DNA from: Peptostreptococcus russellii
Lineage (GTDB): Bacteria; Bacillota; Clostridia; Peptostreptococcales; Peptostreptococcaceae
DNA length: 64,000 bases
Reading direction: 5' to 3'
NCBI RefSeq assembly: GCF_003012055.1
Contig: NZ_JYGE01000003.1
Location: 372,001-436,000, forward strand
Position 1 is the stretch's first letter, and each line of letters starts with the position of its first letter. Made by a program: the position numbers and the translations under genes. Below, in pieces: positions 1-64,000 of this stretch. The notes beneath the pieces were generated by a model that was not told where the DNA came from, made no database searches, and saw only the letters and a program-made list of their open reading frames with translations.

Positions 1-1
1 A

Positions 2-3000
2 ACTAAAACAAGTGAAAATCTTGCAAGAATACTTGATATATTTACAGAAATAGAAAATCAGTTAGAGCCATTGAAAGAACAGGAAGAAAAGGCTAAAAAA
101 TACATAACTCTTAGTGAAGATCTAAAAAAACAAGAGTTAAATGATATAATAGCCCAGCATAAGGATTATGAAAATGCAATAAATGATTTATCTTTTGAAA
201 GTCTTGAAGTTGAAAATTTATTAAAGAGCCAATATAAAGAAAAAGAAGATCTTGAAATAGAAATCAAAGAGTATGAAAAAGATATAAAAGCTTTAGAGAA
301 TCATATTGAAGAATTAAACCAAGAAGCATTTAGAATCAATGACTCTGTAAATATGAATAAGTCTGACTCTGAACTTACTCTTGAGAAAATTAAAAACTAT
401 GTAAATAATATAGATAGAAGTAAGAGTGAAATTGAAATTATAGATAAAAAAATATTATTAGCTAAGAAAGAGCTAGAAAAAGCTAATAATAAAGCTGATA
501 AAAACTCTTATATTATTGAAGACTTCGAAAAAGAATTGGATAAAATTTATGAAGAAAAACTTGCTTCAGAAAAAAAATTAAATGAATTAAACAGCGAGCT
601 AGAAAAAAATAAGAGTTTATCTATGGATTTTTTAAGAAAAAGAGAAGAAGTCTCAAATAAAATAACTAAAATATCTGCAGATATAGAAAATAGCAATTCT
701 AAAATATTAGACTTGAAAGCAAGTATAGAAATACACGAAAAAGAGTCTAGACTAGTAGAATCAGAGATAAAAGAAAAAACCGAAAAGAAAAATAGTTTAG
801 AAGAAAAGTTAGTAAATATAGGAGATAAACTTCTATCATATAACAATAAAGTTCAAACTATAAATGAAGAAATTGATATTCAAAATAAAGAGTATCAGAA
901 AAATAATATAGATATAGGATCTTTAGAAGCTAAGAAGAATACATATATAGATATGGAAAATCACCATGAAGGTTTCAATAGAGGTGTTAGAGAAATTCTT
1001 AAAAACAAAGATATAAGAGGTATTCATGGAGCTTTTGGAGAGTTAATCAAGCTAGATAAAGAGTATGAAAAAGCAATAGAGGCATCTCTTGGAGCAGCTA
1101 TTCAGAATGTAGTAGTAGAAGATGAGACTATAGCAAAACAATCAATTAGCTATTTGAAAAAAAATAATCTAGGCAGGGTAACATTTTTACCTATTAGTAT
1201 TATGAATGGTAAAAAGTTTGATATAACAACTATGAAGTCAAGTGTTAGACCAATAGGAATTGCATCTGACTTGATTAGCTTTGATGAGAAATATAGAGCT
1301 ATTGTTGAAAGTTTGCTTGGAAGAGTGGTAGTTATAGACAGTATTGATAATGCTGTAATATTTGCCAAAGACACTGGGCATAGATATAAAATAGTAACAT
1401 TGGAAGGTGATATTTTAAATCCAGGTGGATCAATGACTGGAGGAAGTCTGAGAAACAGTGGAAATATTTTGTCTAGAAAGAGAATTATTAAAGAACTAGA
1501 TGAAGATATAAAGAAAAAAAGAAAGATATTAAATGAAATAAAGCTATCCAATGATGAAAAAATAAAAGAAAAAAATGAAATAAAAGAAAAGAGAAAGCTA
1601 CTTATAGACTCTAAGAGTGAAATAGAGGGAGAAAAGATTTCCCTAGAGACTCAAGTAAATATGATAAAAGCTTCTCTAGACAATAAATTGAAAAGTATAG
1701 AAATTAGTAAAAAGAAAATACTTGACCTTGAGAAAGAGTTGTCTAAAAATAAGGAAGTATATAATTCTTATAAGGAAAAAATAGATAAGATTGCAGATGA
1801 AAGCACTAGTAATACTTCGAGTATAGAACTTATAAGTGAAAATCAAAAACAACAGAGCTTAGAGTTTGGAGAAATAGTAAAGAGATTTAATGATAAAAAT
1901 ATTGAGCTTGCAAGATTAAAGCAAATATTTGAAAATAATATAGTTGAAATAGAAAGAATAAAGTCTGACATAGACTTATCTCAAAGTAGAGATCTAGAAA
2001 TAAAAAGAAATATAGAAGATAGTAAAAAGGAGATAGAAACTTTAAGAGAGTTATCAGAAAAATACATAGAAGAATATGAGAAAGAAAAAATTAAATATGA
2101 AGAAATCTCTAAGCTAATCGAAAGAAAAAAAGAGGAGAGAACTACTTTAAAAGAAAAGTTTGAAGATATAAAGTCTATCCTTAGAAATAAAGAAAGAGAT
2201 ATAATGCAAAGCAAGGAAGAAAAGTTTAAACTTGATTCAAAGCTAGAAAGAAATAAAAATAGCAGGGACAATCTTCTTTCAAATTTATTTGATAAGTATG
2301 AAATGACTCTTGTACAGGCTCTAGAGTTTAGAGACCCTTCCGTTAAAGTTGATCATAAGAGAATCGAAAAGTTGAAAAGAGCTATAAGGGAATTGGGTAA
2401 TGTAAATATAGATTCTATAAAAGAGTATAAAGAGGTAAAGCTTCGTTACGACTATTATAAAGAACAAAAAACAGACTTGGAACAGTCAATAACTTCTTTA
2501 AATGAGTTAATTGATGACTTGTTAGAAAATATGGAAAAAGAATTTCTTGAAAAATTTGAGATTATAAACGAAAACTTTAAAAATGTTTATCAAAAATTAT
2601 TTGCTGGTGGTAATGCCAATTTAAAGCTTTCAGACAAAGATAATGTCTTGAATTGTGATATTGACATAACTGCCCAACCTCCAGGAAAAAAGATGAAGAA
2701 TCTTTCATTATTGTCAGGAGGGGAAAAAGCTTTAACAGCAATAAGTATATTGTTTGCAATATTAATTTCTAAACCAACTCCATTTTGTATTTTGGATGAG
2801 ATTGAAGCTCCATTGGATGATGTCAATGTCTATAGATTTGGCGAGTATCTAAATGAACTTAGCTCGGACACACAATTTATAGCAGTTACTCACAGAAGAG
2901 GAACTATGGAAGTTGCAGATTTTATATACGGTATTACTATGCAAGAAAAGGGAGTTTCATCAGTTATAAGTTTAAAGCTTAAAGAAGCTACTGAAATTAT

Positions 3001-3010
3001 TGATAAGTAG
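2..3010 (+). CDS. smc: Chromosome segregation ATPase SMC, 5' end cut by the window
   Basis: SMC is the core ATPase of the bacterial condensin complex and works with ScpA and ScpB, which are also encoded here at 43.6-45.2 kb. The frame is open from base 2 with no start, so about 180 N-terminal residues including Walker A lie outside; roughly 1000 residues remain. Visible in order are a long Lys/Glu-rich coiled coil, a hinge domain (residues around GAAIQNVVVE through NPGGSMTGGS), a second coiled coil, the ABC signature LSGGEKA near base 2713 and Walker B FCILDE near 2783, followed by the D-loop and switch histidine region (VTHRRGTME). ftsY follows after 9 bases, the usual smc-ftsY arrangement. 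Confidence 0.97.
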   Translation, partial: TKTSENLARILDIFTEIENQLEPLKEQEEKAKKYITLSEDLKKQELNDIIAQHKDYENAINDLSFESLEVENLLKSQYKEKEDLEIEIKEYEKDIKALENHIEELNQEAFRINDSVNMNKSDSELTLEKIKNYVNNIDRSKSEIEIIDKKILLAKKELEKANNKADKNSYIIEDFEKELDKIYEEKLASEKKLNELNSELEKNKSLSMDFLRKREEVSNKITKISADIENSNSKILDLKASIEIHEKESRLVESEIKEKTEKKNSLEEKLVNIGDKLLSYNNKVQTINEEIDIQNKEYQKNNIDIGSLEAKKNTYIDMENHHEGFNRGVREILKNKDIRGIHGAFGELIKLDKEYEKAIEASLGAAIQNVVVEDETIAKQSISYLKKNNLGRVTFLPISIMNGKKFDITTMKSSVRPIGIASDLISFDEKYRAIVESLLGRVVVIDSIDNAVIFAKDTGHRYKIVTLEGDILNPGGSMTGGSLRNSGNILSRKRIIKELDEDIKKKRKILNEIKLSNDEKIKEKNEIKEKRKLLIDSKSEIEGEKISLETQVNMIKASLDNKLKSIEISKKKILDLEKELSKNKEVYNSYKEKIDKIADESTSNTSSIELISENQKQQSLEFGEIVKRFNDKNIELARLKQIFENNIVEIERIKSDIDLSQSRDLEIKRNIEDSKKEIETLRELSEKYIEEYEKEKIKYEEISKLIERKKEERTTLKEKFEDIKSILRNKERDIMQSKEEKFKLDSKLERNKNSRDNLLSNLFDKYEMTLVQALEFRDPSVKVDHKRIEKLKRAIRELGNVNIDSIKEYKEVKLRYDYYKEQKTDLEQSITSLNELIDDLLENMEKEFLEKFEIINENFKNVYQKLFAGGNANLKLSDKDNVLNCDIDITAQPPGKKMKNLSLLSGGEKALTAISILFAILISKPTPFCILDEIEAPLDDVNVYRFGEYLNELSSDTQFIAVTHRRGTMEVADFIYGITMQEKGVSSVISLKLKEATEIIDK

Positions 3011-3019
3011 GAGGATTAG

Positions 3020-4270
3020 ATGTTTAAATTTTGGAAGAAAGAAAAAAAAGATGACTTAGGCTTGGAAGATTTATTGGATTCAGAAATAGTAGAAGAAGAT
3101 ACTTCATCTGCTAATGAGGAATCTGAGTTAAAAGAAGAAGATACTATTGAAAAGAAAGAATCTGAGACTAGTGAAGAAATAGCAGATGATGAAGATCTTG
3201 AAGTCAGAAAAAATAAAGATTTAAAAGAAGAATTTTCAGAAGAATCTTCAGAAGAAATTAATAATGATCTAGAGGAAGATATTAAGTCTGATGAAGTGAG
3301 TATTAAATCAGAAGGGGCATCTGAAGAAGCTTTAGAAAATCAGGGCAATGAAAAGCCAAAGGGGATTTTTTCAAGACTACTAGAAGGACTTTCAAAGACA
3401 AAGGACAATATTACTGGAAGAATAGATAGCATACTAAATTCTTATACAAAGATAGATGAAGATTTGCTAGAAGAACTAGAAGAGATATTGATAACTGCAG
3501 ATGTTGGGGTAAATACTACAATGATTATAATTGATCAGTTAAGAGATATGATTAAGGAAAGAGGAGTTAAAGATCCTATGCAAGTAAGAGGACTTTTGAA
3601 GGAAATTGTGGAAAATATTCTTAGTCAAGGCAATTCCAAATTAGATATAAATCCAGCTCCAGCAGTTATAGTAATGGTCGGCGTAAACGGTGTAGGAAAA
3701 ACAACTACTATAGGAAAGTTAGCTCAAAGATATAAAGATGATGGCAAAAAAGTGATGCTAGCAGCTGCAGATACATTTAGAGCAGCAGCCTCAGAACAGC
3801 TAGAAATTTGGGCTAATAGAGTGGGTGTAGATATTATAAAACATGGTGAGGGAGCAGATCCTGGTGCTGTAATATTTGATGCAATAAAGGCATCCCAAGC
3901 AAGAGGAGTAGATCTACTTATATGTGATACTGCAGGTAGACTACATAATAAGACAAATCTTATGAATGAGCTCGGAAAAATATTTAAAATAATTGAAAGA
4001 GAGTACCCAGAAGCTAAAAAAGAAATACTTTTAGTGGTAGACGCAACTACTGGACAAAATGCAGTTTCGCAGGCAAAGACTTTTAAGGAAGTAGCCAATA
4101 TAACAGGAATAGCCCTTACTAAATTGGATGGAACAGCCAAGGGTGGAGTAGTATTGGCGGTTAAGTCTGAACTAGACGTACCTGTGAAATTAATAGGTGT
4201 TGGAGAGAGCGTAGAAGACCTTCAAGACTTTGATCCTAAGGCATTTACTGAAGCTTTATTTGGTGAATAA
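3020..4270 (+). CDS. ftsY: Signal recognition particle receptor FtsY
   Basis: FtsY is the membrane-associated GTPase that docks the SRP (Ffh, encoded at 4743) at the translocon. At 416 residues it has an acidic, low-complexity N-terminal A domain (about residues 1-110), then the N domain and a G domain with the P-loop GVNGVGKT (about 220-228), DTAGR (about 301) and TKLDG (about 367). The start ATG has an AGGAGG 5-10 bases upstream. It lies directly behind smc with no promoter visible between them. A perfect inverted repeat follows the stop. The family assignment is secure: the acidic domain separates it from Ffh, and there is no M domain. Confidence 0.97.
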   Translation: MFKFWKKEKKDDLGLEDLLDSEIVEEDTSSANEESELKEEDTIEKKESETSEEIADDEDLEVRKNKDLKEEFSEESSEEINNDLEEDIKSDEVSIKSEGASEEALENQGNEKPKGIFSRLLEGLSKTKDNITGRIDSILNSYTKIDEDLLEELEEILITADVGVNTTMIIIDQLRDMIKERGVKDPMQVRGLLKEIVENILSQGNSKLDINPAPAVIVMVGVNGVGKTTTIGKLAQRYKDDGKKVMLAAADTFRAAASEQLEIWANRVGVDIIKHGEGADPGAVIFDAIKASQARGVDLLICDTAGRLHNKTNLMNELGKIFKIIEREYPEAKKEILLVVDATTGQNAVSQAKTFKEVANITGIALTKLDGTAKGGVVLAVKSELDVPVKLIGVGESVEDLQDFDPKAFTEALFGE

Positions 4271-4272
4271 GA

Positions 4273-4296
4273 CTGTAAGGTAAAAAAACCTTACAG
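4273..4296 (+). repeat. Perfect 9-bp inverted repeat between ftsY and ylxM
   Basis: CTGTAAGGT and ACCTTACAG are separated by six A residues. No U-run follows, so this is a poor intrinsic terminator. A related but shorter repeat (TGTAAAG with CTTTACA, 4349-4370) lies on the other side of the ylxM promoter. Confidence 0.6.
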
Positions 4297-4311
4297 ATAT
4301 GAAAAAAAGTA

Positions 4312-4340
4312 TTGACTTTTGACTTATGATGTTATATTAT
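4312..4340 (+). promoter_or_regulatory. Promoter of ylxM-ffh
   Basis: TTGACT, a 17-base spacer and TATTAT form a sigma-A type promoter 44 bases before the ylxM start. Two related inverted repeats flank it (4273-4296 and 4349-4370); the downstream one overlaps the expected transcript start region. Confidence 0.65.
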
Positions 4341-4383
4341 AATACTTGTGTAAAGTGAAAGACCTTTACAGAGAGGAGTAGCT

Positions 4384-4743
4384 ATGAATATTGATAAGAT
4401 GGTAGAAATAGAAATATTAAATTCACAGTATTCTCCCTTATTGACTAGTAAGCAAAGAGAAATAATTGCTATGTATTATGAAGAAGATTATTCTCTTGGA
4501 GAAATTAGTCAAATGTTAGATATTTCAAGACAAAGTGTCTATGATAGTCTTAAAAGATCTGAAAAGTCATTGAAAGACTATGAGAATAAGCTTGGAATGG
4601 TAGAAAAATTTCATAAGCTAGAAGATTTGTTAAATAAGCTAGAGGAAAAAATTGATGTTTCTTCCGAGAGTTTTGACAAGTATGACGCTGAAAACTCAAC
4701 TCAGCTTAAAGTAATAGTAGAAGAGATTAGGGAGTTGTTATAA
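4384..4743 (+). CDS. ylxM: YlxM family SRP-associated helix-turn-helix protein
   Basis: This 119-residue protein has the sigma-70 region 4-like helix-turn-helix typical of YlxM/p13 (residues about 22-60, LTSKQREIIAMYYEEDYSLG then ISRQSVYDSLKRSE), followed by an acidic helical tail. The family is nearly always encoded just before ffh and is thought to modulate the SRP cycle. Its stop TAA overlaps the ffh ATG by one base (TAATG), so the two are translationally coupled. Its own promoter and flanking palindromes would allow autoregulation, but that is inference. The start is ATG with GAGGAG upstream. Confidence 0.93.
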   Translation: MNIDKMVEIEILNSQYSPLLTSKQREIIAMYYEEDYSLGEISQMLDISRQSVYDSLKRSEKSLKDYENKLGMVEKFHKLEDLLNKLEEKIDVSSESFDKYDAENSTQLKVIVEEIRELL

Positions 4744-6101
4744 TGATATTTGAAGGACTATCAGATAAATTACAAAGTGCCTTTGGTAAACTAAAGTCTA
4801 AAGGTAAATTGACAGAAGCAGATGTAAAAAGTGCAATGAGAGAAGTAAAAATGGCTCTTCTTGAAGCTGATGTAAACTATAAGGTTGTAAAAGATTTTAT
4901 AAAGAAAGTTCAAGAAAGATGCATAGGTGAAGACGTTATGAAAAGTCTTACACCAGGCCAGATGGTCATTAAAATTGTAAATGAAGAACTAACTTCTTTG
5001 ATGGGAGACGTTCAAAGTAAAATTACAATGGCATCGAATCCACCAACAATTATAATGATGGTTGGTCTTCAAGGTGCTGGTAAAACTACAACATCAGGTA
5101 AGCTAGGTGGCTATCTTAAAAAAGAAGGCAAGTCACCTCTATTAGTAGCTTGTGACGTCTACAGACCTGCAGCTATAAAACAGTTAGAGGTTGTTGGAGA
5201 AAAGTTGGATCTTCCAGTATTTTCTATGGGGGATAAAGAGTCTCCAGTAAATATCGCGAAGGCAGCTGTAGAGCATGCAAAGAAAAACTCAAATGATGTA
5301 GTGATTATAGATACTGCTGGTAGACTTCATGTAGATGAAGTATTGATGCAGGAATTGAAAGATATAAAATCGGAACTAAATCCACAAGAAATTCTCCTAG
5401 TAGTAGATTCTATGACAGGTCAAGATGCAGTTAATGTATCTGAAAGTTTCAATGAAACACTTGGAATTGATGGTATAGTTCTTACTAAGCTAGACGGTGA
5501 TACTCGTGGTGGAGCAGCACTTTCCATCAGAGCAGTTACTCAAAAGCCAATTAAATTTGTTGGTATGGGAGAAAAGCTAGATAATTTAGAGCCTTTCCAT
5601 CCAGATAGAATGGCATCTAGAATACTTGGTATGGGAGATGTTTTAAGTCTTATAGAAAAAGCACAAGATGCTATGGATATGGAGAAGACTAAAGAGTTAG
5701 AGGAAAAACTTCGTAAAAACGATCTTGATTTTGAAGATTTTCTAACTCAGCTAGAACAGATTCAAAACCTAGGTCCCCTAGATAAACTATTAGACTTGGT
5801 TCCTGGTATTGGATCAATGAAAGCTCAACTAGGTGAAGTAGATACCAATGGAAAAGAAATAAATAAAACAAAGGCAATAATTCAGTCAATGACTGTAGAA
5901 GAAAGAAGAAATCCACAGATTATGAATGGTTCTAGAAAGAAAAGAATTGCCAAGGGAAGTGGTACAAGTGTTCAAGATGTAAACAGATTGATAAAACAGT
6001 TTAATGAAATGAAAAAAATGATGAAAATGTTCCAATCTGGAGGTAAAATGGGTAAATTGAAAAAGGGTGGATTCCCTAAATTACCAAACTTACCATTTTA
6101 A
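4743..6101 (+). CDS. ffh: Signal recognition particle GTPase Ffh
   Basis: Ffh binds signal sequences and the SRP RNA and hands ribosomes to FtsY. The 452-residue protein has the N domain, P-loop GLQGAGKT (about residue 108), DTAGR (about 190), TKLDGD (about 248), and a methionine-rich M domain from about 300 to the end with the RNA-binding region RRKNPQ-like (EERRNPQIMNGSRKKRIAKG) and the tail MKKMMKMF. It is coupled to ylxM by a 1-base overlap. No SRP RNA gene was recognised in the window. Confidence 0.98.
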   Translation: MIFEGLSDKLQSAFGKLKSKGKLTEADVKSAMREVKMALLEADVNYKVVKDFIKKVQERCIGEDVMKSLTPGQMVIKIVNEELTSLMGDVQSKITMASNPPTIIMMVGLQGAGKTTTSGKLGGYLKKEGKSPLLVACDVYRPAAIKQLEVVGEKLDLPVFSMGDKESPVNIAKAAVEHAKKNSNDVVIIDTAGRLHVDEVLMQELKDIKSELNPQEILLVVDSMTGQDAVNVSESFNETLGIDGIVLTKLDGDTRGGAALSIRAVTQKPIKFVGMGEKLDNLEPFHPDRMASRILGMGDVLSLIEKAQDAMDMEKTKELEEKLRKNDLDFEDFLTQLEQIQNLGPLDKLLDLVPGIGSMKAQLGEVDTNGKEINKTKAIIQSMTVEERRNPQIMNGSRKKRIAKGSGTSVQDVNRLIKQFNEMKKMMKMFQSGGKMGKLKKGGFPKLPNLPF

Positions 6102-6149
6102 GCACTAGTCAATAAAGGTTTTTATTAGTAAATAAAAAAGTTAATTTTA

Positions 6150-6178
6150 TTTACAAAATCAAAAAGTTATGATATAAT
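6150..6178 (+). promoter_or_regulatory. Promoter of the rpsP operon
   Basis: TTTACA, 17 bases, TATAAT. It lies about 90 bases before rpsP, leaving an 80-base leader in which I see no known structure. The block rpsP-khpA-rimM-trmD is probably transcribed from here. Confidence 0.65.
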
Positions 6179-6265
6179 TTCTGAGTATTTTATTTGGATA
6201 ATAAGTGGAAACTCGGGGGTTATCTATAATAAATAAAAGTTAAAATTAAATTTGGAGGTATTTTA

Positions 6266-6538
6266 ATGTCAGTTAAAATAAGATTAAAAAGAATGGGTAC
6301 TCATAAGAGACCTTTTTACAGAGTAGTAGTAGCAGATGAAAGAGCACCAAGAAACGGTAGATTCATAGAAGAAATAGGATATTACAATCCACTAACTGAA
6401 CCAAAGCAGGTTAAGATAGACGAAGAAAAGGCTATAAAGTGGTTGGTAACAGGTGCTCAGCCTACAGAAGTAGTAAAGAAATTATTCACATCAAACGGTA
6501 TAACTGAAAAGTTCGAAGCTACAAAGACATCTAAGTAA
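6266..6538 (+). CDS. rpsP: 30S ribosomal protein S16
   Basis: This is a complete 90-residue S16 starting [19 protein letters not shown] with the conserved YYNPLTEP segment. It is a small-subunit assembly protein. The ATG has GGAGG 8 bases upstream. It heads the rpsP-khpA-rimM-trmD cluster, the normal Firmicute order, with 20 bases to khpA. Confidence 0.98.
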
Positions 6539-6558
6539 TCCTTTTTGGAGATGATAAT

Positions 6559-6792
6559 ATGAAGGAACTAATTGAAGGCATAGCTAAGGCTCTTGTTGAC
6601 AATCCTGATGAGGTATTAGTTGAAGAAATAGTTGATGGCAAGGATATTTTACTTAAATTGAAGGTTGCAGACTCAGAAATGGGTAAAGTGATTGGTAAAA
6701 AAGGTAGAATAGCCAAGTCTATGAGAACTGTTTTAAAATCAGTTTCCAACAAGAAGAAAGTTAATGTAACTTTAGAAATAGTAGAGGATTAG
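6559..6792 (+). CDS. khpA: KH-domain RNA-binding protein KhpA
   Basis: This 77-residue single-KH-domain protein has the RNA-binding loop GKVIGKKGRIAKS at about residues 42-54. KhpA dimerises and with KhpB (Jag/EloR) binds many RNAs and affects cell elongation in Gram-positive bacteria. Its place between rpsP and rimM is conserved. Its stop codon TAG lies inside the stem of a terminator hairpin (6786-6806), so transcription through to rimM may be partly attenuated here. Confidence 0.93.
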   Translation: MKELIEGIAKALVDNPDEVLVEEIVDGKDILLKLKVADSEMGKVIGKKGRIAKSMRTVLKSVSNKKKVNVTLEIVED

Positions 6793-6811
6793 GCGTTGCC
6801 TAATCCTTTTT
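6786..6811 (+). terminator. Intrinsic terminator or attenuator after khpA
   Basis: GGATTAGGC and GCCTAATCC form a 9-bp stem with a 3-base loop followed by TTTTT. The stem includes the khpA stop codon. rimM starts only 28 bases later with no clear promoter, so it probably reduces rather than ends transcription. Confidence 0.7.
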
Positions 6812-6838
6812 AATATTTAAATTAAAGAGAGGGTAGAG

Positions 6839-7357
6839 ATGGAAAATAAATTAGAGTACTTTAAAATAGGCAAGATAGTAACTACAAAAGGATTAAAGGG
6901 AGAATTAAAAGTCTATTCACATACAGATGAGATAGAAAGATTTTTAGAACTTGAATATTTTTATTTAGGAAAAGATAGAGAAAATAAATACTATATAGAT
7001 AAAGTAAATATTATAGCAAGCAATATGGTTAGCATTAAAATTAGAGATTATAACACAGTTGAAGATGTACAAAAGTTTGTGCAGAAGTTTATGTATATAG
7101 ATAGAGAAGATAGCTATGAACTATTAGAAGACGAGATGTTTATAGTAGATATGATAGGTATGCAAGTAAAAAAAGAAGATGGGACTTTGATAGGTATTCT
7201 AGAAGATGTACTACAGTATAGTGCCAATGATGTATATGTAGTGAAGTCAGAAGATGGTAGCGAATATCTTATACCAGCTACTTATGAAGTAGTGCCTGAG
7301 ATTAATTCAAAAGAAAATTATATGATTGTAAAGCCTATCCCTGGACTATTAGATTAG
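6839..7357 (+). CDS. rimM: 16S rRNA processing protein RimM
   Basis: RimM helps mature the 30S head. This 172-residue protein has the N-terminal barrel (FKIGKIVTTKGLKGELKVYS) and the C-terminal PRC-barrel (MIGMQVKKEDGTLIGILEDV ... YLIPA). The ATG has a GAGGGT ribosome binding site. trmD starts 13 bases downstream, as usual. Confidence 0.96.
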   Translation: MENKLEYFKIGKIVTTKGLKGELKVYSHTDEIERFLELEYFYLGKDRENKYYIDKVNIIASNMVSIKIRDYNTVEDVQKFVQKFMYIDREDSYELLEDEMFIVDMIGMQVKKEDGTLIGILEDVLQYSANDVYVVKSEDGSEYLIPATYEVVPEINSKENYMIVKPIPGLLD

Positions 7358-7370
7358 GTGGGATTTGTTT

Positions 7371-8123
7371 ATGAAAATTAATGTAATGACGCTTTTTCCA
7401 GAAATATTTAATTCCTATATAGGTGAAAGTATGATGAAAAAGGCTGTAGATAATAATATATTGGCTGTAAATATATACAATATAAGAGATTTTTCGGAAA
7501 ATAAACATAAAAAGGTAGATGACTATCCATTTGGGGGAGGAGCGGGTATGGTTATGACTCCTCAACCAATACTATCTACATATAGGCACATTATAGAAGA
7601 AAATAAATTGGAAAAACCAAGAGTAATATATCTTTCTCCAAAGGGAAAGACCTTTACTCAAGATATGGCAAAAAGTCTATCCAAAGAAGATAATTTAATA
7701 TTTCTTTGTGGTCACTATGAGGGTATAGATCAGCGTGTAATAGATATGATTGTAACGGATGAATTGTCTATAGGGGACTATGTTTTAACAGGAGGGGAAC
7801 TTCCTGCCTTGGTGATGATAGATTCTATATCAAGACTTATACCTGGAGTTTTAAATAAGAGTGAAAGTTATGAAGATGAAACTTTTGAGGGTGACTTATT
7901 GGAATATCCTCAATATACTAGACCTAGAGAATATGAAGGTCATAAAGTACCAGATGTAATATTATCTGGAAATCATCAAAAGATTGATCAGTGGAGAAAA
8001 GAAGAATCAGAAAAACTAACAAAAGAAAGAAGACCAGATTTATGGACTAGTTATATTGAAAAAAATCCAGTTAAAGAAGTTAAAAAAAATAGAAGAAAAA
8101 GAAAAAAAGAAAGGTTGGATTAA
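7371..8123 (+). CDS. trmD: tRNA (guanine-37-N1)-methyltransferase TrmD
   Basis: TrmD methylates G37 of tRNAs using S-adenosylmethionine and prevents frameshifting. The protein is 250 residues from the ATG at 7371, chosen because the AGGTGGGA site is 8-9 bases away; a TTG at 7365 is too close. It begins MKINVMTLFPEIF and shows the trefoil-knot SAM-binding segments LCGHYEGIDQRV and IGDYVLTGGELPA. The C-terminus carries a very basic tail rich in Lys and Arg. In most Firmicutes rplS follows directly; here tyrS lies between, on the other strand. Confidence 0.97.
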   Translation: MKINVMTLFPEIFNSYIGESMMKKAVDNNILAVNIYNIRDFSENKHKKVDDYPFGGGAGMVMTPQPILSTYRHIIEENKLEKPRVIYLSPKGKTFTQDMAKSLSKEDNLIFLCGHYEGIDQRVIDMIVTDELSIGDYVLTGGELPALVMIDSISRLIPGVLNKSESYEDETFEGDLLEYPQYTRPREYEGHKVPDVILSGNHQKIDQWRKEESEKLTKERRPDLWTSYIEKNPVKEVKKNRRKRKKERLD

Positions 8124-8137
8124 AATCCAACCTTTTA
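8112..8137. terminator. Bidirectional terminator between trmD and tyrS
   Basis: AGGTTGGATT and AATCCAACCT form a 10-bp stem. TTTT follows on the plus strand and a long T-rich stretch (TTCTTTTTTTC) on the minus strand, so it can serve both convergent genes. It overlaps the trmD stop. Confidence 0.75.
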
Positions 8138-8144
8138 ATATACA

Positions 8145-9374
8145 TTATTTTATTATTGCTTTGTGATATGTTTTTTTACCCTTACGTATTATAACCTTAT
8201 CTTCAAGCAATTCTTTTGTTATTTGTGCGCTTATATCATCAATGCTTTCGTCATTAACATGAACTCCACCCTGATTTATAAGTCTTCTTGCTTCACTCTT
8301 TGATGGAACAAGACCACACTCTAACATTAAGTCCATTATATTAATAGATCCGTCAGTTAGCTTGTCAGCAGAAATTTCTGTAGTTGGCATAGAAGAGTCA
8401 TCGCTTCCATCTTCAAACAGTGCCTTAGAAGCAGTTTGAGCCTTGTCAGCATCTTCTTCGCTGTGAACTAATTTTGTTAATTCATATGCTAAAATTTCTT
8501 TTGCATCATTTAGCTTTGCACCTTCCCAAGAACTCATTTTTTCAATTTCTTCTAAAGGTAGGAATGTAAGCATTCTTATACATTTCATAACATCAGCATC
8601 TGCTATATTTCTCCAGTACTGATAGAAATCAAATGGAGAAGTCTTATTAGGATCTAACCATACTGCACCGCTAGCTGTCTTACCCATTTTCTTACCTTCA
8701 GAGTTAGCAAGAAGAGTAATAGTCATAGCAAAAGCGTTTTCACCTAACTTCTTACGAATAAGATCAGTACCAGCAAGTAGGTTTGACCACTGGTCATCTC
8801 CACCTAACTGCATATTACATCCGTATTCTTGGTATAGATGATAGAAGTCGTATGATTGCATTACCATATAATTAAATTCTAAGAATGAAAGTCCTTTTTC
8901 TAGTCTCTGCTTATAACATTCTGCTCTTAACATATTATTTACAGAGAATTGTGCACCTACTTCTCTCAATAGGTCAATGTAATTTAGGTCCAATAGCCAG
9001 TCAGCATTGTTGACCATCTTTGCCTGTCCAGGTCCTTCGCCGAATTCTATAAATTTTGCCATCTGTACTTTAAAACAATCACAGTTATGCTGTATTATTT
9101 CAGGAGTCATCATTTTTCTCATATCTGTACGTCCTGATGGATCTCCAACATACCCTGTTCCTCCGCCTACAAGAACTATAGGAGTATTGCCAGCCATCTG
9201 AAGTCTCTTCATAAGAGAAAGTGCCATGAAGTGACCTACGTGAAGTGAATCTGCAGTTGGATCAAAACCTATATAGAAAGTGGCTCTACCTGTATTGACT
9301 AATTCTTTGATTTCTTCTTCGTCTGTAACCTGTGCAATTAGACCACGGGCTACTAATTCTTCGTAAATTTCCAT
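8145..9374 (-). CDS. tyrS: Tyrosyl-tRNA synthetase
   Basis: This 409-residue class I synthetase charges tRNA-Tyr. It shows the HIGH-type motif HVGH in [13 protein letters not shown], the tyrosine pocket ([12 protein letters not shown]), the KMSKS-type motif KMGKT and a C-terminal S4 RNA-binding domain ([17 protein letters not shown]). The start ATG has GAGGTG upstream. It is reversed relative to the ribosomal block and separates trmD from rplS. Firmicute tyrS genes are often under T-box control; no T-box sequence is visible here, but the leader carries two hairpins (9400-9486). Confidence 0.97.
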
Positions 9375-9399
9375 TTTCTACACCTCTTTCAAATTTTGT

Positions 9400-9519
9400 T
9401 GGTAAAATAATGTCAAATATCAATATAGTTTACCATATATTATATAATAAAAGAATGCGATTGACTAGATGTCTTTCGAATTCTTTAATATCAATTATAT
9501 GAAACTAATTTATATTATA
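9400..9519 (-). promoter_or_regulatory. Structured tyrS leader with -10 box
   Basis: On the minus strand a TATAAT (9519-9514) is followed about 28 bases later by a long hairpin (9486-9450). Its AAAGAAT and ATTCTTT arms enclose CGA/TCG and GAC/GTC steps separated by matching AA/AA internal loops. UAUU follows it. A second hairpin pairs TGGTAAA (9406-9400 region) with TTTACCA (9435-9429) just before the ribosome binding site. No good -35 was found. It does not match a T-box. Confidence 0.45.
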
Positions 9520-9621
9520 CACTAAAGATTTTAAAAATAAAAGGGATAAGCAAGCTTTTTTATAAAGTAAAAAAAGTGATTATATTATTGTAAATAAAAA
9601 GCTTTTTTTACTTAAAAAATA

Positions 9622-9650
9622 TTGACATTTTAATCAATTAAGGGTATAAT
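9622..9650 (+). promoter_or_regulatory. Promoter of rplS
   Basis: TTGACA, 17 bases, TATAAT is an almost perfect sigma-A promoter. It gives rplS its own transcription now that tyrS separates it from trmD. Confidence 0.85.
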
Positions 9651-9667
9651 TTAATAGTTATTGAATA

Positions 9668-9711
9668 CGAGCGTACCTCTGTTACAGGATTAAGTTTTAA
9701 GTACGTCGACG
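9668..9711 (+). promoter_or_regulatory. L19 ribosomal protein leader (candidate)
   Basis: The leader has GCGTAC (9671-9676) pairing with GTACG (9701-9705), enclosing CCTCTGTTACAGG, and ends just before the AGGAGG of rplS. Firmicutes have a known L19 leader RNA in this position that is thought to bind L19 for feedback control. Position and the small GC-rich stem fit, but a covariance search was not possible. Confidence 0.6.
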
Positions 9712-9726
9712 ATTTAGGAGGAAAAG

Positions 9727-10080
9727 ATGAACGAATTAATTAGAGCAATTGAAGCAGAACAGTTAAGAAATGATGTTCCTAATTTTGGAGCAGGAGACAC
9801 AGTAAAGGTCCATGTTAAGATAGTAGAAGGTAAGAGAGAAAGAGTTCAGATCTTCGAAGGACTAGTAATCAAAAGACAAAACGGCGGAGCAAGAGAAACT
9901 TTCACAGTTAGAAAGAACTCTTTCGGTGTAGGCGTTGAAAGAACTTTCCCAGTTAACTCACCTAAGATTGAAAAGATCGAAGTGACTAGACACGGTAAGG
10001 TTAGAAGAGCTAAGATTACTTACATAAGAGGTAGAGTTGGTAAGGCTGCTAAGATTAAGGAAGCTAGAAACAATAGATAA
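9727..10080 (+). CDS. rplS: 50S ribosomal protein L19
   Basis: This is a complete 117-residue L19 ([33 protein letters not shown], the basic C-terminus [17 protein letters not shown]). The protein sits at the 30S-50S interface. A strong TTAGGAGG site precedes the ATG. It has its own promoter, leader and terminator, and so forms a single-gene unit. Confidence 0.98.
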
Positions 10081-10104
10081 TCTGGCGTAATATTGCTAAA
10101 GGAA

Positions 10105-10131
10105 AGGATGTCTCTTGAGACATCCTTTTTT
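10105..10131 (+). terminator. Terminator after rplS
   Basis: AGGATGTCTC and GAGACATCCT form a 10-bp stem with a TT loop, followed by TTTTT. Confidence 0.88.
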
Positions 10132-10174
10132 ATAATTTATAATATAGTTATATAGTAATGAGAGGAGCTACATT

Positions 10175-11068
10175 ATGAGCTACAATGAAGAATATTTAAG
10201 AAATGATAACTTAAACATAAACTGGTATCCAGGTCATATGAAAAAGACGAGAGAGCTGGTACAAGATAATTTAAAGTTGGTAGATATAGTAATAGAACTT
10301 TTAGATGCTAGAATACCTTATAGTAGTAAAAATCCAGACATAAGTCAATTAGTAGGTGATAAACCTAGAATTGTTCTTTTAAATAAGTCTGATTTATGCG
10401 AAAAAAAGGAGCTTGATGAATGGATTGCCTACTATGAAAAAATAGGTATAAAGGCAATACCTATAAATGCTATGACTGGATCAGGCGTGAATAAGATCGT
10501 CACAGAGTGTAAAAATCTAGCTGGTGAAATAATGAAAAAATATGCTGAAAAAGGAAGAAAAGCAAGAGGCATAAGACTGATGATAGTAGGTGTTCCAAAT
10601 GTTGGAAAATCTTCACTTATAAATAAACTTTCAGGAAGAAAGAGCACTCAAACAGGTGATAGACCAGGTGTTACAAAGGGTAAGCAATGGGTTAAAATAA
10701 GAGGCAATATGGAACTTTTAGATACTCCAGGTATACTTTGGCCAAAGTTTGATGATCAAAAGGTTGCTTTAAATCTTGCATTTACAAGAGCTATAAAAGA
10801 TGAAATATTAGATGTTGAAACACTAGGACTTAGATTAATAGAAAAACTTATTGTATTGGCACCAGATGACTTAAGAGCTAGATATAAGCTAGAAGAAATA
10901 TATCCAAATGGTGTAGATACAATGGAAGCAATTGGTAAAAAGAGAGGCTTTATACTAGGGAAAAATGAAATAGACTACACTAGAGTAGCAACTACAGTAC
11001 TAAATGAATTTAGAGAAGGAAAGATAGGAAAGATAACGCTAGAAAGTCCTGATGAAATAGTAGACTAA
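10175..11068 (+). CDS. rbgA: Ribosome biogenesis GTPase RbgA (YlqF)
   Basis: RbgA is needed for late assembly of the 50S subunit. The 297-residue protein has circularly permuted GTPase motifs: G4 LNKSD (about residue 69), then G1 VPNVGKSS (about 142), G2 TGDRPGVT and G3 DTPG, and the family N-terminus NWYPGHMKKT. The ATG follows AGGAGCT. Location next to rplS and upstream of rnhB is conserved in Firmicutes. alr follows at 22 bases and may be co-transcribed. Confidence 0.95.
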   Translation: MSYNEEYLRNDNLNINWYPGHMKKTRELVQDNLKLVDIVIELLDARIPYSSKNPDISQLVGDKPRIVLLNKSDLCEKKELDEWIAYYEKIGIKAIPINAMTGSGVNKIVTECKNLAGEIMKKYAEKGRKARGIRLMIVGVPNVGKSSLINKLSGRKSTQTGDRPGVTKGKQWVKIRGNMELLDTPGILWPKFDDQKVALNLAFTRAIKDEILDVETLGLRLIEKLIVLAPDDLRARYKLEEIYPNGVDTMEAIGKKRGFILGKNEIDYTRVATTVLNEFREGKIGKITLESPDEIVD

Positions 11069-11089
11069 CTATTGTTTGGAGGTAAGAAT

Positions 11090-12253
11090 ATGGATGATGT
11101 ATTAAGAGGATCGGATTGGCTGGAAATAAACTTAAATAACATAGAGTATAATCTTAAAGGAATAAAGAATAAGCTGCCAGAAGACGTAAAAATATGTATG
11201 GTGGTAAAAGCTAATGCATATGGTCACGGAGCTGTAGAGTTGGCTGGCTTATATCAAGATTTAGGAGTGGATTTTCTCGCTGTTGCCAGAACAAGAGAGG
11301 CTATTGAGCTTAGAAATAATGAAATTAATCTTCCCATATTAAACTTGGGTTATACAAATCCTGTATCTATAGAAGAAAGTATAAAAAATGATATATCTAT
11401 GACGATTTTTAGATATAACTTTGCTAAAGAAATTAATGAAACTGCTAAAAGACTAGGAAAGCGTGCCAAGGTACATATCAAACTTGATACTGGGATGTCT
11501 AGACTTGGATATGTCGTTTTAGCTGATAGAATAGATGAAATAAAATTAGAAATACAGAAAATAAATAATCTCGAATATATAGATATTGAGGGAATTTATA
11601 CTCACTTTGCAACTGCAGATGCAGAAAATAAGGAGTTTGAAAATCTTCAAATTCAGAGATTTTCTGAAATGATTAATTCATTGGAAAATATTGGAATAAA
11701 GCCTAAGTATATACATTGTTCAAATAGTGCAGAGATACTAGATACAGAAGAGAAGTATAATATGGTTAGGGTTGGAATAATACAATATGGTATTTATCCA
11801 TCAGATGAAGTTTCTCGTGAAATAGACTTAAAGCCTGTTATGAGCTTTAAAACAAAGGTATCTAATGTCAAAGTTTTAAATCCAGGAACGTCTATAAGCT
11901 ATGGGAGAACATATTTTACCACTGTCATTGAAAAAATTGTGAGTATTGCTGTTGGATATGCAGATGGATTTTTGAGAGGCAGAAGAAATCCTTATGTATA
12001 TATTCACGGAGAAAAATGTCCAGTTGTTGGAAAAATATGTATGGATCAATGTATGGTTAGAGTTCCTATGAAAATGGATGTTAGGATTAACGATGATGTA
12101 TTAATTTTTGGAGAAGAGTTAGTAACTGTTTGTGATATAGCTAGAGATTGTGATACAATAGAATATGAGATTATGTGTAGAATCGACAGAAGAGTTCAAA
12201 GAGTTTATACAAGAGATGATGAAATAGTTAAAATTACTGACTACTTGATATAA
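11090..12253 (+). CDS. alr: Alanine racemase
   Basis: Converts L-alanine to D-alanine for peptidoglycan, using pyridoxal phosphate. The 387-residue protein starts at the ATG at 11090, which has GGAGG 7 bases upstream; the longer TTG start at 11072 lies before that site. The PLP lysine is in VVKANAYGHGA (about residue 38). The catalytic tyrosine is probably in SYGRTYFT (about 265-270). GYADGF is also present. It lies between rbgA and rnhB, probably in one operon. Confidence 0.96.
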   Translation: MDDVLRGSDWLEINLNNIEYNLKGIKNKLPEDVKICMVVKANAYGHGAVELAGLYQDLGVDFLAVARTREAIELRNNEINLPILNLGYTNPVSIEESIKNDISMTIFRYNFAKEINETAKRLGKRAKVHIKLDTGMSRLGYVVLADRIDEIKLEIQKINNLEYIDIEGIYTHFATADAENKEFENLQIQRFSEMINSLENIGIKPKYIHCSNSAEILDTEEKYNMVRVGIIQYGIYPSDEVSREIDLKPVMSFKTKVSNVKVLNPGTSISYGRTYFTTVIEKIVSIAVGYADGFLRGRRNPYVYIHGEKCPVVGKICMDQCMVRVPMKMDVRINDDVLIFGEELVTVCDIARDCDTIEYEIMCRIDRRVQRVYTRDDEIVKITDYLI

Positions 12254-12277
12254 GTATGGAAGGAATTGGAGAATTAG

Positions 12278-13075
12278 ATGTTAATAGACTACAAGATAGA
12301 AGAAACTTCAAAGCTTAAAACAAAGGAAATAAAGAAAATATCTGATGAAATATCTGAAGAAGAATATCTAGAATTTGTATCTATTTTTAGGTCAGATGAC
12401 AGAAAGTCTGTTCAAGCAATATGTGATAGACTTCTTAAGAAATTGGAAAAGATACATCTAGAAGATGAAAGACTTAAAAAAATGAATAACTATGAAAATA
12501 GTGCATATAATGAAGGATTTATTTATGTAGGCGGTGTTGATGAAGCTGGAAGAGGTCCTCTTGCAGGGCCAGTAGTAGCTGCAGTAGTGGTATTTGACCC
12601 ACATACAAAGATACGTGGAGTAAATGATTCAAAGAAGCTTTCAGAGGCTAAAAGAAATGAACTCTATAAAGAAATTATAGAAAAAGCAAAGGACTACGGG
12701 ATAGGTATTGCAGATCATAAGGAAATTGATAAGTACAATATACTAAATGCTACTTATATGGCTATGAGAAGAGCTATATCTAACTTGAAAAAGGCTCCAG
12801 ACTGTCTTTTAAATGATGCAGTCAAAATACCTGGGGTAGATGTAAAGCAGATATCTATCATTCAAGGTGATGCAAAGTCTATTTCTATTGCAGCTGCAAG
12901 TATATTGGCTAAGGTTACAAGAGATCAAATGATGTATGAATATGATGAGCTTTATCCTGGCTATGCATTTTCATCTAATAAGGGTTATGGTACGAGTGAT
13001 CATTATGCCGGAATTAAAAGACTAGGTATAACACCAATACATAGACATAGTTTTCTTAAAAATTTTGAATATTAA
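12278..13075 (+). CDS. rnhB: Ribonuclease HII
   Basis: Removes RNA from RNA-DNA hybrids and misincorporated ribonucleotides. The protein is 265 residues, with the Firmicute-type N-terminal helical extension (about 1-85) before the catalytic domain GVDEAGRGPLAGPVV, which supplies the first Asp and Glu. GDAKSISIAAASILAKVTRD and a final YGT motif follow. The start ATG has GGAG upstream. It follows alr by 24 bases and precedes the oxidase gene by 16 bases. Confidence 0.95.
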   Translation: MLIDYKIEETSKLKTKEIKKISDEISEEEYLEFVSIFRSDDRKSVQAICDRLLKKLEKIHLEDERLKKMNNYENSAYNEGFIYVGGVDEAGRGPLAGPVVAAVVVFDPHTKIRGVNDSKKLSEAKRNELYKEIIEKAKDYGIGIADHKEIDKYNILNATYMAMRRAISNLKKAPDCLLNDAVKIPGVDVKQISIIQGDAKSISIAAASILAKVTRDQMMYEYDELYPGYAFSSNKGYGTSDHYAGIKRLGITPIHRHSFLKNFEY

Positions 13076-13091
13076 AAAGTGAGGTTCTAAA

Positions 13092-14114
13092 ATGAAGTAC
13101 GAAGAAGTATTAAAAAACGCTAGAGAAAAATTTAATGGTTCATGTAGAGTTTGTAGAATTTGTGATGGAGTTGCCTGCAGAGGTGAAGTTCCAGGAATGG
13201 GCGGAAAAGGAACGGGAAATTCTTTCATAGAGAATGTAAGGGCGCTTGATAGAGTAAAGATAAATATGAGAACTATTCATAATGTTTCAGATCCAGATAC
13301 TTCTATAGAGTTGTTTGGTCAAAAGTTATCTCTACCAATAATGGCAGCTCCGATAACAGGAACTACTATTAATATGGGTGGACAGGTAACAGAAAGAGAA
13401 TACATAGAGCCAGTAGTATTGGGCTGTAAAAATAAGGGAACTTATGCTATGGTCGGTGATACTGCTGTACCACAGTTTTTATTAGATAATTTAGATGTAA
13501 TGAATAAAAATAATGCCCCTGGAATTGTTTTTATAAAACCATGGGAAAATAAAAATATAATAGGAAAAATCAAAGATGCTGAAAAAGCAGGAGCAGTTGC
13601 GGTTGGAGTGGATATAGATGCATGTGGATTAGTTACTTTAAATCTTCATGGAACACCAGTCAAGGCTAAAAGTATAGACGAGATAAAAGAGCTTGTAGCA
13701 AGTACAGAGCTTCCATTTATATTAAAGGGCATTATGACTCCAGATGAGGCACAAAAGGCAGTAGAAGCGGGAGTATATGCAATAGTTGTATCAAATCACG
13801 GCGGAAGAGTTCAAGACTATACACCAGGAACTGCAGATGTTTTAGAAGAGATATCAAAGGCAGTAGACGGTCGTATCAAGGTATTTGTAGATGGTGGAAT
13901 TAGAACTGGTGTAGATGTTTTGAAAATGTTAGCACTAGGTGCAGATGCCTGTCTTATAGGTAGACCATTTGTTACAGCTTCTTTTGGTGGAGAAACTGAA
14001 GGTGTAGAGCTATATATAGATAGATTAGAATCTGAACTAAAGGGAGCAATGACTCTTACAGGATGTCAAGATTTGAAATCAATAGATTGCAGTGTCTTAT
14101 ATCAGGGTAAGTAG
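13092..14114 (+). CDS. FMN-dependent alpha-hydroxy-acid oxidizing protein
   Basis: This 340-residue TIM-barrel flavoprotein of the lactate/glycolate oxidase superfamily shows the substrate histidine in SNHGGR (about residue 235). FMN-phosphate binding is through FVDGGIRTG and IGRPF. LPIMAAPITGT near the N-terminus is also a family feature. Unusually the N-terminus has four cysteines close together (CRVCRICDGVAC), which could bind a metal. The substrate is unknown. The glyoxalase-like gene 40 bases downstream suggests 2-hydroxy or 2-oxo acid metabolism, but this is inference. Isopentenyl-diphosphate isomerase type 2 is a related fold and a less likely alternative. Confidence 0.85.
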   Translation: MKYEEVLKNAREKFNGSCRVCRICDGVACRGEVPGMGGKGTGNSFIENVRALDRVKINMRTIHNVSDPDTSIELFGQKLSLPIMAAPITGTTINMGGQVTEREYIEPVVLGCKNKGTYAMVGDTAVPQFLLDNLDVMNKNNAPGIVFIKPWENKNIIGKIKDAEKAGAVAVGVDIDACGLVTLNLHGTPVKAKSIDEIKELVASTELPFILKGIMTPDEAQKAVEAGVYAIVVSNHGGRVQDYTPGTADVLEEISKAVDGRIKVFVDGGIRTGVDVLKMLALGADACLIGRPFVTASFGGETEGVELYIDRLESELKGAMTLTGCQDLKSIDCSVLYQGK

Positions 14115-14153
14115 TTAATGTAAGCAAAAGTAAATTAAATAAGGAGGTAGTCT

Positions 14154-14525
14154 ATGAGATTTGAACATTTTAATTTTAATGTTTTAGACTTAGAGAAGAG
14201 TTTAAAATTTTATGATGAAGCTTTGGGATTAAAACCTGTAAGAGAAAAAAACGCTGAGGACGGTAGTTTTAAGTTAGTTTATCTAGGAGATGGAGTAACA
14301 GATTTTCAACTCGAACTTACTTGGTTAAGAGATAGAACAGAGCCTTATAATTTAGGTGAATGCGAATTTCATCTAGCTCTTAATACGGACAACTATGATG
14401 AGATGTTTAAAAAACATACAGATATGGGTGTAGTTGCATTCGTAAATGAGAAAATGGGAATATATTTTATTACAGATCCAGATGGATATTGGATAGAAAT
14501 ATTACCAGCAGACAGAAATAAATAA
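14154..14525 (+). CDS. VOC-family protein, glyoxalase I-like
   Basis: This 123-residue protein has two beta-alpha-beta-beta-beta modules. Candidate metal ligands are His in HFNFNVLD, Glu in FQLELT, His in CEFHLAL and Glu in YWIEILP, the set used by glyoxalase I, together with DPDGYWIE. Glyoxalase I isomerises hemithioacetals of methylglyoxal, but the superfamily is broad and the exact substrate is not known. A strong AAGGAGGT precedes the ATG. It is followed by a terminator and probably shares a transcript with the oxidase. Confidence 0.82.
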   Translation: MRFEHFNFNVLDLEKSLKFYDEALGLKPVREKNAEDGSFKLVYLGDGVTDFQLELTWLRDRTEPYNLGECEFHLALNTDNYDEMFKKHTDMGVVAFVNEKMGIYFITDPDGYWIEILPADRNK

Positions 14526-14546
14526 AAAATTAGTAGATATATATAA

Positions 14547-14583
14547 ATAGAGCCGATAAAATATTTTGTTGGCTCTATTTTTG
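14547..14583 (+). terminator. Terminator after the glyoxalase-like gene
   Basis: ATAGAGCC and GGCTCTAT form an 8-bp stem around a 16-base loop that can itself fold (AAAATATTTT), followed by TTTTT. The 17-bp tandem repeats begin at the end of the U-run. Confidence 0.7.
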
Positions 14584-14667
14584 TGTAAGTAAGCATTTTG
14601 TGTAAGTAAGCATTTTGTGTAAGTAAGCATTTTGTGCAAGTAACTATTTTGTGCAAGTAATCTACCT
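14583..14667 (+). repeat. Five tandem copies of a 17-bp unit
   Basis: GTGTAAGTAAGCATTTT occurs three times exactly, followed by two degenerating copies (GTGCAAGTAACTATTTT and GTGCAAGTAATCTACCT), all with a 17-base period. The period is not a multiple of three and no good ribosome binding site drives a frame through it, so it is non-coding. It looks like a minisatellite that could vary in copy number between strains. Confidence 0.85.
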
Positions 14668-15228
14668 ACTATATAGGTAATATATCTATATATAGAATTC
14701 TTTTTAATTCTCTAATAAGATTTTTATAAGTTCGCTTGAAGATTAAAAACTACAATATCATTTGCTTAGCTAATCAATATAAAGTAATGGATAAATATAT
14801 ATAAATTAAAAACTATAAAAAATAATAATAAATTCTCTTTAAATGTTTTTTTTATTTATGTTAGTGTAGTACTTTATATCTAAATAGTATATCATATATG
14901 AGGGATATAAAAGCATAAAATATAGCATATTAGTTAAAAAGAATACATATATAGTGAAAGATTTAAAAAATTAAAAAAACATTTTGAAAAAAAGAAAATA
15001 TATAAAAAAGGCTAAAAAGCTTGAAAACAAATAAAGTCAGTTCAATATGCTTAAAATATAGTAGTTATTTAGGCTTGTTTATATTTAGATAAACAAATAA
15101 ATTTTGTATATTTATGTTTCTTTTTAATTGTCACGGGTATAATTTATACTAACAATATATATCGATAATAAATAACAAATAATAATAAAAATCGAATAAT
15201 ATTTATTATTATTAAAACATAAAAATTA
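14668..15228. other. AT-rich intergenic region, no gene recognised
   Basis: About 560 bases of very AT-rich sequence with stops in all frames. A TATAAT at 15138-15143 may be the -10 of the downstream dehydrogenase gene but has no convincing -35. AATAATAATAAA and TTTATTATTATT near 15180-15215 form an AT-only inverted repeat in the untranslated leader. I see nothing else here. Confidence 0.5.
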
Positions 15229-15241
15229 GGAGGTAATTTAC

Positions 15242-16717
15242 ATGACAATTCTTACAGAAAATAGATACAAACTTTATATCAACGGTGAGTGGAGAGAATC
15301 TTCTACAGGAGACGTAATTAAGTCTTACAATCCAGCGAATGGTGAATTTTTAGCAGATATTGCAGATGCTTCAGAAAAAGATGTGGATGATGCAGTAAAG
15401 GCTGCAAAGGAAGCTTTTAAAACTTGGGGTCAAACAACAACATCTCAGAGAGCTGATATATTAGATCAGATAGCTGAAATAATACTTGCAAATCAGGAGT
15501 TTTTATCAAAGGTAGAAACTTTAGATAATGGTAAACCTATTCGTGAAACTAAAAATATTGATATTCCATATGCTGCAGAACACTTTAAATACTTTGCAGG
15601 AGTTATCAGAAGTGAAGAAGGTTCAGCAAATATACTAGAAGGAAATAAGTTAAGTCTAGTTCTAAGACAACCGATTGGTGTAGTAGGTCAGATAGTACCT
15701 TGGAATTTCCCATTCTTGATGGGTGCTTGGAAGTTAGCTCCAGTAATTGCAGCAGGTGATACTACAGTTTTAAAACCATCTAGCTCAACATCTTTATCAA
15801 TTCTTGAACTTATGAAGTTAATAGGGCACTTACTACCAGAAGGTGTAGTAAACGTAATCACAGGTAAGGGCTCTAAGTCAGGAGATTACTTAGTAAAGCA
15901 TGAAGGTTTGGATAAGCTAGCATTTACAGGATCAACTGAAGTTGGTAGAGGTATAGGTATAGCAGCAGCTGAAAGAATTATTCCAGCTACTTTAGAACTT
16001 GGTGGAAAGTCAGCAAATATATTCTTTGATGATTGTGACTTAGAGCAAGCATTAGATGGAGTACAATTAGGAATATTATTCAATCAGGGTCAGGTTTGCT
16101 GTGCTGGATCTAGAATATTCGTTCAAGAAGGAATATATGACGAATTTATTGAAAAGGCAGTAGAAAGATTTAAGAATGTAAAGGTTGGAGATCCTATGGA
16201 TGAATCAACAGTTATGGGATCACAGATAAGTGTAAGACAAGCTGAAAAGATTTTAGGATATGTTGATATAGGTAAGAAAGAAGGAGCAAGAGTGGCTGTT
16301 GGTGGAAACAGAGCTTGTTCTGTAGGATTAAAGGAAGGTGCATTCGTTGAACCAACATTGTTGGTAGATGTAACTAATGATATGGCAGTAGCTCAAGAAG
16401 AGATATTTGGACCAGTTGGAGTAGTGATAAAGTTTAAGGATGCAGACGATGTAATCAAAATGGCTAATGACTCAATCTACGGCTTAGGTGGTGGTGTATA
16501 TACTAAGAATATTGATACAGCACTTTATGTAGCAAGAAATGTAAATACTGGTAGAATTTGGGTAAATACATACAATCAGATACCTGCAGGTGCACCATTT
16601 GGTGGAGTAAAGCAGTCAGGTATAGGTAGAGAGACTCACAAGATGATATTAGATCACTATACACAGGCAAAGAATATAATGATTGATTTAACTGGAAAGG
16701 GAAGCGGATTTTATTAA
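15242..16717 (+). CDS. NAD(P)-dependent aldehyde dehydrogenase
   Basis: This 491-residue member of the ALDH superfamily oxidises an aldehyde to its acid. It shows the NAD-binding FTGSTEVGRGIG, the general base Glu in LELGGKSAN (about residue 253) and the nucleophile Cys in GQVCCAGS (about 286-287). EEIFGPV comes later in the chain. Overall it resembles the betaine/short-chain aldehyde dehydrogenases, but substrate cannot be read from sequence. It is monocistronic, with a strong AGGAGGT and a long upstream region, and its terminator is shared with mgtA. An adjacent methylglyoxal/hydroxyacid pair suggests carbonyl metabolism, which is only inference. Confidence 0.92.
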   Translation: MTILTENRYKLYINGEWRESSTGDVIKSYNPANGEFLADIADASEKDVDDAVKAAKEAFKTWGQTTTSQRADILDQIAEIILANQEFLSKVETLDNGKPIRETKNIDIPYAAEHFKYFAGVIRSEEGSANILEGNKLSLVLRQPIGVVGQIVPWNFPFLMGAWKLAPVIAAGDTTVLKPSSSTSLSILELMKLIGHLLPEGVVNVITGKGSKSGDYLVKHEGLDKLAFTGSTEVGRGIGIAAAERIIPATLELGGKSANIFFDDCDLEQALDGVQLGILFNQGQVCCAGSRIFVQEGIYDEFIEKAVERFKNVKVGDPMDESTVMGSQISVRQAEKILGYVDIGKKEGARVAVGGNRACSVGLKEGAFVEPTLLVDVTNDMAVAQEEIFGPVGVVIKFKDADDVIKMANDSIYGLGGGVYTKNIDTALYVARNVNTGRIWVNTYNQIPAGAPFGGVKQSGIGRETHKMILDHYTQAKNIMIDLTGKGSGFY

Positions 16718-16790
16718 AAAGAAATCTAAGTACTACTTAGATCAAAAATAATAAAGCTACTATATAAATAGAATAGAATAAAATAGATAT

Positions 16791-16827
16791 AAATAAAAAT
16801 GGAGCACAATGTGCTCCATTTTTATTT
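16791..16827. terminator. Bidirectional terminator between the aldehyde dehydrogenase and mgtA
   Basis: A perfect 17-bp stem (AAATAAAAATGGAGCAC with its complement) and an AAT loop. T-rich arms make it work on both strands. Confidence 0.9.
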
Positions 16828-16868
16828 TTCTTTTATATATTATTAATTTCTTAATAGCTACAATAATA

Positions 16869-19586
16869 TTATAAGAGTTCGCCATATTTCCTTATGAATT
16901 TTCTCTTAAATAAAGTAACAAGAAGCATGTATGCAACAATAGTTACAGCAAGCCATATAAAGTAAGCTCCTGATAGTGGCAACAATCCAATTGATTTTCC
17001 AAATTCTGTAAATGGAATAGTTGTAAGTACAGCAATTCCAGTAAATGTCAATATCATTACAGGAAGTGAAGCTCTACTTTGAATAAATGGAACCTTTGGA
17101 GTACGAATCATATGTATAACCAAAGTCTGGCTCCACATGGACTCTACAAACCAACCAGCTTGGAATATAGCTATATAAGCAGCTTGTGTAGCAGGGTCGC
17201 TAATTTGACTAAACAACAATCCACCTGTCATAGCAGGGCAAATTATAAAATACATTAATAGATATGTTGTTATATCAAAGATTGAACTTGTAGGTCCAAA
17301 CCAAACCATAAATTTACCGATTGAAGTAGCGTCCCATTTCCTAGGAATCTTTAAAAACTCCTTATCCACATTGTCCCATGGTATAGCAGTACAAGATAGG
17401 TCATATATTAAATTCAATAGTATCAGATGAATTGAAAGCATTGGTAAAAATGGTAAAAATGCACTAGCTATTAATACTGAAAATACATTACCAAAGTTGG
17501 AACTTGCAGTCATTTTTATGTATTTAATCATATTTGCATATGTTTTACGACCTTCAACAATACCTTCTTCAAGCACCATTAAATCTTTTTCTAATAGTAT
17601 TACATCAGCAGATTCCTTTGCTATATCAACGGCTGTATCAACTGATATTCCAACATCAGATGCCTTCATAGCAGCCGCATCATTAATACCATCCCCCATA
17701 TATCCAACACTATGGCCCTTTCCTCTTAAAACTCTGATAATTCTTGCCTTTTGCTGAGGCGATAACTTAGCAAATACACTTATTTTCTCAGCAACATCAC
17801 CAAGTTCATTGTCAGTCATTAGTTCAACCTCAGAGCCAAGTAGTATTTTTTTAGAAGGAATATTTACGTGACGACATACAGACCTAGTCACCTTGTCATT
17901 GTCACCAGTAAGAACCTTTACACCGACACCGTGTTCTCTAAGAGCCTTGATAGCTGAAGCAGTAGATTCTTTTGGTGGATCTAGGAAGGCAAGATAGCCC
18001 ATTAAAACCATATCACTTTCATCTTTAACTGAAAACTCACCAACTGGTGATGGATTAGTTTTTTGAGCAATTGCAATTACTCTCATACCGTCCTCATTAA
18101 GTTTGTCAACTTTATTTAAAATATATTTTTTAAGTTCAATAGTTAACTCTCTAACTTCACCTTTAAACTCTACATAACTACATATAGAAATCATCTCTTC
18201 AACAGCACCTTTGGTAATCATTTGAGTTTTACCGTTTTCTACTACAACGCTCATACGACGACGTTCAAAGTCAAAAGGAATTTCATCTATTTTATTATAT
18301 TTTTCTGATAAACCCTGTAAATCAGGATGATCTTTTTTTTCTTTTTTTGTTCGATCTATAATGGCAATATCCATAAGATTTTTTAAACCAGTCTGATAAT
18401 AGCTGTTTAAAAAGGCATGCCTTAGAACTCTAAAGTCCTCTTTGCCATGAATATCAAGATGATAAAGTAACACAACTTTATCTTGTGTAATAGTACCAGT
18501 CTTGTCGGTACACAGTATATCCATGGAGCCTAGATTTTGTATAGAGTTTAAATTTTTTATAATAGTTTTTTTCTTAGACATTGTTACAGCACCTTTTGCA
18601 AGAGAAGTAGTAACAATCATAGGTAACATCTCTGGAGTAAGTCCTACGGCTATAGAGATAGCAAATAGACCTGCTTCTAACCAGTCACCTTTAGTAATTC
18701 CATTTATAAAAAATACTATTGGTACCATTATCAACATAAACTTGATAAGTAGCCAAGATACTGAATTGACACCCTTTTCAAAACTTGTTTCTATAGCATC
18801 TTCACTGATATCCTTAGCCATATCACCAAGTATAGTATCATCTCCAGTAGCGACAATAATAGCATTTGCACTTCCACTTACAACATTAGATCCCATAAAA
18901 GCAAGATTTTTTGTGTCTGTTAAGGAATCATGAGTTTTTGAGCTACTTTCTGAAAATTTTTCAACAGCAACACTTTCTCCTGTCAGTGCTGATTGGCTTA
19001 TAAATAAGTCTTTTGATTTAAAAATTCTCACATCAGCTGGAACCATATCTCCTGCTGATAGATGTATTATATCGCCGACAACAACTTCATCCATTGGAAG
19101 TTCTTTTTCAGCAGTTGACGGTCTAATTACACATGTAGTAGTAGTGATCATTTTTAAAAGATTTTCTGCAGCATTACCACTTCTAGTTTCCTGAACAAAT
19201 TTTAATATACCTGATATCATAACCATTGTAACAATAATTATGACAGTCATAGGATCTTCTTCGCCTGCCTTTGCCCAAACTATATCTGTCATAGTAGAGA
19301 CTAGAGCTAAAGCGATTAATATCACAGTAAATGGGTTGATAAATGCAGCAATGATACGTTTAAAAAGAGAATCTCCCTTATCATAAGTAACTTCATTTTT
19401 ACCATAAAGATCTCTAGATTTTTCTATAAAAGATTCATTAATACCATCAGAGCTACTATTGAATCTTTCAAATACACTATCTATATTTTCTGAAGAAGCA
19501 AACTTTAATCTATTTAAAACTTCTTGTCTTCTAGAAATATAAGCAGGTTTTTTTCTTATTTCATTTTTTTTATTTAGCTTTTTCAT
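16869..19586 (-). CDS. mgtA: Magnesium-translocating P-type ATPase
   Basis: P-type (P3B) ATPase that imports Mg2+ across the membrane. The start is taken as the ATG at 19586, which has AAGGAAGG 10 bases upstream, giving 905 residues; a TTG at 19607 lies before that site. Visible are the actuator motif TGES, the phosphorylation site CTDKTGT (about residue 359), TGDN, and the hinge [10 protein letters not shown]. About ten membrane segments are present, with the last cluster at the C-terminus. Features specific to the MgtA/MgtB group are the N-terminal region and the segment [10 protein letters not shown]. It is monocistronic behind a roughly 300-base structured leader with its own small ORF, so expression is probably controlled after transcription starts. 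Confidence 0.95.
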
Positions 19587-19590
19587 TTTT

Positions 19591-19631
19591 CTGTACCTTC
19601 CTTTCAAAAAAAATTTAATCAGAAAGTACAG
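19591..19631 (-). promoter_or_regulatory. Hairpin covering the mgtA ribosome binding site
   Basis: On the minus strand CTGTACTTTC (19631-19622) can pair with GAAA and GTACAG (19605-19591), leaving the Shine-Dalgarno core GGAAG bulged or partly paired. Just upstream, AGCTAA and TTAGGCT (19650-19630 region) form a competing hairpin that shares the CT of CTGTAC. This arrangement could switch mgtA translation; it is prediction by eye. Confidence 0.4.
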
Positions 19632-19655
19632 CCTAAATTCACTTAGCTTATATAG

Positions 19656-19772
19656 TTATGGCAACGGAATGGAAATAAAATTCCTCAAAAAGATTTCCAA
19701 ACCGGATGCATTTTTAATTAGCCTACACGAATCGGGGCCGTATTTTTCTGATTTACCTCGCTCGGAATCCAT
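19656..19772 (-). CDS. Putative 38-residue leader peptide upstream of mgtA
   Basis: A small ORF with ATG at 19772, an optimal AAGGAGGTG with 8-base spacing (19787-19781), and a TAA at 19658-19656. The product starts MDSERGKSEKYGPDSC, continues with RLIKNASGLEIFLRNF and ends ISIPLP-stop. The C-terminal Pro-Leu-Pro before the stop resembles arrest or poor-termination sequences of regulatory nascent peptides, and the first half is charged. It uses CGA, CCC, TCG, AGG and CCG, codons that look rare in the neighbouring genes. It lies within the mgtA leader, 69 bases before mgtA. I do not recognise it; alternatively, the region may be an RNA aptamer that happens to be open. Confidence 0.55.
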   Translation of the reverse strand: MDSERGKSEKYGPDSCRLIKNASGLEIFLRNFISIPLP

Positions 19773-19777
19773 TCCGT
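19664..19777 (-). promoter_or_regulatory. Candidate RNA switch enclosing the mgtA leader ORF
   Basis: A perfect 10-bp inverted repeat (ACGGAATGGA at 19777-19768 and TCCATTCCGT at 19673-19664, minus strand) would pair the start-codon region of the leader ORF with its last codons. The same 5' arm can instead form a local hairpin CGGAA-TGGA-TTCCG (19776-19763) with the ATG straddling stem and loop. The two folds are mutually exclusive. The enclosed about 94 bases are distinctly richer in GC than the flanks. It does not match the M-box consensus as I know it. Confidence 0.45.
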
Positions 19778-19899
19778 ACACCTCCTTAAATTCAAATTAA
19801 TATTAAAGATATGATAAAAATATAATTTTATTAATTAAAAAATCATTTAATACTTAAGTTTATTTTAAGTTTAAATCTGAATTCATCATACCTAAACCA

Positions 19900-19928
19900 A
19901 TTTTAATCAAGAAAAATTATATTGTCAA
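19900..19928 (-). promoter_or_regulatory. Promoter of the mgtA leader
   Basis: On the minus strand TTGACA (19928-19923), 17 bases, TAAAAT (19905-19900). Transcription would begin near 19893, giving a leader of about 307 bases before the mgtA ATG. Confidence 0.75.
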
Positions 19929-20002
19929 GCTATTAAAAATAATATCTATAGATTTTTATGGTTTTTAATTTAATTTTTTGTTATGCGAAGTAAAGATAAA
20001 TT

Positions 20003-20030
20003 TATTAATCCTATTCAAATAGGATTAATA
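20003..20030. repeat. Perfect 13-bp inverted repeat in the mgtA-yraN gap
   Basis: TATTAATCCTATT and AATAGGATTAATA flank a CA. No U-run follows on either strand, and it is about 100 bases upstream of the mgtA promoter. It could be an operator. A second AT-only inverted repeat (TTTTTTAAGT 20105-20114 and ACTTAAAAAA 20144-20153) lies beyond it. The remaining sequence to 20310 is AT-rich with no gene seen. Confidence 0.45.
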
Positions 20031-20322
20031 AAAAGAGTTATTGCAAAAAATAATAATGCTTTTTTATAAATGTACTTAAATAAAAAATAAAGTAAATATT
20101 ATGCTTTTTTAAGTATAAAAATTTATTTGAAATAAAATAATAAACTTAAAAAATACAGAAAATATAGATAAATTTATAAATTTAAAGAAAGTTTTATATA
20201 GAGAGATTAATCATAAATTGAGTTTAAATATATTAATTCAAGAAATTTTAAAAATAAAGTACAATTTAAAAATAAAATGCCTATAAGGTATTAATGGATT
20301 AAATAATAATGTGGAGGTATTT

Positions 20323-20676
20323 ATGAATGACTATGAGATAGGGATGTTGGGTGAAGATGCTGTGGAGTGTTATTTGGACAAAATAAGTTGCAATATACTT
20401 GAAAGGAACTTCAGAACTAGAAGGGGTGAGATCGATATAATATTTGAAGAGTCGGGATATTTAGTATTTGGAGAAGTAAAAACAAGAAGAAATGCTAAAT
20501 ATGGCAGACCCTTGGAGTCAGTTGATTACAAGAAAAGATTGAAAATAATAAATACTGCAAAAGAGTATATATTCAAACAAGGGCTTAGGGATGTAAATAT
20601 AAGGTTTGATGTATTTGAAGTATTTTTTTATGAAAGAAAAATAAGACATATCAGAAATGCATTTTTTAGTGTATAA
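20323..20676 (+). CDS. yraN: YraN/UPF0102 family putative nuclease
   Basis: This 117-residue protein has the restriction-endonuclease-like fold of the UPF0102 family. It starts GMLGEDAVECYLD and has the core RTRRGEIDIIFEESGYLVFGEVKTRR, containing the E-x-D and E-V-K residues of a nuclease-like active site, then RFDVFEV. Its biological role is not established. The ATG at 20323 has GGAGG 5 bases upstream; an upstream GTG start at 20311 overlaps that site. The order yraN-yifB-dprA-topA is conserved in many Firmicutes. Confidence 0.88.
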   Translation: MNDYEIGMLGEDAVECYLDKISCNILERNFRTRRGEIDIIFEESGYLVFGEVKTRRNAKYGRPLESVDYKKRLKIINTAKEYIFKQGLRDVNIRFDVFEVFFYERKIRHIRNAFFSV

Positions 20677-20898
20677 AAACCTTATAAAATTTTAGTAAAA
20701 AAATTCAAGGAATAATAAGTTACATAAAAATATTAATATATAAGAGTATAAAAAAATAATATAAAGTTAAAAAAGAAAGTTTTTAGAATGAGTTTTCAAA
20801 GTGTTTTATGTATGAATTATATATATTTCAATACTAATATCATAACATACAAATGATTTTAAATCAAAATGTTAAAAAGGTTTTGAAAAGGTAAAGGG

Positions 20899-22488
20899 GT
20901 GATTATTATCATTAATAAAATAAAATCAGGTATATTAAATGGTGTGCAAGGTTATTTAATTGAAGTTGAAGTAGATATTTCAAAAGGACTTCCTTACTTT
21001 AATGTGGTTGGCTTGGCTGGCACTCAAGTAAAAGAATCGAAAGAAAGAGTTCGTTCAGCAATATCAAACAGTGGATATAAATTTCCTTTGAGTAGAATAG
21101 TTGTTAATTTATCTCCTGCAGATATGAGAAAAGATGGATCATATCTTGACTTGGCTATATGTATGGGGATTTTAAAAGAAAAAATTAATGAAGAGGAAGA
21201 CTTTTTTAATGAAACAGCTTTCTTAGGAGAACTTTCTCTTGATGGACAAATAAAATCAATGAAAGGAATTATTTCTATAGCAATTTCTTTTTCACAAATG
21301 GAGTTGAAAAATTTATTCATTCCTTATGATAACTATATGGAGTGCAGTGAGTTGAGCAACATAAATATAATACCAGTAAAGTCTGTAAGAGATTGTATAA
21401 ATATACTAAAAATGGATAAAGTTAGTAGAGAATTATATATAAAAGAAAGAATAGAAAAGATAGTTGAAAAATCTGGGATTAACAAGCAAGGTGAGGAGGA
21501 AGAAAAGGATTTATTAGAAGATGACTTTTATTTTATAAAGGGAAATAAAATTGCCAAGAGGTGTGCAGAAATTTCTGTAGCAGGAGGACATAATTTTTTG
21601 ATGATAGGACCTCCTGGAACAGGTAAAACTATGATTGCCAAGGCTATGAAAAATATATTGCCGACTCCAAGTAAAGATGAATCATTGGATATTACAAGAA
21701 TATATAGTACAGTTGGAAAACTTTATGACGGCAATGGACTGATAAAGAAAAGGCCTTTTAGAAGTCCACATCATAGTTCAACGCTGACATCTATAATAGG
21801 AGGGGGTGTAAATGCAAGTCTAGGAGAAGTAACTCTTGCTCATAATGGAATATTATTTTTAGATGAGTTACCTGAATTTGGGCGAAAGTTGATAGATAGC
21901 CTTAGGCAGCCAATAGAAGATGGGCAAGTCAATATATCGAGATTAAATAGAAGCGTTACATATCCGGCAAATTTTATTATGTTGGCAACGATGAATCCCT
22001 GTCCTTGTGGATATTTTAATAGCGAGAAAACTTGTGTATGTAGGGCATCTGATATTGATAGATATAGAGCTAAGTTGTCTGGACCAATTTTAGATAGAAT
22101 AGATATATTTTGCGAAGTAAGTGAAATTAACTTTAATGAATTCAATGAGGACAAAGATAAAAGACTAAGTTCTAAAGAAATTAAAAAACATGTTGAGCTT
22201 GCAAAAGATATTCAGGAGCTTAGATTCAAAGAAAAAGATATTTATAATAATTCTCAGATGAGCCCAAAGGATGTTTTTATCTATTGTAATCTATCTGATG
22301 AAGCTGAAGAGACTTCTAAGTATATTTATGATAAATATAAATTAAGCAACAGAAGTTATATAAGATTGCTTAAGATATCTAGAACAATAGCCGACCTTGA
22401 TAATAGAAAGGAAATAAAGGAAAAAGATATAATGGAGGCTTTTTCATATAGAAGAGCCTATTATAAATATTTTTATTCAAAGGAGTAA
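20899..22488 (+). CDS. yifB: YifB/ComM family Mg-chelatase-like AAA ATPase
   Basis: This protein has an N-terminal ChlI domain (FNVVGLAGTQVKESKERVRSAI) and an AAA+ core with Walker A GPPGTGKT (about residue 240). It also has Walker B LFLDELPEF and a C-terminal Mg-chelatase domain with zinc-like cysteines (CPCGYF then CVC). In other bacteria ComM is a branch-migration helicase that aids integration of transforming DNA; dprA follows 4 bases downstream. The start is uncertain. The only purine-rich site, AAAGGGGTGAT, overlaps the GTG at 20899, so translation may begin a few codons later at an ATC or ATT codon. Confidence 0.93.
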   Translation: MIIIINKIKSGILNGVQGYLIEVEVDISKGLPYFNVVGLAGTQVKESKERVRSAISNSGYKFPLSRIVVNLSPADMRKDGSYLDLAICMGILKEKINEEEDFFNETAFLGELSLDGQIKSMKGIISIAISFSQMELKNLFIPYDNYMECSELSNINIIPVKSVRDCINILKMDKVSRELYIKERIEKIVEKSGINKQGEEEEKDLLEDDFYFIKGNKIAKRCAEISVAGGHNFLMIGPPGTGKTMIAKAMKNILPTPSKDESLDITRIYSTVGKLYDGNGLIKKRPFRSPHHSSTLTSIIGGGVNASLGEVTLAHNGILFLDELPEFGRKLIDSLRQPIEDGQVNISRLNRSVTYPANFIMLATMNPCPCGYFNSEKTCVCRASDIDRYRAKLSGPILDRIDIFCEVSEINFNEFNEDKDKRLSSKEIKKHVELAKDIQELRFKEKDIYNNSQMSPKDVFIYCNLSDEAEETSKYIYDKYKLSNRSYIRLLKISRTIADLDNRKEIKEKDIMEAFSYRRAYYKYFYSKE

Positions 22489-22492
22489 AGTT

Positions 22493-23671
22493 ATGTATGA
22501 AGATTTTTATATTTGGGCAAATGCTGTAATGCATATGTCTGCTAGCGTGATGAATAGAGTTAGAAATTCAATAGGAAATGAAATTAAAAATTTTGATGAA
22601 GGTATATATAAAGATATAATAAAAAGTGATAAGCTAGATAAATATGTTTTGGATCGATTTAAAAAATATCCTTACTCAAAGTCATTGATAGAGGAAATGA
22701 AATTGGAATTAAGAAGAAATAATATGGGATATATAACTATAGATGATGATAATTACCCGGAGTCTTTAAAAAATATATATGATCCTCCTTATATACTATA
22801 TTATTTAGGAAATATAGATCTGATAAATGAAAAAATTATAATAGCTGTAGTTGGATCTAGAAAGGCAAGTGATTATGGAAAAAATGCAAGTAAAAAAATA
22901 GTTGCAGACTTATCCAATGCAGGTGTGATAATAGTGAGCGGTATGGCTAAAGGAATTGACTCACTAGCCCATAGAAGTTGTCTGGATTCAGGAGGTCTTA
23001 CAATTGCTGTTATGGGAACATCTATAGAAAAAGCCTACCCCAAAAGCTCAATAGGATTAAAAAAAGATATAATAAATAATAAAGGATTAATTTTATCAGA
23101 ATATTTTATAGGAGCTCATACAGAACCATCATTTTTTGCTATGAGAAATAGAATTATAAGTGGATTATCGAAGGGGGTACTTGTAGTTGAGGCAGAAAAG
23201 AAAAGTGGTGCCCTGATTACTATGGATTGTGCCTTACAACAAGGTAGAAATGCTTATGCAGTTCCAGGAAGTATATTTTCATCTACAAGCCAAGGTTGTA
23301 ATAATATAATAAATGAAGGTGCAAAAGCAGTGGAAAATGCAAGTGATATTTTGGAAGATTATTATGACTATTTAGATAATAAAAATCTAGCAAATAAAAA
23401 TAATAATAAAAAAATTTGTAAAAATAGTGGAAAAATTAGTAGTAGTTGTGTTAATATAGGGTTTGACGATATTGATGGAGAGAATATTTCTAAAGAAGAA
23501 TTATTTATTATTAAAATATTAATATCAAAAGGTGTGCTTAATATAGATGATCTATCTGTTATCACTGGATATGAAATTACAGAGTTGATTTATATAGTGA
23601 ACAAACTTCTCATGAAAAATCTCATAGTAGAGGAGGGCTTCAATAAGTATGCACCTAATATATTAAGATAA
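22493..23671 (+). CDS. dprA: DNA-processing protein DprA
   Basis: DprA loads RecA onto incoming single-stranded DNA during transformation. The 392-residue protein has an N-terminal helical domain, the Rossmann-like core (VVGSRKASDYG, GMAKGIDSLAH, SGALITMDCALQQGR, VPGSIFS, GCNNIINEGA) and a C-terminal winged-helix domain (about 335-392). An Asn/Lys-rich linker lies at about 300-325. The start follows AAGGAG, 4 bases after the yifB stop. Together with yifB it suggests retained competence genes. Confidence 0.95.
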   Translation: MYEDFYIWANAVMHMSASVMNRVRNSIGNEIKNFDEGIYKDIIKSDKLDKYVLDRFKKYPYSKSLIEEMKLELRRNNMGYITIDDDNYPESLKNIYDPPYILYYLGNIDLINEKIIIAVVGSRKASDYGKNASKKIVADLSNAGVIIVSGMAKGIDSLAHRSCLDSGGLTIAVMGTSIEKAYPKSSIGLKKDIINNKGLILSEYFIGAHTEPSFFAMRNRIISGLSKGVLVVEAEKKSGALITMDCALQQGRNAYAVPGSIFSSTSQGCNNIINEGAKAVENASDILEDYYDYLDNKNLANKNNNKKICKNSGKISSSCVNIGFDDIDGENISKEELFIIKILISKGVLNIDDLSVITGYEITELIYIVNKLLMKNLIVEEGFNKYAPNILR

Positions 23672-23686
23672 CTGGAGGTGTTGCCT

Positions 23687-25747
23687 GTGCCAAAGGCATT
23701 AGTAATAGTTGAGTCTCCTGCAAAAGCGAAAACAATAGAGAAATTTCTTGGAAAAAGTCATTATGTTGTAAAGGCTTCAGTAGGTCATATAAGAGATTTA
23801 CCTAAAAGTAGGTTGGCTGTTGATATAGAAAATAATTTTGAACCAGAGTATATAAATATTCGAGGTAAGGGCGACATAATAAAAGACTTAAAAAAAGAAG
23901 CAAAAAAAGCCAAAAAAATATATCTTGCGACTGACCCCGACAGAGAGGGAGAAGCAATTTCTTGGCATCTTACTCATATACTAGGTATAGATGTAGACTC
24001 AGAATGTAGAATAGAGTTCAATGAAATAACTAAGGATACTATTAAAAAATCGATTAAAAATCCTAGAAAAATAAATAGAGATTTAGTGGATGCCCAGCAA
24101 GCAAGAAGAGTTCTTGATAGATTGCTGGGGTATCAAATCAGCCCAATTTTATGGCAAAAGATTAGAAGAGGTTTGAGTGCTGGTAGAGTCCAGTCTGTAA
24201 CAACTAAAATAATCTGTGATAGAGAAAAAGAGATAGAAAAATTTATACCAGTTGAATACTGGAGCATAGATATTGTATCTGAAAAAGAAAAAGAAAGAAT
24301 TGATTTTTCTTTTTATGGAAAAGATGGTAAAAAAATGGATCTATCTAATGAAAATCAGGTAGATGAAATTATAGAGAAGTTAAAAGATGAAAGTCTAGAT
24401 ATAGTTAAAATAGATACAAAGACTAGAAAAAGAAGTGCTGTAAAGCCATTTACGACATCGGTCTTACAACAGGAAGCTGTAAATAAATTAGCTTTTACCA
24501 CTAAGAAAACAATGAAAGTTGCTCAAGAACTTTATGAAGGTGTTGATGTATCTGGAGAAGGAACAATTGGTCTTATATCGTATATAAGAACAGATTCTCA
24601 GAGAATATCTGATGAAGCAAAGTTATCAGTAGACGAATATATCACTGACTCATATGGAGATCAGTATTTGTTTAAGGGAAAAAAGAAAAAAACAAAGTCA
24701 AATAAGAATTCTCAAGATGCTCATGAGGCAATTAGACCAACATCTGTATTGAGAACTCCTGATAAGATAAAAGAATCGCTTTCAAAAGATCAGTATAAAC
24801 TATACAATCTTATTTGGAGAAGATTTGTTGCGAGTCAAATGTCAGATGCTATATATGAAACTCTTACTATAGAATCAAAAGTTAAAGAGTATACATTTAC
24901 GGCTACAGGTTCTCAACAAATATTTGATGGTTATACAAAAGTATATAATTTCACAAATAGGGAAGATAAAATATTACCAAAAATTGAAGTTGGTGATAAA
25001 TTGCCTATAAAAGAAGTTAACCCATTACAGCACTTTACACAACCGCCTGCTAGATACACTGAAGCAAGCTTGGTTAAAACATTAGAAGAGCTAGGTATAG
25101 GTAGACCTTCAACTTATGCTCCTACAATTGCTACCATCTTAAATAGAGAATATGTTGAAAAAGAAGGTGCATCTATAAAGCCTACAGAGTTAGGAATAAT
25201 AGTAACTGAAATTTTAGAAGAAAACTTTGAAATGCTGACAGATGTTGATTTTACAGCAAAGTTAGAGGATAGACTGGATGAAGTTGCTGAGGGCGAATTA
25301 GAGTGGAAGAGTGTAGTATCAGAGGCATATAAACCTTTGGAATCTTCAATTAAGGAAGCTGTTGAAAAGATAGAAAAAATTAATATGGATGTAGAAACAG
25401 ATGAAATCTGTGAGGATTGCGGTGCCAATATGGTTATAAAACATGGTCGTTTTGGTAAATTTATGGCATGCAAAAATTATCCTGAATGTAAAAATACAAA
25501 GCCTATTATAGAAAAAATAGGGGTAAAATGTCCTAAATGCAAGGACGGAGATGTAATAGTTAGAAAGACAAAAAAAGGAAGGCATTTTTATGGTTGTAGC
25601 AACTATCCGGATTGTGACTTTATAGAGTGGAAAAAGCCAACGGGTGATTTCTGTAAAGAGTGTGGCTCTTACATGATTGAAAAGGTTACAAAGAAGGAGA
25701 GCAAGTTAATTTGTTCTAACAATGAATGTCCAACAAATAAAAAATAA
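23687..25747 (+). CDS. topA: DNA topoisomerase I
   Basis: Type IA topoisomerase that relaxes negative supercoils. The GTG at 23687 is chosen as start because GGAGG lies 8 bases upstream, giving 686 residues. It has the Toprim start ALVIVESPAKAKTIEKFLG, the acidic triad ATDPDREGE, the active-site Tyr in GLISYIRTDSQR (about residue 303), and three C-terminal four-cysteine zinc ribbons (about 575-686). It follows dprA with no promoter between and ends at a terminator before codY. Confidence 0.97.
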   Translation: MPKALVIVESPAKAKTIEKFLGKSHYVVKASVGHIRDLPKSRLAVDIENNFEPEYINIRGKGDIIKDLKKEAKKAKKIYLATDPDREGEAISWHLTHILGIDVDSECRIEFNEITKDTIKKSIKNPRKINRDLVDAQQARRVLDRLLGYQISPILWQKIRRGLSAGRVQSVTTKIICDREKEIEKFIPVEYWSIDIVSEKEKERIDFSFYGKDGKKMDLSNENQVDEIIEKLKDESLDIVKIDTKTRKRSAVKPFTTSVLQQEAVNKLAFTTKKTMKVAQELYEGVDVSGEGTIGLISYIRTDSQRISDEAKLSVDEYITDSYGDQYLFKGKKKKTKSNKNSQDAHEAIRPTSVLRTPDKIKESLSKDQYKLYNLIWRRFVASQMSDAIYETLTIESKVKEYTFTATGSQQIFDGYTKVYNFTNREDKILPKIEVGDKLPIKEVNPLQHFTQPPARYTEASLVKTLEELGIGRPSTYAPTIATILNREYVEKEGASIKPTELGIIVTEILEENFEMLTDVDFTAKLEDRLDEVAEGELEWKSVVSEAYKPLESSIKEAVEKIEKINMDVETDEICEDCGANMVIKHGRFGKFMACKNYPECKNTKPIIEKIGVKCPKCKDGDVIVRKTKKGRHFYGCSNYPDCDFIEWKKPTGDFCKECGSYMIEKVTKKESKLICSNNECPTNKK

Positions 25748-25775
25748 AACGGGGAGATGCCTACCCGTTTTTTTT
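25747..25775 (+). terminator. Terminator after topA
   Basis: AAACGGG and CCCGTTT form a 7-bp stem with a 10-base loop, followed by TTTTT. Confidence 0.85.
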
Positions 25776-25962
25776 AAGGCTTTTAAAAATAAGTTTTTAT
25801 AAAAAAGCCAAAAAAGTATTTTCTTTGATATAAATTGGGTATATAGGGAGTATAGGTATTTTATTTTAAAATTACGAAAATTGAAAAAATATATTGAACT
25901 TTTTTTAAAAGTATGATAATCTTTGTATTGTAGCATATTGATTGAAAGATGTGTATATTGAA

Positions 25963-25977
25963 AATATTCAAAAATTT
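25963..25977 (+). promoter_or_regulatory. Possible CodY box upstream of codY
   Basis: AATATTCAAAAATTT matches the CodY consensus AATTTTCWGAAAATT at 12 of 15 positions. It lies about 70 bases before codY and could mediate autoregulation. In DNA this AT-rich a three-mismatch hit is weak. Confidence 0.3.
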
Positions 25978-26047
25978 TACTTTAAATTCAAAGAAGAATA
26001 AATAATAAACAAGGAATAATCAAGCAGGATAAATTAGGAGGAAAATT

Positions 26048-26824
26048 ATGACAAACAAATTATTAACCAATACTAGAAGAATAAACAAGACTCTTCAGAC
26101 GACAGCAGGAACAGCGGTATCTTTTGATCAGCTAACAAGTGTTTTAGGTGATGTATTAGAATCGAATGTATATGTAGTAAGAGTTAGAGGAAAGGTCTTA
26201 GGATACTACTTATCTAATCCAGAAGATAGCTCGGTAGTTCTTGATGAAGAAAAGAATCTATCAATGTTTCCTGAAAAGTATACAGAAAGTTTACTTACAA
26301 TAAATGAAACAAAGGAAAATATATCTGAAGAAGATACTTTAAAGATGTTTCCTTTTGAACAAGATAGATTGGAAAAGTACACAACTGTGGTTCCAATATG
26401 GGGAAGCGGTGAAAGACTTGGAACATTAATATTATCTAGATATGACAGACCTTATACTGATGAAGATATTGTAGTAGCTGAATATTCAGCTACAGTAATT
26501 GGCCTTGAAATATTAAGAGCAATTAGTGAAGAGTTAGAAGAAGAGATGAGAAAAAAGGCTGTTGTACAGATGGCAATAGGAACTTTATCTTTCTCAGAAT
26601 TAGAAGCAATTGAACATATATTTAAGGAATTAGATGGAACAGAAGGCTTATTAGTTGCAAGTAAGATTGCTGATAAGGTTGGAATCACTCGTTCAGTAAT
26701 AGTAAATGCATTAAGAAAGTTTGAAAGTGCAGGAGTTATAGAATCTAGATCTCTTGGTATGAAGGGAACTCATATTAAAATTCTTAACGATAAATTATTA
26801 GAAGAATTAGATAAAAGTAAATAA
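26048..26824 (+). CDS. codY: GTP- and branched-chain amino acid-sensing repressor CodY
   Basis: Global regulator that represses nutrient-limitation genes when GTP and isoleucine/leucine/valine are plentiful. The 258-residue protein has the N-terminal GAF domain (starting [17 protein letters not shown]) and a C-terminal winged helix (about residues 200-245, [20 protein letters not shown] then [12 protein letters not shown]). It starts with ATG after AGGAGG. It is transcribed alone: terminators lie on both sides. The topA-codY linkage is typical of Clostridia and Bacilli. Confidence 0.97.
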
Positions 26825-26847
26825 ATTTAATTAAAATATATAATTTT

Positions 26848-26875
26848 GGACTGCATAATATGCAGTCCTTATTTT
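26848..26875 (+). terminator. Terminator after codY
   Basis: GGACTGCAT and ATGCAGTCC form a 9-bp stem with an AAT loop, followed by TTATTTTTT. The U-run runs directly into the GGAGGG of rarA. Confidence 0.85.
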
Positions 26876-26889
26876 TTGGAGGGATAAGT

Positions 26890-28149
26890 ATGCCATTAGC
26901 TGATAAATATAGACCTATAATAATAGATGATGTTGTAGGACAAAGTCATATTATTGGAGAAAATAAAGTTATTAACAACATGATTGAAAAAAATTATTTT
27001 CCTAATATGATATTTTATGGACCACCAGGGGTGGGAAAAACTACAGTTGCAGAAATAATATCCAAAACGTCTGATAAAAAATTTTTTAAAATAAATGCAA
27101 CAAATTCATCTTTAGATGATATAAAGAGAATAATTAAAGAAATAGGAAGCTTTGGAACAAGCAATGGAATATTATTATATATAGATGAAATTCAAAGTTT
27201 TAATAAAAGACAACAACAATCAATACTAGAGTTTATAGAAAGTGGAGAAATAACTTTAATTGCTAGTACTACTGAAAATCCATATCACTATATTTATAAG
27301 GCAATTCTTAGTAGAAGTATTGTAATGGAATTTAAGATGATTGATAAAAAAGATATAAATGACGGTTTAAAAAAGTTATTAGCTAGATATAATTCAGATA
27401 ATATGGCTAAAGTAATAATAGACGAGCAAGCAGTGGATACTATAGCGAATGCATCTTCTGGTGATATGAGATCTGCAATTAATATTTTAGAGCTAGCAAT
27501 TAATGAGGCAAGTCTTGACAGAGATGGAAATCTTAAAATCGATACAAGTACAATAGAAAAGCTAAGTATTGCAACTTCATATAATTTTGATACAGACGGA
27601 GATATACACTATAATTTGCTAAGTGCATTTCAAAAGTCTATTAGAGGAAGTGATCCAGATGCAGCAATTTACTATTTGGCAAGATTGTTAAAAGGAGGAG
27701 ATTTGATAAGTATATGTAGAAGACTTCTTGTAATAGCCTCAGAGGACATAGGAATGGCATATCCGAATGCTATAACAATAGTAAAGGCTTGCGTTGATTC
27801 TGCAATGCAATTAGGGCTTCCAGAGGCAAGAATAGTGCTATCACAGGCTTGTTTAATTCTTGCTACATCTCCAAAATCAAATTCTTCTTATATGGCTATA
27901 AATAGAGCCATGGAGGATATAGAAAGTACAGTTCAGGATGATATACCAGAATATCTAAAGGATTCCCATTATTCAGGGGCCTCAAAGATGGGGAAGGGTG
28001 TAGGATATATTTATCCTCATGATTTTCCTAATCATTATGTAGAACAAGAGTATCTTCCTAAAAATATCAGCCATAAAAAATATTATGAACCACAAGATAA
28101 TAAATTTGAGATAAATATAAAGAAGTATTTAGAAGCATTAAAGAAATAA
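26890..28149 (+). CDS. rarA: Replication-associated recombination protein RarA (MgsA-type AAA ATPase)
   Basis: RarA acts at stalled replication forks. The 419-residue protein begins MPLADKYRPIIIDDVVGQSH, with ATG at 26890 placed 6-7 bases after GGAGGG. It has Walker A GPPGVGKT (about residue 49), Walker B LLYIDEIQ, sensor 1 ASTTENP, the arginine finger region, and the C-terminal tetramerisation domain with YPHDFPNHYVEQEYLP. No promoter is evident between the codY terminator and the gene, so it may depend on readthrough. Confidence 0.95.
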   Translation: MPLADKYRPIIIDDVVGQSHIIGENKVINNMIEKNYFPNMIFYGPPGVGKTTVAEIISKTSDKKFFKINATNSSLDDIKRIIKEIGSFGTSNGILLYIDEIQSFNKRQQQSILEFIESGEITLIASTTENPYHYIYKAILSRSIVMEFKMIDKKDINDGLKKLLARYNSDNMAKVIIDEQAVDTIANASSGDMRSAINILELAINEASLDRDGNLKIDTSTIEKLSIATSYNFDTDGDIHYNLLSAFQKSIRGSDPDAAIYYLARLLKGGDLISICRRLLVIASEDIGMAYPNAITIVKACVDSAMQLGLPEARIVLSQACLILATSPKSNSSYMAINRAMEDIESTVQDDIPEYLKDSHYSGASKMGKGVGYIYPHDFPNHYVEQEYLPKNISHKKYYEPQDNKFEINIKKYLEALKK

Positions 28150-28313
28150 AATAAATATCTATTTTAAAGAATAATATTAAATATTTTAAAATCGTTAAAT
28201 TTACATATAAACAGCATATGTATTTAAAATTATTAAGCCAAATAAAAATAAGGATTTTTTATGGAACTAGATATTACTTAGAAAAGTGTAAAGTCTATCT
28301 AGTTTTATAAAAT

Positions 28314-28363
28314 TTTAAAATATTAAAGTCCAATAGTATTTAAAATATTAAAGTCCAATAGTA
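28314..28363 (+). repeat. Two tandem copies of a 25-bp unit
   Basis: The unit starts TTTAAAATATTAAAG and continues TCCAATAGTA; the two copies are exact and adjacent. They lie in the roughly 280-base AT-rich gap between rarA and the small minus-strand gene. I see no gene in that gap. Confidence 0.8.
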
Positions 28364-28428
28364 TTTTGATATTTTTAGAATAATAAATTTGATTTTAAAT
28401 GTATAAGATAATTTTAAATTTAGGCAAA

Positions 28429-28460
28429 ACTAGGCTAGGGGTTATAACCCCTAGCCTAGT
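28429..28460. terminator. 32-bp perfect palindrome, terminator of the small minus-strand gene
   Basis: The arms ACTAGGCTAGGGGTTA and its complement abut with no spacer. On the minus strand TTTTG follows, and the stop codon of the small gene (28458-28456) lies inside. It is close to the rarA side as well but has no U-run there. Confidence 0.75.
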
Positions 28461-28644
28461 ATATTTCGTCACTATCAACATCTAATACACGTATTAATTC
28501 TTCTATCTGCATACCATCTAAATAAATGTCTAGCTCATCAGAGTCTATGGCAAGCTCTAAGTCATAATCACTGATATTTAAAGCTGCAGCTAAAATATCT
28601 ATTGTAAGATCTTTTGAATTCATTATTTTTCTTATTTTGTTCAT
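28456..28644 (-). CDS. Small hypothetical protein, possible degenerate helix-turn-helix
   Basis: A 62-residue acidic protein from the ATG at 28644, which has AAGGTGGTGA about 8 bases upstream. Its sequence (MNKIRKIMNSKDLTIDILAA, then ALNISDYDLELAI) looks like the first helices of a Cro/CI-type fold, ending in IEELIRVLDVDSDEIY. A normal DNA-contacting helix rich in basic residues is missing, so DNA binding is doubtful. It lies 25 bases downstream of pdxR on the same strand and probably shares its transcript. I do not recognise a named family. Confidence 0.65.
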   Translation of the reverse strand: MNKIRKIMNSKDLTIDILAAALNISDYDLELAIDSDELDIYLDGMQIEELIRVLDVDSDEIY

Positions 28645-28669
28645 AATAATCACCACCTTAAGTTTTATT

Positions 28670-29995
28670 TTATATATCTTTTAAAATATCCATTGATTTT
28701 TTTAACTCATCAAGGCTTAGTGTTGCAAATCCCAATAAAATAGATGGGTGGCTTCTTTTTGAACCATAAAACTCAAGGCCGTATAGTTTAAGACCCTTTT
28801 TACTTGCAGATTCTATAATATAGTCTTCTCTATAACTATCGGGATATTCTAGTACAACATGAAGTCCTGCATCTGCACCAGTTATTTTTATATCTTTTCT
28901 ACACTTTAAAGATTCAACAATAACTTGTCTTTTTTTTGAATATATTTTTCTCATTCTATTTAAATGCTTTTCAAATTCTCCACTTTCAATAAATTCAGTA
29001 AGTATTTTCTGAACAATAATAGGAACAGGGCATACAAAGCAATTATAGAGTTCATGATATTTATTTAAAAGCTTACTTGGAAGAACCATATAACTAAGTC
29101 TAAATGCTGGAGAAATCGACTTTGAGAATGAACCCATATATATAACCTTGTCATTATAGTCAATTGACTTAAGAGCAGCCACAGGGCGATTAGAGTATTT
29201 AAATTCACTATCATAGTCATCTTCTATAATATAATCAATACTTTTTTTATTCAAAAGATCAATTCTTCTTTTCATGCTCATAATTACTCCTGTTGGAAAT
29301 TGATGAGCAGGCGTAATAGCACATATATTAGCATCTATTTTATCTAAATCATCAACTCTTAGCCCGTATTCATCAACAGCTACATACTCATAAGCTATAT
29401 TATTTGCATCCATAATATTATGAAGCATTTGATAGCCAGGGTCTTCTATGGCGTATTTACCACCAACTAATTTAAATATAATTTGAAAAAGATACTCCGA
29501 GCCGCTAGATATAACTATTCTTTTTGGGTCAACTGAAAAACCTCTTGATTTTTCTAGGTATTTAGAAATTTGAACTCTAAGTGGAAGATAGCCTTGATAG
29601 TCAATTTTGGACAAAAGGTCTATATCTAAAATTATATTATTGCTTATTTTCTTGAAAACTTTATAGGGAAAGCCCTCCTTAGAAACACCACTATAAGAAA
29701 AATCATACTTAGTAGTTTCTATTTTTTTCTCAACAATTGTAGGCTTATTATTTAGAACATAGAGTTCTCCAACATCTGAAACGTAGTAGCCGCTTCTTTC
29801 TTTTGAATATATAAAACCTTCTTCTAAGAGTTTTGAATATGCATTTTCAACAGTATTTATTGAAACTTTATATTCATCTGCAAGACTTCTTTTGCTTGGA
29901 AGTCTATAATTTGCGGGGAAAGTTCCATTTATTATTTCCTCTTTATAATAATTATATATCTGTAAATATAGTAAACCCTTCTTCAATTGAAGCAT
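28670..29995 (-). CDS. pdxR: MocR-family regulator of vitamin B6 synthesis, PdxR-like
   Basis: This 441-residue protein combines an N-terminal GntR winged helix (about residues 5-75, LPSKRSLADEYKVSINTVENAYSKL) with a fold-type I aminotransferase domain containing the PLP lysine in GSFSKSISPAFRLSYM (about residue 300). PdxR regulators sense pyridoxal phosphate and activate or repress the PLP synthase genes. It is divergent from pdxS with a 180-base shared control region, which strongly supports that role. Other MocR members control unrelated genes, so the symbol rests on context. Confidence 0.85.
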   Translation of the reverse strand: MLQLKKGLLYLQIYNYYKEEIINGTFPANYRLPSKRSLADEYKVSINTVENAYSKLLEEGFIYSKERSGYYVSDVGELYVLNNKPTIVEKKIETTKYDFSYSGVSKEGFPYKVFKKISNNIILDIDLLSKIDYQGYLPLRVQISKYLEKSRGFSVDPKRIVISSGSEYLFQIIFKLVGGKYAIEDPGYQMLHNIMDANNIAYEYVAVDEYGLRVDDLDKIDANICAITPAHQFPTGVIMSMKRRIDLLNKKSIDYIIEDDYDSEFKYSNRPVAALKSIDYNDKVIYMGSFSKSISPAFRLSYMVLPSKLLNKYHELYNCFVCPVPIIVQKILTEFIESGEFEKHLNRMRKIYSKKRQVIVESLKCRKDIKITGADAGLHVVLEYPDSYREDYIIESASKKGLKLYGLEFYGSKRSHPSILLGFATLSLDELKKSMDILKDI

Positions 29996-30008
29996 TATTA
30001 TCCTCCTA

Positions 30009-30037
30009 AATACTTATACTTATACTTATACTTATAC
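30009..30037 (+). repeat. Hexanucleotide microsatellite in the pdxR leader
   Basis: ATACTT is repeated about five times (ATACTT ATACTT ATACTT ATACTT ATACT). It lies between a minus-strand TATAAT (30048-30043) and the pdxR start, so changes in copy number would alter the pdxR leader. Confidence 0.8.
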
Positions 30038-30175
30038 TGGTATTATAACATTTTAGATATATATTTGAGATGAAAAAATAATTTTGGTCCCATAAAATAA
30101 TATTAAATTGAGCCTACCAAGAGTATCAAAATCCCTATATACTAGATTGTAGAAAAAGAATTTAGGAGGTTTAGT

Positions 30176-31015
30176 ATGAATACAGATAAGTTTTTAGGTG
30201 GGGTAATTATGGATGTAACTACTCCAGATCAGGCAAAAATTGCAGAAGAAGCAGGTGCAGTAGCAGTAATGGCCCTTGAAAGAATACCTGCTGATATTAG
30301 AGCTGCTGGTGGAGTTTCTAGGATGAGCGATCCTAAAATGATAAAAGAAATAATAAAAGCAGTAGATATTCCAGTTATGGCCAAGGTAAGAATTGGACAT
30401 TTTGTAGAAGCACAGATTCTTGAATCTATTAATGTAGATTTTATAGATGAATCAGAGGTTTTATCTCCAGCTGACAATGTTTACCATATTGATAAAACAA
30501 AATTTGATACATCTTTTGTATGTGGAGCGAGAGATTTGGGTGAAGCATTAAGAAGAATACAAGAGGGTGCAACTATGATTAGAACAAAGGGAGAAGCTGG
30601 TACCGGAGATGTAGTTCAAGCTGTGAAACATATGAGAACTATTCAAAATGAAATAAGATATGTCTCTTCTCTTAGAGAAGATGAGTTATTTGATATAGCA
30701 AAAGAATATAGAGTTTCTTATGATTTAATAAAATATGTACATGAAAATAATAAATTACCAGTAGCAAATTTTTCTGCTGGAGGCGTTGCCACACCAGCAG
30801 ATGCTGCACTGATGGTTCAATTGGGGGCAGATGGAGTGTTTGTAGGAAGTGGAATATTTAAATCAGGAAATCCAGAAGAAAGGGCAAAAGCTATAGTAAA
30901 GGCTGTAGAAAATTATAATAATCCAGAAGTTTTAGCCAAAGTAAGTGAGAACCTAGGTGAAGCAATGGTTGGATTAAATGAAGATGAAGTCGATGTAATA
31001 ATGAGTAATAGATAG
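30176..31015 (+). CDS. pdxS: Pyridoxal 5'-phosphate synthase subunit PdxS
   Basis: PdxS makes pyridoxal phosphate from ribose 5-phosphate, glyceraldehyde 3-phosphate and ammonia. The 279-residue TIM barrel has the conserved Asp in [13 protein letters not shown], the substrate lysine in [12 protein letters not shown] (about residue 69) and the second lysine in RTKGEAGTG (about 137). It is slightly shorter at the N-terminus than typical members. It starts with ATG after AGGAGG. The glutaminase partner PdxT, normally the next gene, is absent here: the 438 bases that follow contain no remnant I can see. Confidence 0.96.
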
Positions 31016-31190
31016 TTGACTATCTATTATATAGAAGAGAGAATTTTAAATTAAGAAGGATTATTAAAATTCAAATAGTATTTATCCTTTGAGATAGTAC
31101 TTTCCATAGATATCAAATATAAAATATATTAGCTCAGGGACAGATAGAAGATTTATGATAGTAATTTAAATATTTTTCACTTAATTATAT

Positions 31191-31232
31191 GTAAAAAAGA
31201 CTCTTATTAAACAAAAATAATAGTCTTTTTTA
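31191..31232 (+). terminator. Terminator downstream of pdxS
   Basis: AAAAAAGACT and AGTCTTTTTT with further pairing of TTATT and AATAA inside, followed by TATTTTT. It lies about 180 bases after pdxS. Apart from it I see nothing in 31016-31360. Confidence 0.75.
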
Positions 31233-31453
31233 TTTTTCTTTTCAAAAACAAGATGATTTGGATATAGAAATTAGTCATATTAAATCGGATAAGTCTTAGA
31301 TTAATTCATTTTTAAAAAGTTATTTATTTTTTTAGAAAAAAACTTTAAAAAGTTTCAATTTAATCTTGACATTTCTAGTAGGATATAATAATATAAAGCT
31401 ATAGTTAATTCATAGTCTTTTACTAGGAATTGATTTTAGGAGGGGTGATATAG

Positions 31454-31915
31454 TTGAAGCTTTCTACTAAAGGAAAATATGGACTAAAGGCAATGTTTGA
31501 GCTAGCTTTAAGCTCTAATGGTGAGCCTATATCTTTAAAGCATATAGCTAAGGAACAAGGTATATCTGATCAATATCTTGAACAGATATTTTCATTACTT
31601 AAAAAGGCAGGTCTTGTAAAGAGTGTAAGAGGCGCTCAAGGAGGATACTACATTTCTAAGGATTTAAATGAAATAACAGTAGCAGATATATTGAGGGTTC
31701 TTGAAGGAGACATGGCTTTTACAGAGTGTCTACTTGATAAGGATGCATGTGAAAACTTTGATTCTTGTTCAACAAGATATGTTTGGGCAAAGATTAAAGA
31801 AAGTATAGAAAAGGTTACACAATCTATCTCATTACAAGATATGATAGATGATTATAAATCAAATTTCAAATATAGAGATGATGATATTATTAGAGATATG
31901 AAAAAAGTTAAATAA
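31454..31915 (+). CDS. iscR: Rrf2-family iron-sulfur regulator IscR
   Basis: This 153-residue protein has the Rrf2 winged helix (MKLSTKGKYGLKAMFELALS, GISDQYLEQIFSLLKKAGLV, RGAQGGYYISK) and three cysteines in ECLLDKDACENFDSC, the iron-sulfur ligands. IscR senses cluster status and controls cluster assembly genes. The start is a TTG after AGGAGGGG. In Clostridia iscR is normally followed by iscS, iscU, mnmA and alaS; here a terminator follows and the next gene is mnmA, so iscS and iscU are missing from the cluster. Confidence 0.9.
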   Translation: MKLSTKGKYGLKAMFELALSSNGEPISLKHIAKEQGISDQYLEQIFSLLKKAGLVKSVRGAQGGYYISKDLNEITVADILRVLEGDMAFTECLLDKDACENFDSCSTRYVWAKIKESIEKVTQSISLQDMIDDYKSNFKYRDDDIIRDMKKVK

Positions 31916-31981
31916 CTTTTAAAAAATCATCACAGAATGACTCTAAGTTCGACATTTGTACACAAATATATTTTATCGATT

Positions 31982-32009
31982 AAAAAAAGAGCCTCTGGCT
32001 CTTTTTTTT
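31982..32009 (+). terminator. Terminator after iscR
   Basis: AAAAAAAGAGCC and GGCTCTTTTTTT with a TCT loop, followed by more T. Confidence 0.9.
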
Positions 32010-32133
32010 ATATCATTCGATTGTTATAGCCAAAAATATTATATAATACTTCAAATTAAGTATATAAAAAAACTACTATACATTAAAATATGTATTATAA
32101 TTGAGATAAATTTATAAAAAGGAGAAGTTGCAA

Positions 32134-33192
32134 TTGGAAAAGAAGAGAGTACTATTAGGTATGAGCGGTGGAGTAGATTCATCTGTTGCTGCATACTTAT
32201 TAAAAGAACAGGGATATGAAGTAGTTGGTGCTACAATGAAACTGTGGACACCAAAAAGTATAAATGGAAATTTGGCAATAGAAGATGCGCGTAAAATGGC
32301 TGATAAGTTAGGCATTGAACATCATGTATTGGATTTTGAGGACAAGTTTAAAAATACAGTAGTAAAACACTTTATAGATGGATACTATGAAGGAATAACA
32401 CCAAATCCATGTGTGTTTTGTAATAAGCATATAAAATTTGATATAATGTTTGACAAAGCAAGGGAATTAAATTGTGAGTATATAGCTACTGGGCACTATT
32501 CTCGTATTAAATATAATGAAGAAACAAAAATGTATGAATTAATAAAGGCTGTTACAGATAAAAAAGATCAGTCATATATGATGTATAATTTAAATCAAGA
32601 AAAATTAGCAAAAATTCTTTTCCCTGTAGGAGAATATGATAAAAGCGAAGTAAGGGAAATAGCAAAAAAGCTAGGATTAGAAGTATATAATAAGCCTGAT
32701 AGCCAAGATATTTGCTTTATTCCAGATGGCAACTACGAAGAGTTTTTAAATGAATATTCAAATAGAGACTCTAAAAAGGGTAAATTTGTTGATTCACAAG
32801 GAAATATGCTTGGCGATCATAAGGGAGTAATCAACTACACAATAGGTCAAAGAAAGGGTCTAGGAATTACTTTTGGAAAACCAACTTATGTAATAGATAT
32901 CAATGGAAGTAACAATACAATTGTCCTAGGAAGTAATGATGAGCTATTTAAAACAGAGCTTATTGCAAGTGATGTAAACTTTTTAGAGCTTAATTTTGAA
33001 GAGTTGACAGAACCTTTAAAAGTAGAAGCTAAGATTAGATATTCATCAAAGCCATCAGAAGCGACTATCACTAAAATAGGTGAAAATAGAGTGAAGGTTG
33101 AGTTTGTTGATTCACAAAGAGCAATAACAAAAGGACAGAGTGTTGTGTTTTATAAGGGAAATAAACTTGTCGGTGGAGGAATTATAGAATAA
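32134..33192 (+). CDS. mnmA: tRNA-specific 2-thiouridylase MnmA
   Basis: MnmA thiolates U34 of tRNA-Lys, -Glu and -Gln using sulfur relayed from a cysteine desulfurase. The TTG at 32134 is chosen because AAGGAG lies 9 bases upstream (a TTG at 32128 is only 3 bases away), giving 352 residues. It has the PP-loop GMSGGVDSS, the catalytic cysteines in NPCVFCNKHIKF and SQDICFIPDG, and the C-terminal barrel. Its usual sulfur donor gene iscS is not adjacent in this genome. Confidence 0.95.
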   Translation: MEKKRVLLGMSGGVDSSVAAYLLKEQGYEVVGATMKLWTPKSINGNLAIEDARKMADKLGIEHHVLDFEDKFKNTVVKHFIDGYYEGITPNPCVFCNKHIKFDIMFDKARELNCEYIATGHYSRIKYNEETKMYELIKAVTDKKDQSYMMYNLNQEKLAKILFPVGEYDKSEVREIAKKLGLEVYNKPDSQDICFIPDGNYEEFLNEYSNRDSKKGKFVDSQGNMLGDHKGVINYTIGQRKGLGITFGKPTYVIDINGSNNTIVLGSNDELFKTELIASDVNFLELNFEELTEPLKVEAKIRYSSKPSEATITKIGENRVKVEFVDSQRAITKGQSVVFYKGNKLVGGGIIE

Positions 33193-33299
33193 TATTCTAT
33201 AATATATATTAATATATTGATTAATTTGACAAAGTGATGTATCATATATGATATAAGAAATTTATTATTATAAACTTATTATTAATACAACAATAACTT

Positions 33300-33520
33300 T
33301 GAAGGAAAGTAGTATGATATGACGGTTTTATAGAGAGAGGTTGTCGGTGGAAATACCTTAAATACGATATTTGAAGCAGTTCCCGAGTTTTTCAGATGAA
33401 ACTAAGTATTCTGAGACGTATAGCTGCGTTAAAGCGACTTGAGATATCACTAATGTGATAATCAGGGTGGTACCGTGAAGATTATTCGCCCCTGTAGTAT
33501 TTATACTATAGGGGTTTTTT
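33300..33520 (+). promoter_or_regulatory. T-box riboswitch, alanine-specific, upstream of alaS
   Basis: The leader has the Stem I elements AGAGAGAGG and GGTGG, a probable specifier GCA (Ala codon, 33376-33378 within TTGAAGCAGTTCCC), the T-box AGGGTGGTACCGTG (33464-33477) and a terminator (CCCCTGTAGTAT 33489-33500 with ATACTATAGGGG 33503-33514, then TTTTTT). Uncharged tRNA-Ala would stabilise the antiterminator and turn on alaS. The assignment of the specifier was made by eye. Confidence 0.93.
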
Positions 33521-33563
33521 ATTGTTGTTTTATTTTTAAATTAAAAACACTGGAGGAAAAATA

Positions 33564-36200
33564 ATGGAAAAATTAGGTTTAAATGAAATTAGAAAAAGGT
33601 TTACGGAATTTTTTAAGACAAAAGAACATTACATAGCACCTTCTCACTCTTTAGTTCCTAGCAATGATAAATCTTTATTGCTTATTAACTCAGGTATGGC
33701 ACCGCTAAAAAACTATTTTTCAGGAGTAGAGACTCCACCTAAAAATAGAATGTCAACTGTTCAAAAGTGTATTAGAACGGGTGATATAGAAAATGTAGGT
33801 GTAACTGCAAGACATGCAACTTTCTTTGAAATGATGGGTAACTTTTCTTTTGGAGATTATTTCAAGAAAGAAGCAATTATTTGGGCCTGGGAATTTATTA
33901 CTGAATGGCTAGAAATTCCAGAAGATAAAATATGGGTAACAGTATATGAAAGTGATGATGAAGCTCATGATATGTGGAGAGATATTGTAGGTTTTCCTGA
34001 AGAGAGAATAGTAAGACTTGGAAAAGATGATAACTTCTGGGAAATAGGCCTTGGACCTTGTGGACCTTGTTCAGAAATATACTTTGACAAGGGCGAAAAA
34101 TATGGTTGTGGATGTGAAGACTGTAAGCCAGGATGTGATTGTGATAGATTCCTAGAATTTTGGAACTTGGTATTCACTCAGTTTGATAAGCAAGAAGATG
34201 GAAGCTATGCAGATCTTGAGCACAAAAATATAGATACTGGTATGGGTCTTGAGAGAATGGCTTGTATAATGCAGGATGTGGATACTATATTTGAAGTTGA
34301 TACAATAGATAGAGTTTTACAGAAGGTTACATCAATCGCTGGAATAAAGTATGGTGATGATCCAGTATCTGATAAGTCTGTCAGAATAATTACTGACCAT
34401 GTAAGATCAGTAGCTTTTATGGTAACTGATGGAATACTTCCATCAAATGAAGGAAGAGGATATGTTCTTAGAAGACTTCTAAGGAGAGCTGCTAGACATG
34501 GAAAATTACTAGGTATTGAAGGAGAATTTTTAAATAGTCTACTTGATATAGTAATAGAAACTTGTTCAGATGCTTATCCTGAACTTGCAGAAAAGGAAAG
34601 CTATATTAGAAAAGTTATAGGTATAGAAGAAGAAAAGTTTGCAGAAACACTTCAGCAGGGATTGGATATACTAAAATCATACACTGAAGAAAACAAGAAA
34701 AATGGATTAAAAGAAATTTCTGGAGAACAGGCATTTAAGCTTTACGATACATATGGATTCCCACTTGATCTTACAAAAGAAATCTTAATGGATGAAGATT
34801 TTACTGTAGATGAAGAAGGATTTGCAAAAGAAATGCAGATTCAAAAAGATAGAGCAAGAGCAGCAAGAGGAAATCGTGAAGGTGATGCTTGGAAGGAAGA
34901 TCCGCTTACATCTATTAAGGATGCAAGCTCAGAGTTTGATGGATACAAAAATCTGGAAATGGGATCAAGTATAAAGGCTTTAGTTTCAGAAAATAGTATC
35001 GTTCATAGTATAGAAGAGGGCGACGAGGCAATAATAGTATTAGATAAAACTACTTTTTATCCAAATGGTGGTGGACAGATAGGTGATAGTGGACAGATTG
35101 CATCTAGTGGCGGTGTTTTTGAAGTAAGAGATACTGTAAAGGGTGCCGGATCAAGCATCAAGCATATTGGTAAAGTAGTTAGTGGTTCATTTAAAACTGG
35201 AGAAAATGTAGCTACAAGTGTTGATAAATCAAAGAGAATGGATGCTGCTAGAAACCATACGGCAACGCATCTTCTTCATTCAGCATTAAAAACTGTTCTA
35301 GGAGAACATGTAAATCAGGCTGGTTCACTTGTGGAAGCGGATAGACTAAGATTTGATATCACTCATTTTGAGCCTATTACAAAGGAAGAACTGGATAAGA
35401 TAGAAAAAATGGTAAATGAATTTATCTTAGAATCAAATCCTATATCAGCTACAGTAATGAATATAAATGAAGCTAAAAAAATGGGAGCAACTGCACTATT
35501 TGGTGAAAAATATGGAGATAGTGTAAGAGTTGTAAGTATGGGAAATGTATCAACAGAACTATGTGGAGGTACTCACTTAGAAAATACTTCGCAGGTAGGA
35601 TTGTTTAAAATTATTTCAGAAGGTGGAGTAGCTGCTGGGGTAAGAAGAGTTGAAGCTATCACAGGAAGAATGGTATATAACTATATTATAGAAAAAGATA
35701 ATATAATATCTAGTGTTGCAGAAGCTTTAAAGACAAAAGAAGATAATGTATTAAATAAAGCAGAAACAATAATAGAAGAAAATAAAGAGCTTGAAAAAGA
35801 ACTTCATAATATAAAGGCTAAAATGAGCATGCAAAATGCTGATTCAGTATTGGATTCTAAGCAAGAAATAGATGGTGTAAATTTAGTGACAAATAAGTAT
35901 GAAGGAATGGATATGGACACTCTTAGAGAGGCAGCAGATAGCCTAAGAGATAAATTAGAAAATGGTGTAGTAGTCCTTGCTAATGTAAATGAAGGAAAAA
36001 TAAATTTTGTAGCGACTGCTAGTAAGGAAGCAATCTCTAAGGGAGTTCACGCTGGAAACCTTGTAAGAGAAGTCTCAAAAATTGCAGGTGGAAAAGGTGG
36101 AGGTAGACCTAATATGGCACAAGCTGGTGCAAGTGATCCATCTAAGCTAGATGAGGCTTTATCAATTGCAGTTGATGTATTAAAATCTCAGATAAAATAA
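33564..36200 (+). CDS. alaS: Alanyl-tRNA synthetase
   Basis: This 878-residue class II synthetase has the aminoacylation core (RKRFTEFFKTKEHYIAPSHS, GDIENVGVTARHATFFEMMG), the editing domain with zinc ligands HTATHLLHSAL and CGGTH, and the C-terminal C-Ala domain ending GGGRPNMAQAGA. A cysteine-rich insertion (GCGCEDCKPGCDCD, about residues 178-191) is common in clostridial AlaRS. It starts with ATG after GGAGG and is controlled by the T-box just upstream. Confidence 0.98.
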   Translation: MEKLGLNEIRKRFTEFFKTKEHYIAPSHSLVPSNDKSLLLINSGMAPLKNYFSGVETPPKNRMSTVQKCIRTGDIENVGVTARHATFFEMMGNFSFGDYFKKEAIIWAWEFITEWLEIPEDKIWVTVYESDDEAHDMWRDIVGFPEERIVRLGKDDNFWEIGLGPCGPCSEIYFDKGEKYGCGCEDCKPGCDCDRFLEFWNLVFTQFDKQEDGSYADLEHKNIDTGMGLERMACIMQDVDTIFEVDTIDRVLQKVTSIAGIKYGDDPVSDKSVRIITDHVRSVAFMVTDGILPSNEGRGYVLRRLLRRAARHGKLLGIEGEFLNSLLDIVIETCSDAYPELAEKESYIRKVIGIEEEKFAETLQQGLDILKSYTEENKKNGLKEISGEQAFKLYDTYGFPLDLTKEILMDEDFTVDEEGFAKEMQIQKDRARAARGNREGDAWKEDPLTSIKDASSEFDGYKNLEMGSSIKALVSENSIVHSIEEGDEAIIVLDKTTFYPNGGGQIGDSGQIASSGGVFEVRDTVKGAGSSIKHIGKVVSGSFKTGENVATSVDKSKRMDAARNHTATHLLHSALKTVLGEHVNQAGSLVEADRLRFDITHFEPITKEELDKIEKMVNEFILESNPISATVMNINEAKKMGATALFGEKYGDSVRVVSMGNVSTELCGGTHLENTSQVGLFKIISEGGVAAGVRRVEAITGRMVYNYIIEKDNIISSVAEALKTKEDNVLNKAETIIEENKELEKELHNIKAKMSMQNADSVLDSKQEIDGVNLVTNKYEGMDMDTLREAADSLRDKLENGVVVLANVNEGKINFVATASKEAISKGVHAGNLVREVSKIAGGKGGGRPNMAQAGASDPSKLDEALSIAVDVLKSQIK

Positions 36201-36222
36201 TGCTTAAATCTTAGATTCACTT

Positions 36223-36270
36223 TGGGCTTTCTATAGTACAAAACCTTGCTATAGAGAGCCCATTTATTAA
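36223..36270 (+). terminator. Terminator after alaS
   Basis: TGGGCTTTCTATAG pairs with CTATAGAGAGCCCA with one wobble, with a 12-base loop, followed by a T-rich stretch. Confidence 0.78.
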
Positions 36271-36355
36271 TTTGATTACTTGATAATTTTCATAATTTAA
36301 TGTAAAATCTAATGTAAGCAATTTAAAATTGTTAAGTGAATAGGAGGTAACTATT

Positions 36356-36616
36356 ATGGGAAACGATATGGATTATACTGTAAAGTTTGAAGGAATAAAC
36401 GATGATAAAATGGATGTAGCTGAAACTATTGCCTATGTTTATGATGCGTTGTTAGAAAAGGGATACAACCCAGTGAACCAGATAATAGGATATTTATTGT
36501 CAGGAGACTCTAGCTATATAACTAGTTATAATAATGCTAGAACAGCAATAAAAAGATTTGAAAGAGATGAAATATTAGAAGAAGTGATATCAAAATATTT
36601 AAATATTGAGGAGTAA
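36356..36616 (+). CDS. ireB: IreB family regulatory phosphoprotein
   Basis: This 86-residue UPF0297 protein has the family core YDALLEKGYNPVNQIIGYLLSG and the tail FERDEILEEVISKYL. In Enterococcus IreB is a substrate of the Ser/Thr kinase IreK and affects cephalosporin resistance; the N-terminal Thr at residue 8 is a possible phosphosite. In many Firmicutes it lies before ruvX (yqgF); here a large membrane protein gene lies between. The ATG has AGGAGG 8 bases upstream. Confidence 0.92.
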   Translation: MGNDMDYTVKFEGINDDKMDVAETIAYVYDALLEKGYNPVNQIIGYLLSGDSSYITSYNNARTAIKRFERDEILEEVISKYLNIEE

Positions 36617-36620
36617 GAAT

Positions 36621-38891
36621 ATGCTAAAGAGAATTATGACTTTTATAATCTCTCTAATGCTTTTATCTTCATCATTGATACCCGTATATGCAAAGGATAA
36701 GTCTGCTGATTTACAATTTGCCACTGAGATGCAAAGAGCTAGTGGCGAAAAGGATCCATCAGCAGACTCTAATACGGCAAAAAATGGTGGAAAAGTAATA
36801 ATAATAGATATTAATAGGACAAGTTTTGAGAACTTTGAAAATATCAAAATACTGAGAGAAAAGCTTGATAAAGAGGGATATATAGGTTTAATGAATATTC
36901 GTGGAGATAAAGGTTATGATGATAGGAGAAACTATGCCACTATTGGATCTACTGGTAGAGCAGATATAAGAAGTGACATATCTATGAAATTTAACCACTC
37001 CAACAAAGAAAGTGCCAATATATATAAATCTGCGACTGGATTAGAGCCGGGAAAAATCAATCTAGAAAATATTAATAGCATGGATTTGTATAACCAAACA
37101 AAAGGAGAATATAAGTCTAAAGTAGGATACTTAGGTGATTCACTTATTAGCGGTGGTAAAAAAATTGCAGTGTTAGGCAATAGTGACCACTATGATGAAG
37201 ATGGTAAAGCTTTAAATAATAGAGATTTTTGTTTGAGTGTTATGGATAGTAAAGGTAGAATATATGCAGGAAATATAGATAATATAAATAAAAGTAACTA
37301 TGATTTTCCATATGGTATATCTACAGACTATAAGAAGTTAGAAGAGGAAACAAACAAATATTATAAAGAAACAGATTTATTATTTGTTAACTTAGGTGAT
37401 ACATATAGATTAGATGAGTATAAAGAAAATTTAAATGAAAAAACCTACAAACAAATGAAATTTTCAATTTATAATAAAGTTAGCGACTATATTGAACATG
37501 TATTTAATATGGTAGGTCCAAATGACACTGTCTACATAATGAGTTCTTTTCCAAGTAAACTCGATTATGTAAACAATAGAAGATTAGCTCCAGTAGTTAG
37601 ATTTGATATGTCTGATAAGAGTAAGGGAATACTTCAATCTTCTACAACAAGAAGAGATGGTGTATTGGCAAATATGGATATCGGAGTAGATGTTCTTAAT
37701 AGATTTGGATTAAAGAATAAAGAAATGGTTGGTAAAAAGCTTATAGGCAAGAAGATGGATAATAATATTGAATTTTTATTGAAAGACTATAAAAAAATAG
37801 TAGCTGTGTCATCAATAAGAATGGATATTATAAATATATACGTAACATTTATATCTATTTCTTGGATAGTTGCGGCTATTGCTCTATGGCAAAAAAATAA
37901 ACTACCTGCTAAGTATAGAAACAATGTACTGCTTGTGCTAAAAGAACTGGTTAAATTTGGTTTAATAATGCCTTTAGCATTTCTTACAGCACCGATATTT
38001 AATCCGACATCAGGATTCCAAATATCAATTTTGATAGTAGCAGTATCGCTGATTTATTACTTGCTCGCAAGGAAATTATTTAAAAATGATGATATCATGC
38101 AAATTGGTTTCTTCTCTTTGCTAATGATATTAATTATAACAATAGACTCGTCCATATCGACGCCTCTAATGCAAAGTAACATTATGAGTTATGACCCTAT
38201 GATAGGAGCAAGATATTATGGCGTAGGTAACGAGTACGAAGGTGTAACAATAGGAAGTGCAATATTAGGATTTGCAGTGTTAGTTGAAAGAAAGAAAATT
38301 CCTAAGTGGCTAACAACAATATTGTTGGCTATAATATTATTTATATCAGCTTATCCAGGTATGGGAGCAAATGTTGGTGGTGCGATATCAGAATGTATAG
38401 CCTATCTAGCCTTTGTACTGTTGATATATGATGTTAAAATAGACTTTAAAAAATCGATGATGATTTTAATTATAACGGCACTTTTGGTAGTCGTATTTGC
38501 AGGTGCTGATATAATGTTGGGTATGGAATCCCATTTAGGTAATTTCGTGGAACAGATTAGAATAAATGGACCTATGGAAGTTGTGTATGTGTTTGGAAGA
38601 AAGATAGCAATGAATGTACAGCTTGCACAAACTACTATATGGGTAAATATATTATTAGTAGGTATAGTAATCCTTGCAATTACTATATTTAGACCAAATA
38701 AGAACTTCTCTTTAATAAAGAAAAATCATGGAACTATTTATAATGGTTTCTTGGCAACAATAGTTGGTTGTTTGGTTACTTTATTGGTAAATGACTCTGG
38801 AATAATAGCAGCTGCTACAGACTCAATATATTTACTAATTCCTATCTTAATAATATTAATTAATAAAGGAGTAAAAGATAAAATATGCTAA
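36621..38891 (+). CDS. Uncharacterised polytopic membrane protein with a large extracellular domain
   Basis: This is a 756-residue protein; the ATG at 36621 lies 6 bases after GAGGAG. It has a signal peptide ([20 protein letters not shown], cleavage near VYA, residue 24), an extracytoplasmic domain to about 400, then around ten membrane segments with a conserved-looking loop [13 protein letters not shown] (about 526). The ectodomain has [22 protein letters not shown] and [12 protein letters not shown], which recall the alkaline-phosphatase/sulfatase superfamily, though I see no complete metal site. It lies between ireB and ruvX, whose starts overlap or nearly touch it, so it is probably co-transcribed. 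A cell-envelope role is inference. I cannot name a family. Confidence 0.85.
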
Positions 38892-39307
38892 AAGGCAGAA
38901 TAATGGGCTTGGACATAGGCGATAGAACTATAGGAGTTGCCGTAAGCGATCTTATGGGACTTACAGCCCAAGGTATTACTACAATAAGACGTGAGAGTAA
39001 GAAGAAGGACTTGGCACAACTGAAAGAGATAATCAAAGAAAAGCAAGTTGACTATATAGTATCAGGTCTTCCTAAAAATATGAATGGAACTATTGGACCT
39101 CAGTCTGAAAAAGTAATGAAGTTTTGTGAGTTTCTAGAAAAAGAAACTGGTTTAAGAATAGAGTATTGGGATGAGAGATTAACTACAGTATCAGCAGAAA
39201 AAATGTTGATAGATGGTGATGTAAGCAGAAAAAACAGAAAAAAAGTAATTGATAAGCTTGCAGCTGTTTTAATTTTACAAAATTATCTTGATTTTAAAAA
39301 ATTCTAA
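38885..39307 (+). CDS. ruvX: Holliday-junction resolvase-like protein RuvX (YqgF)
   Basis: This 140-residue RNase H-fold protein starts [15 protein letters not shown] and has [20 protein letters not shown] and the acidic [11 protein letters not shown]. Members act in pre-16S rRNA processing and have resolvase-like folds. The start overlaps the end of the membrane protein gene by 7 bases. The usual third gene of the cluster, yrzB, is absent. Confidence 0.93.
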
Positions 39308-39313
39308 AATAAT

Positions 39314-39341
39314 AAAGACAGAAGATTTTTCTTCTGTCTTT
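39314..39341 (+). terminator. Terminator after ruvX
   Basis: AAAGACAGAAG and CTTCTGTCTTT form an 11-bp stem, but only TAACTTT follows, so termination may be partial. Confidence 0.6.
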
Positions 39342-39446
39342 AACTTTATAAAAGATTTATAACAAAATGAGAAGGACTATTGACATAGAATAAAATTTAG
39401 TCTATATTAAGATTATGTATTATCAATTGAAAAAGGTGGTTTTGAT

Positions 39447-39896
39447 ATGGAAAACACAATGGCAGTTTTAAAAGAAAAGCTAAAAGCTACTGGATTCAAG
39501 ATTACTCCTCAGAGAAGGGCAATCATTGAAGTATTAATTGAGAATGAAAACTCTCATTTAAGTAGTGAAGAAATTTATGATAAAGTACGTATTAATTGTC
39601 CAGAAATAGGTTTGGCAACTGTATATAGAACCATGCAGTTATTAGATGAGATAAATGGAATATCTAAATTAAATCTAGATGATGGATGTATAAGATATGA
39701 ATTGAATCTTGAAGGTGAAGATACTCATCACCATCATCACTTAATTTGTAAAGATTGCGGAACTATTATAGAGGTAAAAGAAGATTTATTAGATGAAATT
39801 GAAACAAAGGTAGAAGATATGTATAACTTTAAAATAAAAGATCATGATCTTAAATTTTATGGTATTTGTGGAGATTGTGCTAAAAAATCTGAATAA
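39447..39896 (+). CDS. Fur family metal-responsive repressor
   Basis: This 149-residue protein has the N-terminal winged helix (GFKITPQRRAIIEVL, GLATVYRTMQLL), the metal-binding HHHHH run and two CxxC pairs (CKDCG and CGDC) for structural zinc. Members sense iron, peroxide (PerR), zinc (Zur) or manganese. The sequence does not decide; Fur is most likely by overall length and motifs. The start follows AAAGGTGG. A strong terminator ends the gene. Confidence 0.9.
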   Translation: MENTMAVLKEKLKATGFKITPQRRAIIEVLIENENSHLSSEEIYDKVRINCPEIGLATVYRTMQLLDEINGISKLNLDDGCIRYELNLEGEDTHHHHHLICKDCGTIIEVKEDLLDEIETKVEDMYNFKIKDHDLKFYGICGDCAKKSE

Positions 39897-39910
39897 TTTT
39901 GATTATTAAT

Positions 39911-39949
39911 AAAGACACACATTCATTATAATGAATGTGTGTCTTTTTG
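39911..39949 (+). terminator. Strong terminator after the Fur-family gene
   Basis: AAAGACACACATTCAT pairs with ATGAATGTGTGTCTTT, 16 bp around TATA, followed by TTG and TTTT. The T/A-rich arms could also serve the facing minus-strand gene. Confidence 0.9.
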
Positions 39950-40068
39950 TTTTCCGTTAATTACTTTCTAATAAACTATATTTATAAATAAGTTACTAGA
40001 TTAATATTATTTAAAAATAAATAATTAGATCTTAATCTTAAAATATAACTGCACAAGCTATATATGTT

Positions 40069-40797
40069 CTAGGCAAAGTGAAATAAAATTGATAAGAATA
40101 ATAAAAAAATAAGCAATATCTCAATAAAATTGCACATAAAGCTTCCAACTCTCAAGTTAGCAATGCTAAAATATTTTTTTGAAAATGGGTAAAACAAGGG
40201 GACCCCTCTTTTTGTTATAATATCACACATTAAATGACTTGAATATGCAAAAGTTCCTATAATAGATAAATCAGCTATCTTTAAAGTGTTTTCAATATAA
40301 CTTAATAGTAAATATATCAAAAAAATCATTGATAATGAATGAGTAAAGGAACGATGGCTCATAATTGGAAAGCTTGCTATTAAAAACGTAAGAACAACTA
40401 TACCAATATTAAGCTTATAAAACAACATTATAAATCCAATAAATATAATAAGCAGGCTCAATACAATAGACCGAACCTTATTTGCAGTTACTTTTTTTTC
40501 TACAATACTGATAAAGATAAAGGAAATAATTATGCCAATATATATATTGCTAGAGGTTTTCATGTATAGATAAAAAGAAAAAATTAAAAGAGAGTATATC
40601 AAAAACGAATGAATTCTCTTAGTAGTTTTTTTACTTACGAGTGCATTTAATACATTAGAATTTGCTTCATCAATATCTGGAGCAACTGAAAGAAATGCTG
40701 CAACGGATAGAGTAATAGGTGTTAGGTTCAAACCCATAGCAAGAGAAAGTTCTAGGCTTGATAGAGTACCTATTATAAGGTGTGATTTACTTTTCAT
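40069..40797 (-). CDS. YdjM/DUF457-like predicted membrane metal-dependent hydrolase
   Basis: This 242-residue membrane protein starts MKSKSHLIIGTLSSLELSLA and has the family histidine and aspartate motifs: an N-terminal SH, PDID (about residue 40), SHRSFTHS (about 145) and a final SHLMCDIITKRGV. These residues form a predicted metal site, as in LexA-regulated YdjM of E. coli. About seven hydrophobic segments are visible. The function is unknown. It stands alone on the minus strand, with AAGGAG 6 bases before the ATG. Confidence 0.85.
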   Translation of the reverse strand: MKSKSHLIIGTLSSLELSLAMGLNLTPITLSVAAFLSVAPDIDEANSNVLNALVSKKTTKRIHSFLIYSLLIFSFYLYMKTSSNIYIGIIISFIFISIVEKKVTANKVRSIVLSLLIIFIGFIMLFYKLNIGIVVLTFLIASFPIMSHRSFTHSLSMIFLIYLLLSYIENTLKIADLSIIGTFAYSSHLMCDIITKRGVPLFYPFSKKYFSIANLRVGSFMCNFIEILLIFLLFLSILFHFA

Positions 40798-41180
40798 AGC
40801 AACTCCTTTTAATAACTTTAATTAAAATTAATAATACCACCAGTTGAGAGAAGGTGTCAATATATAAAAGATTAGTATTAAGAATATAAAAACTGGGTAT
40901 ATATTTTACAAAGGAAATAAAATTCTTAAATTTAAGAAATAAATTAAAATAATAATGAATTTTACTATAAAAAAATATGAAATCGTTTACTATTTCAATA
41001 AAGTATTTTAATAAAAAGAATTTACTTAAAATTCAAGTATTAAGAGTATTAACTATCCAATTGTATTTAATAATTAAAATTGCATTTATAAAAAAAGATA
41101 TTTATTTTTTATGAATATGTGGTATTATAGTACTAACGGTATTTTGTGTTCGTGATTAAATTAAGTAGGAAAGAAGAGGA
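40798..41180. other. AT-rich intergenic region before rnj
   Basis: About 380 bases, mostly A and T. A TATTAT near 41123 may be the -10 of rnj; no strong -35 or structured leader is seen. Confidence 0.45.
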
Positions 41181-41189
41181 GTAAGAAAT

Positions 41190-42860
41190 TTGGCAAAAAA
41201 TAATAATGATAAAATTAAAGTTATACCACTAGGCGGAATGAACGAAATCGGGAAAAATATGACCGTTATAGAGTATAAAGACGAGATAATAGTGATTGAT
41301 GCGGGTCTTAGCTTCCCAGAGGATGAGCTCTTGGGAATAGACATCGTGATACCAGACATTACTTATCTTGTTAAGAATATTGATAAGGTGAAGGCTATAG
41401 TTATAACTCATGGTCATGAGGATCATATAGGAGCTATACCTTATATCCTTAAAAAGATTAATGTTCCAGTATATGGATCAGCACTTAGCATAGAATTGAT
41501 TAGAGTGAAGCTTAAGGAGCATAGAATTACAAATGCTAAGCTAAATATAGTTAAGCCTAAGCAACACATAAAATTAAAAAATATGAGTATAGAGTTCATA
41601 AAGGTAAATCATAGTATACCTGATGCTTATTCAATAGCAGTTCATACAAATCAAGGTGTAATTTATCATACGGGTGATTTCAAGATTGATTTAACACCTA
41701 TTGATGGAGAGATGATGGATATACACAGAATATGCGAAATAAGTGATAAGGAAGGTATATTATTGATGATGGCAGATAGTACCAACGCGGATAAGGCTGG
41801 TATGACAATGTCAGAAAAGAGTGTTGGAGAGGGATTAGAAGACCTATTCAAGAAAGCTCAAGATAGTAGAATAATAGTAGCTACCTTTGCTTCAAATATA
41901 CATAGACTTCAGCAAATTGCTGATGTTGCAAAGATGTATAATAGAAAGGTTGCTGTTTCAGGAAGATCAATGGTAAATATTGTTGGTGTAGCAAAAGAAT
42001 TAGGCTATTTGAATACTGACGAAGATATTATAGATTTAAATGATATACACAAATATAAAGACAGTGAATTGGTAATAATCACTACTGGTTCACAGGGAGA
42101 GCCTATGTCAGCATTGGCAAGAATGGCAAATTCCGAACACAAAAAAGTTGAAATTAAAAAGGGTGATTTAGTTATAATTTCAGCACATCCAATACCAGGC
42201 AATGAAAAGACAGTATCAAAAGTGATAAACTTTTTACTTGAAAAGGGGGCAGATGTAGTTTCTAGTGATATTGCAGATATCCATGTATCTGGACATGCTA
42301 GAAGAGATGAATTGAAACTAATGCAGGCATTTGCTAAACCTAAATTTTTCTTACCAGTTCATGGTGAATATAAAATGTTAAAAAGACATTCAGAATTAGC
42401 TAGTGAAGTGGGAACTGATCCAAATAACATATTCATAATTTCAAATGGTGATGTGTTAGAAGTAGATAAAAAGTCTGCTAGAAAAGCAGGTAGAGTACCT
42501 TCAGGTAGAATTCTTGTCGATGGATTAGGTGTAGGTGATGTAGGAAATATCGTTTTAAGAGATAGAAAGCATTTATCTGAAGATGGCTTAATGACTATTG
42601 TAATAACACTTTCTAAGGAAGATGGTAGAATTCTTGCAGGTCCAGATATTATATCAAGAGGATTTGTATATGTAAGAGAATCTGAAGGATTGATGGAAGG
42701 TGCAAAAGAAGTTGTTTTAAAAATATTTGAAACTTGTGATAGCAAGAAAGTCAAAGAGTGGGCATACATTAAAAATACCATAAAAGATGAATTAAAAGAG
42801 TATCTTTATGTTAAAACAAAGAGAAATCCAATGATTTTACCGATATTGATGGAAGTATAA
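41190..42860 (+). CDS. rnj: Ribonuclease J
   Basis: RNase J is a metallo-beta-lactamase/beta-CASP nuclease for 5'-to-3' decay and rRNA maturation. The 556-residue protein has the metal motif THGHEDHIGA (about residue 74), the HTGDFKID motif, beta-CASP motifs (ADSTNADKAG; SGRSMVNI; SAHPIPGNE), HVSGHA and PVHGEY, then the C-terminal domain. The start is a TTG with GAGGAG upstream. Only one rnj copy is in the window. It is closed by a terminator at 42880. Confidence 0.95.
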   Translation: MAKNNNDKIKVIPLGGMNEIGKNMTVIEYKDEIIVIDAGLSFPEDELLGIDIVIPDITYLVKNIDKVKAIVITHGHEDHIGAIPYILKKINVPVYGSALSIELIRVKLKEHRITNAKLNIVKPKQHIKLKNMSIEFIKVNHSIPDAYSIAVHTNQGVIYHTGDFKIDLTPIDGEMMDIHRICEISDKEGILLMMADSTNADKAGMTMSEKSVGEGLEDLFKKAQDSRIIVATFASNIHRLQQIADVAKMYNRKVAVSGRSMVNIVGVAKELGYLNTDEDIIDLNDIHKYKDSELVIITTGSQGEPMSALARMANSEHKKVEIKKGDLVIISAHPIPGNEKTVSKVINFLLEKGADVVSSDIADIHVSGHARRDELKLMQAFAKPKFFLPVHGEYKMLKRHSELASEVGTDPNNIFIISNGDVLEVDKKSARKAGRVPSGRILVDGLGVGDVGNIVLRDRKHLSEDGLMTIVITLSKEDGRILAGPDIISRGFVYVRESEGLMEGAKEVVLKIFETCDSKKVKEWAYIKNTIKDELKEYLYVKTKRNPMILPILMEV

Positions 42861-42879
42861 TTAAGTGCTTATAAACTTT

Positions 42880-42907
42880 AAAAGGGGGATTTTCCCCCTT
42901 TTATTTT
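42880..42907 (+). terminator. Terminator after rnj
   Basis: AAAAGGGGG and CCCCCTTTT form a 9-bp stem with a 5-base loop, followed by ATTTTT. Confidence 0.9.
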
Positions 42908-43032
42908 TATTAAAATTAAAAATAAATCTATTTGTTAAGGAATAATTAATATATTATAATTAGAATAGTATATATGAAAATTAAAACTATATACTATTAA
43001 AATAAAATTAAATAATAAACGGAGGTAACAAT

Positions 43033-43638
43033 TTGAGTTTTGAATTTTTGAATAGTGTATCTGATTTTTTGATAACACTATTAGCGATTTTGTTTGCAAT
43101 ATCAGTCCATGAGTTTGGTCATGCATTTGTAGCACACTTAAATGGAGATAATACTGCAAAGAATGCTGGTAGAATGACTATAAATCCTATCAACCATATA
43201 GATCCTTTTGGAATGTTGATGATGTTTCTGGTACGTTTTGGATGGGCGAAACCAGTTCCAGTAAATCCAAATAATTATAAAAGTGAAAAAATAGGAAATA
43301 TTACAGTTTCATTAGCTGGTATAGTATTTAACCTACTATCAGCAATAGTATTTGCATTAGTTAATAAATATGTGGCTATGGAATCTATAAAGGCAGTAAG
43401 TTATGCTCTAGTAATGTATAACATAGGATTTGCCGCATTTAATATACTTCCAATACCACCTTTGGATGGATGGAACCTTATAGCTACATTCTTACCAAGA
43501 GAAACAGTTTACAAGGTGTATGAGTATTCTAGATATACTACTATCATTTTTATTATTTTAATTATGACAAATGCTTTTTCATATATTTTAAATCCTATAT
43601 ATATGTTTTTCTATAGAATTGTCATGTTATTTCTATAA
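43033..43638 (+). CDS. Site-2 protease family (M50) membrane metalloprotease
   Basis: This 201-residue protein has the zinc motif HEFGH (about residue 27) in the first membrane segment, a second set of conserved residues IPPLDGWN (about 147-154), and five or so membrane segments. It resembles the YwhC-type M50 proteases often encoded beside scpA. It probably cleaves within the membrane, but the substrate is unknown. The start is a TTG with GGAGGT 7 bases upstream. scpA begins 15 bases after its stop. Confidence 0.9.
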   Translation: MSFEFLNSVSDFLITLLAILFAISVHEFGHAFVAHLNGDNTAKNAGRMTINPINHIDPFGMLMMFLVRFGWAKPVPVNPNNYKSEKIGNITVSLAGIVFNLLSAIVFALVNKYVAMESIKAVSYALVMYNIGFAAFNILPIPPLDGWNLIATFLPRETVYKVYEYSRYTTIIFIILIMTNAFSYILNPIYMFFYRIVMLFL

Positions 43639-43653
43639 GATGAGGTGAAGGGA

Positions 43654-44502
43654 ATGGATTATAGTATTCAAACAAAAAAATATGAAGGTCCTATGGAACT
43701 TCTTATGGATCTTATCCATAGAAATAAAATAGATATTTCAGATATTTCTATATTTGAAATTACAGAACAGTATGTTGACTATATAGATAATATGGAAAAA
43801 TTTGATCTTGATATTGCAAGTGATTTTATAGATATGGCATCAAAGCTATTGGAAATAAAATCTAGATATATACTTTATTTAAAGTACAATTTAGAGGAAG
43901 ATGAAGATCCTCGTAAGGAATTGCAAGAAAAAATTGAGGAGTATCAAAAAATAAGAGAAATAACAGATGAACTAAGAGAAGAAATTAAAGAGTACGAAGA
44001 CAGATTTTACAGGGAAAAAGAGGAATACCTAGAAGAAGATGATTTAGATTTGGCTGAGATAAGTATTGAAAGTATCAAAAATATTATTAATAAATTATTT
44101 AAAGAAATAGATGAGCAAGATACAGAAGAAGTCTTAAATAAAAATCAAAAGCTAAAAGAAATTATAGAAATTAAAAATATTAGTGTTGAATCTAGAATGG
44201 ATTCTATCAGAAATAATATAATAAGCAGAAAAAAAATTAAGTTTAGCGATCTTATAAAGTCAGGAAGTAAGAAAGAAATAATAGCTAACTTTCTTGCAGT
44301 TTTAGAACTAATAAAATTAAAAGAGATAGTTATAAAACAAAAAAGTATTGAAGATGAAATACTGATAGAAAAGAAAGAAAATAGCCAAGAAATACTAATA
44401 GAAGAAAGTAATATTGATAAAGAGTATGAAAAAATAGAAAGAAAAGCAAATAGAAGATTTGAAAAGAAACAAAAAAAGATAGCAGACAATGATGTAATAT
44501 AA
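43654..44502 (+). CDS. scpA: Segregation and condensation protein A
   Basis: ScpA is the kleisin that joins SMC heads. The ATG at 43654 follows GAGGTGAAGGG, giving 282 residues. It has YEGPMELLMDLIHRNKIDI, ASDFIDMASKLLEIKSR and the C-terminal winged helix (about 190-235, SDLIKSGSKKEIIANFLAVL). A basic tail of about 30 residues extends beyond the usual end. It lies between the M50 protease gene and scpB. Confidence 0.94.
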   Translation: MDYSIQTKKYEGPMELLMDLIHRNKIDISDISIFEITEQYVDYIDNMEKFDLDIASDFIDMASKLLEIKSRYILYLKYNLEEDEDPRKELQEKIEEYQKIREITDELREEIKEYEDRFYREKEEYLEEDDLDLAEISIESIKNIINKLFKEIDEQDTEEVLNKNQKLKEIIEIKNISVESRMDSIRNNIISRKKIKFSDLIKSGSKKEIIANFLAVLELIKLKEIVIKQKSIEDEILIEKKENSQEILIEESNIDKEYEKIERKANRRFEKKQKKIADNDVI

Positions 44503-44633
44503 AATGATAATTAAAATAAAAATAATACTCTTCATAATTTTAATAGAGTATTTATAGTATTTATTTAAGAAATATTATTCAAAAAGATAATAATCTTTAA
44601 AAGATAATCAATAGATACGAAAGTGGTGTAATA

Positions 44634-45176
44634 ATGGAAAAAAAAGATATAAAAAGAAGTGAAATAAAAAGCATAATTGAAGCAATTATGTTTTCATATG
44701 GAGAACCTCTAAGTATAAAGGATTTAAATCTAGCAATAAATGAAGAGCTTGCTCCAAAAGAAATAGAAATTATGCTTGATATCTTAATTGAAGAATATAA
44801 AGAAAATAATAGAGGGATTAATATAATTAAGTTGGGAGATAAGTATCAGATGTGTTCTAATCCTGAATACGCCGATTTCATAAAAAAAATAATTGAACCA
44901 ACAAGAAAGAAAACTCTGAGTCAAGCTACACTAGAGACATTGATAATAGTAGCATATAAGCAACCTATAACAAAAACAGAGATAGAAAGTATTAGAGGAG
45001 TAAAGTGTGATAGAGTAATATCTACTTTATTAGATCAAAACCTTATTTATGAGTCAGCTAGACTTAATAAAATTGGAAAGCCAATTCTTTTTAAGACGAC
45101 TGATGAATTTTTAAAGTTACTAGATATTGAATCTTTGGATGAGTTACCAGATAAAAGTTTAGTTTCAGGAAATTAA
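44634..45176 (+). CDS. scpB: Segregation and condensation protein B
   Basis: ScpB dimers bind ScpA in the condensin complex. The 180-residue protein has two winged-helix domains with IIEAIMFSYGEPLSIKDL, then TLSQATLETLIIVAYKQPIT and IRGVKCDRVISTLLDQNLI. It lies 131 bases after scpA, a wider gap than usual, with no promoter recognised. Confidence 0.94.
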   Translation: MEKKDIKRSEIKSIIEAIMFSYGEPLSIKDLNLAINEELAPKEIEIMLDILIEEYKENNRGINIIKLGDKYQMCSNPEYADFIKKIIEPTRKKTLSQATLETLIIVAYKQPITKTEIESIRGVKCDRVISTLLDQNLIYESARLNKIGKPILFKTTDEFLKLLDIESLDELPDKSLVSGN

Positions 45177-45372
45177 ATTTATTTATAATACAATGAATTT
45201 ATTGTATTGTGTATATGAAATAAATATGTAATTTCATTTAAAAAATTACTTTTTTCAAAAAAATATGATATAATATTATATAGCATACAAAATATTTACT
45301 ATTAATTTATTTTTAAGTCGAAACAGAATAAATATAATAATCTGCTTTAGTTAAGAGAGTAGGAGGATAGTT

Positions 45373-45813
45373 ATGGAAGATAAGGAATTAGCACTACTTT
45401 TGCTTGAAAATTTCAACATATTTGATAATATGATAAAAAATGTTACTGGCTCTGGCATGAAGAAAATACAAAAGTTTACTACAAAACAATTTTTTACTTT
45501 AGAGCAAATGAAAAAATATGATAAAATTGAGCTTAAGAATTTAAGTAAGGATTTATATGTATCTACATCAAGTCTTTGTATACTATTAAATAAAATGGTA
45601 GATAATGACTATGTATTTAGAGAAGAAGATCCTAAAGACAGAAGAAATACCTTTTATGGTATGACTGAAAAGGGAAGAGAAGTATTAGCTGAAGAAGAGG
45701 ATAGGATTGCTTCAGTATTAGTTCAAAATATGAATGGATTTGATGAGAAATTTAAGAAGAATTTAGAAAAAAGTTTAATGGTTCTTATAAAAGCAGCAGA
45801 AAAATTATATTAA
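45373..45813 (+). CDS. MarR family transcriptional regulator
   Basis: This 146-residue winged-helix protein has the recognition region LSKDLYVSTSSLCILLNKMV and the wing EEDPKDRRNTFYGMTEKGREVL. Effector and target are unknown. It lies alone, with AGGAGG before the ATG, between scpB and the convergent sirtuin gene, so its target is not evident from context. Confidence 0.9.
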   Translation: MEDKELALLLLENFNIFDNMIKNVTGSGMKKIQKFTTKQFFTLEQMKKYDKIELKNLSKDLYVSTSSLCILLNKMVDNDYVFREEDPKDRRNTFYGMTEKGREVLAEEEDRIASVLVQNMNGFDEKFKKNLEKSLMVLIKAAEKLY

Positions 45814-45840
45814 AATTGATTGTATTTAAATGCTTTAATT

Positions 45841-45879
45841 AAAAATCAGCATGTTTGATTATCAAATATGCTGATTTTT
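45841..45879. terminator. Bidirectional terminator between the MarR and sirtuin genes
   Basis: AAAAATCAGCAT pairs with ATGCTGATTTTT, with a further inner stem (TTTGAT with ATCAAA). Both ends are A/T runs. Confidence 0.85.
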
Positions 45880-45891
45880 GTGATTTTTATA

Positions 45892-46629
45892 TTATTTTAT
45901 AGCCTTATCTAAAACAGAGCCGATAGAATCATTTATTATTAAATTTGCATCTTTATCCATCATAGTGGAACTTTTGTTTATTAAAACTAAATACTTTCCT
46001 TTGAAATAACTCAAAAATCCTGCTGCAGGATATACAACAAGAGAAGTACCACCAACTATCAACATGTCGGCTTTTGAAATAGCATTAATAGAATTTACAA
46101 TTGTTTCTTCATTTAAAGATTCACCATATAACACAACATCTGGCTTTACTCTTGCTCCACACTCACTACAATGTGGAACATTCCCTTTTAGATTTAAAAA
46201 TTCTTCTAGGTTGTACTTTGCATTGCAACGTTCACAAGTATTTGAATTTACTGTTCCATGAAGCTCATAGACAGTTTTACTAGCAGCCTTTTGATGTAGA
46301 CCATCTATATTTTGTGTAATGATAGACTTAAGCTTTCCTTGGGCCTCTAGTCTGGCAAGTGCCATATGTGCCTTATTAGGTTTAGCATCGGGGTAAATCA
46401 TATTATCTTTATAAAATTTGAAAAAATCTTCTGGGTAACGCTCATAAAAAGTATGTGATACCAACTCCTCGGGTGAGAAGTGCTGATTTAATTGCTTGCT
46501 AAATAGACCGTCAGAACTACGAAAATCTGGTATATTTGACTCAGTAGATACGCCAGCACCACCAAAAAATACAATATTATTTGATTCATCTATAAACTCT
46601 TTTAGCTGTTCTATTTTTTTATCATTCAT
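45892..46629 (-). CDS. NAD-dependent protein deacylase, sirtuin family
   Basis: This 245-residue Sir2-type enzyme removes acyl groups from lysines. It has the NAD-binding FFGGAGVSTESNIPDFRS (about residue 21-38), TQNIDGLHQKA, the catalytic His in ELHGTV (about 123), zinc cysteines (CERC and CSEC) and GGTSLVVYP. It starts with ATG after GGAGGT on the minus strand. The targets are unknown; it could counter acetylation of metabolic enzymes. Confidence 0.94.
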   Translation of the reverse strand: MNDKKIEQLKEFIDESNNIVFFGGAGVSTESNIPDFRSSDGLFSKQLNQHFSPEELVSHTFYERYPEDFFKFYKDNMIYPDAKPNKAHMALARLEAQGKLKSIITQNIDGLHQKAASKTVYELHGTVNSNTCERCNAKYNLEEFLNLKGNVPHCSECGARVKPDVVLYGESLNEETIVNSINAISKADMLIVGGTSLVVYPAAGFLSYFKGKYLVLINKSSTMMDKDANLIINDSIGSVLDKAIK

Positions 46630-46853
46630 AATATTACCTCCTTTTTGTCTTAATTATACCATATAGAAGAATAATATTAAAATTCAAGATAGCTAATCGA
46701 TATATTGTATATAGTTTTCTATATAAAATAGTATTATATATAATGATTATATTATTTCTTTCTTATTTTGAACTTTAGATTTTTATTTGCTATTCTTTTA
46801 TATCATCAGTTTTTTCAAAGTAAACACATAATTAATTTTTTAAATCATATAAA

Positions 46854-46912
46854 AAATCATCCATTAAAATAAATAGATATCTGAAATCTATAGTTATAAT
46901 AATGGATGATTT
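46854..46912 (-). terminator. Terminator after queT
   Basis: On the minus strand AAATCATCCATTA pairs with TAATGGATGATTT and is followed by TTTTATATG; an inner ATAGAT/ATCTAT stem fills the loop. The gap 46640-46850 holds nothing else I can see. Confidence 0.75.
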
Positions 46913-46925
46913 AGCTAATTATTTA

Positions 46926-47405
46926 TTATGCAGTTGCATCAATTTTTCTAAAAAAAGATGTTTTTTGACCTATTCTTTTAAATACTACAACACCGATAAC
47001 TGTAACTACAAGTTGACCTATTAAGACACTTGTTCCAGTAATAAGCAGTGGTGCATTTACAATAAAATAGAGTTCACCACCTACAAAAATACCACATAAA
47101 ACAGAATAAATTACTGCATTTGCATATGGATTTTTGATAAAGTAACTAATTGTATAAGATATAATACAAATACCCACGCCGACCATTACATCAACTACAC
47201 CTATCTGACTAAATAAATTGGCGATTAAAACTCCTAGAGTTACTCCAGGTATATACTTCCTGTTAAAGAAGGGAAGTACAGCCATTACTTCGCTGAATCT
47301 AAACTGAACAGCACCATAGCTAAGTGGGTTAATCAAAGTTAACACCACATAGATTGCACATACGAGTGCATTTCCAACCAAATCTCTTACATTAAAATTT
47401 TTCAT
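46926..47405 (-). CDS. queT: QueT-type queuosine precursor transporter
   Basis: This 159-residue membrane protein with about five hydrophobic segments starts MKNFNVRDLVGNALVCAIYV, has VQFRFSEVMAVLPFF and GVTLGVLIANLFS. QueT is the substrate-binding component of an ECF transporter for queuosine precursors such as preQ1. A preQ1-type riboswitch overlaps its ribosome binding site, which supports the substrate. The ECF energising module is not in the window. Confidence 0.88.
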   Translation of the reverse strand: MKNFNVRDLVGNALVCAIYVVLTLINPLSYGAVQFRFSEVMAVLPFFNRKYIPGVTLGVLIANLFSQIGVVDVMVGVGICIISYTISYFIKNPYANAVIYSVLCGIFVGGELYFIVNAPLLITGTSVLIGQLVVTVIGVVVFKRIGQKTSFFRKIDATA

Positions 47406-47412
47406 AAAAATT

Positions 47413-47454
47413 CCTCCTAGTTTTATTTATTGACAGGATGGTTACGAACTGTCA
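47413..47454 (-). promoter_or_regulatory. preQ1 class I riboswitch (candidate) controlling queT
   Basis: On the minus strand TGACAG pairs with CTGTCA around a loop containing TTCGTAACCATC, followed by an A-rich tail ATAAATAAAACTAGGAGG that contains the ribosome binding site. This small pseudoknot layout with TCG..TAACC in the loop and an AAAACNAGG tail resembles the preQ1-I aptamers. A preQ1-bound pseudoknot would hide the AGGAGG and block translation. A -10 TATAAT (47512-47507) lies upstream. Confidence 0.75.
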
Positions 47455-47582
47455 TACATATGCTAATAGAACTTTAAAGATTTCTTTTAGCAAACTACAC
47501 ATAGTATTATACATCAATTATGAAAAAAATAAAGTCTCGTATCTAACTTATAATTAAAAAAAACAAAAATATAAGAAAAATA

Positions 47583-47611
47583 TTGACACTTTATAAAAAT
47601 AGTATTAATAT
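47583..47611 (+). promoter_or_regulatory. Upstream promoter candidate for the SH3/glucosaminidase gene
   Basis: TTGACA, 17 bases, TAATAT. It lies about 170 bases before the gene and upstream of the WalR box. Confidence 0.45.
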
Positions 47612-47695
47612 GTAGAGAATTGTAATGAATGCCTTGTAATTATAGCAAAGTAAGCCATAAAAAATAGATGGAAATAAATTAGCTTTTTAACTATG

Positions 47696-47712
47696 TGTAA
47701 CTTTTTTGTAAC
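47696..47712 (+). promoter_or_regulatory. WalR (YycF) binding site
   Basis: TGTAAC, five T, TGTAAC matches the WalR consensus TGTWAH-N5-TGTWAH exactly. It is 15 bases upstream of a TTTACA -35, a good place for activation, and the gene is a cell-wall hydrolase, the typical WalR target class in B. subtilis and S. aureus. Confidence 0.7.
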
Positions 47713-47727
47713 TTTTAACATTTATTA

Positions 47728-47756
47728 TTTACAAAGTTGTAATTATTTGCTATAAT
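47728..47756 (+). promoter_or_regulatory. Proximal promoter of the SH3/glucosaminidase gene
   Basis: TTTACA, 17 bases, TATAAT. A 14-base palindrome TTACAA-AG-TTGTAA (47729-47742) overlaps the -35 and may bind another regulator. Confidence 0.7.
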
Positions 47757-47783
47757 GAGTTTATTAATTTTTAGGAAGAGAGT

Positions 47784-49277
47784 GTGATATTTTTGAGAAC
47801 AAAATTAGCTTTATCTACTTTGGCAATGCTTCCAATATTGGGTGTAGTTGCTTCTGCAGATAGTATGGGAATAGTAAATTATGAATTTGTTAATATAAGA
47901 ATAAATCCAAGTGTAAATGATAGTGTAAAGTTCGTATTAAAAAAAGGCGATAAAGTACAAATAGTATCAGAAAAAGATGGTTGGGTAAATATAAAATCCA
48001 ATAATAAAGATGGTTGGGTACAAAGTAGTGCAATATCCAAAATAGATGAACCAAGCAATATTAAAAGTGCACCTAGATCAATTAATATGATTGTAAATAA
48101 TGATTCTTTAAACCTTAGAACAGCACCTAGCACAAATGGTAAAATAATAGCTGTATTAAAAAAGGGAGACAAGGTTAAAGTCTTAGAGGAAACAGTAGGT
48201 TGGTCAAAGGTTGACTGTAATGGTAAGGTTGGTTATGTATCTACTAAGTTTCTAGTACCTGATGGAAGTGCAAATAAATCTAAGTCAATGACAGTTACAT
48301 CGAATAATCTAAATGCTAGAAAAACTACAAGTATATCTAGTGAAAAAGTATTTACCTTAAAAAAGGGAGATAAAGTTGAGTTTGTTTCTGAAAGCAACGG
48401 ATGGTCTCAGATTAAATTTGATGGTAAGGTAGGATATGTTTCATCATACTATCTTGAAGAGGGGATAGATGATATAGAAGAGAATCCAGATAATAATGGA
48501 AACAATCCAGATACTCCAGATGTAGAAGAAAATGAAAATCCAGATAAAACTTCACCTGATGGAACAGTAAATTATGTTAATATGGGTATGAGTTTGTCTA
48601 AATTTGTAGATCTTCAGATGTCAACTTCCTTGAATGTTAACTCTGCAGGTGGTTGGAAGCCAGCTACAAAAGATGAGTTGACAAATTATATGAATCCTAA
48701 TAACTTTACAGATGATGCAGGTATGATGCAGTTTGCAGAACTAAATAGATACACTGAAGATTTAACAGTAGATCAGTTAAATCAGTATCTAAATAAAATG
48801 TGTAAACCAGGCAATGTATTTCATAATCAGGGAGCATCATTTATAAATGCTGCAAAGAAAAACAATGTAAATGTTCTTTATCTTGTAGCACATTCTATGC
48901 TTGAAACAGGAAATGGAACTTCAACTCTTGCAAAGGGAGTAATGTATAATGGAAAGAAAGTATATAACTTCTTTGGAATCGGAGCAGTAGATGGAAATGC
49001 AGTAAATGGTGGAGCAGCAACGGCATATAAAAATGGTTGGACAACAGTAGTAGCAGGTTTAGATGGAGCTGCAAACTGGATATCAACAAAATACATTCAC
49101 AATGATCAGTACAAACAGTACACACTTTATTCAATGAAGTGGTCAAAGGATGTTATATGGCATCAGTATGCAACTGATATAGCTTGGCCTAGTAAAATAG
49201 GTAATAAAATGCATGATATATCTAAATACTCTACAAATCTTCATGCAATAAATTACTTAGTTCCACAATATCAGTAG
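47784..49277 (+). CDS. Secreted autolysin: three SH3 domains plus endo-beta-N-acetylglucosaminidase
   Basis: This 497-residue protein has a signal peptide (LALSTLAMLPILGVV, cleavage after ADS-like residues near 28), three bacterial SH3 (SH3_3) repeats at about 28-85, 97-155 and 165-222, each with NxR and a GDKVxxxxxxxGWxxV pattern, an acidic Pro/Asn-rich linker (about 227-262), and a glucosaminidase domain to the end. The probable catalytic Glu is in AHSMLETGNGTST (about residue 375). The enzyme should cut peptidoglycan glycan strands at the cell surface. It starts with GTG (47784) or TTG (47793); the GTG suits the AGGAAG spacing better. A WalR box lies upstream. Confidence 0.9.
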   Translation: MIFLRTKLALSTLAMLPILGVVASADSMGIVNYEFVNIRINPSVNDSVKFVLKKGDKVQIVSEKDGWVNIKSNNKDGWVQSSAISKIDEPSNIKSAPRSINMIVNNDSLNLRTAPSTNGKIIAVLKKGDKVKVLEETVGWSKVDCNGKVGYVSTKFLVPDGSANKSKSMTVTSNNLNARKTTSISSEKVFTLKKGDKVEFVSESNGWSQIKFDGKVGYVSSYYLEEGIDDIEENPDNNGNNPDTPDVEENENPDKTSPDGTVNYVNMGMSLSKFVDLQMSTSLNVNSAGGWKPATKDELTNYMNPNNFTDDAGMMQFAELNRYTEDLTVDQLNQYLNKMCKPGNVFHNQGASFINAAKKNNVNVLYLVAHSMLETGNGTSTLAKGVMYNGKKVYNFFGIGAVDGNAVNGGAATAYKNGWTTVVAGLDGAANWISTKYIHNDQYKQYTLYSMKWSKDVIWHQYATDIAWPSKIGNKMHDISKYSTNLHAINYLVPQYQ

Positions 49278-49398
49278 AAATGTTATTGTTTGACTTTAAC
49301 AAATATTTGAAGTCCTAGATATAAGTAAAATATTTCTAAAATCCTGATTAGAGATTCTAAAAAACATCAGGTAAACAATAATATAAAATAAGATTTAA

Positions 49399-49436
49399 AG
49401 AGTTGGTTGTTTTTATAAGCTATCAACTCTATTTTT
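49399..49436 (+). terminator. Terminator after the autolysin gene
   Basis: AGAGTTG and CAACTCT form a 7-bp stem with an 18-base loop, followed by ATTTTTAT. Confidence 0.7.
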
Positions 49437-49466
49437 ATATTGATATCTAATTTAAATCTTATATTG

Positions 49467-49495
49467 TTGACAAGGTTAGAGTAGAAGTTTATAAT
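49467..49495 (+). promoter_or_regulatory. Promoter of the second MarR gene
   Basis: TTGACA, 17 bases, TATAAT, about 68 bases before the start. Confidence 0.8.
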
Positions 49496-49563
49496 TTAAT
49501 GTACACTATTTTTAAAATAAATTATTGTTGTTTATAAAATGAATAATGAGAAGAGGTAATAAT

Positions 49564-50091
49564 ATGAGTGATAATTTTGAGTTTGAGAAGGAAACTATGA
49601 ATATAGAAGAATCGGAAAAATCAATTACTGAAGATAAGTCTTTTGAAGATTCTAAGAAAATAATCAATGAAATCATAGTAGAGTTATTTAATAATATTAT
49701 GATGATTGAAGAAAAAGCAGTTAGGATGAGGGGGATATCTGACCTATTAATGAGTGAGATACATGCAATAGATGCAATAGGTGTAGGAGAAGGTAAGATG
49801 ATGTCAGAAGTTGCAGAGGAGCTTCATATAACTATGGGGACACTGACAGCTACTATGACAAAACTAGAAAAAAAGGGATATGCAAAAAGAGAAAAGGATC
49901 CAACAGACAGACGTGTTGTATTGGCATCTCTTACAAGAAAGGGAGAACTTGCCAATAAAATACATAAAAACTTTCATGATGAGATGATTGATAGAGTTAT
50001 GATTGACTTAGATCTTCATGAAGATAAAATTTTAATTAAATCTCTAAAAAATATTAATGAATTTTTCATAAAAGAATATTTGGCAGATTAG
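49564..50091 (+). CDS. MarR family transcriptional regulator, FabT-like
   Basis: This 175-residue protein starts at the ATG at 49564, which follows AGAGGT; an upstream ATG at 49546 lies before that site. An acidic N-terminal stretch (about 1-35) precedes the winged helix with SEVAEELHITMGTLTATMTK (recognition helix) and the wing KDPTDRRVVLASLTRKGE. It resembles FabT, the fatty-acid synthesis repressor, in length and helices. But no fab genes are adjacent, so this is only suggestive. It has its own promoter and terminator. Confidence 0.85.
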   Translation: MSDNFEFEKETMNIEESEKSITEDKSFEDSKKIINEIIVELFNNIMMIEEKAVRMRGISDLLMSEIHAIDAIGVGEGKMMSEVAEELHITMGTLTATMTKLEKKGYAKREKDPTDRRVVLASLTRKGELANKIHKNFHDEMIDRVMIDLDLHEDKILIKSLKNINEFFIKEYLAD

Positions 50092-50101
50092 ATATAGTAA
50101 A

Positions 50102-50138
50102 AGAAGTACTTATAGTTTTATAAGAACTTCTTTTTTTC
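50102..50138 (+). terminator. Terminator after the second MarR gene
   Basis: AAGAAGT and ACTTCTT, with CTTATA and TATAAG inside, followed by TTTTT. Confidence 0.88.
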
Positions 50139-50368
50139 ATGAAAAAATATTTACAAGAATTTTGTAAATAAAAATTTAATCATAAGCAATCTGATAATAA
50201 AGTAATAATATCATAAAATATAAGGCTTATAAATTGAGACTAGTACAGGAGATTGTTCTTGTGTTTATTGAGTCAAGCTCACTAAAATTCTTTATAAACT
50301 ATATTTATTATGGTATAATGATAAAATGTAAATAATTATGTAATTATTAATATAAAATATATAAATAT

Positions 50369-50399
50369 AGGAGGTATTAGGGAATTTCCCGAATAAATT
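50369..50399 (+). promoter_or_regulatory. Unusual gltX ribosome binding region with a hairpin in the spacer
   Basis: A full AGGAGG (50369-50374) lies 25 bases before the gltX ATG, far beyond the normal spacing. The spacer contains GGGAATTTCCC (50380-50390), a small hairpin that could bring the two closer. An in-frame stop at 50394-50396 rules out an upstream start. A TATAAT (50314-50319) lies upstream with a weak -35. Confidence 0.5.
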
Positions 50400-52046
50400 A
50401 TGAGCAAAGAATTAGCTGAATTATTATTCCCAAATATTGATAAAACAATAGAATATTATGAAGAATTATATCCTGAAAGAGAATTAGGAAAAAAGGCAAA
50501 GGTAACTAGACTAGGACCAAGTCCTACAGGATTTATACATCTTGGAAACCTTTATGGTGCACTTGTCGATGAAAGAATGGCACATTTAAGTGAAGGTCCA
50601 ATGTTACTTAGAATAGAAGACACTGACCATAAAAGAAAGGTTGAAGGATCAGAAGAATTAATAATAAACTCTTTGAAGTTCTTCGGAATAGAGTTTGATG
50701 AAGGTGTTACTTTAGACGGTGAAGAAGGTTCTTACGGTCCATATAGACAAAGTGACAGAAAAGAAATTTACCAAACTGCTGCCAAATATCTTACAGAAAA
50801 GGGTTATACATATCCATCTTTTGTAACAGAAGAGGAAATGGCTAGCTTAAGAGAAGAGCAGGAAAAAGAAGGCGTAAATACTGGATACTATGGCAAGTGG
50901 GCAACAGATAGAGATCTTACTTTTGATCAGATAAAAGAAAAAATAGAAGCAGGAGAAGCTTGGACTCTAAGATTAAAGTCAGGCGGAGATCCTGAAGTAG
51001 CTATGAAGTTTAAAGATGGAATACGTGGTGAAATAACAGTTAGACAAAATAATCTAGATGTTGTTTTACTTAAAAATAATGGTATTCCTACATATCATTT
51101 TGCTCATGTAGTAGATGATCACTTTATGAGAATAACAGATGTTGTAAGAGGAGAAGAGTGGCTTTCAACTCTACCAATACATCTAGAGTTATTCTTTGTT
51201 ATGGGATGGAGAAGACCTAATTATAACCATACAGCACATCTAATGAAGATAGAAGATGGTGGAAAGAAAAGAAAGCTTTCTAAGAGAAAAGATCCAGAAC
51301 TTTCACTAGAGTACTATATGAGAGATGGATATTTCCCAGAAGCTGTAACAGAGTATTTAATGACTCTTATGAACTCAAATTACGAAGAGTGGAGAATGAA
51401 AAACCCAGATAAATCATATAAAGAGTTTAATTTCAAGACAAAGCATATGAGTTCTTCAGGGGCTCTATTTGATTTAAATAAGCTAAATGATATATCAAAG
51501 GATGTACTTGTAAAGATGTCAGAAGAAGATATAATGGAATTTATGATGGAATGGTCATCTAGATTCAATAAAGAAGCTCATACTCTACTTACAAAGTACC
51601 ATGATGATATAATAAAGCTTCTTTCAATCGGAAGAGGTGGAAAAAAGCCTAGAAAAGACTTGATGAACTGTACTCAGATAATGGACTTTATAGGATACTA
51701 TTTTGATGAGGACTTTAAGCATGTGGATTCTCTTCCAGAAAGAGTATCTAAAGAAGATGCGAAAAAAATAATTACCCAGTATTTAGATATGTATAATCAG
51801 GAAGATACAAATGAAGAGTGGTTTGAGAAAGTAAAGGAAATTACTGATAGTAATGGATTTACTTCCAACAATAAAGAGTTTAAGAAAAACCCAGAAGCAT
51901 ATAAGGGAAATGTAACAGATGTATCAACTGCAATTAGATTGGCAGTTGTAGGAAGAACTCAATCACCTGATCTTTGGAGTATTCAACAGATAATGGGAGA
52001 AGAGAGAGTAAAAGCTAGAATTAATATGTTTTTAGAAACTTTATAA
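50400..52046 (+). CDS. gltX: Glutamyl-tRNA synthetase, clostridial long form
   Basis: This 548-residue class I synthetase has the HIGH-type motif HLGN in PSPTGFIHLGNLYGAL, LLRIEDTDHKR, and the KMSKS-type KLSKRKD. It then has a long C-terminal helical anticodon-binding region. It is longer than the usual about 480-residue enzyme, with extra N-terminal residues, as seen in several Clostridia. It charges tRNA-Glu and, in organisms without GlnRS, may also charge tRNA-Gln. Translation initiation looks unusual (see the ribosome binding region). Confidence 0.93.
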   Translation: MSKELAELLFPNIDKTIEYYEELYPERELGKKAKVTRLGPSPTGFIHLGNLYGALVDERMAHLSEGPMLLRIEDTDHKRKVEGSEELIINSLKFFGIEFDEGVTLDGEEGSYGPYRQSDRKEIYQTAAKYLTEKGYTYPSFVTEEEMASLREEQEKEGVNTGYYGKWATDRDLTFDQIKEKIEAGEAWTLRLKSGGDPEVAMKFKDGIRGEITVRQNNLDVVLLKNNGIPTYHFAHVVDDHFMRITDVVRGEEWLSTLPIHLELFFVMGWRRPNYNHTAHLMKIEDGGKKRKLSKRKDPELSLEYYMRDGYFPEAVTEYLMTLMNSNYEEWRMKNPDKSYKEFNFKTKHMSSSGALFDLNKLNDISKDVLVKMSEEDIMEFMMEWSSRFNKEAHTLLTKYHDDIIKLLSIGRGGKKPRKDLMNCTQIMDFIGYYFDEDFKHVDSLPERVSKEDAKKIITQYLDMYNQEDTNEEWFEKVKEITDSNGFTSNNKEFKKNPEAYKGNVTDVSTAIRLAVVGRTQSPDLWSIQQIMGEERVKARINMFLETL

Positions 52047-52053
52047 AATTATG

Positions 52054-52086
52054 GCGTCTATAGTATCTTACTATTGACGCTTTTTT
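52054..52086 (+). terminator. Terminator after gltX
   Basis: GCGTC and GACGC plus inner ATAGTA and TACTAT, followed by TTTTTT. Confidence 0.85.
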
Positions 52087-52114
52087 ATTTAGAGATATAG
52101 AAATATAGATAAAA

Positions 52115-52350
52115 ACGAACAAAACAAAATAAATACATAATTATTTTTCGTAAATTTCATTATTTATAGACTATTATAAAGATAAAACACGAACTATAAG
52201 CCTGTTATTTCTTGTAAATAATTCGTAAAAAGGCTTATTTTGACCAAAAATTATAAAAAAAAATAAATAAAATACGAATTAGCCCTTGCAAAAAAACAAG
52301 AATACGAATAAAATAGAGATATAAGGTTAAAACATACGACTTATATCGTT
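52115..52350 (+). promoter_or_regulatory. Cluster of PurBox-like motifs upstream of purC
   Basis: At least eight (T/A)ACGAA cores in both orientations lie at about 52115, 52147, 52189, 52222, 52273, 52303, 52335 and 52346. Several match the Bacillus PurR consensus AWWWCCGAACWWT at 11 of 13 positions (for example AAAAACGAACAAA). A hairpin with ATAAGCC/GGCTTAT arms (52196-52238) lies among them. Pairs of such boxes bind PurR, a PRPP-sensing repressor, in Bacillus; here it is inference. Confidence 0.5.
52286..52314 (+). promoter_or_regulatory. Promoter candidate for purC-purF
   Basis: TTGCAA, 17 bases, TAAAAT, about 65 bases before purC. A TACGAA motif (52303-52308) lies in its spacer, as expected for a repressed promoter. 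Confidence 0.6.
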
Positions 52351-52378
52351 TATAATATTTATATAGGGAGCTGATGAT

Positions 52379-53083
52379 ATGAAGAAATTAGAACAATTAT
52401 ACGAAGGTAAGGCAAAAAAAGTTTTCAAAACAGATGTAGAGGATTATTTAATAGTTTCATATAAAGATGATGCTACTGCTTTTAATGGATTGAAAAAAGG
52501 AACAATATCAGGTAAGGGAGAAATTAATAACTTAATGTCTAATCAATTATTCCAATATTTAGAAAAAAATGGAATATCTACTCATTTTGTAGAAACAATA
52601 GATGAGAGAGACACAGTAGTTAAATCAGTTGATATAGTACCTCTTGAAGTAATTGTAAGAAATGTTGCAGCTGGTAGCTTTTCTAAGCGCTTAGGTGTTG
52701 AAGAAGGTTTGGAATTTGAACAGCCAACAGTAGAGTTTTCATATAAGAATGATGATTTAGGAGATCCACTAATTAATGATTCATTTGCAATCGCACTTAA
52801 GCTTGCTAGTCAAGATGAAATAGATAAGATAAAAGAAATGGCTCTTAAGATAAATGATTTACTTAAAGCATATTTTATAGAAAAAAATATAAAGTTAATA
52901 GATTTTAAGTTGGAATTTGGAAGATTCCATGGAGATATAATATTAGCTGATGAAATATCACCAGACACATGCCGTCTTTGGGATAAAGATACTAATCAAA
53001 AACTGGATAAGGACAGATTCAGAAGAGATATGGGCGATGTAGAAGGCGCATACTCAGAAGTAAGAAATCGTCTTGGATTCTAG
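52379..53083 (+). CDS. purC: SAICAR synthetase
   Basis: Purine step 8 (phosphoribosylaminoimidazole-succinocarboxamide synthase). The 234-residue protein begins [16 protein letters not shown] and has the ATP-grasp-like motifs [38 protein letters not shown] and [12 protein letters not shown]. It begins with ATG after AGGGAG. purF begins 9 bases after its stop. Confidence 0.97.
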
Positions 53084-53092
53084 GAGCAGAAT

Positions 53093-54526
53093 ATGAGAGA
53101 AGATATTATGACAGGTTTGGGTGAAGAGTGCGGCGTATTTGGTGCATATGATTTTGACGGCGAAAATGTTGCATCATATATCTATTACGGCTTGTTTGCT
53201 CTTCAGCACAGAGGACAGGAAAGTGCAGGTATATCTGTAACAAATACCTCTGAAAATTGTAAAAATGTTATGTTTCACAAAGATCAAGGCTTAGTAGATG
53301 AAGTATTTACTAAAAAGACTCTAAATTCCTTAAAAGGAAATCTTGGAGTAGGACATGTAAGGTACTCTACGGCAGGTGGTGGCGGTATTGAGTGTGCCCA
53401 ACCATTTGTTATTCATTATATAAAGGGTATACTTTCTATGGCTCATAATGGAAACTTAACAAATGGTGTTGAGTTAAAGCAAGAATTAGCTACTACAGGT
53501 GCTATATTTCAGACAACGACTGATTCAGAGGTCATTGCCTATTTGATAGCAAGAGAGAGATTACATACACTATGTATAGAAGATGCGGTTAAAAGTGCAA
53601 CTCAAAAGTTAGAAGGGGCATTTTCTCTAGTAGTATCTAGTCCTGCCAAATTAATCGGTGCAAGAGATAGATTTGGTTTTAGACCTTTGTGTATAGGTAG
53701 AAAAGATAATACTTATTTCTTAAGCTCAGAAACTGCAGCTCTGGATACTATAGGAGCTGAGTTTGTTAGAGATGTAGAGCCTGGAGAAATAGTAACTATT
53801 ACTGATGGAGTTATAAAATCAGAAAAATTTGCTGATTCAAAAAAGACAGCTAGATGTGTATTTGAATATATTTATTTTGCAAGAACAGACAGCTATATAG
53901 ATGGGCAAAGTGTTTATTCATCTAGAGTAACTGCTGGAAAGCTGCTTGCAGATAAATTTCCAGTGGATGCAGATTTAGTAGTTGGAGTGCCAGAGTCGGG
54001 CTTAGCTGCGGCAGTGGGATACTCACAAGGATCTAAAATACCTTATGGTATGGCTTTTTATAAAAATAGTTACGTAGGAAGAACATTTATAAAGCCAAGT
54101 CAGAATGAAAGAACTTCTGGTGTACAGGTTAAATTAAATGTTATCAGAGAAGTAGTTAAAGGAAAAAGGATAGTAATGGTAGATGATTCTATTGTTAGAG
54201 GAACTACTATTAGAAATATAGTAAAGATGTTAAAGGATGCTGGAGCTTTGGAAGTACATGTTAGAGTAAGCTCACCACCTTTCAGACACCCTTGTTATTA
54301 TGGGACAGACGTACCTAGTAGAGAAAACCTCGTAGCAGTTAATCATACTGTTGAAGAGATCAGAGAGAGTATAGGTGCAGATTCACTAGGATACCTTGAA
54401 ATTGATGATTTAGATAAGCTATGTCCAGGATTAGAGTTTTGTGATGCTTGCTTCACAGGTAACTTTGTGGGCGGAGTAGCATCTGAAGAAGAAGGAAATG
54501 GATGCTGTCTTACAAAACTAGTTTAA
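53093..54526 (+). CDS. purF: Amidophosphoribosyltransferase
   Basis: First committed step of purine synthesis: PRPP and glutamine to phosphoribosylamine. The 477-residue protein has a 12-residue propeptide before the catalytic Cys13 (ECGVFGAYDF), the glutaminase motifs (HNGNLTNG), the PRPP loop VDDSIVRGTT (about 363), and the cysteines of a 4Fe-4S cluster (ARCVFEY; HPCYY; EFCDACFTG). It belongs to the Bacillus-type processed iron-sulfur class. The start AGGAG overlaps the purC stop. No other pur gene is nearby. Confidence 0.96.
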   Translation: MREDIMTGLGEECGVFGAYDFDGENVASYIYYGLFALQHRGQESAGISVTNTSENCKNVMFHKDQGLVDEVFTKKTLNSLKGNLGVGHVRYSTAGGGGIECAQPFVIHYIKGILSMAHNGNLTNGVELKQELATTGAIFQTTTDSEVIAYLIARERLHTLCIEDAVKSATQKLEGAFSLVVSSPAKLIGARDRFGFRPLCIGRKDNTYFLSSETAALDTIGAEFVRDVEPGEIVTITDGVIKSEKFADSKKTARCVFEYIYFARTDSYIDGQSVYSSRVTAGKLLADKFPVDADLVVGVPESGLAAAVGYSQGSKIPYGMAFYKNSYVGRTFIKPSQNERTSGVQVKLNVIREVVKGKRIVMVDDSIVRGTTIRNIVKMLKDAGALEVHVRVSSPPFRHPCYYGTDVPSRENLVAVNHTVEEIRESIGADSLGYLEIDDLDKLCPGLEFCDACFTGNFVGGVASEEEGNGCCLTKLV

Positions 54527-54584
54527 ATTGTTATAGCTTTTAAAGAAAATATTGTCAAAAAAAGAATAAGTAAATATTGGAATA

Positions 54585-54620
54585 AAAAGGACGGTCAATA
54601 TAAATGATCGTCTTTTCTTT
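54585..54620 (+). terminator. Terminator after purF
   Basis: GACGGTCA and TGATCGTC with A/T arms (AAAAG and TTTT), then CTTTTT. Confidence 0.75.
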
Positions 54621-54820
54621 TTAAGCTTAATTTTAATGCTTATATGCTAGTAAAAAATGGCTAAATTACTTTTATATTGAAAAGTAAAATATTTAATAAT
54701 TGAGATATAGAAAAAGACTATTCAAGCAATCTTATTTATTTATAAAAAAAATACTTTTTTTAAACAAAAAATCTTAAATAAAGGTATAATATGTAGTGAT
54801 TAAAATATTTTTAGGAGAGT

Positions 54821-55990
54821 ATGATGAAAAAAATAGTATTAGCTGGTGGTGGACATGGGCATATCAATATCTTGAAAGAATTGGCAAAAGATCCTTTAGT
54901 AGATTTTGAAGTATGCTTGATAACTGATTTTAATAAACAGTATTATTCAGGTATGTTACCTGCTTTTGTAGAAGGTATATATAAAGAAGAGGAAATATCT
55001 TTTGATGTAAAACAACTTTGTGAAAATGCGAATATAAGCTATATAAATGAGAAAATAATAAGAATTGATGCCGATAAAAAAATGGTTAGCACTATATCTA
55101 TGGAGGATTATATCCATATTAAGGAAAAGCCCTCAAGTTATAAGAAAAAGTGGTATTTAGAAAATGAGTCAAAAATTAATAACTATGAATTTGACTTTAT
55201 ATCTATGAACCTAGGCTCTTATTCAAAAAGATACTTTCAAATAGATTCAAGAAATTCCAGTTATGTAAAACCTATATGCGAAATAGTGGATTTTAAGAAT
55301 TTATTAGATTATAAAGAGAAATTTATTGATAAACTAAGTTTAAAAGAGATGATTATTATAGGAAGTGGTGCATCTGCCATAGAATTAGCAATTTCAATTA
55401 ATATTAGATATCCAAATATAAATATAAAGATGATCTCTTCAAGCAAGGAACTTGCAAGCAGATTTAATCGTAAAAGCAAAAGCAAGCTAAAGGAAATCTT
55501 AAAGTCAAAAGAGATATCACTACAACTAAATGAAGAGCTAATTGATGTAGATAGAGAAAATAAAAGAATAAAGACAAGTAAAGGGTATTATAGTTATGAT
55601 TATCTTATAATATCAAGTGGTGTAGAAGCTTGTGATATTGAATATAGAGCTTATGAGACAACTGAGGACAATTATATATTAGTGGATGATAATTTATGTG
55701 CAAATGAATTTTCTATATGTATGGGGGATATGATATCTTTAAAGTCCAATCCAAATATGCCAAAAGCAGGTGTTTTTGCCATTAGACAAGCTCCTATTTT
55801 ATATAAAAATTTAAAAAATATGATAAGTAATAAAGAAGCAAGTTATAAATATACAGTTCAGAAAAAATATTTACAAATTTTAAATTGTGGATCAAAAAAA
55901 GCAATTATTAACTATGGTAATATATCCGTGTATGGTCATTTAGCTTGGCTTTTAAAAAATAATATTGATAAAAAGTATATGAAAAGATAG
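54821..55990 (+). CDS. FAD-dependent pyridine nucleotide oxidoreductase, SelD-N-terminal-like
   Basis: This 389-residue flavoprotein starts with the dinucleotide fold GGGHGHINILKEL, then YYSGMLPAFVEG, a second fold IIGSGASAIELAISI, and a conserved SICMGDM segment near the C-terminus. The start and SGMLP motif match the oxidoreductase module that is fused to selenide water dikinase (SelD) in some bacteria; here there is no SelD domain. NADH dehydrogenase II-like enzymes are a related alternative. Its substrate is unknown. It follows AGGAG and is transcribed alone. Confidence 0.78.
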   Translation: MMKKIVLAGGGHGHINILKELAKDPLVDFEVCLITDFNKQYYSGMLPAFVEGIYKEEEISFDVKQLCENANISYINEKIIRIDADKKMVSTISMEDYIHIKEKPSSYKKKWYLENESKINNYEFDFISMNLGSYSKRYFQIDSRNSSYVKPICEIVDFKNLLDYKEKFIDKLSLKEMIIIGSGASAIELAISINIRYPNINIKMISSSKELASRFNRKSKSKLKEILKSKEISLQLNEELIDVDRENKRIKTSKGYYSYDYLIISSGVEACDIEYRAYETTEDNYILVDDNLCANEFSICMGDMISLKSNPNMPKAGVFAIRQAPILYKNLKNMISNKEASYKYTVQKKYLQILNCGSKKAIINYGNISVYGHLAWLLKNNIDKKYMKR

Positions 55991-56193
55991 ATTTTTTGTC
56001 AATATTAAAAATTCTTAAAGCTTGCTATATGGCTAGCTCTATATATGGAAAATAGGACTATTAAAAAGCATATGTATGGATATTAATCACTTTAAAGTTC
56101 CTCTTTTTCATAAAATTGACTATATCATTATAAATAGGTTATAATTAAGTTTAGTTTAATTTTAGACTAGGGATAGTAAAGTGAGGTAAGAAA

Positions 56194-58443
56194 ATGATTT
56201 TAATACTAGCAGAAAAGCCTTCTGTAGCTAAAACGATAGCATCTTTTTTAAATGCAAAAACTAGGAAAGATGGCTATTTTGAAGGGAATGGATATATAGT
56301 TACCTACGCTGTAGGGCACTTGATATCTCTTTGCGACATGAAGGATTATGATAAAGAAAAGTATTCTGGTTCTTGGAAGATGGAAAATTATCCATTTATT
56401 CCTACAGATAAATTTAGATTCAAAGTAGATAAAACGAAAAATAAGCAGTTTAAGATAATAAAAAGTTTATTATCTAGAGATGATGTAGAATATATAATAA
56501 ATGCAACTGATAATGATAGAGAAGGAGAGCTAATCTCCTTTTTAATCTTTATGAAAGCAAAAAATAAAAAACCTATAAAACGTATACTTGTAAATGAGTG
56601 GACTCCCGAGGATATAACTAGGGGAATGAACTCATTAAAAGATGATAATGAAATGAGAAATATGCAGGCAGCTGGCTATACACGATTATTAACAGATTGG
56701 TTAATAGGAATTAATTTTACATGTATAGCGACTTTAAAGTATGGCAATGGTAAAATGTTAAATATAGGTAGAGTAATACTGCCTACAGTGAAATTAATTT
56801 ATGATAGAGAAATGGAAATAAAAAATTTTATTCCAAAGATTTATTATGAAATTGAAGGTAAATTTAAAGCTGAGAACGGTGAATATATAGGAAAATATCA
56901 AAATAAAAAAGAAAGTAAGTTTGATAGCCTAGAAGAAGCAAGGGAAATTGTAGAAAATATCAAAAAAGATGACGCTTTTATAAAAAATAAAAAAATAAGC
57001 AATTCAAAGGAATATTCTCCAAAACTATTTTCTTTGACATCTTTGCAAGGTTATATTACATCCAAATATTCATCATTTACATCTGATAAAGTTTTGAGTG
57101 TTTGTCAAAGTTTGTATGAAGGAAAAGGAAAGGGTGGATTTATAACATACCCTAGAACAGACTCTATGTATCTTGAAGAAAGTCTTGCGTCCAAGGTTGA
57201 AAAAAGTTTAAATGTTATAAAAAGTGGACATAGATGTGAAGATAGTATAAAGTTTTCTAAAAGTAAAAGGGTATTTGATTCATCTAAAGTAGAAAGCCAT
57301 AGTGCTATAATTCCCACTTATATACTTCCATCAGGACTAAGTGGAGATGAAAAAATAGTTTATGAAGCTATTAGAGATAGATTTTTAAGTAACTTCATGC
57401 CTCCAGCAGAGTATGAAAACACTGAAATAACGACAGATGTTGATGGTCATGAGTTTATATCTAAAGGAAAAGTACTAATCAAAAAAGGATTTTTAGAGCT
57501 ATATAATAAGGAAAGTAAAACTAGCTTGCTTCCTTTAGTGACAAAGGGTGAGAAAGTTGATATTTTAAATATTTCTCCAGTAGAAAAAAGCACCACAGCA
57601 CCAAAGTCTTATACAGAAGATACCCTTTTGAAAGCAATGAAAAATTGTGGTAAAAATGTATCTGAAGATGATACTACAGTCTTATCAGGTTATTCAATAG
57701 GTACTTCAGCTACTAGAGCAGATGTATTAAAAAAAATACGTCAAGTGGGCTATGTCAAAAAAAATGGAAAAAGCTATGCTATTACAGAGTTAGGTAGTAA
57801 TTTGGTCGAGATATTTCCAGTAAAAAACCTTTTTGATGTAGACTTTACAGGTAAATTGGAAAAAAACCTGCTAGATATACAAAAAGGGGAATACAATAGA
57901 AAAGAATACCTAAATATGATATGTAAGTTTGTATATGAAAATGTAAATAAAATAAAAATAGGTCCAAATGCCAGTATAAATACAGATAAAATTGTTTATA
58001 ATCCTAAAACAAAAAAATTTGTAAAGGAAAGCAGTTTTGCTTTAGCCAAAAAAAATGCTAAAGGCTATAAAAAAAATACCAAGCAAGTAAATAAAGCTAA
58101 AGCACAGGAAAAAAGCACTAAAAAGAAAGCAAAAGATATAGATGAAGCTACTGGCCTAGAGATTATAGCCAAGTGCCCAGAGTGCGGAAAAAATATTCTA
58201 GAATCAAAAAAAGCATTTGCCTGTGAAAATTATAGAAGTTGTGGCTTTACAATATGGAAAAACGATCCACTTCTTTCTTCATTTAGTAAGAAGCCAAACA
58301 AAACATTTGTTAGGGGACTTTCAAATAAAAAAAAGGCTACTTTAAAGTCTTTGTTGGATTCAAAGGGCAATAAATTTGATTCGGAGTTCACATATATAAT
58401 AGATGAAAATAATAAGTTAAAATTACGCATTTTGACCGAATAA
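56194..58443 (+). CDS. topB: DNA topoisomerase III-like type IA topoisomerase
   Basis: A 749-residue type IA enzyme distinct from topA at 23.7 kb. It has the Toprim start ILAEKPSVAKTIASFL, the acidic NATDNDREGELI, the active Tyr in GFITYPRTDSMYL (about residue 317), and a C-terminal zinc-ribbon-like CPEC...CENYRSC. It is likely a decatenating/recombination enzyme. It is rich in Lys in a 60-residue linker before the zinc segment. The start follows GTGAGGT. Confidence 0.92.
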   Translation: MILILAEKPSVAKTIASFLNAKTRKDGYFEGNGYIVTYAVGHLISLCDMKDYDKEKYSGSWKMENYPFIPTDKFRFKVDKTKNKQFKIIKSLLSRDDVEYIINATDNDREGELISFLIFMKAKNKKPIKRILVNEWTPEDITRGMNSLKDDNEMRNMQAAGYTRLLTDWLIGINFTCIATLKYGNGKMLNIGRVILPTVKLIYDREMEIKNFIPKIYYEIEGKFKAENGEYIGKYQNKKESKFDSLEEAREIVENIKKDDAFIKNKKISNSKEYSPKLFSLTSLQGYITSKYSSFTSDKVLSVCQSLYEGKGKGGFITYPRTDSMYLEESLASKVEKSLNVIKSGHRCEDSIKFSKSKRVFDSSKVESHSAIIPTYILPSGLSGDEKIVYEAIRDRFLSNFMPPAEYENTEITTDVDGHEFISKGKVLIKKGFLELYNKESKTSLLPLVTKGEKVDILNISPVEKSTTAPKSYTEDTLLKAMKNCGKNVSEDDTTVLSGYSIGTSATRADVLKKIRQVGYVKKNGKSYAITELGSNLVEIFPVKNLFDVDFTGKLEKNLLDIQKGEYNRKEYLNMICKFVYENVNKIKIGPNASINTDKIVYNPKTKKFVKESSFALAKKNAKGYKKNTKQVNKAKAQEKSTKKKAKDIDEATGLEIIAKCPECGKNILESKKAFACENYRSCGFTIWKNDPLLSSFSKKPNKTFVRGLSNKKKATLKSLLDSKGNKFDSEFTYIIDENNKLKLRILTE

Positions 58444-58488
58444 TTTAATTATGATATAATTATTCTGAAAAAAATGTTAGGAGGAGAA

Positions 58489-59409
58489 ATGGGAGAAAAT
58501 AAATTAGCTGGAACAGGTTGTCAAGCACCTATACCAGATGAAGATAAAAAAACATTAAAAGAAATAGAAAAAAGTATAACTAAAAGATATAGAAAGAAGA
58601 TATGGTCAAAATTTATAAAGGCCATAAAAACATATAATCTTGTTCAAGAAGGAGATAAAGTTGCAGTAGCAATTTCAGGTGGAAAAGATAGTATTTTGAT
58701 GGCTAAAATGTTTCAAGAACTAAAAAGGCATTCTCCTGTTAATTTTGATGTAGTATATATAGCGATGGATCCAGGATATCATACAAGTATTAGAAAACTT
58801 TTAGAGGAGAACTGTGAGTATTTGGAGATACCGATAGTTACTTTTGAATCACAGATATTTGAAGTAGCAGATAGAATAGCAAGTGATTATCCTTGCTACA
58901 TGTGTGCTAAGATGAGAAGAGGAGCTTTGTATAATAAAGCTCAGGAACTAGGTTGTAATAAGCTAGCCTTGGGACATCATTATGATGATGTAATAGAGAC
59001 TACTATGTTAAATATACTTTGCTCAGGAAACTTCAAAACGATGCTTCCAAGATTAAAGTCAACTAACTTTGATGGTTTAGAGTTAATTAGACCACTATAT
59101 TATATAAGAGAAGAAGATATTATAAAATGGATTAAGTATACAGGTATATGGCCACTTAATTGTGCCTGTATGGTTGCCGCTAAAAAAACAGGAAATAAAA
59201 GATTTGAAATAAAAGATTTGATAAAAAATCTATCTAAAGACTTTGTTAATGTTGAAAAATCAATATTTAAAGCGGCTGAAAATGTGAATGTAGATTCTAT
59301 TTTAGGATGGCAAATAGATGATGAAAAGCATAGTTTTATGGAAAGATTTGATGATGATATAGAATTTGATGAAGCAGTTAAATTAAAAAATAAATCTAGA
59401 AAAAAATAA
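58489..59409 (+). CDS. TtcA-like tRNA thiolation enzyme (adenine nucleotide alpha hydrolase family)
   Basis: The ATG at 58489, 5 bases after AGGAGG, gives 306 residues. It has the PP-loop AVAISGGKDSILM (about residue 62) and the cysteines CYMC and CAC of an iron-sulfur-type thiolation enzyme. The sequence LGHHYDDVIETTMLN is characteristic of the TtcA family. Members thiolate tRNA cytidine-32, though the clostridial paralogues are not well studied. The N-terminal GTGCQAP is unusual. No sulfur donor is encoded next to it. Confidence 0.85.
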   Translation: MGENKLAGTGCQAPIPDEDKKTLKEIEKSITKRYRKKIWSKFIKAIKTYNLVQEGDKVAVAISGGKDSILMAKMFQELKRHSPVNFDVVYIAMDPGYHTSIRKLLEENCEYLEIPIVTFESQIFEVADRIASDYPCYMCAKMRRGALYNKAQELGCNKLALGHHYDDVIETTMLNILCSGNFKTMLPRLKSTNFDGLELIRPLYYIREEDIIKWIKYTGIWPLNCACMVAAKKTGNKRFEIKDLIKNLSKDFVNVEKSIFKAAENVNVDSILGWQIDDEKHSFMERFDDDIEFDEAVKLKNKSRKK

Positions 59410-59502
59410 AAGCTATAAAGACTGTGTAAAATCTATAAAAGATAAATCTTGAGAATATTTTGATTAAAGCTTTAATATTCTTTTAATATGGAGGTGTACT
59501 TT

Positions 59503-60024
59503 ATGATGAGTTTTTATAAAAATGAATATATAGTTGTTGATTTAGAGACTACCGGTTTAAGTCCAAATAACGGAGATGAAATAATAGAAATTGGCGTAAC
59601 AGAGATAAAAGATGATAAAATAAAGCTTAACTATTCAAGATTAATAAAACCAAGAGGATTTATTTCTTCTACTATAACAAATATAACGAACATAACAAAT
59701 GAAATGGTATCTGATGCTGCTTCTATAGAGGATGTTTTGCCTAAATTCAGAGAGTATATAGGTGAGAGAACTTTAATAGCACACAATGCCAAATTTGATA
59801 TTAAGTTTTTAAATCACTACTTAAATAAAATGAATTTAGATCCGATAACAGATTATATATGTACTATGGAGATGTTAAAGAAGAATAAAAATTATCACGG
59901 TAAAAATAAAAAACTTGCAACTGCTTGTGATTATTATGGTATAGTAAATGAACAAGCACATAGAGCTGATTCAGATACTTTAGCAACAGCAAAGCTATTC
60001 TTTGCTATTAGAAATGAAATATAA
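59503..60024 (+). CDS. DEDDh 3'-5' exonuclease, DnaQ/PolC type
   Basis: The ATG at 59503 (or 59506) follows GGAGGT, giving about 173 residues. Exonuclease motifs are VVDLETTGLSP (D and E), IAHNAKFDIKFLN, and HRADSDTLATAK (H and D). It is a free-standing proofreading-like exonuclease domain as often found in Clostridia; its role in replication or repair is unknown. Confidence 0.88.
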   Translation: MMSFYKNEYIVVDLETTGLSPNNGDEIIEIGVTEIKDDKIKLNYSRLIKPRGFISSTITNITNITNEMVSDAASIEDVLPKFREYIGERTLIAHNAKFDIKFLNHYLNKMNLDPITDYICTMEMLKKNKNYHGKNKKLATACDYYGIVNEQAHRADSDTLATAKLFFAIRNEI

Positions 60025-60106
60025 AATATATTAGAATGATTTCTTAATATAGGATATAATGATTTAAGGTGACAATTTATACAGAAAATAATTTACTGGA
60101 GGTAGT

Positions 60107-61408
60107 ATGTCAGATAATAAAGATAAAAATAAAATAAGACGAAGAGCTATTTCCTCGCTTGATTCTAGAACTCCCTCAGACGATTTGGGGTCTGAAAAAA
60201 GAAGAAGCAAATCAAATGAAAGTTCGAAAAAAAATAAATATCCTAAGAAATACAATATTGATGAAGGTTTAGACAGTAGAGAGATTGATAACTTTGATAT
60301 ACAAAATGATATAAAAATGTATAATCCAAGAAGATCTACTCAAGAATCACGAAAAAAGGTAATAAGAGAATCTTCTTACAAAAATAGTGATGATGATTTA
60401 AAGATGTATAAACCAAAGAGAAGTAGAAGTTCTCAAGAGGTTTACAATGAAAGGTCAGAAGAGTCAAGTCTAAATAAAAAAGGAAAAATAAGAATAAAGA
60501 AACAGGCCAGCAGTGGTTCATCTTCTAGGGAATCTTTGGAATATAGACCAAGAAATTCAAATAAGTTTGATAGGGAAAGCATAGAAAGAGCCAAGAAAAA
60601 CAACAACAATGTTGTACAATTTAAAGCAAACAATGAAAATAGAAAAAGATATGATGATTATGATGAAGATGATTTTGATTCGTATGAATACCCATCATTA
60701 TTTAGGAGAATAGTCAAAAAACTTTTAGTTGTATTTTTAGTCTTATTCTTGATAGGAGGTTCTGCAGGATTTTTATATGTTAGAAGTATAGTAAGTGATA
60801 TGCCAGTTTTAACAAAAAAGATGGTTTATCAAAGTTATATTAATGATGATCCAGTTCCTCTTTCGAAAATTCCTAAGACTTTACGTAATGCAGTAATTTC
60901 AATAGAAGACCAGAGATTTTACAAGCATGGTGGTATAGATACAAGGTCCTTAATTAGGTCTTTTGTAAATAACCTAACTAGCGACTCTACTCAAGGTGGA
61001 AGTACGATAGATATGCAACTATCTAAGAATCTTTTAACCAATAATGAAAGAACTATGAAGAGAAAGATTCAGGATATGTACAATGCGAAAATGTTAAATA
61101 AAATTATGACAAAAGATGAAATACTAGAAGCATATTTAAATAATATATACTTAGGTAAATCGGCATATGGAGTTCAAGATGGAGCTCAATTATATTTTGG
61201 AAAAGATGTTTCTAAACTGACATTTGGACAAAGCACTATGTTGGCAGGAATAACAAATAATCCAGGAGTTTATCAAAACTATGAACAAGCAAAGAAAAGA
61301 CAGGCTGTTGTTTTGTACAAAATGTATGAGCTTGGCTATATAAAGGAACACGTATACAAGGCACAGTTATATAGGGATACCCCTTTTAAATCAGAAATAG
61401 ATAGATAG
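60107..61408 (+). CDS. Monofunctional GT51 peptidoglycan glycosyltransferase with a long cytoplasmic N-terminus
   Basis: This 433-residue protein begins with about 195 residues of Ser/Arg/Lys/Glu-rich low-complexity sequence, presumably cytoplasmic and disordered. One membrane segment follows (about 206-226, LLVVFLVLFLIGG), then a GT51 domain with the catalytic Glu in ISIEDQRFYKHGGID (about residue 267), QGGSTIDMQLSKNL and the YLNNIYLGKSAYG motif. No transpeptidase domain follows, so it resembles a monofunctional MGT. The QGGSTI segment normally continues TQQ; here it is DMQ. It follows GGAGGT. Confidence 0.9.
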   Translation: MSDNKDKNKIRRRAISSLDSRTPSDDLGSEKRRSKSNESSKKNKYPKKYNIDEGLDSREIDNFDIQNDIKMYNPRRSTQESRKKVIRESSYKNSDDDLKMYKPKRSRSSQEVYNERSEESSLNKKGKIRIKKQASSGSSSRESLEYRPRNSNKFDRESIERAKKNNNNVVQFKANNENRKRYDDYDEDDFDSYEYPSLFRRIVKKLLVVFLVLFLIGGSAGFLYVRSIVSDMPVLTKKMVYQSYINDDPVPLSKIPKTLRNAVISIEDQRFYKHGGIDTRSLIRSFVNNLTSDSTQGGSTIDMQLSKNLLTNNERTMKRKIQDMYNAKMLNKIMTKDEILEAYLNNIYLGKSAYGVQDGAQLYFGKDVSKLTFGQSTMLAGITNNPGVYQNYEQAKKRQAVVLYKMYELGYIKEHVYKAQLYRDTPFKSEIDR

Positions 61409-61420
61409 AAAATATAGAAT

Positions 61421-61465
61421 AAATAAGTAAAAGTCTACTAAGTTTTAGTAGACTTTTACTTATTT
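61421..61465. terminator. Bidirectional terminator between the glycosyltransferase and PTS genes
   Basis: A perfect 21-bp stem (left arm begins AAATAAGTAAAAGTCTACT) around a GTT loop. Its T-rich ends suit both convergent genes. Confidence 0.9.
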
Positions 61466-61535
61466 AACAGATTTTTTACTTTAAACAAAAAATATATTAT
61501 AAATTATGGCAAATTATTAATTAAAAAATATTTAA

Positions 61536-62618
61536 TTAAAGTTCCAATTTATAATCACTATCCTTGATCAACCCTCTTTTTTTCATTATTTTAGCTACAA
61601 ATAGAGAAATAACAGCAGGGAGTATAAAGTGGAGTAAAATTATTTGAACAATCAAAACTGTATGATCCCTACTTACAGACATAGTCTGCCATGTCATCAA
61701 CTGACCAACCAATCCTGACGTTCCCATTCCACCACCGGCAGCATTGTTTTCCATTTTACATATAACAGTTGCAACAGGACCTAAAATCGCACTAGCAACT
61801 ATTGGAGGAATCCATATAATTGGTTTTCTCATAATATTTGATACCTGTAACATAGAAGTTCCGATTCCCTGAGCAAATAGACCGTTCCATCCATTTTCCT
61901 TAAAGCTTATAACAGCAAATCCAATCATTTGAGCACTACAACCTACAGTAGCTGCACCTGAAGCGATGCCAGCAAGTCCAAGAATTATAGAAAGTGCAGC
62001 TGAACTAATAGGTAGAGTAAGAACCATCCCCATTACTACCGAAACTATAATCCCCATTAAAAATGGTTGTAACTCTGTTGATACCTGAATAAAATTGCCT
62101 AAAGCCTGCATACCTTTAAATAGATATGGACCGATAAAGTAAGAGATTAGCGCCCCGACTATAATTGTTACAAATGGTGTAATCAAGATATCAATTTTTG
62201 TTTTGCCAGATACCAATCTTCCAACTTCTGCTGCAATAACTACAGCTATAAAGGCTCCTAAAGGATCTCCAGGACCAGATACTATTATTTGGCCTGTATC
62301 AGAAACAATGTTGCCACTAGCAAAAGCAGAACCAAAAGCTCCTATAAAACCTGTCACTCCCGATGCCAAAATTACAAGCTTTGGAGAATTAAGAGCATGA
62401 GCTACACCTATTCCAATTACCGGACCAGTAAGTGAAGTTGCTACACTTGCAGATGCTATTAAAAACATAGATATTGGACCTGATAAGCTTGTTCCTATTT
62501 GTTTAATAATGAGTCCTATAATAAGCGTACAAAATAGTCCCAAAGCCATACCATTTAATCCTACGATAAAGTATCTATGAAAAAATTTCCAAGCTAAATT
62601 ATTCTTTTTTTTAGACAT
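61536..62618 (-). CDS. PTS EIIC-like membrane permease (PTS_EIIC_2 type)
   Basis: This 360-residue very hydrophobic protein has about ten membrane segments and Gly-rich motifs such as GGGMGTSGLVGQ, with IGIGVAHALNSPKLV. It matches the putative PTS IIC family 2 rather than a classical sugar permease with attached EIIA/EIIB. No PTS partner genes are nearby, so the substrate and even phosphotransferase dependence are unknown. It starts after AGGAGG, with a TTGAAT/TATAAT promoter and a palindrome upstream. Confidence 0.82.
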   Translation of the reverse strand: MSKKKNNLAWKFFHRYFIVGLNGMALGLFCTLIIGLIIKQIGTSLSGPISMFLIASASVATSLTGPVIGIGVAHALNSPKLVILASGVTGFIGAFGSAFASGNIVSDTGQIIVSGPGDPLGAFIAVVIAAEVGRLVSGKTKIDILITPFVTIIVGALISYFIGPYLFKGMQALGNFIQVSTELQPFLMGIIVSVVMGMVLTLPISSAALSIILGLAGIASGAATVGCSAQMIGFAVISFKENGWNGLFAQGIGTSMLQVSNIMRKPIIWIPPIVASAILGPVATVICKMENNAAGGGMGTSGLVGQLMTWQTMSVSRDHTVLIVQIILLHFILPAVISLFVAKIMKKRGLIKDSDYKLEL

Positions 62619-62652
62619 AAAAGCCTCCTATTTATTTTTTTGAGTATACCTC

Positions 62653-62696
62653 TGTCATGACATATATATTATATCTTAATTCTATCATATATTCAA
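62653..62696 (-). promoter_or_regulatory. Promoter and operator candidate for the PTS-like gene
   Basis: On the minus strand TTGAAT (62696-62691), 17 bases, TATAAT (62673-62668), followed by TGTCATGACA (62662-62653), a perfect 10-base palindrome near the transcript start. This suggests a repressor site. The repressor is not known. Confidence 0.5.
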
Positions 62697-62807
62697 TATA
62701 ATTAAGATATCGTATTAATTTTTAATATGAAGTATAATAATAATTTGATAAAAATGATTATTTGATATATAATTTATTTGAATTTAATTAAATATACGGA
62801 GGCAGAA

Positions 62808-64000
62808 ATGAATTTTAATGATATAGAGTATGAGAGAGTAGATTATGAATATATAAAAAAGCAGTATTTAAAAATACTACATAAAATAGAGAACAGCAGT
62901 GATTTTTCAAAAGTAAAAAATCTTATTAGGAAGTTAAATGTTTGTAGAAAAACAGTTCTTACTATGAGTACAATAGCTAGTATAAGATTTTCTATCAATA
63001 CAAATGATGAATTTTATAAGGATGAAAAAAAATATTGGGATGAATATTCACCTTTATTTTCTGATTTAGACATAAAGTTTTATAAAGTTCTTTTAGATAG
63101 TCCTTTTGAAAGTGAGATAAAAGATGAGTTTGGTGAACAATTTTATAGATATATAAAAACATTAGTAGATTCATTTTCAGAAGAAATTATAGAAGACCTT
63201 CAGGAAGAAAATATCTTAATGTCAGAGTACACTTCACTTTTGGCATCTGCTAAGATTGAGTTTGACAGTAAAGTGTGTAATCTTTCAGATATGTCTATAT
63301 ACACAAGCTCCAATGATGAAAAGCTTAGAAAAAGTGCGATAAAAGCCCATACAAGATTTTTTGAAGAAAATGAAGATAAATTCGATGAACTGTTTGATAA
63401 ACTAGTAAAAGTTAGAGATAAAATGGCGAAAAAGATGGGATTTGATAACTTTATAGAACTTGGATATCTTTTGATGAATAGAACTGATTATAATGAGAAG
63501 ATGGTGGATAATTTAAGAAAAAATGTAATTAAAAAATATATTCCTCTTGCAAATGAGCTTTATAAAGAGCAGGCTAATAGGATAAATATAGATAAGTTAA
63601 CTTATTATGATGAACAATTGGAGTTTTTAGATGGAAATGCAAAGGCAGCTGGTGACGGAAATTATATAATGAATCAAGGAAGAAAAATGTATGCGGAAAT
63701 GTCCAAAGAAACAAATGATTTTATAAGCTTTCTTCTTGAAAATAATTTATTTGATATTGAGGCTAGAGAAGGCAAGGCAATGGGAGGATACTGCACTATA
63801 ATATACGATTATAATGAACCTTTTATTTTTGGAAACTTTAATGGAACAGTAGATGATGTAGATGTTCTTACTCATGAAGCAGGACACGCTTTTCAGGTAT
63901 ATATGTCTAAAGAGGAAGAAATGCCTGAATTGGTTTTTCCAACTTTAGATAGCTGTGAAATTTTTTCTATGAGTATGGAGTTTTTCACATATCCTTGGAT
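62808..64000 (+). CDS. M3 family oligoendopeptidase, 3' end outside the window
   Basis: The frame is open from the ATG at 62808 (after GGAGG) to the end, about 398 codons. It begins MNFNDIEYERVDYEYIKKQY and shows the zinc motif HEAGH (about residue 356) preceded by DDVDVLT. The order of helical segments fits the M3 oligoendopeptidase F family. It cleaves short peptides in the cytoplasm. The missing 3' part would hold the third zinc ligand. Confidence 0.9.
   Translation, partial: MNFNDIEYERVDYEYIKKQYLKILHKIENSSDFSKVKNLIRKLNVCRKTVLTMSTIASIRFSINTNDEFYKDEKKYWDEYSPLFSDLDIKFYKVLLDSPFESEIKDEFGEQFYRYIKTLVDSFSEEIIEDLQEENILMSEYTSLLASAKIEFDSKVCNLSDMSIYTSSNDEKLRKSAIKAHTRFFEENEDKFDELFDKLVKVRDKMAKKMGFDNFIELGYLLMNRTDYNEKMVDNLRKNVIKKYIPLANELYKEQANRINIDKLTYYDEQLEFLDGNAKAAGDGNYIMNQGRKMYAEMSKETNDFISFLLENNLFDIEAREGKAMGGYCTIIYDYNEPFIFGNFNGTVDDVDVLTHEAGHAFQVYMSKEEEMPELVFPTLDSCEIFSMSMEFFTYPW

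Follow-up and report, generated by a model that had tools for sequence, protein, structure and literature searches.

The leader ORF and its surroundings

The window analysed here is a stretch of 64,000 nucleotides from Peptostreptococcus russellii (contig NZ_JYGE01000003.1, positions 372,001 to 436,000). Its minus strand carries mgtA (19586-16869), the gene of a Mg2+-importing P-type ATPase, identified by the TIGR01524 equivalog with 1166 bits against a cut-off of 611. The start of mgtA was set at the ATG at 19586; an in-frame TTG at 19607 precedes the Shine-Dalgarno (SD) sequence GGAAGG. A 38-codon ORF lies upstream on the same strand, with an ATG at 19772, a stop ending at 19656 and the product MDSERGKSEKYGPDSCRLIKNASGLEIFLRNFISIPLP. 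It is preceded by its own SD, AAGGAGG (SD1, 19787-19781), at a spacing of 8 nt, and its stop is separated from the mgtA start by 69 nt. These coordinates, proposed in an initial annotation of the sequence, were confirmed. A candidate sigma-70 promoter (TTGACA-17-TAAAAT, 19928-19900, minus strand) matches the consensus at 11 of 12 positions and is weak, since the region holds five such sites against 7.0 in shuffled sequences.

As had also been remarked, the ORF is richer in G+C (0.39) than the 100 nt upstream (0.11), the 69-nt gap (0.28), mgtA (0.33) and the window as a whole (0.30). Its G+C content is almost flat over the three codon positions (0.36/0.41/0.41), so that composition alone is not diagnostic of coding and does not separate a coding sequence from a structured RNA. 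No Rfam 15 family was found at the leader of the window at gathering score, and 40 further loci gave only the M-box and tRNA. Weak matches to STnc361, mir-59 and mir-7360 (E 1.6-7.2) at the window leader were judged to be due to chance. The sole Rfam match in the window is a T-box leader (RF00230, 118.5 bits, 33290-33496, plus strand), distant from the leader ORF. The open-access literature searched described neither this leader nor any leader peptide of mgtA or mgtE in Bacillota. The ORF can thus be called undescribed as first claimed, provisionally so, because most subscription papers and all preprints lay outside the scope of the search.

A family of leaders upstream of mgtA

A nucleotide similarity search with the leader in 100 relatives returned, besides the window itself, only short and mostly AT-rich matches. 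Homologues were therefore reached by way of the MgtA protein, which was used as query to collect 80 loci whose upstream regions were then inspected. Leader ORFs with their own SD recur upstream of MgtA relatives (METGSKHSPDPDGR..., MDAGSSNGINPDGR..., MDADGSSGAAPGKR..., MDSQRNKGIKGQG...). A scripted search identified one in 60 of the 80 loci, reduced to 55 after curation by eye, in which L029, L059, L063, L094, L096 and L097 were set aside and L033, with a TTG start, was added; several of those retained (L071, L085 and L098, for example) resemble the family only loosely. A fixed rule was also applied to 330-nt upstream regions, with equal lengths for the controls: an SD, followed by ATG or GTG, a second codon starting with GA and at least 14 open codons. 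This arrangement is present in 51 of 79 regions, against 2 of 79 on the reverse strand and a mean of 1.3 (maximum 4) in shuffled sequences. The search of related genomes for a conserved peptide, suggested at the outset as a check, has thus uncovered a family. Judged by these comparisons, the leader ORF is a member of a widespread and conserved leader-peptide family, whose broad kind is that of the leader-ORF translational attenuators.

Named carriers include Lacrimispora celerecrescens, Lactococcus cremoris, L. taiwanensis, L. petauri, Phascolarctobacterium faecium, Trichococcus palustris, Christensenella intestinihominis and Terrisporobacter. The leaders of three loci from the same family as the window genome (L122-L124) match those of the Terrisporobacter loci L075 and L077. 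Within the genus, mgtA was detected at E <=1e-200 in only 2 of 9 genomes, and the other mgtA locus of the genus (L022) showed no comparable leader ORF on inspection.

The peptides range from 9 to 65 residues and their C-terminal halves differ among relatives. The initial annotation had pointed to the terminal Pro-Leu-Pro as a possible arrest motif. This triplet is absent from the C-termini of the relatives listed, which share no conserved C-terminal proline motif, and a C-terminal proline arrest peptide was rejected as unlikely. The N-terminus, in turn, had been considered unlike any family; instead, it looks like a divergent member of the M-[D/E]-x-G-S-S...P-x-G-R family represented by these leaders. 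Some relatives (L024 and L025, for example) carry PEPD or PDPD, neither of which occurs in the window leader. The leader of L133 has 9 codons and no P1 helix (described below). A very short leader of 14 codons, MDPDGKRKNNIATR, precedes mgtA in L126 and L127, with no detectable P1 in L126, and is perhaps a minimal form.

Several other features of these loci were recorded. A TAGATATT stretch recurs shortly 5' of SD1 in L046, L075, L077, L103, L122-L125 and L128; it might be the -10 region of a promoter or else an RNA element. In four genomes of the family, two mgtA-like genes are near neighbours (L022/L023, L126/L144, L127/L143 and L125/L142), and the second mgtA-like copy in genome G006 contains three in-frame stops. 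Metagenome bins assigned to archaea, Rikenellaceae or Spirochaetales also contain close MgtA relatives (L027, L028, L034, L038 and L041), owing either to transfer or to mis-binning.

Occurrence upstream of mgtE

The initial annotation, confined to the window, missed the occurrence of the leader before a second importer gene. A pattern covering the SD, the start and the early codons, with up to two mismatches, gave 18 matches in 391 genomes of the class, 14 of which are leaders upstream of mgtE (ten downstream genes were checked by BLAST and four were judged by eye). The proteins encoded downstream of L114 and L145 score 465 and 462 bits for TIGR00400, for a cut-off of 233. The remaining four matches were discarded, three of them standing, by reading, at the start of an AraC-type-like regulator gene and one inside a gene. 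A stricter exact pattern yielded two matches in 398 genomes of the phylum, one before mgtE and one before mgtA; patterns therefore undercount the leaders.

A covariance model built from 46 leaders (114 positions) was run on 245 genomes with E values up to 0.01. It matched 26 genomes, at one place each: 20 before mgtE, 3 before mgtA and 3 before neither. The window, itself in the training set, is among the mgtA matches with E = 2.2e-7. Mg2+ importer genes thus adjoin 23 of the 26 matches; ten of the 26 are members of the training set, and among the 16 outside it the proportion is 13. At L160 mgtA extends beyond the end of the locus and reaches 602 bits against the TIGR01524 cut-off of 611. The three matches with no Mg gene downstream (L169-L171, E 0.0018-0.008) were judged to be chance. 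From this distribution, one leader element is seen to serve two importer families that are unrelated, mgtA and mgtE.

The window genome has two full mgtE genes, upstream of which no leader was seen by eye, and the covariance model, run there with strict filters, matched only the window locus. In L104, L105, L109 and L110 the leader lies some 400 nt away from mgtE and the ordinary layout is absent; together with L155 and L162, these loci form a subgroup whose leaders stand several hundred nucleotides upstream of the gene. In L104 the mid-ORF codons (AAAAGCATAT...) look complementary, by eye, to a stretch just 3' of the ORF (...ATATGCTTTTC), which suggests a different output.

Constraints on the reading frame and the peptide

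The reading frame was studied in a set of 71 non-redundant leaders, from which ten near-duplicates had been removed beforehand. Over codons 15-26, the leader frame has stops at 5 of 852 positions and the two alternative frames have 40 and 58. A CGAAG[TC] motif is present in 20 of the 71 leaders at seven different distances from the start, and in all 20 it stands in phase 0. Among the Arg codons at positions 3-16, CGA leads with 42 of 94, and in L165 the CGAAG stretch pairs with a CUUCG preceding the anti-SD.

The second codon is the most distinctive feature of the peptide, and the window leader itself has acidic residues at codons 2 (Asp) and 4 (Glu). An SD-preceded ORF of at least 14 codons was found in 61 of the 79 mgtA upstream regions, a count free of any choice of ORF favouring GA; in 51 of these 61 at least one such ORF has GAN (Asp or Glu) as codon 2, and the next most frequent dinucleotide class reaches 6. 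The reverse strand offers a qualifying ORF in 14 regions, of which 2 have GAN. All four GAN codons are used in the 71 leaders, where codon 2 is acidic in 69, in a set whose ORF choice and search patterns favoured GA; codon 4 is acidic in 21. Among 11 fresh matches of the covariance model (13 minus L161, whose peptide is the same as that of L160, and L163, which is locus L119 of the set), 8 have Asp or Glu at codon 2, the others having Ser, Asn or Ala. Variation is uneven between the two strands of P1: the start codon and codon 2 hardly change, unlike the bases they pair with (column 22 has A in 45 of 46 leaders, whereas U stands at the partner position in 36 of 46), a pattern consistent with a 5' side constrained by coding. 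The acidic second codon could also partly serve P1 pairing.

Alternative RNA helices

Three helices recur in the leaders. P1 joins the leader start to the far end of the ORF, OFF joins an anti-SD to the SD of the importer gene, and ON joins the same anti-SD to the early codons of the leader. ON and OFF are mutually exclusive through their common anti-SD, and P1 and ON form a pseudoknot since the 5' side of ON sits in the P1 loop. P1 and the anti-SD/SD hairpin had been overlooked in the initial annotation.

Taken alone, the window has all three helices at energies better than shuffled sequences. The 5' strand of P1 (19782-19768) comprises the end of SD1, the start codon and codon 2, and pairs with the last codons of the ORF (19673-19660) at -20.8 kcal/mol, with 3 of 5000 shuffles as good. 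The 5' side of ON, an anti-anti-SD in leader codons 7-18 (19753-19720), forms 26 pairs with the anti-SD segment (19648-19617) at -28.4 kcal/mol, matched by 2 of 5000 codon shuffles and by none of 5000 shuffled tails. The whole anti-SD segment is engaged in ON and its 3' half in OFF, an arrangement repeated in relatives; the OFF duplex with SD2 of mgtA (19605-19591) has -17.3 kcal/mol, with 2 of 5000 shuffled tails as good. At the level of sequence and energy, two mutually exclusive pairings are thus found, one of which would sequester the SD of the gene. The plain minimum free energy of the window leader is no better than that of shuffled sequences (z = 0.12). The structural signal lies in specific helices, shown by comparison and by targeted pairing tests. 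Pairing of codons 7-18 with 19648-19617 would also explain the odd peptide of the window.

P1 is significant (p <=0.05) in 62 of 81 leaders, a set unselected for P1 to which eleven family loci had been added by eye. Covariation was evaluated on alignments of selected leaders. The P1 alignment (A1) holds the 46 of 71 leaders with ordinary layout, 24 atypical ones and one of unfitting length having been left out. For ON and OFF, 31 leaders were prepared, 23 of which entered alignment A2 and 20 alignment A3, the latter picked by hand for ordinary layout; left out were the window, L037, L057, L060, L072, L091, L121 and L145, then L116-L118, and L026 was kept in the counts in spite of being misaligned at the anti-SD in A3. 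P1 is paired in 85.3% of cells in the 46 leaders, with a covariation of 0.452 against 0.267 in shuffled alignments (reached by 0 of 500) and 0.076-0.185 in slid ones. In the 20 hand-chosen leaders, ON is paired in 86.2% of cells (0.383 against 0.268 shuffled, 0 of 500; slid maximum 0.153) and OFF in 86.5% (0.271 against 0.215, 0 of 500; slid maximum 0.126). Stricter measures gave weaker results: for pairs altered on both sides, the number of shuffles (of 500) that did as well was 70 for P1, 62 for ON and 34 for OFF, and for further pair types it was 1, 10 and 70, in that order. The partners in OFF are GGCUGUACUUCC-like segments and the GGAGGUACAG of the importer. The ON partner in the leader is GGAAGU-NNNN-NCAGCCC or covarying forms of it, the second helix changing both sides in five of seven pairs.

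The ON duplex was also compared between own and permuted partners in 49 non-redundant mgtA leaders, with no choice by hand. The own partner gives -18.66 against -14.97 for permuted ones, a difference reached by none of 20000 permutations; a control stretch, codons 18-33, also favours the own anti-SD in these leaders (-13.8 against -12.2). The own anti-SD is in the best tenth of partners of its leader in 8 of 49 loci (4.9 expected) and, in the reverse ranking, in 17 of 49. The ON duplex falls within the best 5% of codon shuffles in only 19 of 55 leaders. At the mgtE loci (13 of 15, L112 and L113 being without a detectable start with SD), ON has -17.5 against -13.8 for permuted partners (1 of 5000), and the whole 3' part -30.3 against -23.3 (0 of 5000). 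From these results, pairing with the anti-SD seems to dictate a large part of the conserved early coding sequence.

Proposed switch mechanism

The element is probably a cis-acting, translation-operated riboregulator, made up of an RNA switch ahead of the importer gene and a strong leader ORF that overlaps with it. With no ribosome on the leader, P1 would close over the leader SD and start, and the early codons would hold the anti-SD in the ON helix, a pseudoknot across P1, leaving the importer SD free. Under normal leader translation, the ribosome would break P1 and ON, the anti-SD could then pair with the importer SD in OFF, and the importer would be shut. The anti-SD core was found by motif in 26 mgtA loci. 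In 21 of them it lies 12-35 nt past the leader stop, in 2 it is more distant and in 3 it precedes the stop; in the window the distance is 27 nt. In most cases, then, a ribosome that terminates on the leader would not prevent the core from entering OFF. At low Mg2+, leader translation would fail, either because initiation is poor or because ribosomes drop off at the acidic start, the explanation put forward for MgtL and MgtQ, and the resulting ON state would allow the importer to be made.

The conserved ORF and frame, the P1, ON and OFF pairings and the association with both mgtA and mgtE argue for this scheme by sequence comparison. We infer from them that translation drives the switch, the direction in which it works and the action of Mg2+ through the ribosome. 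Folding with a program that excludes pseudoknots gave a mean unpaired probability of the importer SD of 0.21 without ribosome and 0.126 with leader occupancy forced (Wilcoxon p = 7e-4, n = 49). A change of more than 0.1 occurs in the predicted direction in 12 of the 49 loci, and three move in the opposite one; in the window, SD2 is almost fully paired in either state (0.04 and 0.00).

A wider reading is advanced more tentatively: the ribosome of Bacillota may be the Mg2+ sensor for importers, through one M-box-independent leader-peptide/pseudoknot switch placed before mgtA and mgtE, in which the early codons would act both as an unstable nascent chain and as an anti-anti-SD, parallel to the enterobacterial MgtL/MgtQ logic.

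Alternative explanations

The same switch might respond to something other than Mg2+ acting through the acidic start, the leader reporting general translation capacity or the charging of Ser, Gly, Pro or Arg tRNA. Codons 3-15 are indeed rich in Ser (0.22) and Gly (0.17), and the frequency of CGA among Arg codons (42/94) agrees with such a signal. However, the Ser found at codon 5 in 44 of 71 leaders is encoded by AGY every time and never by TCN, a choice explained by pairing in the ON helix; there is no single-codon run like those of classical attenuators; and 23 of the 26 model matches precede Mg2+ importers. This explanation is unlikely.

A pure Mg2+-sensing RNA, in other words a riboswitch in which the ORF is incidental, would account for the recurring helices and the association with Mg2+ importers, and we regard it as rather improbable. 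The initial annotation had proposed that the ORF be taken as incidental if relatives kept the RNA structure and lost the frame; both are kept in the relatives, and the frame is preserved through in-frame changes in length. On the 5' side of P1 the start codon and codon 2 barely vary, whereas the bases opposite them do. In addition, a pseudoknot stabilised by Mg2+ would be expected to switch the importer on when Mg2+ is plentiful, the wrong direction, which makes the riboswitch reading less likely.

That the leader encodes a small protein acting in trans is very improbable: its N-terminus recurs and its SD is strong, but its C-terminal half is variable, its length runs from 9 to 65 residues and its N-terminal conservation follows RNA pairing. 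The MgtP leader supplied from a plasmid is reported, in the part of the source available, to have had no action on a chromosomal reporter (PMC3641672). A chance ORF without function, with which the unexceptional folding of the single sequence would agree, is hardly credible in the face of the kept frame, the P1 covariation, the importer association, the helices of the window and the controls of the ORF rule.

Significance

On comparative grounds the leader is real and conserved, and the translation-operated switch preferred here would be a variant of leader-ORF attenuation. In the literature searched, the leader peptides of Mg2+ importers are enterobacterial and the cis control described for Gram-positive bacteria is the M-box. 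If true, a ribosome-based control common to mgtA and mgtE would mean that Mg2+ sensing through translation is wider than thought, and the leader would offer a compact case of a coding sequence doubling as a pseudoknot strand. The Lactococcus relative (L051, from L. cremoris NBRC 100676) makes the switch testable, and the covariance model might be the starting point for an Rfam family of its own.

Comparison with known systems

In translational attenuation of the ermC type, a leader ORF governs the pairing of an anti-SD with the SD of the gene, and ribosome stalling opens the gene. In the present leader, by contrast, translation is predicted to close the gene and the leader start would be sequestered by P1.

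The M-box riboswitch (RF00380) likewise precedes Mg2+ importer genes and, unlike the leader element, is an aptamer. It lies upstream in 16 of 20 mgtA loci scanned, 19 of which have the leader, and in 3 of 20 further loci, nearly all mgtE; in L075 and L077 it stands some 1 kb away and may serve a different gene. The window gave no M-box match at gathering score, and relaxing the threshold to E = 10 over 19560-19860 gave none either; the window genome has one elsewhere (C4:22237). The leader is a control layer separate from the M-box and occurs without it, as in the window.

Two further elements share part of this setting. The M-box-associated uORF2/Rv1805A of Mycobacterium is also a small ORF with a conserved N-terminus; it lies downstream of the M-box and is described, in the available part of the report, as specific to mycobacteria and placed before pe20, unlike the present leader (PMC12810186). 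The mgtE motif of Thioalkalivibrio is likewise a candidate RNA before mgtE, reported from that genus only and, in the excerpt available, among riboswitch candidates as opposed to uORFs (PMC11109978).

The Salmonella leader peptides had been invoked by the initial annotation on account of their proline content. This kinship holds in idea and in the acidic second codon, as in MgtL and MgtQ, and fails for the Pro-Leu-Pro end, which is not conserved. An acidic residue in the first codons is a feature of the present family as well, in peptides too short for an alignment to establish ancestry. MgtL is a leader of mgtA with an acidic and proline-containing start, whose EPDP motif, according to the accessible text of a study in E. 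coli, destabilises ribosomes, their dissociation at low Mg2+ being proposed to switch on mgtA (PMC11282234). It is described there as acting via Rho-dependent termination, while the anti-SD/SD helix found here suggests control of translation initiation.

The mgtQ uORF before mgtB of Salmonella is a short ORF with a strong SD and early acidic residues, at codons 2 and 5; from the portion of the report at hand (PMC8092293), mgtB translation requires Asp2 and Glu5 of the peptide and also depends on alternative stem-loops. Unlike the present leader, it has 8 codons and lies between mgtC and mgtB in enterobacteria, and that portion mentions neither a helix over its own start nor a pseudoknot (PMC8092293). 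The likeness is one of features: in mgtQ, alternative stem-loops set mgtB translation and poor translation of the leader raises the importer (PMC8092293, as far as the excerpt extends), the same logic as is proposed here for mgtA and mgtE.
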